Assembly (NCBI GenBank): GCA_022496185.1
Contig: WTXG01000127.1
Span: 1 to 64,000 of the forward strand
Length of the DNA: 64,000 nucleotides
From: Multifurca ochricompacta
Taxonomy: Eukaryota; Basidiomycota; Agaricomycetes; Russulales; Russulaceae
Direction of reading: 5' to 3'
In this document: in pieces, positions 1-64,000 of the stretch
Layout: each line of letters opens with the position of its first letter
How positions within the stretch are numbered: position 1 is the first letter of the stretch
Notes under the pieces: generated by a model
The model's database searches: none
What the model was told of the DNA's origin: nothing
Seen by the model: only the letters and a program-made list of their open reading frames with translations
Made by a program: the position numbers and the translations under genes

Positions 1-1187
1 CGAAGGCAGCCTTCCATTGGTCGCGGGTCTTTCCCTTCTTTGTATCGACCCCAAAACATGTTTGGAAGTCTAGGTAATCTTGCTGCTGTCATCGAGCAGC
101 ATCGACCCATGTATCCCAGTCATTGGGGTGGTGGAACTGGATAATATTCTTTACCAGTGGATTGGGTAACCCCTGGGAGAAGAGATCCAGAGTTGCCTCT
201 TCATCTGTATTGTAACCGGCTCTGTTGGCCAGGCTCCTGAACTTTGCTACATAGGCGTCCAGTTCCCCCTTCTCCATTCTCAGAGCCTTGAGCTCTCAAG
301 CAGCCTTCTGCTTGGCCTGCCCATCTGTGAACACATCTTTGAACCTCTGGGCAATGGTCTCCCAAAGGCCTTCACTAGTGGTACGATGACCACTCTCAAT
401 TTGTTCATTCAGCCATTCCAGCTGTTCCATTGTCCAGTCGTCCACGGCCTCTCCTCGAATTAATGATAGGAAGAGATTGGCACACTGGAAAGGGTTGATA
501 ATCTGGGGGACATCATGGTTGAAGTTTTTGAAAGTCGTAAACTCCAACATAAACTTTTTACTTTGTGACCGATCTCCTGTGAACGTCTGTGGTAATACAC
601 CTGACAGCCATCCCGATGGTGGGGGAATGTTTGGTGGTAACATGGCTGGGGGTGGTGGAGGAGGAGGAGGAGCCAGATCTGGGAGCTGAGTGGCAATGGT
701 GGACATTTTCTGATAAAACGGGGTGACAGTGTCCATGGACTGTATAGAAATCTGGGGAGTTGTCAAAGCAGGGGCTCTGGACGTGACAACTTTGGGTGCA
801 ACTGGGGTTGTAGTCGACACTAATACCAGTGCTTCTTCACTATGTTCTTCGATGTATTCTTCGGGTTCGGAGTCTGTGACGATAGCCAGGGGATTTTCTC
901 TCCACAGTCCTAATCTGAATTTGGGTGGGGCAGGTCCTGTAGTGACCCAAGAGTGTCAGCTATCCGAGTATCAGATATGATACCAAACTCTCTTCTCGTC
1001 GTCGTATTCTACCAGTTGGTATCTTCCATTGTGATAGATGTAGTATCCAAACTCAGTTTCAAAATCTTTCCAGGTGGCAGAGCCAAGTACTTGCTGTGAA
1101 AGATTATTCTCATCTCTGTGTTTGATGAGTTCTTCTCAAAAGAGGGTCTGACTGTGGCTGGAAGCCACGATGAGAGACTCGACTTGA
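1..1187 (-). pseudogene. Ty3/gypsy Gag, partial and broken
   Basis: This is the Gag region of a Ty3/gypsy element read on the minus strand; it runs off the left edge of the window. The reading frame resembles the Gag of the full-length element at 11007..18468, with a proline-rich stretch followed by a capsid-like domain ('GDRSQSKKFMLEFTTFKNFN', 'ALRMEKGELDAYVAKF', 'NPLVKNIIQFHHP'). It is interrupted by in-frame TGA codons near 296 and near 88, at places where the other copy has arginine codons. It lies directly downstream of the LTR at 1188..1778 in the element's own orientation. No ATG is obvious at the start of the frame. The copy is a decayed relic. Confidence 0.85.
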
Positions 1188-1778
1188 TGTTACGTCCAGT
1201 GCAGGACGTTCCACACGACTTGTGTGACAGCGTGATTCGCGGGTTCGGGTAAGAAACCAATAAGGCTCCTTGGAGTCGAGGGTGACAAGCCAAAGTCAAA
1301 GAGGCTGTACTCTAAGACAATGTTGAACGGAGAAGTGCCAGAAGCACTTGGGACAACTGAGCTCAAGGATCAAAGGGAAGTCCAGAAGACAAGCACCGAT
1401 GTATTCAATAAGTTGAGTCTCAGGTCTACAATGTAGTTACAGCGGACTTATATACATAATTGAATGAGCGTCTAAAGATAAGATATTGTAGAGTCATGTG
1501 GGCCTGAATATACGAAAGCAGATGGTGTAAAGCCTGGCTTCTGATAGGGTATTAAGTAAGTGTCTGGTCTTAGAGATAAAGAGATAAGAGATAAGAAAGG
1601 TCATAAGCAGAGGTAAGCAACACGTCAACAGGTACAAACAGCGGTCACGGGGAAGGAAGCAGAGCACATGATGGATCCCAGGATGGAGACGTGATCAGGA
1701 AGTGCATAGTGGGCGGTAAGGATGGGTCCTCGTTGGGGAGGGTGGAGAAAATAGGGAGACTCGGCACTGGTCGTAACA
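1188..1778 (-). repeat. 5' LTR of the partial Ty3/gypsy element
   Basis: This 591-bp sequence begins TGTTACGTCC and ends TCGTAACA on the plus strand, like the 585-bp LTRs at 11007 and 17884, but it is more diverged from them. It contains a minus-strand TATA box at 1447..1454. The self-priming motif at 1410..1420 carries one mismatch to the primer-binding site at 1175..1185. Confidence 0.85.
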
Positions 1779-2117
1779 CAAGATACCAGTACAGAGGCTC
1801 TGGGATAGCAGTATGACATGATTGTGATCACGCGTAGATAATGCAAGTAAGAATGCACTCATAATTAGTTAGATTACTTAGAACATAGATCTAAGATTGG
1901 GCATGTGATCAAATCACATCAATAACAAGATAATGCACTTGTATAATTAAGTAGCTGATATAGTACATTAAATTGTATATAAACTACTGTATAACTGCTA
2001 TAGATAAAGTAGTTGCTATTGCATTAATGACTGGATCTAAGTCTCAAAGTAAAACAAAGGTGAGATAGCTAGCAGTAATGTAGTATCTAGTGTAGGCTGC
2101 GCCATACCTGTTCTATA
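1779..2117. repeat. Diverged copy of the foldback repeat
   Basis: This stretch shares blocks with the foldback element at 20098..20628, for example ATACCAGTACAGAG, 'GTGATCAAATCACAT' (there GTGATTAAATCAC) and GCTATAGATAAAG. It starts immediately after the gypsy LTR and ends where the next LTR family begins. I see no coding potential. Confidence 0.6.
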
Positions 2118-2330
2118 AAATATAGTCCATGATAAGGATAAGCCTTATCAGAAGCATAATCATGTGGGGCAGCCCCACAGGAGTCATATCAGTGTGGGAG
2201 GATTCCCACCAGGGTCAGGGGCAAATGGGGAAATGACAGGTCCCACAGGAGTCAGATCAGTGTGGGAATACTCCCACAGGAGTCAGAGAAGAGGGTCAAG
2301 TGACTGATGGGTCAGATGATCTAAGGGGTC

Positions 2331-2338
2331 ATGATCAA
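2331..2338. repeat. Left 8-bp target-site duplication of the hAT element
   Basis: ATGATCAA lies directly before TAGGGTTG and is repeated exactly at 3086..3093 after the other element end. An 8-bp duplication is the hAT hallmark. Confidence 0.85.
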
Positions 2339-3085
2339 TAGGGTTGCGGAAAATATTCAAGGCCAATATTTTACTGGTAATTTACAGAGGGTCTGATGGG
2401 AAGGTGGTAATTTACTGTAATTTACTGGTAAAAAATCCATGTGATACTTTCACATGATGTTTCAATATAATTCCATTTCCATTGAGAAGTTGTTGTCTAG
2501 GGGCTCTCCAAGAGCTTCTGGAGGGTTAGGAGCAGCCACAGAAATGTCACTTGATGGTTCATCAGAAAGAGCTGCTGCAAGACACTGAGATGACAGATCA
2601 ATGGTTTGTGAGACCTCAAGAGAAAGTTCAGGATGGAACATCTCAAGATTCAGCTCATCCAACCAACTATCATCCTTATCATCATCTGGATTCTCATCCA
2701 GTTTGCCATCTGACTTTGAAAAGTGTTCTTGAGTCAAAACTGAAGTGCAAGCTACAGAACTACTGTCTTTAAATACTGTAAAGAGCATGCTGTGCTATGG
2801 TCATAAGGATTGTATCTTAATCATAATAAACGAGTGGAATGTTAGTAAGTATATTACAATGCACTGGCAACACTGGTCACCTCCAGTCTGGCTTACCCTG
2901 ATCCATTCCTGGCTCAACAGCTTGCTTGTATATTTAGTTTAGTTAACTCATATATTAGTCACGTTGGCACGTGACCTGGTAAATTACTACTCCCACAGTG
3001 ACCCAGTAAATTACCAGTAAATTACTGGTAAATTACTGGTAAATAATGGGTTCATAAAAAAGTACCTATTTTTTCCACAACCCTA
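2339..3085. mobile_element. 747-bp non-autonomous hAT element
   Basis: The terminal inverted repeats are TAGGGTTGCGGAAAA on the left and, read inward from the right, TAGGGTTGTGGAAAA (14 of 15 positions). An 8-bp duplication ATGATCAA flanks it. Both subterminal regions carry several copies of GTAATTTACTG or its complement, as expected for hAT transposase-binding sites. The element sits inside the LTR at 2118..3547 and so is younger than that LTR. It holds only a 108-codon minus-strand frame, too short for a transposase. Confidence 0.88.
2462..2788 (-). pseudogene. Short frame inside the hAT element, possible transposase N-terminal remnant
   Basis: This 108-residue frame starts 'MLFTVFKDSSSVACTSVLTQ' and is acidic in the middle ('DENPDDDKDDSWLDEL'). 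The DNA around its start codon is recognisably related to 34907..34972, where the ATG has become ACG on the minus strand. Two related copies of this start region suggest it derives from the 5' end of an autonomous transposase gene. I recognise no BED finger or hAT dimerisation motif, so the product is uncertain. Confidence 0.4.
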
Positions 3086-3093
3086 ATGATCAA
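3086..3093. repeat. Right 8-bp target-site duplication of the hAT element
   Basis: ATGATCAA repeats the eight bases at 2331..2338 exactly. Confidence 0.85.
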
Positions 3094-3547
3094 AGCCCAG
3101 GGTCACATGGTCAAAGGGGTCACATGACAGGTCATGGCTTTGAGTCCATGTCATGTGCCTGCAGGTCATGTGGTCTGGAGGGGCAAATGCAAGCCAAAGT
3201 CATCTTGTGTGCAGAGTCAGGTTTGGCAGGGACAGTGTCAGAGATCCCATGGGTGTCAGCCACAGGGATGGGGTATAGATGCTGGCCAAGACAGGCCGAT
3301 CATCAGGGGAAAGGGGAATGCAGCCATTAGCACAGTAGCTGAACTATCAGTGAGTCAGGTGCAGGTATCAAGGGTAAGGGGTCCTGAGAGCATCATGTCA
3401 CAGGCATCAGGGTGGGGTCCTGGGCATACAAGCCACAGGCATCAGGCAGTAGAGTCATAGAGGCAAGGGTCATGTGTGCAGAAGGCAGAGGTCAGGAGTG
3501 GGTATGGCATCAAGGAAGGGTCAGGGGAAAAGAGTGGGGTCGTAACA

Positions 3548-4096
3548 CCCACAATGCCTAAACAGCAGTCCACAAACTGAGGACTGTGGACTGCGGATTT
3601 CTAAGCCCAAAAAGTGGGGATATTCTCATTGGTGGATAGTGGGGAGTTAAAGCAAAGTTAACCTCCCCTAATGTGGTGCACAGACCAAAGTCCTGGTTGT
3701 AATTATGTATATAAACCCTTTTGGAATAGAATGGACAGCTCCAGACTGTCCACTTGTGATCTGGTTCCTGATTACCTAGGAGATTAGCCCCACCTTGTGG
3801 AAGGCTTCTCACCCCTTGCCTTTGAGCTGTTCACTTTGTCTCTCTGCACTTTCACCCTCACTCCCATCCTTTGCCCACTTCCAAATCCTTCCCCTTCACA
3901 TACAACCCACTGTCCAGGCAGTCAACAGTGAGTTGTAACATTTGGACAGTCTCCTTTACAACCAATAGTGACTGACAAGTGCCCCAGTGTCCCAGAACAG
4001 CTCCTCCTTGTCCCCATCTCCAGACCAAGCAGCCTCCCCCCCCTATGATTTCCCTGGTGCCCAGCACACCATAAACTTCGCTGCCCTAGTAGAGGC
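3548..4096 (+). repeat. Probable LTR-type promoter fragment of unknown family
   Basis: No gene is visible. A TATA box (TATATAAACCC) lies near 3708 and is followed by a small hairpin, TGGACAG/CTGTCCA. The block GTGCACAGACCA upstream of the TATA box resembles the same region of the copia-type units (CAGTGCACAGACCATC). A pyrimidine-rich stretch follows, and GTTGTAACA occurs near 3941. This looks like a diverged LTR promoter, but its ends cannot be fixed. Confidence 0.35.
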
Positions 4097-4361
4097 TGTT
4101 GAACACAGGACGTGTTCGGTGATGCTTCAGGCATCAGGAGATTAGATTAGCTACTTAGTGGACTAGATTAGATATCGGAGTTTCAGACTTTTTACTATAT
4201 CATTATTACTTTCTTTCTCACATTCTGCAGTAGCTGACTGATGTACCTTAGTAATGATGTACAAGCATGTGATTCCATACTGGCCAATGGCCTTTATCCC
4301 TCTTGATTATTGTCTGGCACTTGTGGACTTATTCCCAGTGCACAGACCATCCCTTGGATTG

Positions 4362-4370
4362 TATATAAGG
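4362..4370 (+). promoter_or_regulatory. TATA box of unit 1
   Basis: TATATAAGG lies 33 bp upstream of the point (4395) where the duplicated exon sequence begins, the usual TATA-to-start distance. The same box occurs at 5379 in unit 2 and 6731 in unit 3. Confidence 0.7.
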
Positions 4371-4418
4371 GTGTCTGTTTTGTCTCTTACACTTCAGAGT
4401 TTTCTTCACCTCTGAAGT

Positions 4419-4473
4419 GTAAGTCCCAGTCTCTCTACTCACTACCTTACCTCTGACTGACTGTCTCTTGTAG
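4419..4473 (+). other. LTR-borne spliceosomal intron, unit 1 (55 bp)
   Basis: The segment begins GTAAGT, contains CTGACTGACTG as a branch-point candidate and ends CTTGTAG. Joining its flanks (4395..4418 and 4474..4488) gives exactly the 39 bp found at 4507..4545. The boundary is unambiguous because neither flank shares a base with the intron ends. Confidence 0.75.
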
Positions 4474-4506
4474 ATAACTTGTCTCTAGGTGTGTAGTGTA
4501 GTAATA

Positions 4507-4545
4507 CAGAGTTTTCTTCACCTCTGAAGTATAACTTGTCTCTAG
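4507..4545 (+). repeat. Intronless copy of the spliced junction, unit 1
   Basis: These 39 bp equal 4395..4418 joined to 4474..4488, with no mismatch. The copy starts 18 bp after the end of the second exon segment. Confidence 0.85.
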
Positions 4546-5378
4546 CTTTACTTGCTAACACTTCACAGTCAGTATGCTGCGCATCATGCCTGTTTTTACA
4601 GGTTATGGGCCCTGAGCATGCTTAACTGATCTGTTACCATTTTCTGATCAGTCCAATTCTACACTTCAAGCTCACCAAGCTTCAAGACTTCTTTCCCAAT
4701 CAGTTCTCCTTGTGAGCTTCGATTTCATCTCTCTTGCCCTTAACTGTCCACAAGGTGGTGCGCTTCATGTGCCCACCTTGATCTGTCTGGCTAGTCCCTC
4801 AGGGGATTCTAGCAAGAGGTGATGAGGGACCCTAAGTGGGTGAAACACCTTGAGCTCCTCATGTGCACTCTAAGTAAATAGTATTCTTAGATGTAGCTGG
4901 GTTTTTGTCCCATCCATAGTCTTAGTAGGCCACTTGCCCAGAAGGCTTGGGGCTATAGGTTCAGTCAATGCTTGGCTTGATCTGTAAGCCAGGTTTAGTG
5001 ACCTGCAGGTAGAGTTTAGGGTCTAGAACAAGGCATGGTAGTCACTCCCATGATGCTTGGGCTCAATACAAGTAGGCTTGATGTCACAGCCAGGTGTTGA
5101 CTGTGTTGTTGACACAGGACGTGTCTGGAGATGCTTCAGGCATCTAAGTTTCGCTTCAGCTGTAGATTAGATTAGATTAGATTTCGGAGTATCGGACTTT
5201 TTATGTTATCTTTATTACACTTTCTCACCTTACTCAGCTGATTAGTGATGTCCTTAGTAATGCGCAGTAAGCACATGATATCTCTTTGGCCAATGGCCTT
5301 TATCCCTCTCTGTTTATTGTCCGGCACTTGTGGACTTATTCCCAGTGCGCACAGACCATTTCCCCTGGCCCCCATGGG

Positions 5379-5387
5379 TATATAAGG
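5379..5387 (+). promoter_or_regulatory. TATA box of unit 2
   Basis: TATATAAGG lies 34 bp upstream of the start of the duplicated exon sequence at 5413. Confidence 0.7.
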
Positions 5388-5435
5388 GTGTCTGTTTTGT
5401 CTCTTACACTTCAGAGTTCCTTCTATCTCTGAAGT

Positions 5436-5488
5436 GTAAGTCCTATCTACTTTACTCTCTACTTCCTTTAGACTAATGCTCTATGTAG
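5436..5488 (+). other. LTR-borne spliceosomal intron, unit 2 (53 bp)
   Basis: It begins GTAAGT, has GACTAATG as a strong branch-point candidate and ends TATGTAG. The joined flanks (5413..5435 and 5489..5504) equal 5525..5563 exactly. Confidence 0.78.
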
Positions 5489-5524
5489 TACTTGTCTTTT
5501 CTAGGTCAGTAGTGTAGTAATATT

Positions 5525-5563
5525 AGAGTTCCTTCTATCTCTGAAGTTACTTGTCTTTTCTAG
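5525..5563 (+). repeat. Intronless copy of the spliced junction, unit 2
   Basis: These 39 bp exactly match the unit 2 exon ends with the intron removed. Compared with units 1 and 3, both the first part and the second part differ, in step with unit 2's own exons. Confidence 0.85.
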
Positions 5564-6239
5564 CCTCACCACTACTAACCACAGTCAGTATAACCAGCAG
5601 CATGATTGTTTGACAGGTTATGGGCCCTGCCGCTCATACTGATCTGTACTTTCCCTTTGTTCATCACAGCCCAACTTGCTTTTTGCACTCCAAGCTCACA
5701 AAAGCTTCAAAGTCTTTCCCACCAGCTTCTTCCTGTGAGCTTTCCTATTTACTGTCTGTGCACCTTAACACCCCACAGGATGATGCAGTTTACTGCTCAT
5801 CCTGAACTGTTTGGCTAGCCCTTTGGGGTTCTTGCAAAAGGTGATGAGGGACCCTAAGCGGGTGAAACACCTTAAGCTCCTTGAGTGCGCACTAGGTATT
5901 AGTAATTTCTTAGTTGTAGCTGGGTTTTTGTCCCATAGATAGTCTTAGTAGGCCTATAGCCAGAAGCTTGTGGCTTTAAGTCCAGCCAATGCTTGGCTCT
6001 ATCTGTAAGCTGGGTTTAGTGACCTGCATGTGGAGTTTAGGGTCTAGAACAAGGCATGGGTAGTCACTCCCATGATGCTTGGGCTCGATACAAGTAGGCT
6101 GCACTACTATAGTCTATACATAGTAGATATAGTCTTTATCTCTGGGCATAAGTATCCATTGCCTTTGTAGGGTAACCACGCCCTACCAGAGACAGACTAG
6201 ACATCTACTTAGTCATGGCCCCAATCATCTAGGGCTTAA

Positions 6240-6320
6240 TCATGGACTCCACCACCAGCATTAGAGGAAGGGCTATACACCCTTTGTCTCTAATGGAACT
6301 TGTGGTTGGCTCCTCCATGA
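6240..6320 (+). other. Leader stem-loop, unit 2
   Basis: Nested inverted repeats are TCATGGA/TCCATGA outermost, then CATTAGAG/CTCTAATG, then AAGGG/CCCTT around the loop CTATACA. The middle helix differs from unit 3 by a T-A to C-G exchange on both sides, which preserves pairing. It may be a packaging or translation signal in the 5' leader. Confidence 0.6.
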
Positions 6321-6730
6321 CATGACTCCCAGTCTTGTTTACACTAGACACTCTGGCTAGTCTACCAGAGCTTATGTCTAGTTACAGGATTGTGCTAGAC
6401 AGCTTTACTATACTTAGAAAGTCACACAACAAAGGCGGGACCTCTTTAGGTTCTGAAGCATAGCACTGTTGAACACAGGAGATGTTCGGTGATGCTTCAG
6501 GCATCAGGTGATTAGATTAGCTACTTTGTAGATTAGATTAGATACCGGAGTTTCGGACTTTTACTATATCATTATTACTTTCTTTCTCACATTCCGCAGT
6601 AGCTGACTGATACATCATGTAACATGTGATTTCTGTAGTGGCCAATGGCCTTTCTCCCTCATGTTTATTGTTTGGACTTTGTCCGGCACTTGTGGACTTA
6701 TTCCCAGTGCACAGACCATCCCTTGGATAG

Positions 6731-6739
6731 TATATAAGG
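6731..6739 (+). promoter_or_regulatory. TATA box of unit 3
   Basis: TATATAAGG lies 34 bp upstream of the start of the duplicated exon sequence at 6765. Confidence 0.7.
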
Positions 6740-6787
6740 GTGTCTGTTTCATCTCTTTCACTTCAGAGTTCTTCTAACATCTGAAGT

Positions 6788-6839
6788 GTAAGTTCCTCTT
6801 TACTATCTACTTTACTATTAGACTAATGTTCGTATATAG
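6788..6839 (+). other. LTR-borne spliceosomal intron, unit 3 (52 bp)
   Basis: It begins GTAAGT, has GACTAATG as a branch-point candidate and ends ATATAG. The joined flanks (6765..6787 and 6840..6855) equal 6876..6914 exactly. Confidence 0.78.
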
Positions 6840-6875
6840 AACTTTCTTTGTCTAGGTCAGTAGTATAGTTAATTA

Positions 6876-6914
6876 AGAGTTCTTCTAACATCTGAAGTAA
6901 CTTTCTTTGTCTAG
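6876..6914 (+). repeat. Intronless copy of the spliced junction, unit 3
   Basis: These 39 bp exactly match the unit 3 exon ends with the intron removed, and they follow the second exon segment after 20 bp. Confidence 0.85.
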
Positions 6915-7580
6915 CCTAACCCGCTAAAACCTTACAGTCAGTATGCTGTGCACATGCCTGTTTTACAGGTTATGGGCCCTGGGCATGCTTAAACTGACGT
7001 CTTATTGATCAGTCCAACCTTACTTCTTCAAGCTCACTGCTTCAAGACTTTAGTCCCAATCAACGTCACAGTGAGCTTCGATTTCTTTGTCTCTTGCCCT
7101 TAACTGTCCACAAGGTGGTGCGCTTTAAGTGCCCACCTTGATCTGTCTGGCTAGTCCCTCAGGGGATTCTTGCAAGAGGTGATGAGGGACCCTAAGCGGG
7201 TGAAACACCTTAAGTTCCTCATGTGTGCTCTAAGTAAATAGTATTCATAGTTATAGCTGGGTTTTCGTCCCATCCATAGACTTAGTAGGCCACTTGCCCA
7301 GAAGGCTTGGGGCTATAGGTTCAGTCAATGCTTGGCTCGATCCGTAAGCCAGGTTTAGCGACCTGCTGGTAGAGTTTAGGGTCTAGAACAAGGCATGGGT
7401 AGTCACTCCCATGATGCTTGGGCTCGATACAAGTAGGCTTGAACTACTATAGTATTTACACAGTAGCTGGAAGGTTTTGTCTCTGGGCAGAAGTACCCGC
7501 TGCCATTGTTGGGGGTCCACCCCAACCAGAGGAAACCTGAAAGTCTACTATAGTCATGGCCCCAATCATCTAGGGCTTAA

Positions 7581-7661
7581 TCATGGACTCCACCACCAGC
7601 ACTAGAGGAAGGGCTATACACCCTTTGTCTCTAGTGGAACTTGCGGTTGGCTCCTCCATGA
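7581..7661 (+). other. Leader stem-loop, unit 3
   Basis: It has the same nested helices as unit 2 (TCATGGA/TCCATGA, CACTAGAG/CTCTAGTG, AAGGG/CCCTT). It lies about 230 bp upstream of the gag start. Confidence 0.6.
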
Positions 7662-7890
7662 CATGACTCCCCATCTATTTACACAATGTCCCCCTGATGT
7701 GGGCTTAGGACTTGTTGTAGATGGCACTAGATAGCCTACTATACTACTTAGAAGTCGCACATCAGAGGCAGGACTTTTTTAAGTTCTGAAGCATAGCACC
7801 ACAGATTGGATGGGCCCTCTTAAATGAGACCTGGACAACTGGTTCTAATTGCTCCTTGGAACCAGGATCATCCCTAACAAATCATCTCAA

Positions 7891-10800
7891 ATGTCTTCCA
7901 TCGTCTTCCCCCCCACTTTCAAGTTTGACAAACTTGATGGCTCCAACTGGCAGCAATGGTCTGTGTCATTCACAGCCTTGCTGAGGATAAATGGGATGAA
8001 GAGGCACATCACGCATGATGCCCCTGAGTTCCTTAATCCTCCCAAGCCAGAGGATGGAGAAAAGGATGATGAATATGCCAAGCGCTTCGCACTTTGGTCG
8101 GAGCCCATGTACATAGAATGGAATAGGGTGGAGGAAGTCCTCATGGGAGTTCTGGTGATGGTCACATCACCGGAAACATACTCCCAAATTGCCTCTGACA
8201 GAACGTATCCTTCTGTCAATGCCAAGTATGAGCATTTGGAATCGCTCTATGGCTCAGTGGGTAGCATGGCCACCTACAATTTGTGGTGTTCTGTGTCCTC
8301 CTTCCGCTTGGAGGAGGGCAAGCAATTCAGACCCCAGTTGCAGCGTGTGTTGGATGTGAGGAGTACCCTCAAGGAAAATGGGATGGAGATCTCTGATCTC
8401 CAGTTGAGCTTTATTTTGCTCCAATCCCTACCTCCATCCTATAATGCCATTGCTGGCTCCATCCTGGCGTCAGGTCCTCCTGACCGCCTTTCCCCTCAGG
8501 ACCTTGTACAAAGGTTCCTAAATGAGGAAAGCTGACTAGCTGGCCCTGCAGGAAGTGGTGTTGGGGCTGCCCTTAATAAGGCAGCCCATGTCAACAAAAT
8601 TAAAAACAAAAAACAAGTATCTTTCACACCACAACCTGCAGGTGCATCATTGTCCAATGATGTCACCTGCTTCTATTGCCAGAAGCCAGGCCACAAGGCT
8701 AATGAATGTTGGCAAAGGAAACAGGACAGAGCCAATGCTGATGCAGGCAAAAAGGGCAACAAGAGGAAGGGGCAAGGCCCCAGTACACATAATAACTCCA
8801 CACAAGTAGCTACTGTAGTTAATGGTAGTGGCAGAATACAGGAGGTGCATGAGACACCTCGTATTTCACTTTATATGATGACCGAGCACACACAAGAAGT
8901 CGATGATGGCAGCAATCCTTGGATGATGGACAGTGGAGCCACCACTCACTTTACACCATACTTAGACGATTTCTCTGAGTATTTCCCACACAAGGGACAT
9001 CAGGTGACAATTGGTGATGGTTCCATAGTCCAAGTCGAAGGAACAGGCAAAGTCATACTCAAAACTCGTAATAATTATGAGTTAGAGTTAAATAATGTCT
9101 TTTACATGCCTGGCAGTGAGAGAATACTGTCGACAAGCTGCATCACAGACAAGGGTGGCTCAGTGGAATTTTCTCCATCTGAAGTCAAAATAAAGTACAA
9201 TAATACAATTATAGCGGAAGGTGTCAAGGCTATGGGACTCTATTGGGTCTTTGGGAAAACTATGCAGAATCTAAATACTGCATCCCACAAATCTGCATCA
9301 ACTAGTCTTGACACCTGGCATTTGCGAATGGGTCATATGTCAAAAGAGGCCCTCAAAAGATATGCTCCTAAGGCTGTAAAAGGCCTTAGCATTGATAATA
9401 GCCAAGTGGAAGACAAGCCGTGTTATGGCTGTGAAATGGGAAAATCACACCGTCTTCCATTCCCTCCCTCTCAAAAGAGAGCTTCAGCGCCCTTGGAGGT
9501 CATTCATAGTGACTTAGTTGGTCCATTGCAATGTACCTCAATTCAAGGAAACCTATACTTCGCCACTTTCATAGACGACTTTAGCAGGACAGCTTTAGTT
9601 GTTGCTATGAAAGCAAAAAGTGATTTTACATCAGTCTTCTGTAACATTAAGGCATTCTTGGAAAATAAAACAGACAAGAAAATAAAGACCTTACACACAG
9701 ACCGAGGTGGCGAATTTGTCAATAGGGAGCTGAAGTCAATACTTGAGAAGGCTGGCATAGAGCATAAATTGACAATGCCATATTCCCCACAACAGAACGG
9801 AAGAGCTGAAAGGTTCAACAGAACCATCATGGAAAAGGCTACCAGTATGCTGCATCATGCTGGTCTTTCCCTTGGTTTCTGGGAATGTGCAGTGCGAACA
9901 GCCTGTCACATATATAATAGAACACCTATCTGTTCAAATAAGTGGAGGACACCGCTTGAGCTTCTGGATGGGGACATTCCAGATGTCTCATACTTTAAAA
10001 TCTTTGGCTGCTTAGCCTACTATACAGTCCCAGAGGATAAAAGATGTAAACTGGATCATAAAGCCAGGGAAACAGTCTTTGTCGGGTATGCACCCCACTC
10101 TAAAGGATATCTTCTTTGGGATATGCATACTCGATCCTTCGTATTGTCAAGAGATGTGACATTTGATGAAGGATCCTTCCCATCCAACCTTGCAAAGGAC
10201 AGCAAGGGAAAACAAAAGGAAAAAGTTACACCTTTTGTACTAGAAGCAGAGAGGCCTGTCCAGCCTCAACCAGTAATAGCCACAGTTCCTCAGGCTCCTG
10301 AAAACAAGGACACTGAGGTTGAGGAACAGGAGGAAGTGGAACCTCCTCAAATAAATCCTGAGCCTACCACACCCGATAATGAGATTGACACACACGATCA
10401 AACCATCTATCAGACACCACCATCCCAAATCATGGAGCCATCTGAACTCCCCCAAAGAACCCGTGCCAAAAGACAAACTAAGAAAAATGTCAGCAGGATT
10501 TCCCAACCAGTCTTTACTAGGGAAAGTCCACGCTCTCAGCAACGTGATAGGGCTGTGCAGGAAGATTTAGATCTTGATACTGCCCATCCCAAACGTTCAC
10601 GTCGCATGAATCCTTGATTTTATAATGAGGATAATGCTGAGTTTGTGCAAGGTTCCTCCAGATTGGGACATATGGAATTGCTCAATGCCACAGGAGTCTC
10701 TTATAGAGATCCCCTGACTTATCAGGAGGCAATGCAGTCTGACAATGCCAATGAATGGCTTGAGGCATGTAAATACGAAATTGATGCCTTAGATAAACTT

Positions 10801-11006
10801 GATGTGTGGCGCCTTGAGGATCTTCCAAAAGGAAGAAAGGCTGTCAAATCAAAATGGGTTTTTAAGCTGAAACCAGATGGACAGTTTCGTGCTAGGCTCG
10901 TGGCAAAAGGTTTCACCCAAATAGAAGGGGTGGACTTCAACGAAACATTCTCTCCAGTCGCCAGATTTGAATCACTCAGATTATTACTAGCGCTAGCTAC
11001 GCTAGA
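7891..11006 (+). pseudogene. Ty1/copia Gag-Pol, two in-frame stops, cut off in RT
   Basis: One continuous frame encodes a copia polyprotein. The order is a Gag domain ('FDKLDGSNWQQWSVSF'), a CCHC knuckle (CFYCQKPGHKANECW), a protease (DSGATTHF), a GAG-pre-integrase HH-CC motif (WHLRMGH, CYGCEMGK), an integrase core (HSDLVGPL, HTDRGGEFVN, PQQNGRAERFNR) and the start of RT ('RARLVAKGFTQIEGVDFNET'). Ty1/copia gene order is thus clear, with integrase before RT. The frame contains TGA at 8533..8535, followed by CTAG, and TGA at 10615..10617. RT stops after 'LRLLLALATLD' where the gypsy LTR begins at 11007; the rest of RT, RNase H and the 3' LTR are absent from the window. I chose the ATG at 7891 because the conserved Gag start 'MSSIVFPPTFKFDKL' follows; an upstream in-frame ATG lies at 7849. 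Confidence 0.9.
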
Positions 11007-11591
11007 TGTTACGTCCGGTGTGAGACGTTCCACACGACTTGTGCGACAGCTTGGTTCGTATGTTCAGATAAGAGACCAATAAGGCCTCTTGGAGTGTAAA
11101 TGGATGAGTCAAAGTCAACGGGGCTGTTCCCGAATGACAATGTTAAGTGGAGAGTGCCCAAAGCACTGAGATGATCGAGTCAGAGGTTTCAAAGGGAAGT
11201 CCAGAAGACAAACACCGATGTATTCAATAAGTCGAGTCTGAGGTCTACATGGTAGTTACAGCAGACTTATATACGTAATCGAATGGGCGTCTACTAGATA
11301 AGAGAACGGAGTCATGTGGGCCCAAATATACGAAAGCGAAGGGCGTAAAGCCTAGCTTCTGATAGGGAACTAAGTAAGTGTCCGGTTGTACGATAAGGGA
11401 TAAGAGATAAGAGATAAAGAGTCAAACATGTACAAAGCGAGGCAAACAGAGACAAAGTCAGTCACGGGAGGGAAGTAAAGCATGTGACGGATCCCATGAG
11501 GGAGACGTGATCTGGTAGTGTAAGGTAGGCGGCAGAGAGGGGTCGTCGTGGGGCAGGAAGAAAAAGACCGGAAGAGACGGGGTTCGTAACA
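11007..11591 (-). repeat. 3' LTR of the chromovirus
   Basis: This 585-bp sequence runs TGTTACGTCC...TCGTAACA on the plus strand. It interrupts the copia RT frame on its left side. It carries the same TATA and 11-nt start motif as the other LTR. Confidence 0.92.
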
Positions 11592-11605
11592 TCACCCCCT
11601 CTTCT
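11592..11605 (-). promoter_or_regulatory. Polypurine tract next to the 3' LTR
   Basis: On the minus strand the bases just before the 3' LTR read AGAAGAGGGGGTGA, a purine run in the place where plus-strand priming starts in LTR retrotransposons. Confidence 0.65.
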
Positions 11606-11622
11606 GGTTCTAGCAGTCCCGG

Positions 11623-12822
11623 CTAGAAACGACTCGTACCGTCATCATCCTGCACCAGCTCCAGGTAATCGTCAGCTACATTACGGTCACCCATGCTATA
11701 CGATTCCAACTCTTGCGGACATGTGTGGGTGCGAAGAAATCCATATGGACCTCGCTGGCCACATGCACGGCACAGGTCGTAGACGGGGCAGTCGATTTCG
11801 TTATGCCCAGCGTTATGGCGAAGGCATTTGCCGCACCAGCCCGATGGATTGGTGATGGTTGGGGCCACTCCTACACGTCGGAAGATGCAGTGTCTGCTCC
11901 AGTGGAGGTTGCTTCGGCAGTGTCGACACCATTTGCGGTTGAGGGGACAGTTCCAGCTTATGTGATACTTGCTATCACATCGCCAGCAGGTTTCCCTGCG
12001 CGGGTTCTCATGCAAGCGTGGCATCTCCAGTCGAGTCGGTAGCAGTGTCGGGGCCGCACCCAAGGTTCGAGGGGGGAGGGGTCGTGCATAAGTGTCTGCG
12101 TACCTCTCAGCAATTGTCTGGTATGCATCCCCCGCTTCCAACCTCTTCCTGATGTCCACAATCTCCGACTCCAACTGGAACATCCCATTCGTCAGCCTGG
12201 CCATCACTTTTGCATGCTCCTTGTACTGTTGGTTCAGCGTCCTCCTCAGGGTGATACTCTTCCTCAGCCTCATAACTTCTGCCTTCAGACGTGGTAGTCT
12301 CATGTCGTTCATCACCTCATCGATCGCGAAGGCGCGACAGTCCTCCGCGGCGAGGTGACCCAACTGTTCGTCAGTCAACGTGTGGTGGAGTCGACCTGTA
12401 TACCTTTCCTCCAGATAGACAGGGGCTCCGTACACTGGTCCATCCTTCTTCATACACCCCGCCACATCCATCCCGCCATTGGTGTAATAGATATATTTGG
12501 CGATGGCCGTAGATCCGTCGGCCATTGTGATCTCCAGGGGGAAGTACATCGACGAGTTGGGGTTATTGGGGATGAATGGGAACTCCGGGGCTTCGTCATC
12601 GATCTCTCCGTTGAGCAGGTCATTGGGGTGGGGGTCTTCGCGATGGGTGAAGTCATCATTTGGGTTCGGGGATTGGTTTTTAACTCGGGCCTCTGCGACT
12701 TCGTAGTCAATAGGGGAAGAGGGGCGCGTGGAGGGATGAGCAGAGGGGAAGGCTTCCACGACCACAGTGGTGGCAGTGAAGGCGTCGATGGCGGCGGAGG
12801 CAGCGATGAAAGAGGCAGACAT
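11623..12822 (-). CDS. Intact third ORF of the chromovirus with CCHC zinc knuckles
   Basis: This 399-residue uninterrupted frame begins 70 bp after the pol stop and ends 31 bp before the 3' LTR, filling the space between them. The N-terminal 90 residues are low in complexity and acidic. Residues of about 165-235 are rich in charged heptads ('LPRLKAEVMRLRKSITLRRT', 'LESEIVDIRKRLEAG') and probably form a coiled coil. Two perfect C-x2-C-x4-H-x4-C knuckles follow (CWRCDSKYHISWNC near 278 and CRHCRSNLHWSRHC near 298). Two more irregular Cys/His clusters follow them (CGKCLRHNAGHNEIDC and CRACGQ...HTC). The layout resembles a second nucleocapsid-type, nucleic-acid-binding protein. It is distinct from this element's own Gag knuckle near 16600. 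Being intact beside broken gag and pol is unusual. I do not recognise a named family, and its function is unknown. Confidence 0.75.
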   Translation of the reverse strand: MSASFIAASAAIDAFTATTVVVEAFPSAHPSTRPSSPIDYEVAEARVKNQSPNPNDDFTHREDPHPNDLLNGEIDDEAPEFPFIPNNPNSSMYFPLEITMADGSTAIAKYIYYTNGGMDVAGCMKKDGPVYGAPVYLEERYTGRLHHTLTDEQLGHLAAEDCRAFAIDEVMNDMRLPRLKAEVMRLRKSITLRRTLNQQYKEHAKVMARLTNGMFQLESEIVDIRKRLEAGDAYQTIAERYADTYARPLPPRTLGAAPTLLPTRLEMPRLHENPRRETCWRCDSKYHISWNCPLNRKWCRHCRSNLHWSRHCIFRRVGVAPTITNPSGWCGKCLRHNAGHNEIDCPVYDLCRACGQRGPYGFLRTHTCPQELESYSMGDRNVADDYLELVQDDDGTSRF

Positions 12823-12892
12823 GTTAAGATGTGGTTAGGACATTGCTAGTGAAGCGTTGTTCTGGGGGAAAGTCTGGAGTTGGTCCTCCCTT

Positions 12893-15800
12893 TTAACTGT
12901 TCTTGGGTGCTTGGGGATGTCGTAAATGGAACTCCGCAATCAGGTCCGGGGCCGAGATATCCCCGGCTGGTTCCCACGAGTTGTCAGAGTCTGGGAAACC
13001 TTTCCACTTGATCAGGTAGTACAACTTGCGCCCTCGGCCTTGTCGCTTGGAGTCTAGAACGCGCTCCACTTCCCATTCTTCTTCGCCATCGATAAGGTCA
13101 GGTGGGGGTCTCGGGAAGTTCTCTCTGTGAATGGAGGTTTCTTTGTAAGGGGTCAGAAGCTTGGCATGGAAGACTGGATGGATCTTCCATTTCGGCGGCA
13201 ACTGCAATTCGTAAGAGACGTCTGACAGCTTCCTTGTGATTTGGAAGGGTCCGTGGCGTCGGGGCGCTAATTTGGCCGAGGGGTGTGACGTGTGAATATT
13301 TCTACCCTCGAGCCACACCCAGTCATTGGTTCGATAAGGTGTGAATGTGCTTGGCTGTGCAGCCAGAAGCTGTTGCGCCTTTACCAGATTCTCATTGGCT
13401 GATTGCCGCAGCTCTTCCCATTGGCCGATTCGTTCAGTTACTGACGGGACATTGATGGGCTTTTCTGTCCACGTGGTGCGTGGAGTCCAGCCCATGATAA
13501 GGGAGAAAGGGGTGGATTTTGTCGTCCCATTGGGCCATGAATTGTGAGCGAATTCTGCGGTCGACAGCCATTCCGCCCAATCGTCCTGCCTGCCGTTGCA
13601 CCAAAACCGGAGATACTGTTCCAACCATTGGTTCGTCCGCTCAGACTGTCCGTCTGTCTGTGGATGGTATGCCGTCGAGATATTCTGCGTGATGTCCAGC
13701 GTCTTGCATAAGGCTCTCGCAATGCCGATGTAAAACGGGTATCCCGGTCAGAGATGATCTTTTTAGGGAGTCCGTAATGACGGTATACGTGGTTCAGGTA
13801 TAGTTTCGCCACTCCTTCAGCTGTGATAGTTTCGTTGCAGGGAATGAAGAGGGCCGCTTTGGAACAATCATGGTCTGTGATAGTGAGGATAGTGTCGAAG
13901 CCTTGTGATTTGGGCAGCTTGACAATGAAGTCCATGGCGATGGTCTGGAAAGGAGTCGATGTACTGGGGGTAATGGGAAGCATTGGTGGGACTTTTGGGT
14001 GCGTGTTCACTTTGTTTGCTTGGCATGATGCGCATCCTCGTACGTAGCTCTCAATGTCTTTTTTCATATTGGGCCACCAATAGTCTCTCTTGGCCAGGGC
14101 ATAAGTGTTGGCAATGCCTGGATGGCCAGCGGAGGGAAGGTCGTGATGAAAATGGATCACCCCCCTCTTAATGTTGTCACCACCGGTGACAACGAGTCGA
14201 TCTCCATCTTTCCACCAAAGACCGCTGATTTCTTTAAATTGTGAGCGTCAGCCCATGAACGACACAGGTCTTGGTTCATATTTTGGGAACTTGTGCCCAA
14301 AGGTCCATATCATGGAGACTGACAACGGCCGTCTTGGCAAATACCTCTTCTGGAGGACAGTGATGTCGTTATTGTCATCTTCCCTGTATGCATGTCTGGT
14401 CTGCGTGACAATGCATCTGCTCTAGCATTCTGACTCCCAGCAATGTGTTTCAGCGTGAAGTTATATTCTTCTAGTTCCAAGACTTCTCGTGCTACACGCC
14501 GGCTGATCTTGTGGGGTTCCTTCCAGTATAAGAGGTTGGAATGATCAGTGTGGATGATGGTCTTATGAGGGGTGCCTGCCAAATAGGGTCGCCAGTATCG
14601 CAATGCCTTAACTATGGCTAAAAGCTCCCTATCCCAGATGTCGTAGTTCCTTTCAGCAGGGGAGAAGGTTCGGAATAGTACGCCACTGGGTGAAGCACTT
14701 GTGCGGCATCTCTCTGATATAATACTGCCCCGTTCGCAAAGTGTGAGGCGTCCACCTCTACTTCGAAGGGGTGGTTCAGATCTGGTTGGATAAGGACTGG
14801 TTCTGAGCCGACGAGGTCCCTAATCTGTTCGAACGCCTGCTGCTGTGCGGTATCCCAATGCCAGATACATCCTTTTTCAGTAGGTCGTTCAGTGGTCACG
14901 CTATGCCTGAAAACCCCTTGACGAATCGTCGGTAAAAATTGCAGAATCCGATAAACGATCGGACATCCTTGACGCAGGTTGGCACGGGCCACTCCCGGAT
15001 TCCCTGTACTTTAAGGGGTCCATGCGCACTTGTCCTCCTTCCAAGATGACCCCTAGATACTCAACACTCCGTTGTTCGAAGGAGCATTTGGCGGGTTTGA
15101 GATAGAGGTCATGTTCATGCAGTATGTCCAGTACCTGATGTACACGGCGTCGATGGTGGTCCAAATCATCTGCAGTGGCTACTAGGATGTCGTCCATATA
15201 GACCACTACTTCTCCGTGAGAATGAGGTCGCGGAAGATGTGATTCATCATAGACTGGAACGTTGCCAGCGAGTTCGTGAGACCAAAGAACATGACATTGG
15301 GCTCAAACAACCCTTGATTTGTTTTGAACGCTGCTTTGCACTGGTCACCTTCCTTGATCCTGACGTTGTTATAACCCCATTGCACGTCCATCTTTGAGAA
15401 GAGGGACTTATCCCTCATGGTGTCAATAAGTTCGGAGATGAGCAGTAGGGGGTAGGCGTTTTTCACGGTGTATGTGTTGATCCGCTGATAATCCTGGACT
15501 GGTCGTAGCTTGCCATCCTTCTTTTTGATGAAGAAGAAGGGTGAAGCGTACTGCGACTTGGATGGGCGAATATATCCTTTTGCCAAATGTTCTTCCAGGA
15601 ACTCCGTCAATGCCACCTGCTCAGACTGGGACAGCGGATAGATTTTGCAATCTATTGCTGTTGGCGTGTCAGGGAGTAAGTCTATGGCATGGTCCCATGG
15701 TCTGGGAGGTGGGAAACGCTGGGATTCCTCCTCGGAAAACACCTTCCAATGCCGATGGTAGACACTCGGCACTATATCGCTGTATGTCTTTTCCACCTGC

Positions 15801-16240
15801 CCTTGTATTGCCTTTTGGGCTAGTTCCGATGCTTTAGTGGCGTAACAGCGTCCTGGGTCTTCCATTCCCGTACTTGTGGCTCTGATTATGGGATGTCTGA
15901 CTGCATAGTCATATCCTATCGACGTGATGATAGTGGGATATGATTCTTTATCCATTGTCGCGTCAGCCCAGTTGATCTTGGGCTCAAACGCAGCAAGCCA
16001 CGGATATCCTAGGATAAGATCTTCGTCTCCCAGGTCCGTAATCAGGAAACGAATGTTCTTCATGGTCTCTCCAACCTGGACCTTTAGATCTGTGTAATGA
16101 GTGATTTTTCCAGCGCGGTTGGCCGTTCCGTCAATGTTCCAAATGTTCTTTTCCTGGGGAAGTGCCAGCCGTCCCAGGCCCATTGTTTTGATTAGTCGTG
16201 GGTGAATAAATTGTCTGTGGCTCCGGGGTCCACTAAAATA
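12893..16240 (-). pseudogene. Chromovirus Pol: protease, RT, RNase H, integrase, chromodomain; several frameshifts
   Basis: Protease is seen as DPGATDN near 16220 and 'DEDLILGYPWLAAFEPKINW'. A one-base loss near 16210 shifts its frame. RT follows ('RPVQDYQRINTYTVKNAYPL', 'FFGLTNSLATFQSMMNHIFR') and is shifted just before the catalytic VYMDD at 15200. RNase H fragments are 'HPFEVEVDASHFANGAVLYQ' and 'TDHSNLLYWKEPHKISRRVA'. Integrase has HH-CC (HHDLPSAGH, CASC), MDFIVKLP and SDRDTRF, then a shift near 13690, then 'AEFAHNSWPNGTTKSTPFSL'. The C-terminus is a chromodomain ('EWEVERVLDSKRQGRG', 'YYLIKWKGFPDSDNSWEP'), the module that targets chromoviruses to marked chromatin. Each break is a small indel, so this is a decayed pol, not a programmed shift. 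Confidence 0.92.
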
Positions 16241-16358
16241 TCTCGATCAGCCGTCTTCTGTGTAGTTTCAAAATGGACTGGTATTTTCAATGATTTGAAT
16301 CGACTAGCATACACAGAGGTAACATGGAGTGCTCGTGCCCAGGCCGATGGGTTTGAGC

Positions 16359-17864
16359 CTAACAAAAATCCTTCTTTGTAAACGCCTTTTCTACTAGTAT
16401 GGCGCGCACTTCCTCACTCTCCTTCATCATGTTGGCCCATATATCTTGGGCCTTCTCTTCCTTCGATCGCTTATCTACGGTGGGAGGGTTGTTCTGAACG
16501 GGGTGTTCTGGTGCCACTGTGGCGACAGCGACTCGTGCTCCCTTCTTGGGACAGTCCCGGGACATGTGTCCCAATGCTCTGCAACGGAAGCAGCATCCTT
16601 CCTTCATTAGTGTCTGCCACTCGTCCTCTGTAAGTGCTCCCCGAGCTCGGGCTCGATCTGCAGAGGTATCCATAGCATTTGGATCCCTCTGGCCATGCGG
16701 TGCTTCACTCCGAATGCTGCCTTCCACTGGTCTCGGGTCTTTCCCTTTTTGGTGTCAACTCCAAACCTTGTCTGAAAGTCAAGGTAGTCTTGTTGCTGCC
16801 TTCGAGCAGCGTCAACCCAAGTATCCCAGTCATGGGGGTGATGAAACTGAATGATGTTTTTGACAAGGGGATTGGGTAAGCCTCGTGAAAAGAGGTCTAA
16901 TGTTGCCTCTTCGTCCGTGTCATAGCCGGCTCTGTTGGCTAGACTTCTGAACTTGGCGACGTATGCGTCAAGTTCTCCCTTCTCCATTCTGAGGGACTTT
17001 AGCTCCCGGGCTGCCTTCTGCTTGGCCTGTCCATCCGTGAAGGCATCTTTAAACCGCTCAGCGATGGTCTCCCAAAGACCCTCACTAGTGGTACGATGCC
17101 CACTTTCGACTTGTTCATTCAGCCATTCCAGCTGCTCCATGGTCCAGTCATCAACCGCATCCCCCCGAATCAGGGAAAGGAACAGATTGGCTCGTTGAAA
17201 GGGGTTGACAATCTGCGGGACATCATGGTTGAAGTTTTTAAAGGTTGTGAACTCCAACATGAATTTTTTACTCTGCAAGCGGTCCCCAGTGAATGTTTGG
17301 GGAAGCACTCCTGATAATCGTCCGGATGGGGGAGGAATGTTTGGTGGTGCTGCCACGGGGCTGGTGGGGCGGGGTCTGGAAGCTGGGCGGCAATGGTGGA
17401 CATGTTCTGGTAAAACGGGGTGACGGTGTCGGTAGATTGTATAGAGATCTGGGGAGTTGTCAAAGCAGGGGCTCTGAACGTGACAACTTCGGGTGCAACT
17501 GGGGCTGTAGACGACGCTAATACCAGTGCTTCTTCACTGTGTTCTTCTACGTACTCCTCAGGTTCGGAGTCCGTGACAATGGCCGGGGGATTTTCTCTCC
17601 ACGGGCCTAGTCCAAATTCAGGTGGGGCGGGTCTGGTCGTAACCCAAGAGTTTCGACTGTCCGAGTATCGGATACAATACCAAACTCTTTTTCTTCGTCG
17701 TATTCTACCGGTTGGTATCTTCCATCGTAATAGACATAGTATCCAAACTCGGACTCAAAATCTTTCCAGGTGGCAGAGCCAAGTACTTGCTGTGAAAGAT
17801 TATTCTTGTCTCTGCGTTCGATGAGTTCTTCCCGAAAGAGGGTCTGACTGCAGCTGGAAGCCAC
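16359..17864 (-). pseudogene. Chromovirus Gag, frameshifted
   Basis: Three overlapping frames together form Gag. They are an N-terminal part ('YYVYYDGRYQPVEYDEEKEF'), a capsid-like middle ('MEQLEWLNEQVESGHRTTSE', 'DAYVAKFRSLANRAGYDTDE') and a C-terminal CCHC knuckle (CFRCRALGHMSRDCPKK). Frameshifts lie in the proline-rich run near 17370 and near 16720. No ATG stands at the apparent start of the N-terminal frame; GTG occupies the place. Confidence 0.88.
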
Positions 17865-17870
17865 TGTGTG

Positions 17871-17881
17871 AGACTCGACTT
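17871..17881 (-). promoter_or_regulatory. Self-priming primer-binding site
   Basis: Two bases from the 5' LTR lies AAGTCGAGTCT (minus strand). It is not a tRNA 3'-end complement, since no TGG follows the LTR. It is perfectly complementary to the 11 nt at 18106..18116 in the LTR, at the expected 5' end of the transcript. Confidence 0.7.
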
Positions 17882-17883
17882 GA

Positions 17884-18468
17884 TGTTACATCCGGTGTGA
17901 GACGTTCCGCACGACTTGTGCGACAGCTTGGTTCGTATGTTCAGATAAGAGACCAACAAGGCCTCTTGGAGTGTAAATGGATGAGTCAAAGTCAACGGGG
18001 CTGTTCCCGAATGACAATGTTAAGTAGAGAGTGCCCAAAGCACTGAGATGATCGAGTCAGAGGGTTCAAAGGGAAGTCCAGAAGACAAACACCGATGTAT
18101 TCAATAAGTCGAGTCTGAGGTCTACATGGTAGTTACAGCAGACTTATATACATAATCGAATGGGCGTCTACTAGATAAAGAAACGGAGTCATGTGGGCCC
18201 AAATATACGAAAGCGAAGGGCGTAAAGCCTAGCTTCTGATAGGGAACTAAGTAAGTGTCCGGTCGTACGATAAGGGATAAGAGATAAGAGATAAAGAGTC
18301 AATCATGTACAAAGTGAGGCAAGCAGAGACAAAGTCAGTCACGGGAGGGAAGTAAAGCACGTGACGGATCCCACGAGGGAGACGTGATCTGGTAATGTAA
18401 GGTAGGCGGCAGAGAGGGGTCGTCGTGGGGTAGGAAGAAAAAGACCGGAAGAGACGGGGTTCATAACA
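17884..18468 (-). repeat. 5' LTR of the chromovirus
   Basis: This 585-bp sequence runs TGTTACATCC...TCATAACA on the plus strand and is collinear with the LTR at 11007. The flank on the right is another LTR family. Confidence 0.92.
18106..18150 (-). promoter_or_regulatory. LTR promoter: TATA box and predicted transcript 5' end
   Basis: On the minus strand TATATAAG (18143..18150) is followed by AGACTCGACTT (18106..18116). The first base of that motif lies 34 nt downstream of the start of the TATA box, which fits a start site. The same 11 nt are complementary to the primer-binding site at 17871..17881. Confidence 0.7.
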
Positions 18469-19573
18469 CAAAGGGAGCTAATCCCCTAAGGCTGTTAAGC
18501 AGAGACAGGGCCTAGTTGCTGTGCCGGATATGCACTAAGCACACTGGAGCCCTAGGAGACGGCAAAGGGGTTCAAAGGGAAGGGTACACACCCATTGCCA
18601 GAGGCAATGGGGGTCCCTGCAGGGATCTCAAGGACGCAAAAGAGGGGGAAAAGGCTTCTGATGTATTGGGGTCTAAGATCTCTAGGCTGAAGGCACAAGA
18701 GGTCAAATCTAGGGTTGTACAAACTGTCTACAGGGTCTTATATACTGTATGGGGATCTGGTTTGTAGCTAATCAGGAACAGGATCAGAGTCCTTATCATC
18801 CAATAGCAGATAAGATGTCAAATAGTCCATGATAAGGATAAGCCTTATCAGAAGCATAATCATGTGGGACAGCCCCACAGGAGTCATATCAGTGTGGGAG
18901 GATTCCCACCAGGGTCAGGGGTAAATGGGGAGATAACAGGTCCCACAGGAGTCAGGGTGGATGTGGGAATACTCCCACAGGAATCAGAGAAGCGAATGAT
19001 GAGCCAGATGGGCCATGTGATCAGAAAGGGGTAAATGATCAGATGAAGATGCTGTGATCAGGGTCAGGGATCACATGGTCAAGGATCACATGGTCAAGGA
19101 TCACATGGTCAAGGATCACATGGTCAAGGATCACATGGCCAAGGGTCACATGGCCAGGAGTCACATGACTGGCAGAGGGTCAAGTACAAGCCAAAGTCGT
19201 CTAGTTGTCTGGACTGGTCAGATTGGCAGGGACAATGTCAGGGGTTCCTATGGGTGTCAAGCACAGGGACAGGGTCAGGAGCAGTGGCCAAGGCATAAGC
19301 CAAGGCAGCAAGGAAGGGTGGTATACATCCAACAGTGTAGCAGCATAACTACCAGCAGGTTAGGTGTAAATGGCAGCATGGGAGGTCAGTCCTATGAACA
19401 ATGTCACAGGAATCAGGGTAGGGTCCTGGGCACACAGGCCACAGGCATCAAGGAAGGTCCCAAGGCAACAGGCCAAGGGCATCAAAGAGTGGTCCAGAGA
19501 AGGAGGAGATCAAGGATGGTGCAAAGAATAAGGCATGGTGTGCAGGGTCAGGAAAAGGAGTAGGGTCGTAACA
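18469..19573 (-). repeat. LTR of the second family (copy 2)
   Basis: The right end GGGTCGTAACA and the block at 18825..19573 match the copy at 2118..3547. A minus-strand TATA box (the complement of CTTATATACTG) lies near 18740, so the LTR reads leftward. The expected terminal TGTTAC at its left end is missing, replaced by the end of the chromovirus LTR. No internal coding region is attached. Confidence 0.6.
19069..19165 (+). repeat. 15-bp minisatellite
   Basis: About six tandem copies of GATCACATGGTCAAG occur, the first four nearly identical and the last ones diverged. The first LTR copy shows only a single related stretch near 3104. Confidence 0.85.
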
Positions 19574-20097
19574 CTGTGTGACTCGATCCTCTGGATCTTG
19601 TCCTCTTGGGGCTGCAGTTTCTTCAGGTTTCAGATGCTGTCATCGTGGTTGCAAAACCACAGTGGGTGACACAGGTCCCCGTCATTACTTAACACGTGAT
19701 GTTTGCCTCCGCGGTACGCCCAACGACTTAGGTCACTTTTCTTTGCCCTTCCTGTTTCTAAGTGTACACAGAGCATCACCCGTTACAGTCTGTAGTGTGC
19801 TACAGGGCATCTTTAAATAGGTTCTAGTACTATTCTACGAAATACCAAAGCCAATCAAGCATGCGATGTAAATCCAATTAGTTATCAGTGGCTTACTTTC
19901 ATAAGTACCCTGACACATCTTATTTACTAATGTGCAATTGTTTCTGCTGGTCTGGCATTATCTAAAATACATACTAGACTACTTTAGACTACTCTACAAT
20001 CAGATTATCAATTAATATTACTCAAAAAATGGCTGCATGTATCTATAATGTCCTTTGCTGCATAAAAAATGCACATCCAGGACAGCATTGAATTTGT
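19574..20097. other. Unassigned AT-rich sequence between repeats
   Basis: I see no gene, LTR end or recognisable repeat here. It lies between an LTR end and the foldback element. Confidence 0.4.
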
Positions 20098-20628
20098 TGA
20101 ACCAGAATACCAGTACAGAGATAGTCCAAGATAATTGTGATTGCATTTAGATAAAACAATTGATGAGATAAAAATGCATCTTACATTAATCAAGATACTG
20201 AGTACATACATCTCAGATTGATCATGTGATTAAATCACTTTCATTAACAAGCAAGATAATGCATGCATTCATTTACTTTGATTTAGTAGCTGTATAAAGC
20301 CACTAAATCTGCTATAGATAAAGCAGTTGCTATTGCATTATCACAAGCACCTAAGTCTCTAAGTTAACAAAGTATCTAAAATATAAGTCTGCACCATGCC
20401 CATTTCCTTCAGAATTCCTATTTAGATGTACTATATCAGCTACTAAATTAAAGTAAACAAATGCATTATCTTGCAATGTGATTTAATCACATGATTGATC
20501 TGAGATGTATATACTCAGTATCTTGATTAATGTAAGATGTGTTTTTATCTCATCAATTGTTTTATCTAAAATCTAAATGCAATCACAATTATGTTGGACT
20601 ATCTCTGTACTGGCATTCTGGTTCATAG
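20098..20628. repeat. Foldback element with about 195-bp inverted arms
   Basis: The left arm, about 20098..20293, starts GAACCAGAATACCAGTACAG. Its imperfect reverse complement is the right arm, about 20427..20628. They are separated by about 130 bp. The arms differ by several substitutions and a 6-8 bp insertion near 20568. A diverged, one-sided relative lies at 1779..2117. There is no coding capacity, so it would have to be mobilised in trans. No target duplication was identified. Confidence 0.75.
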
Positions 20629-20791
20629 AAAGCATGACTCAGCCACCAAAAGCCACGGCTTCAGGCTTTCCAAACCTTAAGCCTGAGCCATGGGCCACTG
20701 GAAGCTGTTTTCACGGCCTATGTCAGCCCGGCTTTTTCTGGCTCAGAAACAGCCAGCTTACAGCTTTGAGCCAAGCCGTGCACATCACTAA
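20629..20791 (-). mobile_element. Terminal fragment of another hAT-like element
   Basis: Read on the minus strand, the right end begins TAGTGATGTGCACGGC. It is followed by GC-rich subterminal repeats built on AGCTGT, GGCT and their complements, a common look for hAT ends. The opposite end was not found nearby. Confidence 0.4.
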
Positions 20792-20931
20792 TGGTGGTCA
20801 TGGGGATGGCCCTTGGGGATAAATGTAAGAAGGGGATTCAATGTAAAAGGATAGACCAGACAGAGCAGAAGGGTCCGCATCACAAAGATTAAAGAAAAAA
20901 GGGTGACTGGGAAAACACAGGGGACGTAACA
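20792..20931 (-). repeat. LTR end fragment at the border of the repeat block
   Basis: This short stretch ends GGGGACGTAACA, that is TGTTACGTCCCC on the minus strand, the same kind of terminus as the gypsy-type LTRs to the left. Host gene sequence resumes right after it. Confidence 0.45.
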
Positions 20932-21071
20932 TCTAGACATGAAAATCATGCTTGGAAAGGCACTGTACATACATGTGAAGCTCCTTGAACCATTCTAAAC
21001 TAGTAAGAAATACACATGAATGGAATGATGTAATTCGAGGATCGCGTTTTTTTTTGGGAGAGGATTGCGTG

Positions 21072-22876
21072 TTCAAAAGAGGTAGTTGAGCGTATACGTA
21101 ACTAGCCCTGTCATCGTGAAGAGCATCAGAATGTATTGGGGGATCAAGAATGCAGATAGATGTTCTGCTGAGCCTGTAGGTGAGTATATTTGCGTGAGGT
21201 AAACCTGAAGAGTTGGAGCATAGGTCTAGAGTTGCTACTAGTAATGACGAAGGCCAACTCACCTGCGTCGTGGCAGTCGGGAGGCCGGAGAACAATCTAA
21301 AACGACGAACCATATCGCTTAGTAAAGCATGCCGATCGTCAACAATCTGGGGCTTGATACACGTACACGCATACGAACTGCAATACCTTATCCTCGCGAT
21401 GGATGAAGCCGGTGTGCACGAACAATCGCGTGATGCCAACCCCAATGATAGGCGTGACGACCATCTTCACGAGCGCCAGCGCGGCAATGGCACCCCGCGG
21501 GAAGGCCTCCCCAGAACGCATGCGCATACGCGCGAGGGCGCTACCCAAGCACACCAAGCCAATCGGCACGCTCGCCACGCCGACGAAAGTGGTAGTGTCG
21601 AGCACAAATGCCAGCGGTGGCTGACCATCCGGTGCGACGGGCCGAAAGTGTGGTTGGAAGTTCGCGGACGGCGGCAGGAAAAGCGCCTTGAGAGGATCTA
21701 CGAGCGCGATCACGAGCGCAAAAACAATTACTATAGGTCCGGGCTTGAGCAGCTCTGCCAAGAAGCGTTTCGAGAGTGTATATAAGCGATGGCTTGCAGG
21801 TCGAGCTCGCTCGCTGTTTTCGTCCGGGATGATGGTGGGCGATATTGACCTAGCTGTAAGAGTTTTCTGTTCTGTTCCCGCTTTGCTGTCCATGGTTTCA
21901 TGCCGCGCTGTATACCCCTCGGATAGGCTCGGAACTCCTGCATCAAGAACTTCTGTACTGGAAATAGTAGCCTTCTCTTGGCGGTCTTTTCCAGTTTCGG
22001 CATCGTGAAACTTCTCGGAATGACGGAAAAGAAACGGGAGGCGCCTGAGCTGGAGGGCTGCCCCTGCAATCAACTTACATCGCCGGAGGCGCATCTCTTC
22101 ACGAACTTCCTCTGGTTCAACGTCTGGTCCGTCAAAGTCCTTGGCGACGATGAGGAAGCCTCCTAGCGGGAAGAGAGTAACCTTTGAAGGTTGTCAGCTT
22201 TAAGGACTCTCTAGCCTTCAGCGGTATGGAACACACAAAAAAGACAAGAATCAACATAGAGATGTATGCAATGGCGAGGTTTTCATCATCGATACCCTTG
22301 AACGGTGCGGACGCAGTGATGCCCATCGCGATGGCCGTCGCTACACGTAAATCCGAGCTAAGATTGAGGAAGTAAACGGTAAAGTAAACGTACGTATATC
22401 ACCGTAGTTCCCCCAACCGCCAGCGACGAGGATGCCATACCTAAATCGATGGGGCACCCAGAAGAGTCGCTTGATGATCCAAGCCATCGCGGCACCAACT
22501 ACTCCGTATAGCAGACCGATGACGGTCAATGGTCCAAGAGAACCAATGTTTTGCGAATTAAAAGCGGGAACGATTCGGGAAAAGAGAAGACACGGCATGG
22601 AGATATTCTAGTAAACTTTTGTTCAGCCGCATCGTGGCGTGCGCCTTTCGACGCTTATCTCCGTACCAAGACCATCTGAGCGGCACCGCGTGAGGCTTCT
22701 GTAGGAAAGAGATCCGCCTTCGTCAGTGCAAACCCTGCACCAACAGTCATGAAGCTAAAAGAAACAAAGATATCAATCAGCGATAGCGAGTAAGTTGCCA
22801 CAGAATGTATCTGGAATACCAACGTTCGTACTAATGGGCGTATTGAGGTCCATATGAGAGCGCCTGTGGAAACCAT
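21072..22876 (-). CDS. PIN-like / auxin-efflux-carrier family membrane transporter (ECM3 type)
   Basis: Seven exons give a protein of roughly 490 residues. The N-terminal part has 'MVSTGALIWTSIRPLVRT' joined to 'FMTVGAGFALTKADLFPTEA', then 'NSQNIGSLGPLTVIGLLYGV' and 'RFRYGILVAGGWGNYGDI', which is typical of fungal ECM3-like carriers. A hydrophilic middle loop is followed by a second membrane half ('PIVIVFALVIALVDPLKALF', 'IAALALVKMVVTPIIGVGIT') and 'LFSGLPTATTQ'. The last exon ends 'MTGLVTYTLNYLF' with a stop at 21072..21074. These proteins are endoplasmic-reticulum or plasma-membrane transporters of the bile/arsenite/riboflavin-transporter fold; substrates in fungi are not settled. Introns were placed from GT-AG sites that keep the family sequence; some donors (for example GTTGGT in intron 1) are weak and uncertain. 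The stop lies about 140 bp from the transposon block. Confidence 0.85.
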
Positions 22877-23986
22877 AATTGAGGCAAATGATCTGATGGA
22901 TAGTCCGTTAGCTCGAATCCTCCTCCAGGAAGTGGATAAAGTTGGAGAGTGGAGAGAAGAAGAGGATAACGAAGAACCGGTCTCGCAATCATATAGAAAA
23001 TTCGACCACGTTCCTGGAGAAGCTGTTCCCAATTATGGTGTTTTAGCCAGACTATGGCCAGCCATGATTCTGCGGCCAGGAAGATTAGCGGAGTCGTACA
23101 CGATTCGGCCGAATTGAAAAGACCTTAACTATCTCATGATCAACCTCGTCAATAGCGATCAGTCCGTTTATCACGTACGTGTCATCATATGACATATGAT
23201 GGATGTAATCTTGTCGCGTAATGATTGACATTTGCCAAGCAGATAACTATGTCATTGTCATTTGTGCACACACTATTGGGGTGGAGGGTGGTTATCGCAT
23301 GGCGTTGCATGAGTCATTCACCAGTGCGAGAAGAAGGGCTCAAGATTCTAGGGTGCTAATGATACGACGATACGTGTTATCCTATCCTGGAAACTAACCT
23401 ACGTTGCCGGCGGATCGTTACTTTGTCAGCGCTCCAGCGCTGGTCGCACGGGCATCTGCTGCTGTTCATGACTTGCGCTGCTCTTCTGCCGGGCTTTTTA
23501 CTACTCCTCTTCTTCTGCCCTCATTCAGTCATGCAGGATCCAAAAGGGCTGTCAGTTGTCAGTGCGTGAAGTCAAGCGATTCATCGTTTTACAAAACAAA
23601 AAAAAGGTCGCCTGCGTGCGAATGAAGTGTAGCAATAACTGTTGTTGAGAGGGATCATCACAATTTGCCAAAGAGACAAAAAAACAAAAAGCGATCCAAG
23701 TAGACGAGTGATGATGGTGATACAACATCATTCTTGCTTGCTTGTCATCGTCCACACTACACTACATCATTTAACTAGTAGTCAGAGCAACAGATAATCT
23801 GTGCGTTACAGTATATATACCCGATATGATATTTTAGCTTATGTACCAAAGCAAAAGGAAAAAATGTATGTTATGTTGTGTTTAGTCTACCCTACGACTA
23901 TTTGTTAACTGTTAACCCAACTCTACTCTACTCTACTCTTACTAACATACCTCCCACTTCGCTGTGTTTGTAATGAATAAATAAAT

Positions 23987-26900
23987 TTAAAACTTATCAA
24001 TGCCCTGTGGCTGCTGTGTACCAGCAGCGAATGCAGCACCGATCGCACGCTCCACTTCATCCGGCGTAATCCTCAAAGCCGTCTGTGTGTTCGAGCTTAG
24101 GTCCGTCGTAGACGGCGGTGGCTGAGAGGGAGGACCATCCACGGACCCGGGCAGTATCGCGTACTCCCCTGGCCAAACCCCTTCACATCCCTCATCAACC
24201 CCTTCCACGTCCACATCCTCATCATCCTCGACACCGGACGCACTTGTTAGTGCCAACGCCAACGATGCGGACCGTTTCTGACGTTTCCCCATACATCCCA
24301 ATAGCAACGGCTCTTCACTACCGACGAACAGACGAACGCGCATGCGCGTGCGCTTGCCTTTACCTCGACCCGCCCTCGCCTTCTTTTTCTGCTTCTGCTT
24401 TTCCTCATTAGGCTCCGGTATCAGGACAACGCGACCCCACGCTTTGAGTTGTTTCCCGATATATACATGTATACGTCGTTTACGCCTCGGCACAGGAACA
24501 GAGGTAGCAGGGGGCGCAGGGGTTTTAAGTGTTAATTGTGGGGCAGAGGCAGAGGAAGCGGAGGGTGCTTTCATTATCGGCTGTTGCTGAGTGAGCACGA
24601 CATGCGCCACGTTACCACCATTGAGGAACACTTCCCCTAGCGGCTCGCCTGAAACTGTAAACAAAGCCGTGCTCCGAGCTTCATAAGTTTTCATCAACGA
24701 GGGGCCTTTGAGAACCTTCTCCACCGTCGCGCTACTAGTCCTTGCGCGCTTTCTTGCTTTTGCCGGGCCCTTATCGTTGCTGTTGTCGGCGATAGCCCTT
24801 GTCTTGGGCGAGGTTCCCCACTTCCGCCAACCCCCATTCCGTTCGGGTACGTACGCCTCCCCACGCGCCCGTGAGCAATGAGAGCAATTGCAAAAATTAC
24901 GACAGGATGGACACGCAAATGCCGGCACGAGTACGTCAAACGTCAGTTCGGGATACCTTTGAGCAAACGCAATCATCAAAAAAAAAGAAATGAGTGGTAG
25001 AGAGAAGAACGCACCGTTTCTCAATGCAGAGATCGCAAAAAGCCTTGCGACACCGCTGGCCCGTTGACTCCTTGATCCGTGTACAGTGCATCTTCGGTCG
25101 GCGGGTCTTGCGCCGACAATGATGACAAAATGTCATCTCTGCGGGCATCGAGGAATGAATACTACCACGGGCGGGCCTGGTGGGTGACCGAAGGCGCAGG
25201 CTCATTGACGCAGGCGCGCTTGGTCCTTCCTGATATTTGTTCTTGTATTCATCGCGACCGCCGCTCTTTTTGACACTCTGCTCGGTCTGCTCGTCTCCGA
25301 GTGCCTTGCGCCAACTCTTCCTCCGTATCCGTGCGCCAATGCGCTGGGGGTTCACAGTAGCCTTGCTCTTGCCTTTGCTCCCCAAGTCGTCGCCGTCCCC
25401 ATCGATCGGGTCCTCGAACAACATCCCTATGACATCCTCTTCCTCTTCCTCTTCGTCCATGTCCACGTCTTCATCTTCGTTGTTCATAGCATAACCGCTA
25501 GGCGAGCCCGCCGCCACTGCATGGTTCATGTCCAACCTGAACTTGCCAGGGCTGCCAATATTACCACCAAGGACAGACGGATCGATCGTCCCATCACCAG
25601 TATACTCGCCTGCAGCGGCCATGCTGGTAGATATGCCGGTAGCAGCCGCACTGAAAACTTGTCCGGTGCCCCAATCTATCCACCCAGCGCCAGCACCGGG
25701 CCTAGGACTCAGCGTGTCCAGAAAAAAACCCAAGTCTGAGCCCATGTTAACGCCAATGTCCGCACCAATACTGGACGCATCTGTATCCACATCCGCACTA
25801 GCACCGACGCCGGGTTCGGGTAACAGAAAGCCGAGCATGGGACCCTCCGGGTGTGCGGCGGCTGAGATACGCAGCGCATGAGGCGGCACGACAACGTCTG
25901 ACGCTTCTACTTGATCCGGCACTTGTCGTTCACGCGCCGGCTCTCCACCCCCATCCCCGTCCCCGATGGCCATAGGGACGATGACTGCGTCTAGGTCGAG
26001 ATCCAGAGTCGTTTGTTGCGGATCGGCGGTAGTGGTGCATGCGCTACTATCACCAACAGCGGTGGTGACGGTGGCAGGGGCAGAAGTGGAGAATGCGAGG
26101 AGACCGTGAGCGCCTACCACGGCCTCCTCATTGCGAAAACCCTGCAAGATTCTAATTAGCGTTTGTGATTCATTTCGCCTTGGCTTCCATTCCCGCTCTC
26201 GCTCTCACTCATTTTTGCTTCTGCCCCTAGATCTGGGGGACCAGGCGACGCATGTAAATGATTAAGCGCGCGATGGGGTATCACGATGTCTGCAGGTGCA
26301 GGCGCTGGGAGAATCGTCAACGGGAGGCCCGCGAGTGTGTTAACATCTGGAGGTGTGACTGGTGACTGAGGCTGGGGATACGACGAGGGCGAGTGAGAAC
26401 GCGTAGGTATGGATATAGATGTGTGCACGGGGGATGGCACTGATCGTTGACTCGCATGACGGAGCTTAAACTGGGGTGGTTGATGTTTGTTGCGTGGCAT
26501 AGCACTCTGTGCGCGACGGGATTCCCGCGGCGCATCAGCGACGATCTCCACCACATCATCATCGGCATCCAATTCACGCTCGTCCAAAGCATCCCCCCTC
26601 CGGTTCACGCGCCGTCGTTTCCGTCGTGGGCTAGTGGACGCGTGAAGGCGACGTTTTGTTCTCTGCCGCGGTGGAGCGTGTGCTGAACTGGACAATGGAC
26701 TATCATCAACGTGCGCACGCGCACGGGTGCGGAAGCGTTTCGTCGGAGGTGGGAGTACAACAACTTCCACACTCACGCTATCGCTCAACGTCCTAGGGCG
26801 ACCGTGTCTCCTCGATCGTCGTGTACTCCCACTTGTTATTGCCGGTGCGGATGACGTTGCAGCTACCCTAGGATCAGCCGAATTGTGCGCAAACGCCGTG

Positions 26901-28633
26901 GTCAATGCGCGTGCCAGGGCCTTCGAACTCTTGCCCTGCTTCTTATCGTTCATCAGCTCCAATACCGCCTTCTTTTTCCTCCGCCTCGCGTTGGACACTC
27001 CTTCGCTTCTGACGCCGGACGAATTGTTCTCAAACGCACCCTGGAGAGCGACCGCGAGGTTTGTGGGACCAGTGTTGTCCCCTACACGGCTTCTCTCTTA
27101 ACACGAGCGCGGCGTTCCCGCATGCGAAGCAGTTGCCCCAGTGGCACGTAGTCAGACTTGCGCATGCCAGGCGGGAGAGGTGGTACAAGGATATATGCCA
27201 TCAGTTGCCGTTTACTTTTATTGGACTCGCGTGTGCTGCGCGGAGGACGGCGAGGTGGTGGTGGTGGTGGTGGTGAGGAGGAAGTGGATGAAGAGGAGCC
27301 GATGGATATAACATCTGGTGGGTCGGATCCTCTGCCTCGTCCAGGTTGTGGTTCGGATGGATGGCGGGTAGACGAACGACTTTCGGAGGGGGAGGGAAGG
27401 AATAGGGTGTCTTTGACGCGCGCCGTGGATATGCGGAGGACTGGTATGATGTCGAGTGTTTAGAAGGATTGAGGAGAGGTGCTTGATTCTGTCACACGAC
27501 GACGTATGCATACAGACGGACAGAAGGGAGGACAGGGTTGCAGGACAGACACACCTGCGATGGGTCTAGATCGTGAGAGTTGACAACGAGCATCTCGATT
27601 TCGCACGGCCTCGTGCTCTCTCTCCGCTGCAGACTGGCCTTGAGCGACGGATCCCTGAGTTTTGCCTCTTCGCCACCGCGCGATGCCGATGGTGACGTGT
27701 GATTTATTACGTTTTCGGTCGTTGTACGTTCTTTCAGACCAACGAAGGTTGCCAGATTGTGGGGATACATGATTTTCACTTCTGCCAACTTATTAGTCTC
27801 CTTTGAAGATGATGACGAACTGGCTGGTGGCACTGCAATCGATGCTGGCGGAGCAAAGGGGGACGGAGAGACCGAGGCTGACACTGATGCGACGGCGGTA
27901 GGAGTGGGAACAGGACGTTGTGTCACGGCTGTGGCAGACTGTGACCTTGTCTTATGCACAGGAAGAGTAAAGAATGTCAATGAAATCGCGCGCGCGAGGG
28001 TATAAAAAAAAACAAGGCCCACTTGAAATAACTTTGAATTCGAGTCCTTATTTGACAAAGACGCGTCATTTTCTGTCCACGTGCACGCGGTGGGGTCATC
28101 TGGATCAAGGGTGATATCCGCCATAATTTGGCGTTCTTGTTGTGAAAGGACGAGTTCGTGTCCGTTCAAAGGAAAGAGAGCGTGAGATGGCGGCTCAAAC
28201 GGAAAGGATGGATCAGATGAGGTGGTGAAAGGATGCGCGATTGGGCGATTCGCCTGTCAACATTGAATTAGCGATGTATGAAGAAAGGGAACGAAAATGT
28301 GTGAAATAGGACCTGCTGATTAGATTGGGGAAGAAATTTGTGGTAGATATCATATATCGACGGACTTTGGGGTTGAGTATGGTCGCGATCGGTTTGCGAG
28401 AGGAGTGATATACCCTTTGAGTAAATGAGACAGTGCACATACGCGCGAAGAAGTTATTAAAGAGATACTTTATCAATGAGAGTGAGACTGGGCGGGGGAG
28501 GAGGTGAATGCATGACAGAGATATCACCGAAACGATTTGTAGGAGTAGGGGGTGATGAAAGGGAAGACGCTGATGGAGGGACGCGCACAGAGAGGGAACC
28601 GTCCCAATTTGCAAGTTCTGAGTAAGGTTGCAT
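23987..28633 (-). CDS. CDCA7-like protein with zf-4CXXC_R1 zinc finger
   Basis: The C-terminal exons encode a cysteine-rich finger of the monoamine-oxidase A repressor R1 / CDCA7 type: 'MTFCHHCRRKTRRPKMHC', 'CRKAFCDLCIEKR', then, across a 55-bp intron (about 24960..25014), YPELTFDV, 'FACPSCRNFCNCSHCSRARG'. Upstream is a long, disordered, serine/proline- and basic-rich region with nuclear-localisation-like runs (SPRRKRRRVNRR), including exon 26210..27045. Short conserved-looking pieces follow further 5' ('QLMAYILVPPLPPGMRKSDY', 'LVLSQQERQIMADITLDPDD'). I take the first ATG at 28633 (MQPYSELANWDGS). The intron chain between 27000 and 28630 is uncertain, and the 5' part could be a separate gene. 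The family is nuclear and DNA- or chromatin-associated; animal and plant CDCA7 proteins act with HELLS/DDM1 remodelers in DNA-methylation upkeep. That role here is inference. Confidence 0.7.
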
Positions 28634-28796
28634 TGAGGGGGCTGTGAAACTAGGGATTGTCAAGCATGTGAATGTGGATGTGGACGTGGATGAGGATGAA
28701 GATGAGGATGAAGATGAGGATGAGCATCACTTGCATGAGCCACAAGCGTGTTCTATTATATAATCAATGTTCCCACACTCAATCTAAACTAAACAA

Positions 28797-30941
28797 TTAA
28801 GAAAATACTCTTTTACCTTTTTCACACGCTGATACCTCCAACTTACCATTGGAATCGATTAGAAATCTTATCTCGATTGACGTCCGCCATCTGTTTCCTT
28901 CCTTCCGTCCTTCCTTGGCCACTAAGCTTAATGCTCCCAAATAACTTTCCTTCTTAATCACCTTTTCTTTTACTTCAATTTCTTCTTCCTCTTCCTCCTC
29001 ATCTTCATCTTGTGCGTCGTCCTCGTCCTCCTTTGGCAGCTTCACTTTCTCTATCTTGATGCCTTCCTTAACCTCCCACACCTCAAGCCCAACATGCCTT
29101 TCCCCCACTTCAGCACCCTCACCCAAGTCTACTTCTAAAATGTACGTGCGCCGTGCGGGGACAGGAGTCTCCGTTTGAATTCCCCCAATCCACTGCCCAT
29201 GAAGTCCCTCTGTACCTTCCCTAGTAGCCGCTTCTGGGAACAAGACACCAATAGTGCGCGCGGTGGCCTTGACATCAACTAGCTCGCTTCCACGTCCAAA
29301 CCCTTGTCGCACCTGCTCGTCCGCTCCGCTGATCTCAGCTAGTATCCGTGCCTGCAGCGCAGCACCGCGTGCAAGTATCGTCGTTGGGTCACCGACGCCG
29401 CCACCGGAGACAGTGCCCGTTAAGAACGGCGTGAACGCGTCTTCGCGAAGGTGCACCGCGAGCGCGGCGTCTAGCCCAGGCAGGCACGCACTGCCACCGG
29501 TATATATCACTTCGTCGACATGAATCCAATCGAGTCCTGCGCGCTGTAGTAGTTCGCCTGCTCGCGCAGCCACGCCACTGTAAATCGGCGCCGCCTCCAT
29601 GTCAAATCGCAGACGGTTGATGGTCCCTGTATAGTCTAGCCCGTCCTTGAGAGACTCGACTGCGCACGTCGCTGCGCTGCCCCCAACACCACCCACGGAC
29701 GCCGCAATCGTGCGTTTGGTATGGAGCAATGCAAGCCGCAGACGCGCCTCGGCCCGCAAGTCAAGTACTTCGGTGGCCGGCGCGACCTTGAGCGGCACGC
29801 TCGTCTTTTTCGTAAAGTCCTTCGCGAAGAACTTGAGCAAGCGATCGTCGATCGTGTCACCGCCGAGTTCCGTGTGGTGAGAGGGCGGGGTGAGGTGGTG
29901 GAACAAGCCCTGGCGTACAGCCAGGAGGGACAATGCGAGTGACGACGCGCCAAGGTCAACCACCAACTGCGTGCGATCCGGACCGATTGCTGAGTTTCCT
30001 GTTACATTCGCAGTATTGGAAGCCGCACAGAACGCCGCAGCGCCAGGATCTTCGAGAAGCTGCAGAACGCGAATTCCGGCGGCCTCAGCGGCCTCCTGTA
30101 GCGCGTCGAGCTGCGCAGGCACAAACCAGCCTGGAACCGTGAGCACAGCGCCGTCAACCTTTTTGCCGAGGAAAGCTTCGGCAGATTGCAGGAGCGAGCG
30201 CAGGAAGAGGGTAGTCACGTCTGCGGGTGTAAGCACGCGTTCGGCTGGGATGGGTTCAGAGCGCGGCGTGGCGACTTGTGAAGCCGCAGGTGTGTTCGTT
30301 TTTGTCGTCAGCGCTGAAGCGGCCGGCGAGAGTGGGGACGGCGCGGGTTGTAATACTTTCACCCTGTATGCAGGGGTGTCAGGCGAATCAGGGTGTTGGA
30401 TGACGGGCGCAGAGGATGTCGGACGATCTTTTGGGAGCTCAGAGAACCTGCATGGAAGGAAAGACGTGTGATAATTCAGGCGCCTATTTAAGTAAAAGCA
30501 ATGAGGCGCACCTCTTGCCCAGTAAGTTACGAAAGCCGATGATGGTATTCGCGCTATTTTTAATGAGTTGTTGTTTTGCTTCGTTTCCGATGTACTTTGT
30601 GCATCAAGGGAAAGGGAATAAAAACTGATGAGTGCGTCGAAGTCTTCGAGGTGAAGGGGGAAAAAAAGATGCTCACTGTCTCTTCGCCATGAAAAGAGAT
30701 CGCACAAGCGATCTGACGTTCACCGTCTTCATTCGCGATACATTCTGCCAGTCCCTCCTATAAACCCAACATTTTCAGCTATAATCACGCGAGAAAAAAA
30801 TACAAAAAAAAGACATACTTTTGTGAGGACAGCGATTGAAGCAAAAGAATTGCCAAAGTTGATTCCGATGACGGTCTGTGAAGAGGTTAATTCTATAGGA
30901 GCTTGGGCACTGCCGTTTGGGATTTGGCCGTTAAGAGACAT
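28797..30941 (-). CDS. SSZ1: Ssz1, Hsp70-like subunit of the ribosome-associated complex
   Basis: Ssz1 pairs with the J-protein Zuo1 in the ribosome-associated complex and helps the ribosome-bound Hsp70 fold nascent chains. The first exon encodes 'SSQTVIGINFGNSFASIAVL', the degenerate phosphate-binding loop typical of Ssz1. After short introns come 'CIANEDGERQIACAISFHGE', 'YIGNEAKQQLIKNSANTIIG' and 'FSELPKD'. The actin-fold ATPase domain continues with 'VDGAVLTVPGWFVPAQLDAL', 'QLVVDLGASSLALSLLAVRQ' and 'VDEVIYTGGSACLPGLDAAL'. The C-terminal domain is short, as in Ssz1, and contains an acidic run (EDEDDAQDEDEEEEEEEIEV). A proline/alanine/serine-rich insert lies between 'FSELPKD' and the ATPase core. 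Length is about 570 residues, close to the 538 of yeast. It starts 142 bp from the divergent UBP14 start. Confidence 0.9.
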
Positions 30942-31083
30942 TGTATAAAATCAAAGTTGCGTGGGTGGGTTGTGTCGAGGTCGAGGTCGAATCTGTTGGG
31001 CTTTCGGTAGATGCCGGTGATCGATGAGGTTGAATGTGAGATTGAGATCATTCATTCATCAAGATCATCTAATCAAGGCAATT
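30942..31083. promoter_or_regulatory. Short divergent promoter between SSZ1 and UBP14
   Basis: Only 142 bp separate the two start codons, so both 5' leaders and core promoters must lie here. A GA/TCG-rich repeat (GTCGAGGTCGAGGTCGA) sits in the middle. There is no clear TATA box. If UBP14 starts at the in-frame ATG at 31024, the gap shrinks to about 80 bp. Confidence 0.55.
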
Positions 31084-34000
31084 ATGGACACTCACATCAT
31101 AATCGACGAGCTCACAAATCGTAAACCTCCTACTTTATCCCAGTCTGTACACCGTGAGGAATGCACCCAATGTTTCGATACTCAGGTTTGGCCTTTTCCT
31201 TTCTTTCCTTTCTTTTCTTTCTTTTTTTTCCTTTTATTGACTTTCTGATTCTGGTGGTTGGTGCCAATCACAAACCATGATTATCATCGTCACTCTCCGT
31301 AGGATGATCCTCTTGGGATAGACGTCTGTCTCACCTGTTTCAATGGCGGATGTCTCTCTCAGGAACGCCATCACGCGCACACGCACTACAAAAAGACCGG
31401 CCACTCACTCGCGCTCAACGTCAAGCGGCGTCCCCGCCCAAAGCCCGAGCGTGTGCGTCGTCTCTCTGCCTAGTTTCCCCCTCTCAATGATTCTGTGGAT
31501 TGATCTGTGAGGGTAATATATAATATATACTCTCATTTTACAGGACGACGATGCAGAGCCACCAGCTAAAATGACGAAACTGGCCATCATCGAGGAGCGT
31601 GAGGAGGATAAGTACGAACACTCCCTCACGTTGCGGAATTATCGCACCGCGCAAGAACCAGTGAACTTCTCAGTGGAGACGATAACGGCCATTGAGCCGC
31701 GAGTCAAAGCGCTCATCGACGGAGTCATGAAATCTCTCTCCTCTGCCCGGCAAGAAGAGGTTCAGGCGTGGGAGGAGGAGTTGATTCCGTGCGAGCACAC
31801 ACTCACACTCGCCCAGCTCGTCACAGGTCTCATTCCAGCAGCCGGTGCGCAGTCCATCCCTACATTCCGTTCCCCCTCGCTTTTTATTTTTCTATTTTGT
31901 TATTTTTATTTATTTATTCTCGGGTTGTGGTAACAGGGTTGGCCCATTGCTCGAAATGCGATCTCAAGGAGAACCTCTGGTTATGCCTCACGTGCGGCGC
32001 TCTTGGCTGCGGACGCAAGTTGTACGGGGGCGTGGGCGGGAATAGCCACGCGCTCGCGCACTTTGAAGAGAGTGCGCATCCGGTATGCGTCAAACTTGGG
32101 ACTATCACCCCCGAAGGTAACGCTGGTGAGCGCTGCATCCATTCCCTAAAAAGAAAAAAAAGAAATGGCTACCCATAATGACGTATGGGCTGCGCAGACA
32201 TATATTGTTATGCATGCAATGAATCGAGGACCGACCCCGAACTCGTCCTCCACCTGGTTAATTTCGGTATTAACGTGCAAAACCAGATAAAAACGGAAAA
32301 GTCGATGACTGAATTGGTACGTTTTTGTCTCGATCTTAGGGAAGGGGGGGGGGTTGCATGCTGCTAGTAAGTGGTTAATACTAATGTTTGGTGGCTGGGA
32401 TGGACGAATAGCAAATCGAACACAACCTCAACTTTGATTTTTCTCTCACGGATGAATCGGGGAATGCGCTCGAGCCCGTTTTTGGCCCTGGCCTGACAGG
32501 CCTACAAAACCTGGGTAACAGGTACGTTCATCTCCGCGTAGCTCTTCGCCTTTCCTAACACACGGGACGGACGCCCAATATCAAACCAATAGTTGCTACA
32601 TGGCCTCTGTCGTTCAAGTTCTCTTCTCCCTTACCCGCTTCCAGCGGCGCTACGCCCCTCTTATCGCAATTCACCACTGGTCCGCGTGCACAGAGTCCCT
32701 TCCCGCGTCCTGCGTCGACTGCCAGATGTACAAGCTCGCTGACGGGCTGCTCTCTGGGCGGTATTCACATCCGCGACGCACCAACGATGAGGACGGAGCA
32801 CTGCTCAGGAACTCGCTCGTACATACCACAAGTGCTGATGCCGGCGATGGTGTGCCTCATACTCCACAGCTGTCGCAATCGCAGCTAGTCTTCCAGGAAG
32901 GGATACGTCCGGTGACGTTCAAGGCACTTGTCGGGCGCGGTCACTCAGAATTTGCGACGATGAGGCAACAAGACGCAGAAGAGTTCTTCGCCCACCTTCT
33001 TACGTCACTTCGGCGCCACGCGCACGCGCACCCACGCGATAGCGGCGGCAATGGAGGTGGCGAAAGTGATGCCGCGGCACGGACTGAATCCGAACCGACG
33101 GAGGCGTTCGCTTTTGCGTTGGAGCAACGTTTGCAATGCACCTCGTGTTCCGGTGTACGATATCGCGTTGACGCGCATGACGTGTTGAGCGTTCCTGTGC
33201 CCGCGCGCGAGAAGGGGCGTGACGCGGAGGGTAGGACGACGTACGAGGACGTCACGCTGAAGGACTGTATTGATATCGTCATGGGCGTTGAAGGGCTCGA
33301 ATACAAATGTCCTCAGTGCCAACGCGACGTTGCGGCAACGAAGTAAGTGAGGTGGGGTGTTATACAGTGACCCTCGCGCTGATCTTCCCCGGTGCCGGGG
33401 GGGTTGCACCAGGCTGGCGCGCTTTGCGACGTTCCCAGATACGCTTGTAATCCATACCAAGAAATTCCAACTTGTGAATTGGGTCCCTACTAAACTTGGT
33501 CTGTGCTTCCGCGTCACTGCTTCTGTCCACCCATTGACAAGCCACGCGCGTTCTTTTTAGACATACCGATCGTCCTTTCGGACGGTGACGTTATCGTCCT
33601 GGACCAGCACCTTGGCAAGGGTCTTCAACCCGGAGAGACAGAACTACCAGATAATGTGTCGGGTAAGTCAATTGTCAAAACAATACAAAAACAAAAGTTC
33701 GGTTTGCTGATGTCCCGGTTGCTTCCGTGTGTAGCCGCACTAGCATTGCCCGAGTTCAATCAAGTCGCCCTCGCCCAACTGGAAGAGATGGGCTTCCCAC
33801 TGATCCGGTGCCAAAAGGCATTGCTCGCGACGGGCAACAATGATTCTGAGACCGCAATGGAATGGCTCTTTGCACACATGGAAGACCCTGGTAAGGCTTT
33901 GTCATTCCTCCCTTACACACCCCACTTTCTCTTGCTGATTCGATGCGGTAGATATCGATTCTCCTATCGTGCAAAGCGCGGGCGCGAGCGGAGGAGGTCC

Positions 34001-34542
34001 CGACCCCAGTCCCGAGCAGATCAGCATGTTGGCGGATATGGGTTTCTCGACCGCACAGGCGAGAAAGGCTCTCCGTGAGACGGTGCGTGCCTTTCTCTTC
34101 TGTGTGGTGCTTCTCGAATGAACCCCCCCCCCCCTTTTTTTTTTTTTTTAAATTGTTTTTTCCTCCTCTCCTCTCTTTAATCGCCCAATAGAACGGAGAT
34201 CCAGAGCGTGCCATCGAATGGCTATTCTCACATCCAGATGATACGGGCGAAGATGAACGGCTTGAATCTTTACCGGACAACAACGACAATAGCAGCGGTA
34301 AGGAGAAGAAAAATGCGGCGCTTCCCGGCTCTCCCGCGCTACCTGCGCGCTATCGTCTCAGGGCGTTCGTCTCGCACAAGGGTCCGTCCGTCCACTCGGG
34401 ACATTACGTCGCGCACGTCCGCATGGACAAGGACGGCTGGGTGCTTTTCAATGACGAGAAGGTCGTTCGTGCGGATCCGGATAGCATTCAATCGCTCAAG
34501 GCACTGGCGTATTTGTACGTGTTTGAGAGGGAGAGTGTCTGA
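31084..34542 (+). CDS. UBP14: Ubiquitin carboxyl-terminal hydrolase 14 (Ubp14 / USP5-IsoT family)
   Basis: This enzyme disassembles free polyubiquitin chains and so keeps the proteasome supplied with monomeric ubiquitin. About ten exons are visible. N-terminal zinc-binding part: EECTQCFDTQ, DVCLTCFNGGC. ZnF-UBP: 'CSKCDLKENLWLCLTCGALG', HALAHFEESAHPVCVKLGT, DIYCYACNE. Catalytic Cys box: LQNLGN-S-CYMASVVQVL, with the cysteine codon just after an intron. The core has 'MRQQDAEEFFAHLLTSLRRH' and 'CTSCSGVRYRV'. Two UBA domains sit between the Cys and His boxes ('ALAQLEEMGFPLIRCQKALL', 'EQISMLADMGFSTAQARKAL'), as in USP5. The His box is 'HKGPSVHSGHYVAHVRMDKD'. The protein ends 'ALAYLYVFERESV'. The start at 31084 is preferred; an in-frame ATG at 31024 is possible. 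Introns at 31186..31302 and others follow GT-AG. Confidence 0.92.
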
Positions 34543-34804
34543 AAAGGGCAAGTCTGGAAGGGTAAGGGAAAGGGAAAGGGGAAGAGAATCAGGGTGGGGA
34601 AGAAACTACTAAATAGACAAGACAAGACAGCCGAAGAGCAGAGGAGCAGCAATATGAGTGGGTGTGAGCATCGTGTGGGGTGTGGTTCGTAGGGTTTGAC
34701 CCCTCCCTCCCTCCCTTTTTTTTCAGTCATTAAGGACTTTTCTGTTCAAGCCTTGTCAAAGGATCTTGAGAACTTTAATCTGTGTATTTGTATGCAGGTG
34801 GGCA

Positions 34805-35050
34805 CACTACAACCTAGGGCTGTGCACTGTACCTTGTAAAAACGCAGCTGAGGTAAGATAAGTGCTACCTAAGCGAGTAGCAAGATAATTCAGTTTGTGA
34901 ATGGTCAAAACTGAAGTGTACAACACAGAAAGAATGTCCTTAAATACTGTAAAGAGCGTGCTCCAATTTAACTCTGTCTTGCACCAGCCACTCCGGTCAC
35001 CTCTGATCCGGTCCGGCCAACTCTGATCCGTTACCGGCTCAACACTTTAC
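34805..35050 (-). mobile_element. Diverged fragment related to the hAT element at 2339
   Basis: Several blocks shared with 2734..2920 occur in the same order: GTCAAAACTGAAGTG, TTAAATACTGTAAAGAGC, CACTCCGGTCACCTC (there CACTGGTCACCTCCAG) and GGCTCAACA. The start codon of the hAT frame has been lost (CAT to CGT on the plus strand). TAGGGCTGTGCAC near 34815 could be one end, but no matching partner end or target duplication is visible. It lies just upstream of the F-box gene. Confidence 0.55.
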
Positions 35051-35202
35051 CCCTCGCCCCTCTCCAAGCCCCCTCTCCCACCTTCTCCCATCTGCCCACA
35101 CTTGAACTCACCACACTTGGGTCCCACCCACCGAGTAATATGAGTGTCGCCATTGGAGTACCACAACGGTATTGAACTCTCCCTAGTTCACCCTACCGAC
35201 CT

Positions 35203-36720
35203 TTGCTGACCGGAGACTTTTCATCCAGATATTGCCTGCCTTCACCGATGGATAAAGCGTCCGATGATATCCTTGTGGAAATATTCTCTCGCATCCAACT
35301 CGGACTAAGGTCTCGCTATGAACCTTCTTTTCGCAATTTGTATGAAAGATTCTGGAGTGGCCGCACACACGGATGGTATAGGCTTGCACATGTGTGTAGG
35401 AGGTGGAGACGTGTCGTGCTTACATCGGCGGCCCGGTTGGACTTGTTTCTCTATTTCAACGAGCGCATGCTGCGTGTTCGGCGGATGATCACCTATTTTC
35501 CATCTTTGCCGGTTTTGCTCGTCTATGAAGGAATGATGAGTGGTTTAGATGAGAAAAGCGTACGGTTCGCGCTCGAGAAGCACCCCGACCGTGTGCGCAA
35601 GCTCCACCTTTTATATTCTGTGGACAAGTATAACGGCCTTCTCACCGCGATGAATTCCCCCTTTCCAATATTGGAGGATCTCAAAATCCTTGCGGACAAA
35701 GGCCAGTACCAGCTGAATCTTCCCAAGACATTTCTACGAGTTTCTGCTCCGCGTCTGCGTCTTTTCGAAATCACTTGCGCAGCCCTCCCCATACTATCAC
35801 CATTATTACTATCGGCCACGAGCCTTGTCGAACTCAGTTTGGAGCGTATCGACAACATAGTGTCGTGCCTATCTCCTCGAGTGTTACTCGCCCATCTGCA
35901 GTCGATGCAACAGCTACGTCGGCTTAAAATGACTTTACCGCCCGGCTACCCTAAAATTGACGACTCAGTGTTCCCTCACACTCCGAGTAGTGAGATTATC
36001 ACGCTCGCCGGCTTGACAGAACTAGAACTTAGGGGAAATCGAGAATATCTGGAGGAACTCCTATCTGGACTCACTCCCCTCCCCCTGAGACTCCTCAAAA
36101 TATCATTATATGATTTATATGATTTACATGATAAACCAGGACTTTCAATCGTGGTGGGCATGTCCAAGTTCATTTTGGGTGTACTGGCAGAGAAGCAGTA
36201 TCCTGTGGCCCACGCAATTCTCCCTGGTCACCGGTTCCATTTCTGCATGCGGGGGCATTCGTTCAACAAAGACACGCACGGATATCCTCCGTTCGAAATA
36301 CGCGTCATAACGACAACGTACCCTCGAAGTATACTTATGATGCAGGACACCTGTGACGTGCTTGCCATGGCACTCGCTGTCGCAGAGAAACTCGTCCTCA
36401 TGCTTCCCAATGACCGGAAGTCGGAACCGTGCGATATTCCATGGCATTCGATATTCAAGCCTTTCCGTAGCGTGAATAAACTCCGGGTGGATGAAGATGT
36501 AGTGCCGGACCTTGCAGAATTCCTCCAAAGCGGTCATGCGTCAGGTGTTTTACCTGCGCTGGAAGAAATTGAAGTCGATGTTGAGGGAAAGAATATCACC
36601 GATTTTGACCCCTCTGAGCTCGCTGCTGCTGCCCAAAAACAGGCTGGCTACGCTGTGAAAGTGAATGTTGTCAATACAGATTACAGCAATAGATTGTCTC
36701 AGAGCCCGTTCCTGGTATGA
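35203..36720 (+). CDS. F-box-like protein with leucine-rich C-terminal region
   Basis: This single-exon frame has 505 residues, or 490 if translation starts at the second ATG (35248), directly before 'MDKASDDILVEIFSRIQLGL'. The N-terminus matches the agaricomycete F-box pattern: a DDILVEIF motif and then WYRLAHVCRRWRRVVL after a linker. The rest shows loosely repeated leucine-rich segments ('LEDLKILADKGQYQLNLPKT', 'LRLFEITCAALPILSPLLLS', 'LTELELRGNREYLEELL') as in substrate-binding F-box/LRR proteins. Such proteins recruit targets to SCF ubiquitin ligases through Skp1. This family is hugely expanded in mushroom-forming fungi and individual targets are unknown. The upstream region contains hAT-derived sequence. 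Confidence 0.8.
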   Translation: MLTGDFSSRYCLPSPMDKASDDILVEIFSRIQLGLRSRYEPSFRNLYERFWSGRTHGWYRLAHVCRRWRRVVLTSAARLDLFLYFNERMLRVRRMITYFPSLPVLLVYEGMMSGLDEKSVRFALEKHPDRVRKLHLLYSVDKYNGLLTAMNSPFPILEDLKILADKGQYQLNLPKTFLRVSAPRLRLFEITCAALPILSPLLLSATSLVELSLERIDNIVSCLSPRVLLAHLQSMQQLRRLKMTLPPGYPKIDDSVFPHTPSSEIITLAGLTELELRGNREYLEELLSGLTPLPLRLLKISLYDLYDLHDKPGLSIVVGMSKFILGVLAEKQYPVAHAILPGHRFHFCMRGHSFNKDTHGYPPFEIRVITTTYPRSILMMQDTCDVLAMALAVAEKLVLMLPNDRKSEPCDIPWHSIFKPFRSVNKLRVDEDVVPDLAEFLQSGHASGVLPALEEIEVDVEGKNITDFDPSELAAAAQKQAGYAVKVNVVNTDYSNRLSQSPFLV

Positions 36721-36942
36721 ATATGTTGCAACGAGATCAGTTGAACGTAATAAATGTTTTCGTGAAAATTCTACTTCTAACCTACATTTATGTACCTTGT
36801 TATGTATGTACTCAAGTACGCTAAATGATGTCACCGTCACCTGATCGGGATCCTTGATGGGCCACCCATGGGTGATTCATCCCTAGATAGAAGTGAACAG
36901 GTAAAGAATGGGGCTGAGTACGAGTGAAAAATAAAATTCGAC

Positions 36943-39024
36943 TCACAAGGGTTCTGCGGGAATGATGGTGGACGGAAGATGCATCCCGCCATCTAGTGAG
37001 AATTTCGGAATGATCTGGAGCCTGTCCCTGCCACGCAGGTAATCTATCCTACACGGCCCTTGCGCCAACTCTTCTTCCGTACTTGACCTCTCTCTAAAGG
37101 CCGCATCGACCGCCGCCCGCTCATCTGGGTTCAGCTTGGTCCATTCACGTCTGCGCGAGGGCTTCCTCGCGTCTTGTTGTATCGTCCTCAGCACATCTCG
37201 CACGGTGATTCCGATAGCTGGGGATCCCCCGATGCCTGAACGTCAATGATCTGTGGGTATCCCTGAAGGTTCTCCAGTTTGAGAGTGTTTACGGGGGGTG
37301 TACGGCGGGGGAAGTTATTTCTTCGGGTGGGAGATCGTAATCGTAATCGATAGCTTGATTGCTGATATCAATTTTGAGGAGGTATTTGGACAGCACCGGA
37401 TGCAAGACGAGTGGGATGGGTTCTCCCTAGAAGAAGTTATAACAATCGTCACGTCACGAATGTGCGCCCCAAAAAAAAAGGTAATAATAAAATTTGTCGC
37501 ACAGACAATTCGGCCTGCGCGTAAAAGATGGCCTTTGCCTCCTCGGTGACTCCGGGTTCCTCATCATCATGTAAGATTGCAGCTGTGGAAGAATGATTCA
37601 GCGTTCTCGACTTGCCGTGTAATGGTGCAGGACATATACCGCCGTTTTCAATGAGTACGTTGATCTCGTTCTGACGCAGGAATCCCTCCACGGCGTCCGC
37701 AGTTAGGGTGTCCTAAATATGGGCATTGGTAATTGACTTGGGGAGTACGACATACTCTTTTGTTTTAACATACCACCTCTTCAATGAGTTGAAGGTCATC
37801 ATCATGAGCGATAGCTATTATATCACGGTTCGTGCATTTCTTTTGATAATATATTGCGTAAACCAGAAAGAGGGGGTGGGAATACCATAGCGTACGAACC
37901 TCCGCGATATAGTCCAAAACCCCGACGAGCGGATCGCGGTACTGAAAGCGGGGTGTTCATGGTTCATTCCTGGTCGCCTTGAGAAAATAAAACACGTACA
38001 CTCGGAATATCCGGAACCCGGGTCACCTCTATCTCATCTTCCCGTCGGTTATCAGGGTCATCGGGAAGGGGCTCTGCTGCACCTCGGAGACTGGTGTAAA
38101 ATAGGATGCGCTTTGCCCGGAATCCCTTAATAAACACGCATTGATTCTGACGACTTTCCTTTCGAATAAAAGGAGAAGATAAAAAAAAAAGAAGGTTAAT
38201 GCACGCCGGACGAATGTGGCTAAGAGAACATACAGGGTCCGGGAGGCTGTGATGATACGCCACATTTGTACTAGTTTCGCGCGCGACGTGCCATTGGAAA
38301 TTTGCTCCTACAGCACCGACCGTGGCTCCAAGAGAAATCTCCGTGTCCACGGTGTTGTCACAAAAAGCAGCGGCCGCCCATGAGGTGACCAAAGTGCAGC
38401 TGGAGACGAGGATGATGTCTTCCATGCGCTGGACATCTAATCTATTCCTTTGTGTGAAGGCGAACCAACCGTCGATATGGTCTCGGATGTAGTCTTCAAA
38501 CGCCTTGGTACGGATAATATCTTCGCGATGGCCGTCATAAGGAAGATTCAAGACTGCGCCGAACCTCCTCCTACACTTATATGACACGGTCGTATTACCG
38601 CTCGCTTGACTGTGGGGAGAGCGAGAAGATGAATCGACGAGGGAGGGACGGCGTCGAGACGGGACCAAACAACCACTCACCCCACGGGTGCCTGAGCCTG
38701 AACCCCAATATTATGTTCCTGAGTGGACACATATCGCGAATAGTAGTCTCCCCTAGGCAATCTTGACCTGCGAATGTTTTCGAATGGACCCAAATCTACG
38801 GGCTCATAAACGTCTGGTTCACCCAACATGCGATTCGAAGGATGATCCCAAGGAAGTCGCACATTGAACATGCGATAAAAGTAGCCTTCTTTTACGTAAC
38901 CGACGTCCCCGACTGAGACACGGTCATAAAGATTGGCGGGGTCTGGGTCCCATAACGCGTGGCCGTGATATAGAGACGTGAGCTGCTCGCGATAAACATT
39001 GTAGTGTGCTGGTGGCGCGGGCAT
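36943..39024 (-). CDS. Orphan agaricomycete-family protein, function unknown
   Basis: It starts at 39024 with MPAPPAHYNVYREQLTSLYH, followed by 'GHALWDPDPANLYDRVSVGD' and VGYVKEGYFYRMFNVRLPW. I recognise this opening as typical of a multicopy basidiomycete family without an assigned role. Later exons carry 'YKCRRRFGAVLNLPYDGHRE', 'RMEDIILVSSCTLVTSWAAA' and 'VRVLFSQGDQE' (38680..37964), a middle piece near 37690..37500 ('NEINVLIENGGICPAP', DDEEPGVTEE), and the final exon 'VRDVLRTIQQDARKPSRRRE' ending 'LPSTIIPAEPL' at 36943. Splice sites were not all resolved. No membrane segment or catalytic motif is evident. Confidence 0.65.
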
Positions 39025-42000
39025 AGTTGATAGTAGCTGGAGAGATTATGAGAGTAGGATCGATGGGCGTAATCAATCATATCATCAGATGATAGAAGCC
39101 CAGTTGGCTACGAGCGCCGAAATGACTCGTTATCGATACGGAGAGGGGGCCCTCCTCTACCAAACTGTCTGCAACTCTGCTCCCGTCCTTGATAATCTAC
39201 ACGTGTGTTCGGATTCACTACGAAGGCTGGTGGAAACTACGAACAATAAACCTTCGAATACCAAGGGGCGTTCGGTTCGATTCTTTTATTATCATCGTCG
39301 AAGCCTCTCTGGCGATCACTGGCAGGCGCCGTCCCAACCAGGTTGGGGTTGGGCGCTTGGGAATTGCCATGGCCACGGGCCGAAGTAGTAGCAACCCTGC
39401 ACGAGGGCGGCTAATTAATTGGGTACGTGGCTCACATACGCTACCGCGCTTCAAGTTGTCAGTTGATGCTGCGATTGAGAGGGCTTAGGGATGACCTTGA
39501 AACCTTTTGAGACCTAGAGCTGGTTGGGTTGTACTAGTGGACGAAGGTCGGCGGTTCTTGCACGGCCCTTGCATCAACGTGGCATTATGTCACGGCTACC
39601 CTGGCCTGGTTTTGTGCCCGTTCCAGCAGCAAGAATCATGGTGTTTGACTTTGACATGCCCAAGCGAGTTGTTGTTGACTACCAACAAACCAATAAATAA
39701 AACACCAACACCTCATGCTCATGCCTCATGGTTCATCTACCATTTTGGTGACAACCCTTTTCACCCTTATTTTTTTCCTGCTATCTGCGTCTGCGTTCAT
39801 TTCATTTCATTTTCATTTTCATTTTCATTTTCATTTTCATTTTCATTTCTGAGCTTTGAGGAGGTCTGGGTAGAGATTAAGGTGATGAAAGATCTCGTAA
39901 ATGGCTAATGGTTAACATTCGGCTAATGCCATAGAATGTAAACTCAGATAAATTTGATTTGATGGCCCGGCCGTGGATCCATTCGGAGTGGCGCAACAAC
40001 AAGCAAATAAACAATACAATACATAACATAACATAACCATATCTAATCGGCGGCGGGGAACCCCTAGAAAAAAATAAACAAAAAATCCAGCTCGCCCTTT
40101 GTGTAGTTGAACCAACATTTAACCTTTTTTGTAAAAATAAAAAATATTTTAAACAACAAAAACAAAAATTACCTGATTAGGTCTAAAGACATGACATCGA
40201 CATATTTACGTAAATATAATGTGTTCAACGTAACGTAAGGAGATATCAGCCTTGAACCGTCCGCGCCACCTTCCTGGCACCTTCTCTCCCACGCACCCCA
40301 CCCCCACGTGCGAGAGTCCCAGGTTCACTCTTCTTTCGTTCAGTTCAAGTTCAAGTTCACATTCACATTCACACATTACATTCACATGTAGGTGGCCCCT
40401 CTCTTGTTATCTGTGCTTGTGTGCGTGCGAAAGAAAAATCAAAAGATGCCTAGCTTCAAGAGAGGAATTGTGTTCGAACGAGAAATTATCTATTTTCATT
40501 TTCACATATACAAATTAGAACAAAAGTTAAAAGTTGCATAGGAGTCGATGTGTCTATACCTTCACTTGTCCTGCCCAAAATTCGTTATTGTTCATCTCCC
40601 GTCCTACACCCTGAACCCTCTTTTTTTTTTTCCTTGTTATTTGTTTCACCGGCCGGAGGAGGGTGGGGAGGGAGGAAGGGGTGTTATTCAGCCAGTAGCT
40701 CATACGCAGCGATTTGGTGGACTATCTGACGCTTTTCTTCCTTTCACGAAGGAATCAGGAAATCAAATAATAAATAATGTGGGTCTCTTCTCTCTCTCCC
40801 CCTCTCTCTCCCTACTCTCTCTCACACACTCTCTCACTTTTTTTGGGTCCTCGATCTCACTTGGCACTTGGCTCACCCTCAGATTGCCGGATGTGGACGA
40901 TCGCCCCCACTGAAACGCGCCCCTCACTCACTCTCTCACTTAACAACCAATATGAAGGCTCCAAGTTCTCTCTCTTTCTCTCACCATCTCTCCGTCTAGT
41001 ACATTAGTACTAGTTCGATCTGTCCATCGGTTGAACATCTCTACCACCCGGTATCCTTTTTTTTCTTTTCCTTTTCGCCATTTTCGTTTCGAAAGATGCC
41101 GTGGGACAACTTTTTTTTTGTTTTTGTAACCAACCAGCAGCAATTAATTATCATCGTCATTTATCATCATCATCATCATCACCAACCCTCTTCCCTCGAA
41201 GTTGAGTCAGGCCCCCTTCGCTTGTCCGTCCGTCTGATGACGCATCCTTGCTGAGCCAAAATAATTGTTTGTTTGAAGTTAATGGTTCAATGCGATTGTG
41301 CGTCTTGTTTGTGTGCGTGGCGGCCTATTCCGCATCAGGTAACCGCGGAGATAAAGTCTAGCGATGCCAGCTCAGCGCTCAGCGTGGACAAAATTTTTGT
41401 CACAAGTGACACTATGATGTTAGTTGTGCTAGCACTCTCTCTGATGCCTGATGTCTCGTCTCGCCGCCGGGGGGGACGATAGATCCTACTCCGTCGTCCG
41501 CTTGTGGGCTCGTGGACGTCGATCGCCCTTTACCAACCAAGCAGATTCAATCTCCGATATGCCCTCTTTTTTGCTGCACGGCGCAGCCTTCAGCCTATTA
41601 CTTACATAGGGGGCCCCGACAAGTTCGTAGTAACACTCGATCGTGCCATGATTCTTGGTGGGCAGTCGGATCCGCATCGAAGCCTGTTGGGTGAAGCGAA
41701 GGTCGATCATCGAAAATCAGTCAGTGACACAAAATTGAGGGTGATGAATCGACCAAACAAAGAAAAGGTATACAGACAGAACAGAAACCAGGCATCAGGA
41801 ATGAGACACACAAACACACACAGACTGGGTGTAACCGGAAATTGGCATTAGGGGCGGTGTATTTTACGTCTAATGCGCTGTAGAAATACAGGGTTAAGCT
41901 ACATGCAAAGCGTGTCCGAAGATGTGGAATATATACTGATGATGAGAGACGAGTCGAGAGATTATGCATTGGCGGGACATTGAGAGAAAATATAATAACA

Positions 42001-42054
42001 TAGAGCCCGAGAAAGAACACGGGCAACCAACAAAAGACAAGGGCGAAGTAGTGG
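39025..42054. other. 3-kb gap without a recognisable gene
   Basis: The stretch is rich in pyrimidine runs, tandem TTCAT and CATCAT simple repeats and poly-A/T. Frames are short and none shows a family motif or plausible splice chain. Part of 41850..42054 may be the 3' untranslated region of the transcription-factor gene. Confidence 0.5.
39797..39848 (+). repeat. Microsatellite (TTTTCA)n
   Basis: About seven tandem copies of a 6-bp unit TTTTCA, with shorter 5-bp units at the left end. Confidence 0.85.
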
Positions 42055-43554
42055 TCAGAAGAGGTTCTTGGTGCTATCAAGCGACATTCTCACACCAGGA
42101 AAGATATCCTGTCCGTATACACCAGCGATGGCGCTTCCTCCAGTAGTCGCCGTCGCACTTGTGTCGTCATGATTGCTGACTTCATTGGCGTGACCCAGCA
42201 TGCCACGCCGCGCTGATTTTGGATACTCTTGCACGAGCATGTGCGGTGATGGTGGGAAACCCACTACCTGGGGGTGACGGCCTTCAAGGGAGCTGTGCGG
42301 AGTCATGGGCGACGCTTCCGATTCGGATAACGGGGGATAGCCAAGGCTCCCACTGCCCGCGGAAGACGCGGGGGATGAGGCTGCGACGACACCTTGTTCC
42401 TGTCTGGAGTTATGGCGTTGCTGTTGCCCCCACATTTGTGAGTTCTGTGGTGGGGCAGAGGGCAACGTAGATGCTCGCTTCCGAGTTTTCTGCCCTGCCT
42501 CAGCCGTGGATTGTGAGCTGTCTGGTAAAGGAGGGGGTGGAGGCTTAGGCTTATTGGGCCCGCGCATGCGGCGCTCGGCTGCATAAGCGCAGATAAGCCC
42601 ACGAGTGAGGCATCGCTGGCATGTTGGATGCTCGCCAGAGCACTTTATAAGGCCAAAAAAAAAAAAGAAAGTCATTAGTGAATTTTAAAGAACGATGGAG
42701 AGGAGGGGAGGGAAAAGACACGCCTTTGCCTTGCGCGCACGGCACTTCTCGCATGCTTGGGCGGTGCGGATACGTGGGTGGTCCGCCGCGCGAGAGAACA
42801 CCCCTGTCGCGGGGTCCAGCGAACCAGCACCGCCCCACGAACGTAGTGGTTGTGGGTGGTCCGTCGTTGAACTGTCCTCATTTTGCTGGTCATGAAATGT
42901 TGGCGGGCCAGAGCCCGCATTTTGAATAGTTGCTTGGGAACGCTCAGGTGGGGCATGAACAACGGCCTGGGGATGTGTCGTCGAGAGCGGATATCGCGGC
43001 TGTTGGTGAGAAGGGTACATGGATTCGAATAAACGCGGAAGTCCCCCTTGGGGGGCTGAGTATTGGGCACTGGAATTATTGACAAAAGGATCGATTCCCC
43101 ATGGGTCGACGGGCATGCGCGCGTACTGCAAATAATCCCGAGAAATTTCTGAAGGAAATGCTTGAGTCATGGGATGATGTGCCTCATGGTGAGCCTGTGG
43201 GAATGAAGGGTAAGCCGCGGCTGGACGCGGCTGAGGCTGTTGCAACTGTGGGGGTGGGGGGGCATAGCGAAGGTGGGGGTGACCCCGCTGTTGGGGCCGG
43301 CCGGGAGTGCTGTATGAAGTCGAGGGGGATCCCTGCACATCGAGGGGTGCGCCTCTATCAAGGGAGTGGTGTTGTGGGCCATAAGGTGGCGAGGGGCGCG
43401 GCGGCTGCGCGGGTTTGGAGTCCCCTCCTACGAGCTCTGGGAAAGTACCACCACAAAGTGGGGATTGTAGGATGTCGAAGGTTGTGTTACCGCCGTACAT
43501 ATGGACTGCTTGTTGGTGAGTGAAATGTTGCGAATGCATGCCCTCTTGCTCCAT
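42055..43554 (-). CDS. Zn2Cys6 fungal transcription factor
   Basis: There are two exons. The first, from the ATG at 43554, encodes about 275 residues rich in Pro, Gln, Ser and His ('HPHLRYAPPPPQLQQPQP'). The binuclear zinc cluster follows: ACEKCRARKAK, then, across an 81-bp intron at 42643..42723, CSGEHPTCQRCLTRGLICAY. This is C-x2-C-x6-C-x6-C-x2-C-x6-C, with the basic residues between Cys 2 and Cys 3 that contact DNA. The intron donor is GC rather than GT (AAAG/GCGTGT). After the cluster come 'MRGPNKPKPPPPPLPDSSQS' and a disordered Ser/Gln-rich tail ending 'VRMSLDSTKNLF'. The zinc cluster is central instead of N-terminal, and no fungal-specific middle homology domain is visible. It is nuclear and sequence-specific; its targets are unknown. 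Confidence 0.88.
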
Positions 43555-46500
43555 GCGATGAGGTGGACGTAGTAGTAATGACAGCAGCGAACGAAAGGGA
43601 AGCGGACGATGGAAAACTACAACAATGCTGATGCGCCGTGGCTTATTGATTTAAATACAGAGCTTGAAACGGAAAGGTATCCGAGACTTTCCGAGGAGAA
43701 AAAGGAAAGGAAAAATAAAATGCGGAAATGGAAACGTAGACTTTGACTTGACCTTAACCAAGCATGTCCTCGCTCGCTCGATCTTGGTACCTCGTGAATT
43801 GATGAGTAAATGAGACGGTGCCCATGACCAATTCTGGGTCTGGGACAAAACAGCCACCGTTCAGGGTTGGGTTGCGTACCCCCCCCCTCTTCCCCCAACA
43901 AGCCTTAAGCTCCTAATAGGGGAGACGCATAACTAACTTACCAATTCTTTAGGTGATTTTGCTGTTCTGTGTTCCCTGTTCCCTAATCTTTGAAACACAC
44001 TGGACGTAAGGCGAAGCCTATTGGTTGGGATTTCCATAAAGTCCAATTTACAGGTCCGCGACGGGCCGTTGGGTCGGCCCAGCCAAGCCACACTTTCGCC
44101 CCTGAGCTTATCCCCTCTTACTCTCATGTTGTTCGAGGTCTTCAAATAAAAAAAACTTAAGTCTTCATTTCATATGTGCGGTCATCGGTCGTCGAGCAAG
44201 TAACTCGATGTTGTAAGGCTGGGCTTGTTGGATTGGAATGTGCGATTCTGTCGCTCGTTCGTTCGCCATAACTCAGGTCAGCTCTCCTGTGTGTTGGCCC
44301 ATCGTGCACACATCCAGGTTCGTTCTCCGTTTGTATCGCACGCATCGAAAAAAAATCTCATCAAGATCTCATCTGTAGATCATGTCAAATTTAAAATCGA
44401 GAATTAGATTTAGGGGTCTAGCTCAACAGTCATCTAAGCGCTGCCTTGGATCTGCACTTGCGAGCATAAAGGGTGAGCCGGTGGGTCAGTTGACTCCAAT
44501 GATTACTGATCTACGAAATACGATACGAGAATGTGTCACCATTCAACTTGATTACGACTTGCATTTATACTAATCCTTCATCAATTGGTCCAATCTCTGC
44601 TGTTGTGTTGTTCTGATCTGATCATAGCCAAGCCACAGCCACAAAGAAATTCGATCACCATGCACCTTTTTCTCTACTGAGTCTGGGGCAGCAGTATCTG
44701 TGTGATTCTCAAATCGAACTATCTCCCTGCGCGTCAGCTCGTCACCAGCTAATTCAATCAATCCTAGTTTTCATTTATGATTCCAAACAGTTGCCCGGTG
44801 TTGTAGGGACTGTTCAAATAAAGCAACTTGTCGAATCAAAGAACACCGTTCAGTGCGATGATGATGATGACCATCACGAACAATCTGGGTTGCACGTACA
44901 GCCAAGCACAGCCCAGCATCCTAGGAACTGAACTACATGATGGAACTATTGTACTTACAATCAATGGCCTAATTTCGCCCACCGTCCTGATATCTCTGAA
45001 CAGCTTTGGTTCCCATCCCACAAAGAAAGCCATACTTATGGCATGGCCGGACACCAGCCGGCCTTTTGAATGGTTTTTCACGCGGTACCGTTGTTGTTCT
45101 TGTGTCCTTGTAACAACACGATTTTCCATCTATCGTCGTACCTGAACAACGGCTGGAGCTCACATTGTATAACGAACCTATCCTTGATCGATCGTCCCAC
45201 CCTTCTTCATTGTCGGTTACCGGTGCCTTCATGTTACAGAACATTCGGAAGGCATGTGTTACCATGTGAGTGGAAACCTAAACTAAAATTGTACCCCCCA
45301 TAGCCTGGAGAATCAGGATGTAGGGGTCAACTAGTCTTCGGGCCATGGGTTATGGGAGTTTTGCTGATCGAAAAGCTTACGTTGATTGATTGTTGATACG
45401 TCGTCCTAGAAATGGGAGTCTGCGACAAGGTCTGCCTTTGCATTGCATTCATTCATGATCTCGTATTTGCGCGGAGAAAGAACTCTTGTGCCAACAAGCG
45501 CTTTTCGGCCGAACGAAGCCAAGAAGTCAGGATCATGACATAGGGGGAGTGCTGGTAGTGAAGGTGGGATGAAAGCGTTGTGGCCGCAATACAAACTCTG
45601 TGCCAGTGATAAATATAAATGAATTAAAAGAAACAATACCCTTTTAACATTTGGCGGGCTGAATTTAGTAGTGGCGGAGTTAATATCTCAGACCAGACTC
45701 AGGAAAGGTACCTCGGGGGATTTATGTAATTTCTCAATGGATTTTGCTTCTTTGTATGGTGAGCTACGTCGGAGGGAGCTGCGTCGCTCGCAGGACCCGG
45801 TTACTATATCAACTTTCTGTACATCTCAGCAGGGGAACAGGCACCTGTCAAGACGTTTATCTGACGATCCGCATTACGGAGATAACCTTGTGCTGCTCCA
45901 TATAGCTGCCGCTACATTAACATTATGACACCGTGGCAGAGATAGAGACTAGTACTAAGCAGCGTCGTCTCAGGTGCCGGTATCGGCATAGGCATGGTGG
46001 TAGCTCGGTAGCTCGGCATAATCCGTCCCGTGTCAGAACCGAACTTCCAACTCGCCAACTCGCCAATGCAGTGTCCATCCAATACCCCCCCCCCCAATTG
46101 AATGAACCTACATAATAATGCAAGTGAGCACTGGTGTGTGTGTTCCTAATATAACGCAAGGCGATTTCTTCTTCGGGTTCTCCTTTGTTACCTGCGATGT
46201 TTCCCTGTTTCCCTGCCCACTGGGAGTCATGCCATTGCGGGATCAGCCGGGTTACCATGCCCACCTGCAGACTTTTCGGGCGGCATGTCCATATATTTGA
46301 GTTTTAAGTTATCAAGTGTTCGAGGGCGGACTGGGTCCGGTAAGAGCACTTCCACCTCCATGCGGTGACTAAATGCACCCATGCACCCATGCTAGATCTA
46401 CTTCGTCGGGAAGTAACCTGTTCTCTTCCTTCCTCCAAAAATAAAATGCAGTGCCCCCCTGTGATGAACCAGCGTGTTGCTCTGCAGGCCACCTAACCTC

Positions 46501-47336
46501 CGATCCCTTTACTTCACCAGTATTGGTTCTCTCGAATAATGGTGTATGATCCAGGCACACGGTGGGCCAGTAAGCTGAATTGATCTCAGTAAACGCCTGT
46601 GAAGAAATAAGGCACATAGATGGTGGGGGCTTGAGAAACCCTTAACAAGACGGTAAGGTAAGAGAGCAAGTGCAATGAAGGACATTGACGAAAAACGGGT
46701 GTCGTCGGGTTTGCGTGCGTCATCGTCATGCGTACCATCTAAGAGATGATCGTATTGATGCACTCCCAGGCTCAGAAAGATCCGGAAGTGGTCCATTGCA
46801 TTGCAATGTGTCCCCATCATCTGGATACTATTGGTATGGCTCAGTACCTGACAACTTCTTTGTTCGGGTTCGCGCCTTCTATTCGACGATGTTATTATGT
46901 AAAGCCAATTCACGGCTACTGCCACACTATTATGACATGTCGGAAAGGGGGACTCGCGAAGGGCGTTACGATTTACTTGGCGCGTCCACCTGCGCACCAA
47001 ATTGACGCAATATCACCTCTTGTTCCTGTTGCACCTCACGTTTCGGATCTTGGCACCATCTCAAGCGAGCATGAAGTGTGATGGGCCATATCGATTGTAC
47101 AGCGCGGAACTGCCCGACTTGGCCACAATATTCGCGGCCTCCGGCTCCGGGCCCTACCATTCTGATTCTGATCAAGCCACTATTTTTTTCTAATATTTTC
47201 TAGAAAAGAGAAAGAGAAAGGTTGACGGCGGTGTATCTGCAACTCTTCAGTCCTTGGCGACAGCGAGTTGGTAAATGTCATTGTACACCCCAAAAGTAAC
47301 AAGTTCATATATATACAGTAACTGAGTAGGACCCCC
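43555..47336. other. 3.8-kb gap without a recognisable gene
   Basis: Only short frames occur, none with a recognisable motif. I see no transposon ends or tandem arrays beyond short homopolymers (for example the C run near 46088). Decayed coding sequence cannot be ruled out. Confidence 0.45.
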
Positions 47337-49466
47337 TCAGAGCATAGACTTCATGATTCTATTAGGCTTTAACAATAGAGCATGTGTCGCCGACACCCCA
47401 CCCCCCTGGAGACTCGCGACACTTTCATCCCCACGGGCGGACTCGTTGCTATCCTCTCCGAATGTTTGAAGTGTCCCGAGGAACTGATCCCACTTCTCGT
47501 CTGACACAATCGGTGCCGTAATGTATGGGTTAACATCCATCCGCGCGAGGTATTCCTCCATGTGAGGGAAGACCGCCTCGAGCGCACGCGCCTCACGGTC
47601 GCGTAACCCCCTCCGCGTCATCCCAAGGCATTCCACGTACCACGCCTCGTCCTGTAGAACTGATGCGGCCTCGAACAGATCTAGTAATGGCCCATCCACC
47701 TGCTCTGCACGTGCCGCGTCGTACGCGATGCGATGTCCGATCGCCTGTACGAGCAATAGCGAGCGCGGAAGGACGTCTCGTTCGTATGTCGTACTGCGGT
47801 GGCTAACTGCCGCGGCGAGTGTGCCGCGGAGCTCAGAGAACAGACCCCTTTCGTGTTGCGCGAGTAAGCTGTCCGGATAGCGGGGTGGCTCAAGCGCGTA
47901 ACGTCCGAGGAGCAACTCTGATGCAAGGCCTGCGCGGTGTAAATGTGTTCATGGGTTGAGAAACATCCCCATCAATCTGAAATTTGGAAAGAGGAAAGCT
48001 TACGAATGGAAATCCCCAACATATCACCCTCGGCAATTGCAATGCCACGCATGTCAGACTGGAAAGAGTAAGTGAGGATAACAGAGACCCCCGGGGGTAG
48101 GGAAAACTTTTTACATACGTGCATCGCTGGGAGCTGGTTAACCTCAAACAATCCCTGAGCACCACATCGGTCCCCAAGCGTAAAGTTTGCCGCCTGGGCA
48201 GTTTGAATCATAGCCACCTTGACTATAGTCGCGACGGCATGGCGCACGCGGGGATCTAATGCGGGGTCGACGAACCATGCGATGGCATGTTTGAGCATCG
48301 CATCCAATACGAAAGATTGTGCGATCGCGGTCAAAATTGGCTGCTTTTGCGTTTGGAAGGAAATAATCGGCTTGGCCACCCCGCTTCCATCGAATACATG
48401 CCGTCGCAGGCTGTAGCGGGCGGCGATGTAGGATGCCACTTGCAAAGAGGGTACGCCGAGCGCGCTCAAAGAGATGGTACCGACGGCCACCCGATAAATC
48501 TTTTTGAAAAATGACGTGCGGGGGTCTCTCGGCTTCTCGATGCTACCGAGAAGCGCTGTCGATGGGAGTCTGACATGGCTGAAGTATGTTAGCGAGTGGT
48601 TGAGTGGCCGCGAACCGCCGCGAGGAGGGAGAACTCTGCAGAGAATGTGAGCCATCACATGCATGATCGACTTTAACCTCACTTTATTGTGACCCCTGGG
48701 GTCGTCGTCTGTCCATCGTGGATCTGAACCACAAACGGCTTTATTCCATGATCCTCCCCTTGCACAACAGTACGTGCGAATACGACAGCTATGCAAGCAA
48801 AGCCGGGGCTAACCGGAGATGTAGGTGGCATGTACCTGGAAAGGGCACCATTAGACTTGTGAAAGTTTTTGAAGTCTTATTGACAACACACTTCGCTGCT
48901 CCTTCCGATGGTGTGTGAAGATCAAAACTCCCATTAGAAAGTAACGTCGCAGTTGTCTCCATGTGTAGGATGTCCAGGCCATGTCCGAGCTCTGTAAGGC
49001 AAAATTGGCCACTAGAAAAGATAGATGGACGTTTTCCATTAGAAGTTATTAACTGTTAACGTCATCAACGAAGAATTCCATGCTCACGAAACATCAAAGT
49101 CCAGCACATGTTGAACAAGAGGCCCAAGGCTGGGTTGCTCGTGTATATATGTTGCCAAGGTTCCGGCACACAAATTGTACTGGAGCGCGAGGAGACTCCC
49201 AGAAGCGCCATCAATACTCGATATCGGGTCCGTATGCATATCCCAGAACTTGGGTGAAAGAAAAAGTACGTCTTCAGCCGTCAAAGCTAGTAAGGGGGTC
49301 CAATTGTGACACAAAACCCAGAGTAGCACATTAGTTCATACATACCATATGCCTTGCCTATCGCCCTTGCACGGTGATACGACAGCAGGGTTCTTTCGGC
49401 AATGGATAGGTTTTCGAAGCGTTGAGTGAACAACGGTGTTTGAGCGAGTCCTCGTGTAGGTTTCAT
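47337..49466 (-). CDS. Acyl-CoA oxidase/dehydrogenase-like protein, paralogue 1
   Basis: It starts MKPTRGLAQTPLFTQRFENL and ends RIMKSML, with about seven exons. Motifs follow the acyl-CoA dehydrogenase/oxidase fold: 'AEDVLFLSPKFWDMHTDPIS' in the helical N-terminal domain, CLTELGHGLDILHMETTATL and FDLHTP in the FAD-contacting beta domain, 'VFARTVVQGEDHGIKPFVVQ', PRGGSRPLNHSLTYF, and DRCGAQGLFEVNQLPAMH in the C-terminal helical domain, where the catalytic glutamate region lies. The family oxidises acyl-CoA thioesters with FAD; oxidases act in peroxisomes. The final SML is only a weak peroxisomal-signal look-alike. It is the minus-strand member of a three-gene family in this window, 3.6 kb from paralogue 2 in divergent orientation. 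Confidence 0.82.
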
Positions 49467-52400
49467 TTGGTGCAAACGAGGTGTTGGAGTTGGAGAAGAA
49501 TGGCCTTTATTATTAGACGTGTGAGGTGAGGTTCCAATTCTCCTCTTTGAACTCCCACTTAGGAGTAAAATGCTACCTGAGCGACGGTTGGTGGGAGTCC
49601 GGATACTTTACAGAATGGAGGGCTACTTAGCCAAGCAAGTAATCTAAGATGGGACGGCCCAGTTAAGAACCAGATGACCCCTTTCATGAGCATGAGGCTA
49701 GACAGACAAAGATACCACACACGGTGCCAAAGAGGAAAACGGAAAAAAGGGTGTGGTACGTGTGGTAGAAGTCATTTCACTTGTTCCGAAGTCTGAGGGA
49801 CAATTTCGTCATGCAAGACACCATGACACGCTAGCGGACAGTCACCTAATATTAGGCTTTAGAGTACAACAGAAACGCGTGATGCTACCGCGCTCGGCAA
49901 GCTTTTTTGCGGAGAGTTTCCAAAGAGCAGAGAAGAGTTTCCCAATGCTGGCTCGCATAAGAGGGGTTTGACCGCGATTGAGAAAAGGAGTCTACCGTAG
50001 TGGTTTGGTTTAATTCTCCCGAATAATGCTTATGTAAGCATGGGCATCCAAAATCCTCGCTTCGCTGAGCTGAATCCATTGAGCGAACTCAGCCTCAGCA
50101 CCACTCGCTGATCTTAATCTTAATGATTATTACCTACTTGAGCGTGTTTAAGCCCGGCTCTTGCTTTGAAAGAGAGTTTAACCAGCAGCTTCAGCATGAA
50201 TTACTGCCACGGTAAGAATGCTCCAAATCGACGGGTACAGCGAGATGATCTGATTCCATTTCAGCCATGAATGTATATTAGGATCGGATCGTGCAACATT
50301 TTTCAGTCTAACTTCTAGCTCCTGTAGTCTCTCAAGAGGGGTTGGCTTATTCCTAATCCCAATCTGGGATTCGAGATCAGTATCCTGGCTATGACCCTCA
50401 CCTGACCCTCATCTGCGAAAGTGTCGGACGTCCTTCGGGAAGGGAATATTGAGGAATTCATTTAGATTAGTCTCCACCACCATTTCGTTTCCACACACAC
50501 CGGGGCTTCAAACTCCAACTCCGCTTCGAGGAAATGGTGGTCTCACTCGTAATGCTCTACTCTAGGCAAGGCCTTGACGCGCGCGATTAAAATGCTTCCG
50601 GCGTCGGCCTGATTTGCTGCAGGAAGTTTGTCATCTTGATCCGTCCCTTCCAAAAGAATCATGGCAGGTTCATGTGCTCTTAAACCGCCAGGTTGAGCAG
50701 GGGGCGTACGCAGACCGGTAGCGCACACACACCGGCGCGTGATCATAATCACCCCACCGCCTTATTCGCGCTTCCCTATCGCCTCAGGCGCCATTCCAGA
50801 TTTACACGCCTTAGCAAATACATCTTAATTAAGTTCTGTTATCCAGCCTATCAGCGTCCATTGGTACTACAGGGGGACAGACAGGCAGACCTGCTTGCCC
50901 TACATTGACCCGACTGTCAAGCTGCCAAACGCTGAATTCATATCAACACCTGGAGTACTCGTGTCGGCGGTAGGATTCCCCCCCTGATAGTTTTCTGCGG
51001 TGGTGTCCTGTTTGTCCATCCAATGCCAGAGTGGGCCAGATTGGGCTTGGCATAACATGCCCAAAGATTTCGGCGCCACTCCAAATACCATCTAAAATTT
51101 TTTACATCAGTTGGGAGGGAGGGAGGGCTTTCCGTGACGGAATTACCATCAAGAATGTCTAAAATTCCTTGCCCTTGCGATACATCATCATCACCTTGCC
51201 CAGCAGGTGCACACCAGAGGACATTGGTCCATGATTCCTCGCTATCCTGTTATGGGTGTCTACATTATGGTTTCCGGCTTCAGTACTTCGGGGGATAATG
51301 CTAGATGAGCACCCTGCTACATCAGGCTACCATGTGTTGAATGTGTCTATATCGGACTGGAGTGGAGGCAAGAGCTTATGAGAAACTTTGAGAAATTGAC
51401 TGGAGCGGTCCGTTGTGGAGTTGGAATATAAATGGTCTCATAGTTCCTTGCAGGCATCATGACTTCCTCACTCTACTCTTTTCGTCGTCTTCCCTTCAGC
51501 AGCTGGCACGTCCAACGTAGGTTTGGTGTTTGGTGTAACCTCGGCACCATGCATGTAACGGGGGCCGCATCTGAGCGTTGTCTTCTTCGTAAAGTAGTAC
51601 TAGGTACCCGCGCGGCGTCAAGTCATATGTATGCCCAGACTACGAACCAAACCGTTTCATAGGTATGCTCAACGTGCGATGATGTCTGTCATCTTTCACC
51701 CTCATGCTCATGGGCTAATCCGAACTTTCCGGACAAAGGGGTCAGTATAAAGCGTTCCGTTTTTTTAATTTATATTTATATTAACAATCGATCCGTCCCT
51801 ATCGACGACCAAACTAATACCTAAGCCGCTCTGGAACGGCAAATCGATTAAGTAAATAATTAAGCTAAGGTTGAGCTCAGGTTTTGCCCTGGGGCCGGTA
51901 CAGCGTGAGATATATGTATACAGGCGATAGCAGAGACCCGGACTTGCGGTGACATGGGCAGCACTGCAACACGGGAGAAAGAAAAAAAATCAAGTGGGTG
52001 GGAGGCAAGCCACTGACTGACTACGGGTTGCCCCTTAACCCGTCCTACATCCTGGGGGGCGGAAAGATAACTGCTAGTCAAGGCTTAGCAGGTGCGCTGG
52101 CATGACACGTTTCCGTTCAAATTATATGTGTCTATATTTGGCCCTTCAAGACACTGTCACATAGGTTACAACAGTGAGCACTGACTGTCATCTTGTCAAT
52201 TCATGCGTTTGGCGACTCAATGTCTGATCTGATACAGTTCCTTGGGAAGCCTAAAATTGAAAAAGGCGGAACGAACCAATCCGTTTTTTTGAATCTCCGC
52301 GAAAGGTCATTTTCGACAGTAAGAATGGTTTCTTTTTCAACTTTTGTTTAGCAGACAGTGTTGCAAATATGCACTGATGTCTTCCCCATGCATGATCCGC

Positions 52401-53085
52401 TACGCCCAGGTAGCGAAAGAAGGCGTGGTGTAGTCGGCGCCACCCATCCTGTCACCATGCGGTCTTCGCGGAACCTGGGAATAAATACTGTTGCTGCGTC
52501 TTCTTCACTGTTGAGTTAGAGAGCTACCTGAGCGAAGCGCGCAATTAATTGATTTTTTTCTTATCAGGTATCACCCGGCCCCACGAGTTGTCGCGTTGCC
52601 TGGTTTGCGCTGTATGATTGATCTCATCCACTTGACTGACCTCCATCGCTTCCTGGAACGTATTCATCGTCACCGTGTGCAATTGAGGTGGTCATATCCT
52701 ATTGCGGGGATCCATGATGCATGCAATTCTTCAAAGTACAAGCTCGGGAACTTCTAAGATTGATGTGCTCGCGAGCCAAAGGGAACTTCCTATTGCTCGC
52801 GAGAATTAGGTCGGTGGCGCATCCCCTCCCACACCCCTCCCTCTCCGTGGCCGTAATAAATCCTTTTCACTCGAAATGAATGAACTGCCTTCGCTGCGTA
52901 ATTGGCCGCGTAATTGACTAGACAGTATTTGGCAAACTAAAGCGGGTCACCGATGATGTTTTCCATTCCTCTAAAATGGTATATGTGATTTGTCTCGACC
53001 TTTATAAAAACAGGCATGCCATCCACTTGCTATAGACCCCACCAGAAACTCACCTCTTTCCTCTTTTCGCCTTCAATCAACAGAC
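49467..53085. other. 3.6-kb divergent gap between paralogues 1 and 2
   Basis: It is mostly featureless. Two possible gene remnants on the minus strand (50543..50690 and 50906..51248) are the only coding-looking pieces. A TATA-like TTTATAAAAA near 53002 lies about 85 bp before the start of paralogue 2. Confidence 0.45.
50906..51248 (-). pseudogene. Possible remnant of two exons of an unknown gene
   Basis: On the minus strand, after a good acceptor (CATAACAG), a frame reads ESWTNVLWCAPAGQGDDDVS and ILDILDG, followed by a GT donor. Further on comes 'MVFGVAPKSLGMLCQAQSGP' and an acidic/serine-rich end with a stop at about 50900. The style is that of a regulator's C-terminal tail. I find no convincing upstream exons and do not recognise the family. 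Confidence 0.3.
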
Positions 53086-55328
53086 ATGAGACCCACAGTA
53101 GAGCTCGCCCAATCGACACTTTTCACTCAGCGGTGCGAAGCATTGTCGATCTCTGATAGAATCAAGCTTTCGTACGAACGTGCGAGAGCGATTGGCAGGG
53201 CGTATGGTACGTGCGCGTGTTTGCCATTGTGCCTCCCTTGGTGTGCATAATCGTTCTCAAGGCTAAATGTTTGAACCCCACAGCTTTGACCGTCAAAGAC
53301 GTGCTCTTTCTCTCCCCAAAGTTTTGGGAAATGCACACTGATCCTATAGCATGCATTGATGGTGCGGCTGAAACCCTCGTCACCATTCAATATAATCTCT
53401 GTGCCGGCACGTTGGCAACGTACCTGCAAGTACAGCCAAGCCTTGCCCCTGTTCTCCAGCGCGTGCTAAATTTTGAAGTCTCGTAAGGCGCCCCCTCATT
53501 AATCTTATTTGACCCTGCGTGGGCTGATCTTTTCTACTTTGTCTAGCGGTCAGTTTTGCCTAACGGAACTCGGACATGGGCTTGATGTCATACACATGGA
53601 GACAACCGCGACGTTACTCCCGGATGGTGACTTTGATCTCCATACGCCTTTAGAGCGGGCAGCCAAGTAAGTAACAGGCAACCCCCCTGAAACTGAGTTT
53701 TTTTTTTTCCCTGCACGTGACTGACCCACATGGACTGTACATTTGTCGTTCCCAGATATATGCCCCCCACTTCGCCAGTTGCCGCTGGTCTCGCCTGTGT
53801 AGCGGTCGTTTTTGCGCGTACAGTAGTGAATGGAGAAGATCACGGAGTGAAACCATTCGTCCTTCAGCTTCATGATGGGCAGTCGATGACCCCAGGGGTC
53901 ACAACAAAGTACGTCATGATAATCGACGATGACCAATGACTAAAAACTGAGACATTCCCCCTTTTCTTTTTCTTTCTTTCTTTCTTTTATATTACAGGGA
54001 TTTACCTCCCCGCGGAGGCTCGCGTCCTCTCAATCACTCACTGACTTACTTCAATCATGTGAGACTCCCGTCGACGGCGCTTCTCGGAAGCATAAAAAAA
54101 CCGAGAGATCCTCGGGCGTCTTTCTTCGAGAAGATACAGCGGGTTGCCGTTGGTACTTTGGCGCTGAGCGCGCTCTGCATACCCTCACTGCAAGTCGCGT
54201 CTTACGTCGCCGCACGCTACAGCCTCCGGCGGACGATTGTTGACGCGTCAGGGACGTCAAAGCCAATTATCTCCTTCCAGACGCAGAAGCAGCCGATATT
54301 GACGGCAGTCGCGCAATCGTTTGTGTTCAAGGCGATGTATAAACAGGCAATTGCTTGGTTCACAAATCCGACACTTGACCCGCGTGTCCGTCATGCTGTT
54401 GCCACTGTTCACAAGGCTGCAGTAGTTCAAGCGTCGCAGATAGCGAACCTTGCTCTTGGAGATCGTTGTGGCGCACAAGGACTCTTTGAAGCGAACCAAC
54501 TCTCCGCTGTCCATGTATGTTTTTGAACCCCCCTCACTTCCTCACACAACTTCCCATGTCATGTCACTGATATTGGTTGCTAGTCTGACATACGTGGAGT
54601 CGCAATAGCAGAAGGCGACTTGTTGGGAATTTCTATTCGTATGTTATTTCACAATCAGCTCATTCATTCACACCTTTTCACATGTACACTTTTTATTTTT
54701 GTTTTATGCAGGTCTTGCATCTGAATTGCTTCTTGGGCGTTATGCTCTCGAACCGCCTCGCTATCCGGATAGTCTACTTGCGCAACACGAACGAGGGCTT
54801 TTCTCTGAACTCCGCGCCATCCTCGCCGCAGCACCCAGCCATCGCAGCTCCACCTACGACAGAGACGTCCTCCCCCGTTCCCTTCCACTTATACAAGCCA
54901 TCGGTCATCGCATCGCTTACGACGCTGCCCGCGCTGCTCAAGTAGATCCTCCTTTACTTGATTTGTTCGAGGCTGCCTCCGTGTTATTGGATGAAGCTTG
55001 GTACGTCGAGAACCTTGGTGTGTCTCGGGCCGAGCTTCGGGAGCGAGAAGCTCGCGCGATTGAGGCGGCCTTCCCGCATTTAGAGGAGTATCTGTCGCGT
55101 ATGGACGTAGCACCATATGTGGTGGCACCGATCGTTTCGGACGAGAAGTGGGGGCAATTCCTCGGCACGTTACACCAGAAAGAGGAAGAGATTGCCAGCG
55201 TCAGCGCCATTTCTGATTTAGGGAGGCCGAGTGTGGCGGCCTTTCTTAACAAGGATGACCATTCGTTGAATGAGCGGGCAACGACATTGCAAATAGCGCC
55301 ACGTGGGGACATCGCGGTGAACGTTTGA
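53086..55328 (+). CDS. Acyl-CoA oxidase/dehydrogenase-like protein, paralogue 2
   Basis: It starts MRPTVELAQSTLFTQRCEAL (ATG at 53086) and has the same exon pattern as paralogues 1 and 3. Key stretches are 'VKDVLFLSPKFWEMHTDPIA', CLTELGHGLDVIHMETTATL, 'VFARTVVNGEDHGVKPFVLQ', PRGGSRPLNHSLTYF and 'GDRCGAQGLFEANQLSAVH'. From about 54780 it becomes almost identical to paralogue 3. After residues PIVSDEKW it diverges and ends PRGDIAVNV instead of the SML seen in the other two. A TATA-like box lies about 85 bp upstream of the ATG. It is a FAD-dependent acyl-CoA-oxidising enzyme by family; substrate unknown. Confidence 0.84.
54837..55132 (+). repeat. 296-bp tract identical to 59338..59633
   Basis: I compared the two stretches line by line and found no difference across 296 bp, including third codon positions. 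The upstream exons of the same genes differ at many sites. Confidence 0.85.
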
Positions 55329-57679
55329 CTGTTTGACTGACTCTCTCTCACTTGATATGACCTCGGCGTTCTCACTCACTATTGACATTAGACAGACAGA
55401 TAATATGATGTTTACTTTTTTATTCACTCTTAATGCATTTCATTTTTTTGATGAAACGGATTTCAAGGGTGACTTGTCATTCTAGGCACGTTCGTATGTG
55501 TATATAGGCTTTGCTTTCCTTTTTCTTTTTACACAACTCGGCATCAGAGGCTGTTGATGGGCGGTCACCTAGACATGGAAACAGGTACCGTATTTTGATG
55601 TGATGCCTTTGTATGATAGATTTTTCCCACAAAAGAGTGCGTGCATTTTCGATTTGAGTTTTGTTTTTGTTTTTATTTTGTTCCCGTTCCCGAAGACTTG
55701 GGTTTGCCCGCCCGTCGCAATGTATGTGTATATCTATTTACAGTCCCGCTTTTCCATTTCGGATGGAGCGGAGGTAGACAAAGCCTAAATTTGCAATTTT
55801 TTTACTATTGGTAGGTGGGCGGGCATGGCCATGATCCATAACGCCATGCAGAGCACTCACTTTACTGGACAACATAAAAGATTTGCACTCGCACACGGTG
55901 TATGTGTGGGAGGAAGAGGTATTTGTTGATGAGAGGTCGATTACCTTTGACCTACGCCCGCACGTGCATGGCACTTGCCACATGATATAGCACCTTCGTA
56001 ATCACTCTCACACACACACTTGCACCAGTGCACATCAAATGACGATGACGACCAACAATGGGCAAAACTGAGAGACAACCAGAGAGAAACGAATGAGGAT
56101 ACATGCGGATATCCTAACCATTGGTTACTTGAGAGGGCACATCACACAGCAAACTGCGCGGCTAAAGGGAATAAGTGGTAGAGTGATCCCGGGTGGCGGG
56201 TGAATCTTCAATCTTTCTTCTCGGCAACGGCGACGGTGACGGATACCAATCCAAGCTGAATTGGGGTTAAAATATATTGAGAGTTAAGATTAACGCAAAA
56301 ACGAACGCCGAAGAGGACATCATTACCCGAGATCGATACGTAGCAGAGGCAGAGAGGGGAGAGACCCACCGGGGGAGATGGGGGGAGGGGGAGAGGGAGA
56401 GAGAGAGGAGAGGGGAATGATTGACATGGCATTCAGACAATTAGCCCATTCGCAAGTCACCACTTATGCATACACGGTTTGGGGGGTGCAATGGGATTGA
56501 CATTTATTCAATCGTTAACGTAAGACGTTGACCCCTTGGAAAAATAACTTGTTTGTGTCTGGCGCCCAACTTGACCCCTGCATGCCTAGTCGTGCCTTGA
56601 TTTCCCAGGGTTTGGTTTCCCAGGGTTTGGAAATTGTCGTGGGGGTGGGGGGGTTTGTCTCTTTCTCAAGCAAGGCAAGGCAAGGTTTCTTTCTCACCCC
56701 AGCTCAGGAAATCTGCTCCCTAGGACCTGAATTTAAACATAAGTTTAGTTTTCTGTTTAGAGAAAAGGGTAACTTTCTTCTTATTCCCTAGGTACGCGCC
56801 CGGTCATATATGCATATATCTGTCACCTGTTAGCTTTGGACGGATTGGAATGGGGTTGAGAGTTGGATGTAGTCAGTCATCAGTTTAGTTCCTTTCAGTT
56901 CAGTGGAGGAATTGGCAATGTCAAATATGTGATAATCGATGGTGCGCCCCATTCTGAAACTGAAACACAAGCACGCCAAAAGTTATTACATTTCATGCAA
57001 GAGGAAGAACAAAGAGCGTATACCTTGATAACGAACACGCGTTACATGCTTCTACAAGCCTGCTGCAAATGGCGAATGGCTACAGCTGGCTATCGAAGCC
57101 GCACTCATCCCCTAGTCTGTAAAGACTACTTCGTCTTCGTCTTCTTCCGGTCCCATGGAACCTGTAGCGGTGATCGGTTGGTAGGTACAGAAATGGTGGA
57201 GCGGTGTGGTGCAGTGCAGAGCAGTACAGTGCAGGGCCAGTTGATGACCGACCCGACCTTGACTTTTGACAAATACTTATCATGATGACTTTGAGCGAGC
57301 CGCGGAAAATCAGACAAGGTTCCAGACAGACTGACTAGACTACTCTCTCCTTTCCCTTTCCTTCTCCCTCTCCCTTCTCTCTTCCCCAATCCCCAATTCC
57401 ATACTACATTAATTCACTTTCACCCTGCCAAGCTCACACTTAGCAAATGTCAAACTCTCAATATCCGTGAATTCACAGGGCCGCACAAATTACGCACGAG
57501 AAGTTGAAAGCGCCGGGCGAATGTTATTTCCGTTCACATGGGACCCCCCCCTCGCAAGTAAAAAAAAATGATGCGGCTTACCTTCTATTTCCCTCATTGG
57601 GATCGCCCTCCCTTCCCCCTTTTATAATAAACCATCATCCCTTCTTTTCTACCTTTACTTCATCCCCAGTTACGCATCA
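55329..57679. other. 2.35-kb gap between paralogues 2 and 3
   Basis: No gene is recognised. It contains AG-rich and pyrimidine-rich runs (for example near 56370 and 57350) and a short direct repeat CCCAGGGTTTGG near 56610. A TATA-like TTTTATAATAAA near 57618 lies about 60 bp before the start of paralogue 3. Confidence 0.45.
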
Positions 57680-59802
57680 ATGAGACCGACACGAGACCTC
57701 CCTAAAACTTTTCTATTCGCTCAACGGTCTGAAAACCTCTCCGTCGTCGAACGAACGAGACTTTCGTATGAACGAGCGAGAGCGATTGGCAAGGCATACG
57801 GTACGTTCATTATCCAAGTCGATCATCACCATCCTTTTATATGACTGAGGTTCAAGCTCAGCTCTGACCGTTGAGGACGTTCTCTTTCTCTCGCCCAAGT
57901 TCTGGGATCTACATACCGATCCCATTGCCAGCATCGATGGTGCTGCTGCCACTCTTCTCACTCTTCAGTATAATCTCTGCGCCGGAACCTTGGCGACTTA
58001 TCTACCTCATCAACCCGACCTCGCCCCGCTTCTCCAACGTGTGTTAGATTTCGAAGTCTCGTAAGCGCCGTCGTTCGTAACCACCGCCACAATCGCGTCA
58101 TCATCTAATCCTTTCCAGAGGACAATACTGTCTAACTGAGATTGGCCATGGTCTCGATGTAATACACATGGAGACAACCGCTACTTTACTTTCCGATGGA
58201 TCCTTTGACCTTCATACGCCATTAGAGCGAGCAGCAAAGTGAAAAGCCAACCTCTCACTGAGATGACCACCCGCTTATTACCACCATTCCAGGTACATGC
58301 CACCCACATCGCCAATTAGCCCTAGCTTTCCTTGCGTATCTGTCGTGTTCGCGCGGACCATTGTCCACGGGGAGGATCATGGCATAAAACCGTTTGTATT
58401 GCAGCTCCATGATGGAGAGTCAACGACACAAGGAGTCACGATCAAGTATGTCATGTATCACTTCTGCCATTTGCAAAACGCACCCTAACGAGTGACTCTC
58501 CCATCCTCTAGGGTCCTGCCTCCCCGCGGTGGCTCCCGTCCACTTAATCACTCATTAACATATTTCAATCATGTGAGACTCCCGGCGACGGCACTGCTTG
58601 GAAGCACCAAGAAACCTAAGAACCTTCGGATAGCATTTTTCAACAATATCTATCGTGTCGCTGTAGGCACGATCGCCTTGAGCGCTCTTGGCATACCTTC
58701 TTTGCAAGTAGCGTCCTACATCGCCGCTCGCTACAGCCTGCGACGGCATGTCGTTGACGCCGGTGGGGTATCCAAGCCGATCATCTCCTTCCGGACACAA
58801 AAGCAACCGATCCTCACCGCGGTTGCGCAGTCGTTCGTTCTGGAAGCGATGCATAAGCAGTCGGTCGCATGGTTCATGGACCCTGCCCTTGACCCACGCG
58901 TGCGACATGCCGTGGCGACGGTGCACAAGGTTATGATGATCCAGACCGCTCAAGCAGCCAATTTCATACTCGGTGACCGATGTGGCGCGCAGGGTCTCTT
59001 TGAATCGAATCAACTCCCTTCAATGCACGTGCGTATTTACCCGACTTTAATAATCGCTTTCCTCCGTTCTGGTTCCTGATCATTTTTTCCAGTCTGACAT
59101 GCGTGGGATCGCGATTGCTGAGGGTGACATGCTTGGTATTTCCATCCGTGAGTTGTATTATTATTATTTTCTTTCTTTCTTTTGTGCTCGTTTTCTCATG
59201 CCCCAATTCCAGGCCTTGCATCAGAGCTACTCCTCGGGCGTTACGCGATTGAACCGTCACGATATCCGGACAGTTTACTTGCGCAACACGAGCGAGGGCT
59301 TTTCTCTGAACTCCGTGCCATCCTCGCCGCAGCACCTAGCCATCGCAGCTCCACCTACGACAGAGACGTCCTCCCCCGTTCCCTTCCACTTATACAAGCC
59401 ATCGGTCATCGCATCGCTTACGACGCTGCCCGCGCTGCTCAAGTAGATCCTCCTTTACTTGATTTGTTCGAGGCTGCCTCCGTGTTATTGGATGAAGCTT
59501 GGTACGTCGAGAACCTTGGTGTGTCTCGGGCCGAGCTTCGGGAGCGAGAAGCTCGCGCGATTGAGGCGGCCTTCCCGCATTTAGAGGAGTATCTGTCGCG
59601 TATGGACGTAGCACCATATGTGGTGGCACCGATTGTGTCTGAGGATAGGTGGCAGCGGTTCATCGATACGCTACAGGTGTTTGGCGAGGCTCGGAGCGGA
59701 TGGGGCGCAGGTACTGGTATCATGTCAGCCCTTCTCGATGATGAGTCAATGAGACCGCTACACGTAGCGCCTCATCGTCGAACTGTTCGGTCTATGCTTT
59801 GA
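57680..59802 (+). CDS. Acyl-CoA oxidase/dehydrogenase-like protein, paralogue 3
   Basis: The ATG at 57680 gives MRPTRDLPKTFLFAQRSENL. Successive exons read 'VEDVLFLSPKFWDLHTDPIA', 'CLTEIGHGLDVIHMETTATL', 'VFARTIVHGEDHGIKPFVLQ', 'PRGGSRPLNHSLTYFNHVRL', 'GDRCGAQGLFESNQLPSMH', 'SDMRGIAIAEGDMLGISI' and 'LASELLLGRYAIEPSRYPDS'. The protein ends HRRTVRSML, like paralogue 1. Introns are about 50-70 bp. The fold is that of acyl-CoA oxidases: N-terminal helices, FAD-contacting beta domain with the TE-GHG-ETTA motif, and two C-terminal helical parts. It is in tandem with paralogue 2, with which it shares the 296-bp identical tract. Confidence 0.84.
59338..59633 (+). repeat. 296-bp tract identical to 54837..55132
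   Basis: This is the partner of the conversion-like tract in paralogue 2. It lies within the last exon. Confidence 0.85.
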
Positions 59803-62800
59803 ATGACCTTGATGTCTTTCCTTTTCTCTCTCTTGTTTCCGGGGTATATTTGTTACTCTCTCGGAAGGATTCCTCTCTCTCCCCCCCTTACCCATTTCCG
59901 CTGCTACGTAGTAGTAGTATGTTTTTTTTTTCTGGGTTTCCCCAAACATTACTAGCAAAGTTTATACTTTTTTTTTTTCTACGTTCAGTAGTTTCTAATA
60001 GTAGTTGCAAGCAACGAATTCAATCACACGATTCACGGGCTACTACCAGTCGGGTCGGGACAAACTTGTACCGTGATCGGGTCTGTTTTTATTATTATTA
60101 TTTTATTATTTATTTTTTTAATCATTGGGTAGGAAAATAAGCGACTGATTAGTAATGGAGCGGGGAGGGTCTCTAAATGTCATCTGACCCCTACCTCTGC
60201 CCCAAGAAAAGAACACAGGACACAACAATCCAATTAGTGGCGGGCGGCGGCGCCAACTTTGAGGGTGTGTGAGAAGGAGATATTGGCATAGAGACCAAAG
60301 GAAGAGAAGGGAAGGGAAGGAAATGCTGTCACTTCAACTTCAACTTCCAACTCCTTTGGTCACGGGGGTCATGATGGTTCCTGCGCAGTAGAACACACCC
60401 AAGAAGGGTGGGGGGACAATGTATCATGATATCAAATATCATTCATACATTACATACATAGCCTCCTCCAGCCCCTTCCTAGTAGGGAATGGCATAGCGG
60501 ACCGGACAGACAGACAACCCAGGGATGATACCCCCCTCCCCTTAAGAACGGAATGGTGGTGTAAACCCTTAAAGTATATATCCCCCCCACACACATCCTC
60601 GCTTTACCGTCCCTTTAGCGAGCGCGGTTAACGGGAGGAGGGGGGGGAGAAGGAGGAAGGAAAGGGATTTAATCGTCATCATAATCAATAAAGAGAGCTT
60701 TGGATTTTGCGCCTCTCCTGACATATGACATGTACAATGGAATGGGTGAAATGGACAAATGGACAATGAAGACACGGAGACATGGGACATGACGGACGGC
60801 AACCCCTCTCCACTCCCACCCTTTCCCCTACCCCTACTCCGTACCCTCCCATCGGCCCCGGTGACTAAAAACAAAATCGAGTTTTATTTATTTCATTAAG
60901 TCGTTTTTGTTTGTTTTTTGTTGTTTTATTACGGGAGAGGAAGATGGGGGAGGAAGGGGGGTATATATTCTACGTCAACCCTGGAATCTGATTGGCTGGT
61001 TTGTGCTACACGTTTTTTTTTTTATTAATTAAAAAACAAAAAGCCCCCGAAGTTGAGCGAGCGAGACAACACTCTTTTTCTCTTATCTTCTCCCTCTCTC
61101 CTCCCCTTTTTTTTTTCCTTCTTTTCGTATGTTCATTTTTTGTTACGCGGGAGCTGTATAAATTCATTTCAATCCCGGCTGACAAGATAATTTCCAAGCC
61201 CTCTCTCTCAGGGCCATCAGCGGAGTATCAATTTTCTAATTTTCTCTGGTCTGGTGAACAAACACCATAGAGTGGGGAGGGGGAGGGATTTATTTCAGAT
61301 TCCCCTCATGATCAGATCAGATCAGATAATCTTCGGACTTCTCCAAGAACCGTTATATTGCATTGCACCGCTTGTGAGTGGGGGGGGCGGGGGGGTAGGG
61401 GCCACAACTCCATGTTCAAAAACAAAAATAAGAAAAAACTACTCACGCATGACGAACAACAGATCCCCCTGACGTCCAAAGTGTGTCTGTGCTGTGTGAC
61501 GTTGAGCGCTATCGTTAGTTGGTGCTTATCGAACCAACCAACTGTCGTTGAATGAATAAATGAATATTTCATTGATGACGATCGATGTAATGTAACACTT
61601 GCGATGGGGGGGATGCGGCGAGGGAAAGGGGAGGGAAGATGGGTGTTGTTCCAGCTACCTTCAGCTGCCTTGCCTGCCTTGCTTGTACGCAAATTAATTA
61701 ATACTCGATTAGTCACCTCCGCACCCGCCAATTCTCGGCCCTGGCCTGACCTTTGGAGAGCTGAGTTCTCATTGCACTTCCGGAACGTACCCCCCTCCCC
61801 CCCCTGGGTCAGTCAGATCACTGGCGTAGTATAATATATATCTTGCTGGGGGAGTGCTTATCTGCCTTGAATGGCAATCTAATTTCACAGATTGCTCACC
61901 TTGCGTGCGCCCTCCGCACCACCATCATTGATTGACCCCATCACACCGCCAGACCCAGAGGTATTGCAAATCCAAAGAATATATTATAATATAAAGAAAA
62001 CCATCGCCTTCTTTCTTGGGGATTGTAAGGCAGAGAGACAGGACCTTATAGAGGTATCACCACTTCCGAGTGAATGGCTCTACAAACAAAGAAGGTTCAC
62101 CAATAAAGTTGACTGACACAACTTTAAAAAGGAATAAAAAGGGTTGCGCCTATAAATTGACTGGGCCTTTATATGATTGAGAACAGCTTCGGTGCCATAA
62201 GCACCTCTGGTCATTAAGCGTTGTTTTATTTTATTTTTTTCGTTTTACAGAGGCCCTTCCTTTTCTCCTTCAGGGATAGGTGGCCGATTGGTTTTTCTTA
62301 TTAAATACTTTTTTTTTTTTCCTCCGAGACTATACTCGACAACTCCCACGAAAGCTATGGCGTGAGAGGTAACACCTTCTTTGACAACTAACTCCTCCTC
62401 TTTGTCTAGCTTAGGTTTTTACACGCATGCATCCCGTAACTGTATAGCAAGAGCCGCGAGGGGTGTTTTGTTTTGTTTTGTTTGATACTACCCTGAGTTG
62501 TTGAGTTGTTCTTGATCAAAGCGTGGTTACTAAACTGTCACATTAGCCGTGTACCCACGCCACGAGGTTGAGGCATCTGGCATCCGCTATTCCCCGCTGT
62601 GTGCCTTATCATTTATTTTGCTTTTTTGAAGAAGATGAGAAGCATATGGGTCAATGTGACCACCGTCGAAATCGGAACCGCGAGGTGCGAGGTAAACCCA
62701 CCCCTCAAACGCGCACACCCGTCAATCAAAATAGTCGGGATCCCTTGATTGTTTTTACCAAGCGAGAGACACAACTCAACCCAACCCTGGATCCGGGGAG

Positions 62801-64000
62801 AAGTTGCAGCAAATCCCCGGATCCTTCCCCCTTCCTTCGCTAGGCCTTAGACCTCATGGGATCCCTCGGACCCACCATCCGCAAATCAAATCAATGCTCG
62901 CCATATGGTATATGTATTGACGGCAAAGCATCCATACCATTCCACCCATGAGACACTCCTTATGGACCTCGTCTCGTGTGCGCACGTGCCTCACATTCTT
63001 ACAACTCCGCCCCCTCCGCCCCTCCCTCCCTCCATCATCAACCATCATCATTACGCCTTGGAAGAAATACCCACCCACCCCTGCGAACACCAGTACACCT
63101 GTCGCAGTTAGCTGCACGTTGCCCGCCCACGCTTGCGTCAATTGAAAATCACTTGAGTGGCCCCCCCCCCCTGAGCGCAGTTGGAAAAAAACATCGCCGT
63201 TCGCGTATATATATATTAAAGGTCGTGGCGAACCCCGTATCTCCAGTTGGGTTTGGCGACTTGGCATCGCGGGCGATAAAGTGTGGACGAACAGACGGAC
63301 GGCGGAAACTTTGGTTCAGCAGCTCAGCAGTTCTTTTTTTTTTTTTTTTTTCTTTTTTTTTTTTTTTCAATTCGGTGTATGAGCCTTTTTACTCTCGACG
63401 TTTACGCGTGAGTGGCGCTGTCCCTGTCCCCCTGACTCGTGGTTAAGTTGCGCGCGTGATCAAAAAAATCCGTTCGTGAGAGTGTGAAAAATCCTCATGG
63501 CATGGCACGCGAGGGAAGGGGGGGGGGAGGGGGAAGGTAGGAACGACATTAAGGGTGCAAATAATGCGGAAAAGAACGGTGCGTAGTATACGTGTGGCCG
63601 TCATCGCATAGTGGATTGGAATCTCATCTCCCCTTGCCCCCCCCCTGCGCTTCGCTGCGCCTCGCCTCGCCTGTCATCATCACATCACGACCTCTTTTGA
63701 ACCGCGCGCGCACGGTGCAACGAAACCAACACCAGAGTTTCACAAAAGTGACATAAACCAACGCGAGTGGCTTACTGAGCCATAAGCACATTCCCTCCCC
63801 GGCTCCCTGGGATAAACATCCCAACTCGCATGGACGTCGTATGCGCCACCGCAACCAGCACAATATGACATAACATAAACTTCTTTTTCTTTCTTTTTTG
63901 CAATTCCCCCCTAGTTGAGTTGATAATGTGCAATGAAGGGTTTCGAAATGATTCTTTGGCGTGCCCCCCCCACCCCCCTCCTCAGCGAGCGACAGAACCC
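59803..64000. other. 4.2-kb right-hand gap without a recognisable gene
   Basis: The sequence is dominated by homopolymer and purine/pyrimidine runs (G runs near 61380, T run at 63331..63367, C runs near 63165 and 63640). No family motif, splice chain, tRNA or transposon end was recognised. Short frames here look like chance. Confidence 0.5.
63331..63367 (+). repeat. Poly-T tract
   Basis: A 37-bp run of T with a single C in the middle. Confidence 0.8.

Follow-up and report, generated by a model that had tools for sequence, protein, structure and literature searches.

We analysed a window of 64,000 nucleotides from Multifurca ochricompacta (contig WTXG01000127.1 of assembly GCA_022496185.1, positions 1-64,000 of the forward strand), in which three LTRs of a copia-type family lie on the plus strand at 4097..4600 (unit 1, TGTTGAACACAGG...TTTTTACA), 5107..5615 (unit 2) and 6467..6967 (unit 3), the last being the 5' LTR of a copia element. 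LTR ends were set by TG..CA, by the GGTTATGGGCCC that follows and by the target-site duplications of other copies. The first-pass annotation of this DNA had taken each unit for a copia-type LTR; an LTR is present in each, of about 500 bp only, and the remainder of the unit is internal 5' leader.

Organization of the LTRs and of the element

Reading and parsing of the sequence gave the order U3-E1-I1-E2-g-E1'E2'-X-PBS, the primer-binding site (PBS) being presumed. In unit 1, a TATATAAG box (4362..4369) is followed by an inverted repeat, CTTACACTTCAGAG-loop-CTCTGAAGTGTAAG (4386..4423, from reading and folding), that spans the predicted RNA start and the donor of the first predicted intron. Exon 1 (E1) occupies 4396..4418, predicted intron 1 (I1, GTAAGT..CTGAC..TAG, 55 bp) 4419..4473 and exon 2 (E2) 4474..4488. 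Predicted intron 2 (I2, GTGTGT..TAG, 4489..4545), a segment lost in other LTRs, is made up of g (4489-4507) and of E1'E2' (4508..4545), a copy of the joined E1E2 and the predicted landing site and functional start of R. X, the rest of R/U5, runs up to the LTR end (4546..4600) and is followed by GGTTATGGGCCC (4601..4612), a presumed primer-binding site of the half-tRNA initiator Met type. Unit 2 has E1 at 5413..5435, a predicted I1 of 53 bp at 5436..5488, E2 at 5489..5504 and a predicted I2 at 5505..5563 that holds the copy (5525-5563); the corresponding features of unit 3 are E1 at 6765..6787, a predicted I1 of 52 bp at 6788..6839, E2 at 6840..6855, a predicted I2 at 6856..6914 with the copy at 6876-6914, and the presumed primer-binding site of the copia element at 6968..6979. 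In all three units the copy equals the joined flanks of I1 with zero mismatch, as the first-pass annotation had noticed; the copy length of 39 bp that it gave holds for units 2 and 3, and in unit 1 the copy proper is 4508-4545, position 4507 being a shared C that precedes it.

The coding region (7891..11082, plus strand) is stop-interrupted and truncated and reads gag, zinc knuckle, Pol beta-barrel, integrase and the start of a reverse transcriptase (RT). Pfam, which covered the frame at 8650-10614, placed an rve domain at residues 279-380, and the gag and RT parts were named by reading the open frames, the RT-like start (10618-11082) lying after a stop and being truncated. Integrase is located upstream of the RT-like start, as in Ty1/copia. 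Other copies of the family have TG..CA ends and 5-bp target-site duplications (CCCCC for L015/L017, GTAGC for L020/L021), and the purine tract TGGAGGGA precedes 3' LTRs of the family. With the pattern used, a search for an initiator tRNA matching GGTTATGGGCCC returned 0 places, and a pattern scan of IMG/VR gave 0 matches. Relatives of the polyprotein were mostly without a name.

Sampling and parsing of LTRs

A whole-genome pattern search for the LTR layout yielded 1520 matches. From the same genome we parsed 96 LTRs, a non-random set drawn from the best DNA matches, the first-listed pattern places, locus neighbours and hand-picked places. The parser skipped, uncounted, any match lacking a TATA 15-45 bp upstream or having fewer than 200 bases downstream, and it demanded an intact E1 and GTAAG, so that LTRs with a mutated E1 are under-represented. 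LTRs in which E1E2 equals the copy and the identical run stops precisely at AG|GT (a condition of the parser) formed the exact class (n=83). The other 13 comprise two tandems, eight LTRs with 1-2 base differences between exons and copy, and three LTRs whose E1E2 was found identical to the copy by reading the parser output: L002, whose X also begins with GT, L049, with an altered I2 donor (GC), and L088, with an altered I1 acceptor. Nine further parser matches had no copy, six being the palindrome on the other strand and three being truncated or deleted LTRs (L039, L060, L083). LTR counts given below are not event counts, and the script that located LTR ends missed them at several loci (e.g. 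L011, L012, L064, L066, L067).

Identity between exons and copy within each LTR

E1 was identical to its own copy in 93 of the 96 parsed LTRs, and E1E2, with the run ending at AG|GT, in 83 of the 96; with the two tandems excluded, E1 and its own copy differed at 3 positions in total among the remaining 94 LTRs. Between LTRs of the exact class E1E2 differed by 14.5% on average, with 48 distinct E1E2 combinations that were each matched in their own copies, and the E1E2 of one LTR was identical to the copy of another in only 142 of 6806 ordered pairs (2.1%). Genome-wide, exons and copies carrying two loop types were paired as A/A in 184 cases and as B/B in 293, with 0 A/B and 0 B/A. The earlier observation that the copy follows its own unit is thus borne out, both in the parsed sample and by 0 crossed among 477 genome-wide pairs, and across genomic copies the match between the copy and the joined exon ends extends to nearly all of the 96 LTRs. 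L085 and L113, seemingly two LTRs of one element, carry an identical mismatch between E2 and E2', so that a mismatch can enter at transfer.

Splice signals and limits of the copy

On its left side the copy is limited by AGAG, beyond which 68 of 83 LTRs share 0 bases and 15 share 1. The distance from the first base of TATATAAG to the start of E1 is 34 bp in 95 of the 96 LTRs and 33 bp in the other. In 95 of the 96 LTRs E2 is followed by AG|GT: the parser demanded it in the 83 LTRs of the exact class, and it was found by reading in 12 of the remaining 13. Throughout the exact class, I1 starts with GTAAGT and ends with TAG (83/83, GTAAG and the final AG being required by the parser), and a branch-point-like [CT]T[AG]A[CT] was found in 82 of the 83. 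The g segment starts with GTCAGT (51), GTGTGT (30), GTTAGT (1) or GTATGT (1), and E2' ends with TAG in 83/83 (AG being parser-required); the branch-point signal of I2 is weaker and consists only of the TAAC/TACT-like start of E2'.

Because the copy ends with TAG exactly where GT follows E2, g+E1'E2' makes up a second predicted intron. Judging from these signals, I1 and I2 are likely to be spliceosomal introns within the transcribed start of the LTR. The first-pass annotation had called one intron in each unit; the predicted I1 stands, with its GT-AG ends, and the second GT-AG segment (g plus the copy) had been overlooked. We also considered a single intron stretching from the donor of E1 as far as the copy, and rejected it since the 83 exact LTRs have no AG where E1' meets E2', so that this version cannot regenerate the LTR.

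LTRs lacking the predicted introns and other variants

A genome pattern search retrieved 46 places where U3 runs directly into E1E2. All of them (46/46) read E1-E2-X, with both introns absent and no second E1 within 260 bp. TATA is in place in 44 of the 46, and 32 have an E2 that also occurs in the intact sample; in one of the 46, L048, E2 ends with TGG and not TAG. Pairs of intronless LTRs are flanked by the target-site duplications TAAAG, ATAAC and TCGCT/TTGCT, and one solo LTR is bordered by GCCTT at either end, which marks them as real insertions.

For 27 of the 46 the most similar LTR is an intact one, in a comparison where intact LTRs were sampled thinly (94, of order 1500) and intronless ones fully (46/46); among the other 19, eight (L046/47, L062/63, L066/67, L098/99) point to the probable partner LTR of the same element. 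On these counts we rejected the idea of a strongly expanding intronless lineage. Similarity is 97-99.6% among L052, L096 and L066/L067 and 98.1% between L068 and L069, which lie on opposite strands and are therefore separate insertions. Both sets may be small replicating lines, and perhaps intronless LTRs can replicate a little; given such near-identical LTRs, the introns may not be essential.

Other variants were rarer. The tandem E1I1E2g-E1I1E2g-E1'E2', as expected from unspliced cDNA, occurs at 2 places. LTRs lacking exactly the g+copy segment also exist: loss of I2 only accounts for 5 of 6 pattern matches (L138/L139 resemble one duplicated locus), the sixth, L039, being a deletion. Together with the 46 LTRs that lack both segments, these 5 places are indirect evidence that the segments are removed from the RNA. 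An alternative acceptor, E2'|TCAGTAT, was seen in 3 of 5 matches, probably representing 2 events, and the remaining two (L132/L133) look like slip; we accordingly rejected routine use of a second acceptor (CTAAC..ACAG|TCAG). One genome pattern for the product of splicing I1 only gave 0 true cases, its single match being the deletion in L039, and I1-only splicing was rejected on the pattern tested.

Proposed replication cycle

Reverse transcription is expected to erase the introns of an element that passes through spliced RNA. We consider it highly probable that the family has a copia-type LTR with two small introns and that the copy is a landing site through which both are rebuilt in each cycle. 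Transcription would begin at the AGAG of E1, which lies 34 bp downstream of the first base of TATATAAG. With I1 and I2 (g+E1'E2') spliced out, the packaged RNA would begin with E1-E2-X and would equal E1'E2'X of the DNA. RT, primed at the primer site, would copy X, E2 and E1 up to the cap, and the strong-stop cDNA would anneal in the 3' LTR to E1'E2'X and not to E1, because E1'E2'X is the sole uninterrupted match and the intron breaks the match at E1. Extension would then copy g, E2, I1, E1 and U3, giving U3-E1-I1-E2-g-(E1E2X), that is, the original LTR with its introns included. In Ty1/copia elements R is set by the RNA 5' end and the 3' poly(A) site; in this model the RNA would begin at one place, E1, and the cDNA would land at another, E1'. 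E2' would also supply the 3' splice site of I2. In each cycle E1'E2' would be overwritten by the E1E2 then present, and this would account for the tracking between exons and copy.

Tracking and the existence of LTRs of the spliced-cDNA type support the first-pass proposal that the copy derives from spliced RNA and is renewed in each lineage, and from the same two observations we infer, again as proposed there, that the copy serves as the landing site of first-strand transfer. The core of that model was kept. It was incomplete in that splicing of I1 only would add one copy per cycle, so that the layout would be stable only if g and the copy were also spliced out.

A more speculative step concerns how the 3' LTR might escape splicing. 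The hairpin over the RNA start may explain this: in the 3' LTR it would mask the donor of I1, but at the 5' end of the RNA one of its arms would be untranscribed and the donor would stay unmasked. In predicted folds of 83 LTRs, 75 had a less paired I1 donor when it lay at the 5' end of the RNA than when it lay in the 3' LTR context, a modest effect (mean unpaired probability of 0.32 vs 0.18); the I2 donor was not discriminated (0.22 at the 5' end vs 0.24 in the 3' LTR), and within the 3' LTR E1' was slightly freer than E1 (0.42 vs 0.39; 58/83). A bolder reading, to which we give roughly even chances, is that of a self-renewing intron cassette, in which an LTR element that can be expressed only when spliced would carry the cDNA of its own spliced start inside I2, as the target of strand transfer, and a cap-site hairpin would restrict splicing to the 5' copy. 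If this were true, R would be uncoupled from the transcription start.

Alternative explanations

The tracking of E1E2 would follow if only I1 were spliced and the copy were a mere landing pad for the spliced cDNA, with no I2. The strong-stop cDNA would then be E1E2-g-E1'E2'-X, however, and its landing on E1' would add a copy per cycle; the pattern tested found none of the arrays expected, and g+E1'E2' is missing both where I1 has been lost (46/46) and where it has not (5 places), which makes this version highly improbable. Premature internal transfer inside X would keep the introns and all other upstream sequence with no need of the copy, which would be an old relic matched by gene conversion between E1E2 and E1'E2'. 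Such conversion would have to cross I1 without copying it and also to copy length changes of E2, and against it stand the 48 distinct combinations of the exact class, each matched in its own copies, and copy limits that coincide with the predicted RNA start and a splice acceptor; the tandem and intron-loss products, for their part, follow from transfer at the end. We regard this explanation as very unlikely. Still less credible, to the point of being nearly negligible, is a history with no splicing at all, in which a DNA duplication and an internal deletion were fixed in the founder of the family and the tracking reflects shared descent. The layout is common to the parsed copies, which makes a single origin likely, but inheritance alone cannot hold two segments identical while both diverge between lineages (by 14.5% on average), none of the 477 pairs of the two loop types is crossed, and the 46 LTRs that have lost both GT-AG segments point to spliced RNA.

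The landing-site cycle is compatible with a different origin of the intronless LTRs, from a spliced 3' LTR and not from cDNA landing on E1. Both routes yield U3-E1-E2-X and cannot be told apart by sequence; no observation speaks directly against the spliced 3' LTR, to which we give somewhat less than even odds. Two introns appear to be retained in some 1500 LTR copies via a shifted landing of first-strand transfer. The layout would bend the textbook rule that R begins at the RNA start, and the LTR variants would constitute a fossil record of splicing that is readable from DNA alone.

Comparison with known systems

Among the matches listed in searches of the open-licence literature, we found no LTR retrotransposon that keeps an intron inside its LTR in this way, although subscription journals could hold one, and, among the matches listed in the same literature, no LTR element in which R is uncoupled from the transcription start. 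Penelope-like elements are retroelements that keep introns despite reverse transcription; they belong to a different class, which is not known to use strong-stop transfer between LTRs, and keep their introns by another route. In foamy viruses we know of no intron lying wholly inside the LTR and of none regenerated by strand transfer. A study of these viruses describes a splice donor within the LTR and an RNA structure that is said to differ between the two LTRs, so that the donor of the 3' LTR is kept from binding U1, the purpose described there being poly(A) site choice (PMC3694450). The Multifurca LTR would resemble this system in having a splice donor in the LTR and perhaps in an RNA-structure difference between 5' and 3' LTRs, predicted here for the I1 donor only, and with a small effect.

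Keeping the introns would likely aid expression, since several basidiomycete species are reported to require introns for expression or to profit from them (PMC4935854; PMC3744415). These reports deal with host genes and transgenes, not with transposons. This opens a testable question, namely whether introns are worth keeping for a transposon where the host group favours intron-containing transcripts.

The closest comparison is with Ty1/copia (Pseudoviridae), which the family resembles in its TG..CA LTRs, its 5-bp target-site duplications, the site after the LTR placed like a primer-binding site, the purine tract before 3' LTRs, and the succession of zinc knuckle, Pol beta-barrel, integrase and RT start. 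It differs in that the Multifurca LTR holds two predicted introns and carries its own copy of the start of the spliced RNA, and in that its predicted RNA start is separate from the segment used as R and lies about 110 bp upstream.

LTR units and their surroundings

The window, taken from a source genome of 53.8 Mb in 605 contigs, holds three copia-type LTRs, here units 1 to 3 (4097-4600, 5107-5615 and 6467-6967), each with TG..CA ends, GGTTATGGGCCC directly after and a 5' leader. At other loci of the genome, 5-bp target-site duplications flank the same LTR ends, and the purine tract TGGAGGGA adjoins 3' LTRs on their upstream side. Behind unit 3 lies a truncated gag-pol with Pfam matches to zinc knuckle, Pol beta-barrel, gag-pre-integrase and integrase; an RT-like stretch, recognized by reading the sequence, begins after the integrase. 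Within 4097-7797 the three LTR-plus-leader pieces stand head to tail, two of them with no coding region, and the leader of the second stops exactly at the start of the third LTR. Also by reading, a frame of 399 aa that carries CCHC-like zinc knuckles (11623-12822, minus strand) resembles the gag of another retroelement, and a frame at 15206-16183 (minus strand) resembles gypsy-type protease and reverse transcriptase. An Hsp70-like frame (28797-30704, minus strand) shares 99% identity over 86% of its length with a protein of Multifurca ochricompacta, a member of the Russulaceae (Russulales); the named hits that follow include Lactarius species.

Two predicted introns in each LTR

Each LTR is ordered U3-E1-I1-E2-g-E1'-E2'-X, where E1 and E2 are predicted exons, I1 a predicted intron, g a spacer, E1'E2' a copy of the joined exons and X the rest to the LTR end. 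In unit 1 these are E1 at 4396-4418, I1 at 4419-4473, E2 at 4474-4488, g at 4489-4507, E1'E2' at 4508-4545 and X at 4546-4600. In 95 of 96 parsed LTRs, E1 starts 34 bp below the point where TATATAAG begins, the usual distance to an RNA start; in the remaining LTR the spacing is 33 bp. On the left the copy reaches to AGAG and no further: E1 always has a C in front of it, whereas the copy is preceded by T in 62 LTRs, by C in 15, by G in 4 and by A in 2. Its right limit is AG, matching the point where GT follows E2. The identical run stops exactly at this AG/GT boundary in 83 of the 96 LTRs (the exact class), and AG/GT follows E2 in 95 of 96, the cases outside the exact class having been read by eye; in L002 the run is two bases longer because X of that LTR also starts with GT. 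As the copy ends in AG where E2 meets GT, g+E1'E2' itself has GT..AG ends and is predicted as a second intron, I2. The first-pass annotation had proposed a single intron followed by the copy; I1 and the copy were both recovered, but the GT..AG ends of g+E1'E2' had been overlooked. Close relatives differ in the final 1-3 bases of g (e.g. in 4489-4507), which may be T, C, G or A; untemplated bases added at the strand-transfer junction could have left such a scar.

We searched the genome with a hairpin-donor pattern, yielding 1520 matches (773+747) and 0 for the reversed control. The parsed sample comprised 105 matches in fetched loci, 96 with the copy; the other nine were six palindrome misreads and three broken LTRs. 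In 93 of the 96, E1 was identical to the copy in the same LTR. The exact LTRs carry 48 different E1E2 sequences, and E1E2 of one equalled the copy of another in 142 of 6806 ordered pairs. Genome-wide, the two common loop types gave 184 and 293 matched exon-copy pairs and 0 and 0 crossed ones. The 13 non-exact LTRs were two tandems, L002, L049 (I2 donor changed), L088 (I1 acceptor changed) and eight with 1-2 base differences. L085 and L113 (C12:11330 and C12:5320), an apparent LTR pair of one element, have the same E2/E2' mismatch, which therefore arose at or before the strand transfer of that insertion and is of use in dating the renewal step.

Proposed renewal of the introns and its putative fossils

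Strong-stop cDNA starts at the primer site and runs without interruption up to the 5' end of the RNA. If E1'E2'X derives from it, the RNA start read E1-E2-X, and I1 and g+E1'E2' were both absent from that RNA. Spliced cDNA landing on E1'E2'X of the 3' LTR would give U3-E1-I1-E2-g-E1E2X, which is the starting LTR, i.e. a fixed point. Splicing of I1 alone would add one copy per cycle, no splicing would duplicate E1-I1-E2-g, and introns would be lost if I2 alone were spliced or if the cDNA landed on E1.

Because the pattern searches require exact matches, all counts of such products are lower bounds. U3 was joined directly to E1E2 at 46 places (27+19), all running on as E1-E2-X with both introns gone and a second E1 absent within 260 bp. 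The TATA box is kept in 44 of these, and E2 is identical to an intact-LTR E2 of the sample in 32, the other 14 having a variant E2 (one with a TGG end). Target-site duplications bound several of them, which form 5'/3' pairs or, in one case, a solo LTR, and these are thus real insertions. I1 was kept and I2 absent at five places (L137, L140, L141 and L138/L139, of which L138 and L139 share their flank), the tandem E1-I1-E2-g expected of unspliced cDNA occurred at two, and the I1-only splicing product had no match in the genome pattern search. At three places, L134 and L135/L136 (C390:72414, C594:56248, C597:56259), E2' is joined to TCAGTAT, as if, judging from the sequence, splicing had made use of a second acceptor (CTAAC..ACAG/TCAG) within X. 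This branch-point-like CTAAC..ACAG stretch is normally retained in X.

Retention of the introns

Intronless LTRs numbered 46 versus 1520 pattern matches, for patterns of similar length. They lie dispersed among intact lineages, with an intact LTR as the nearest neighbour in 27 of the 46, the pattern expected of recurrent losses with little spread. L052, L096, L066 and L067 (97-99.6% alike) and L068/L069 (98.1% alike, opposite strands) may be exceptions, small lineages replicating without introns. As to why introns would be kept, a Clitopilus passeckerianus study, which cites a Schizophyllum commune paper, reports that expression needs introns (PMC4935854), and a Cryptococcus study reports that mRNA of most tested genes falls on intron removal (PMC3744415).

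RNA of the 3' LTR would include CTTACACTTC, missing from the RNA 5' end. This sequence directly precedes the predicted RNA start and can pair with the complementary GAAGTGTAAG at the I1 donor. The pairing holds in 100% of the 96 LTRs at six positions adjoining AGAG and in 71-99% at the next four, values partly imposed by the search pattern. In 75 of 83 LTRs, folding predicted that the I1 donor is freer at the 5' end of the RNA than in the 3' LTR, with a small mean difference (0.32 vs 0.18), and did not discriminate the I2 donor at the 5' end from that in the 3' LTR (0.22 vs 0.24). We hypothesize that a hairpin may mask the I1 donor in the 3' LTR.

Donor masking has a precedent in foamy viruses, which are described as preventing U1 from binding at the 3' LTR through a structural difference between the LTRs (PMC3694450). 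No LTR element of this layout was among the matches listed in open-licence literature, and, as far as could be found, the proposed route of intron renewal has no precedent; the element that carries it is still an LTR retrotransposon of copia type.
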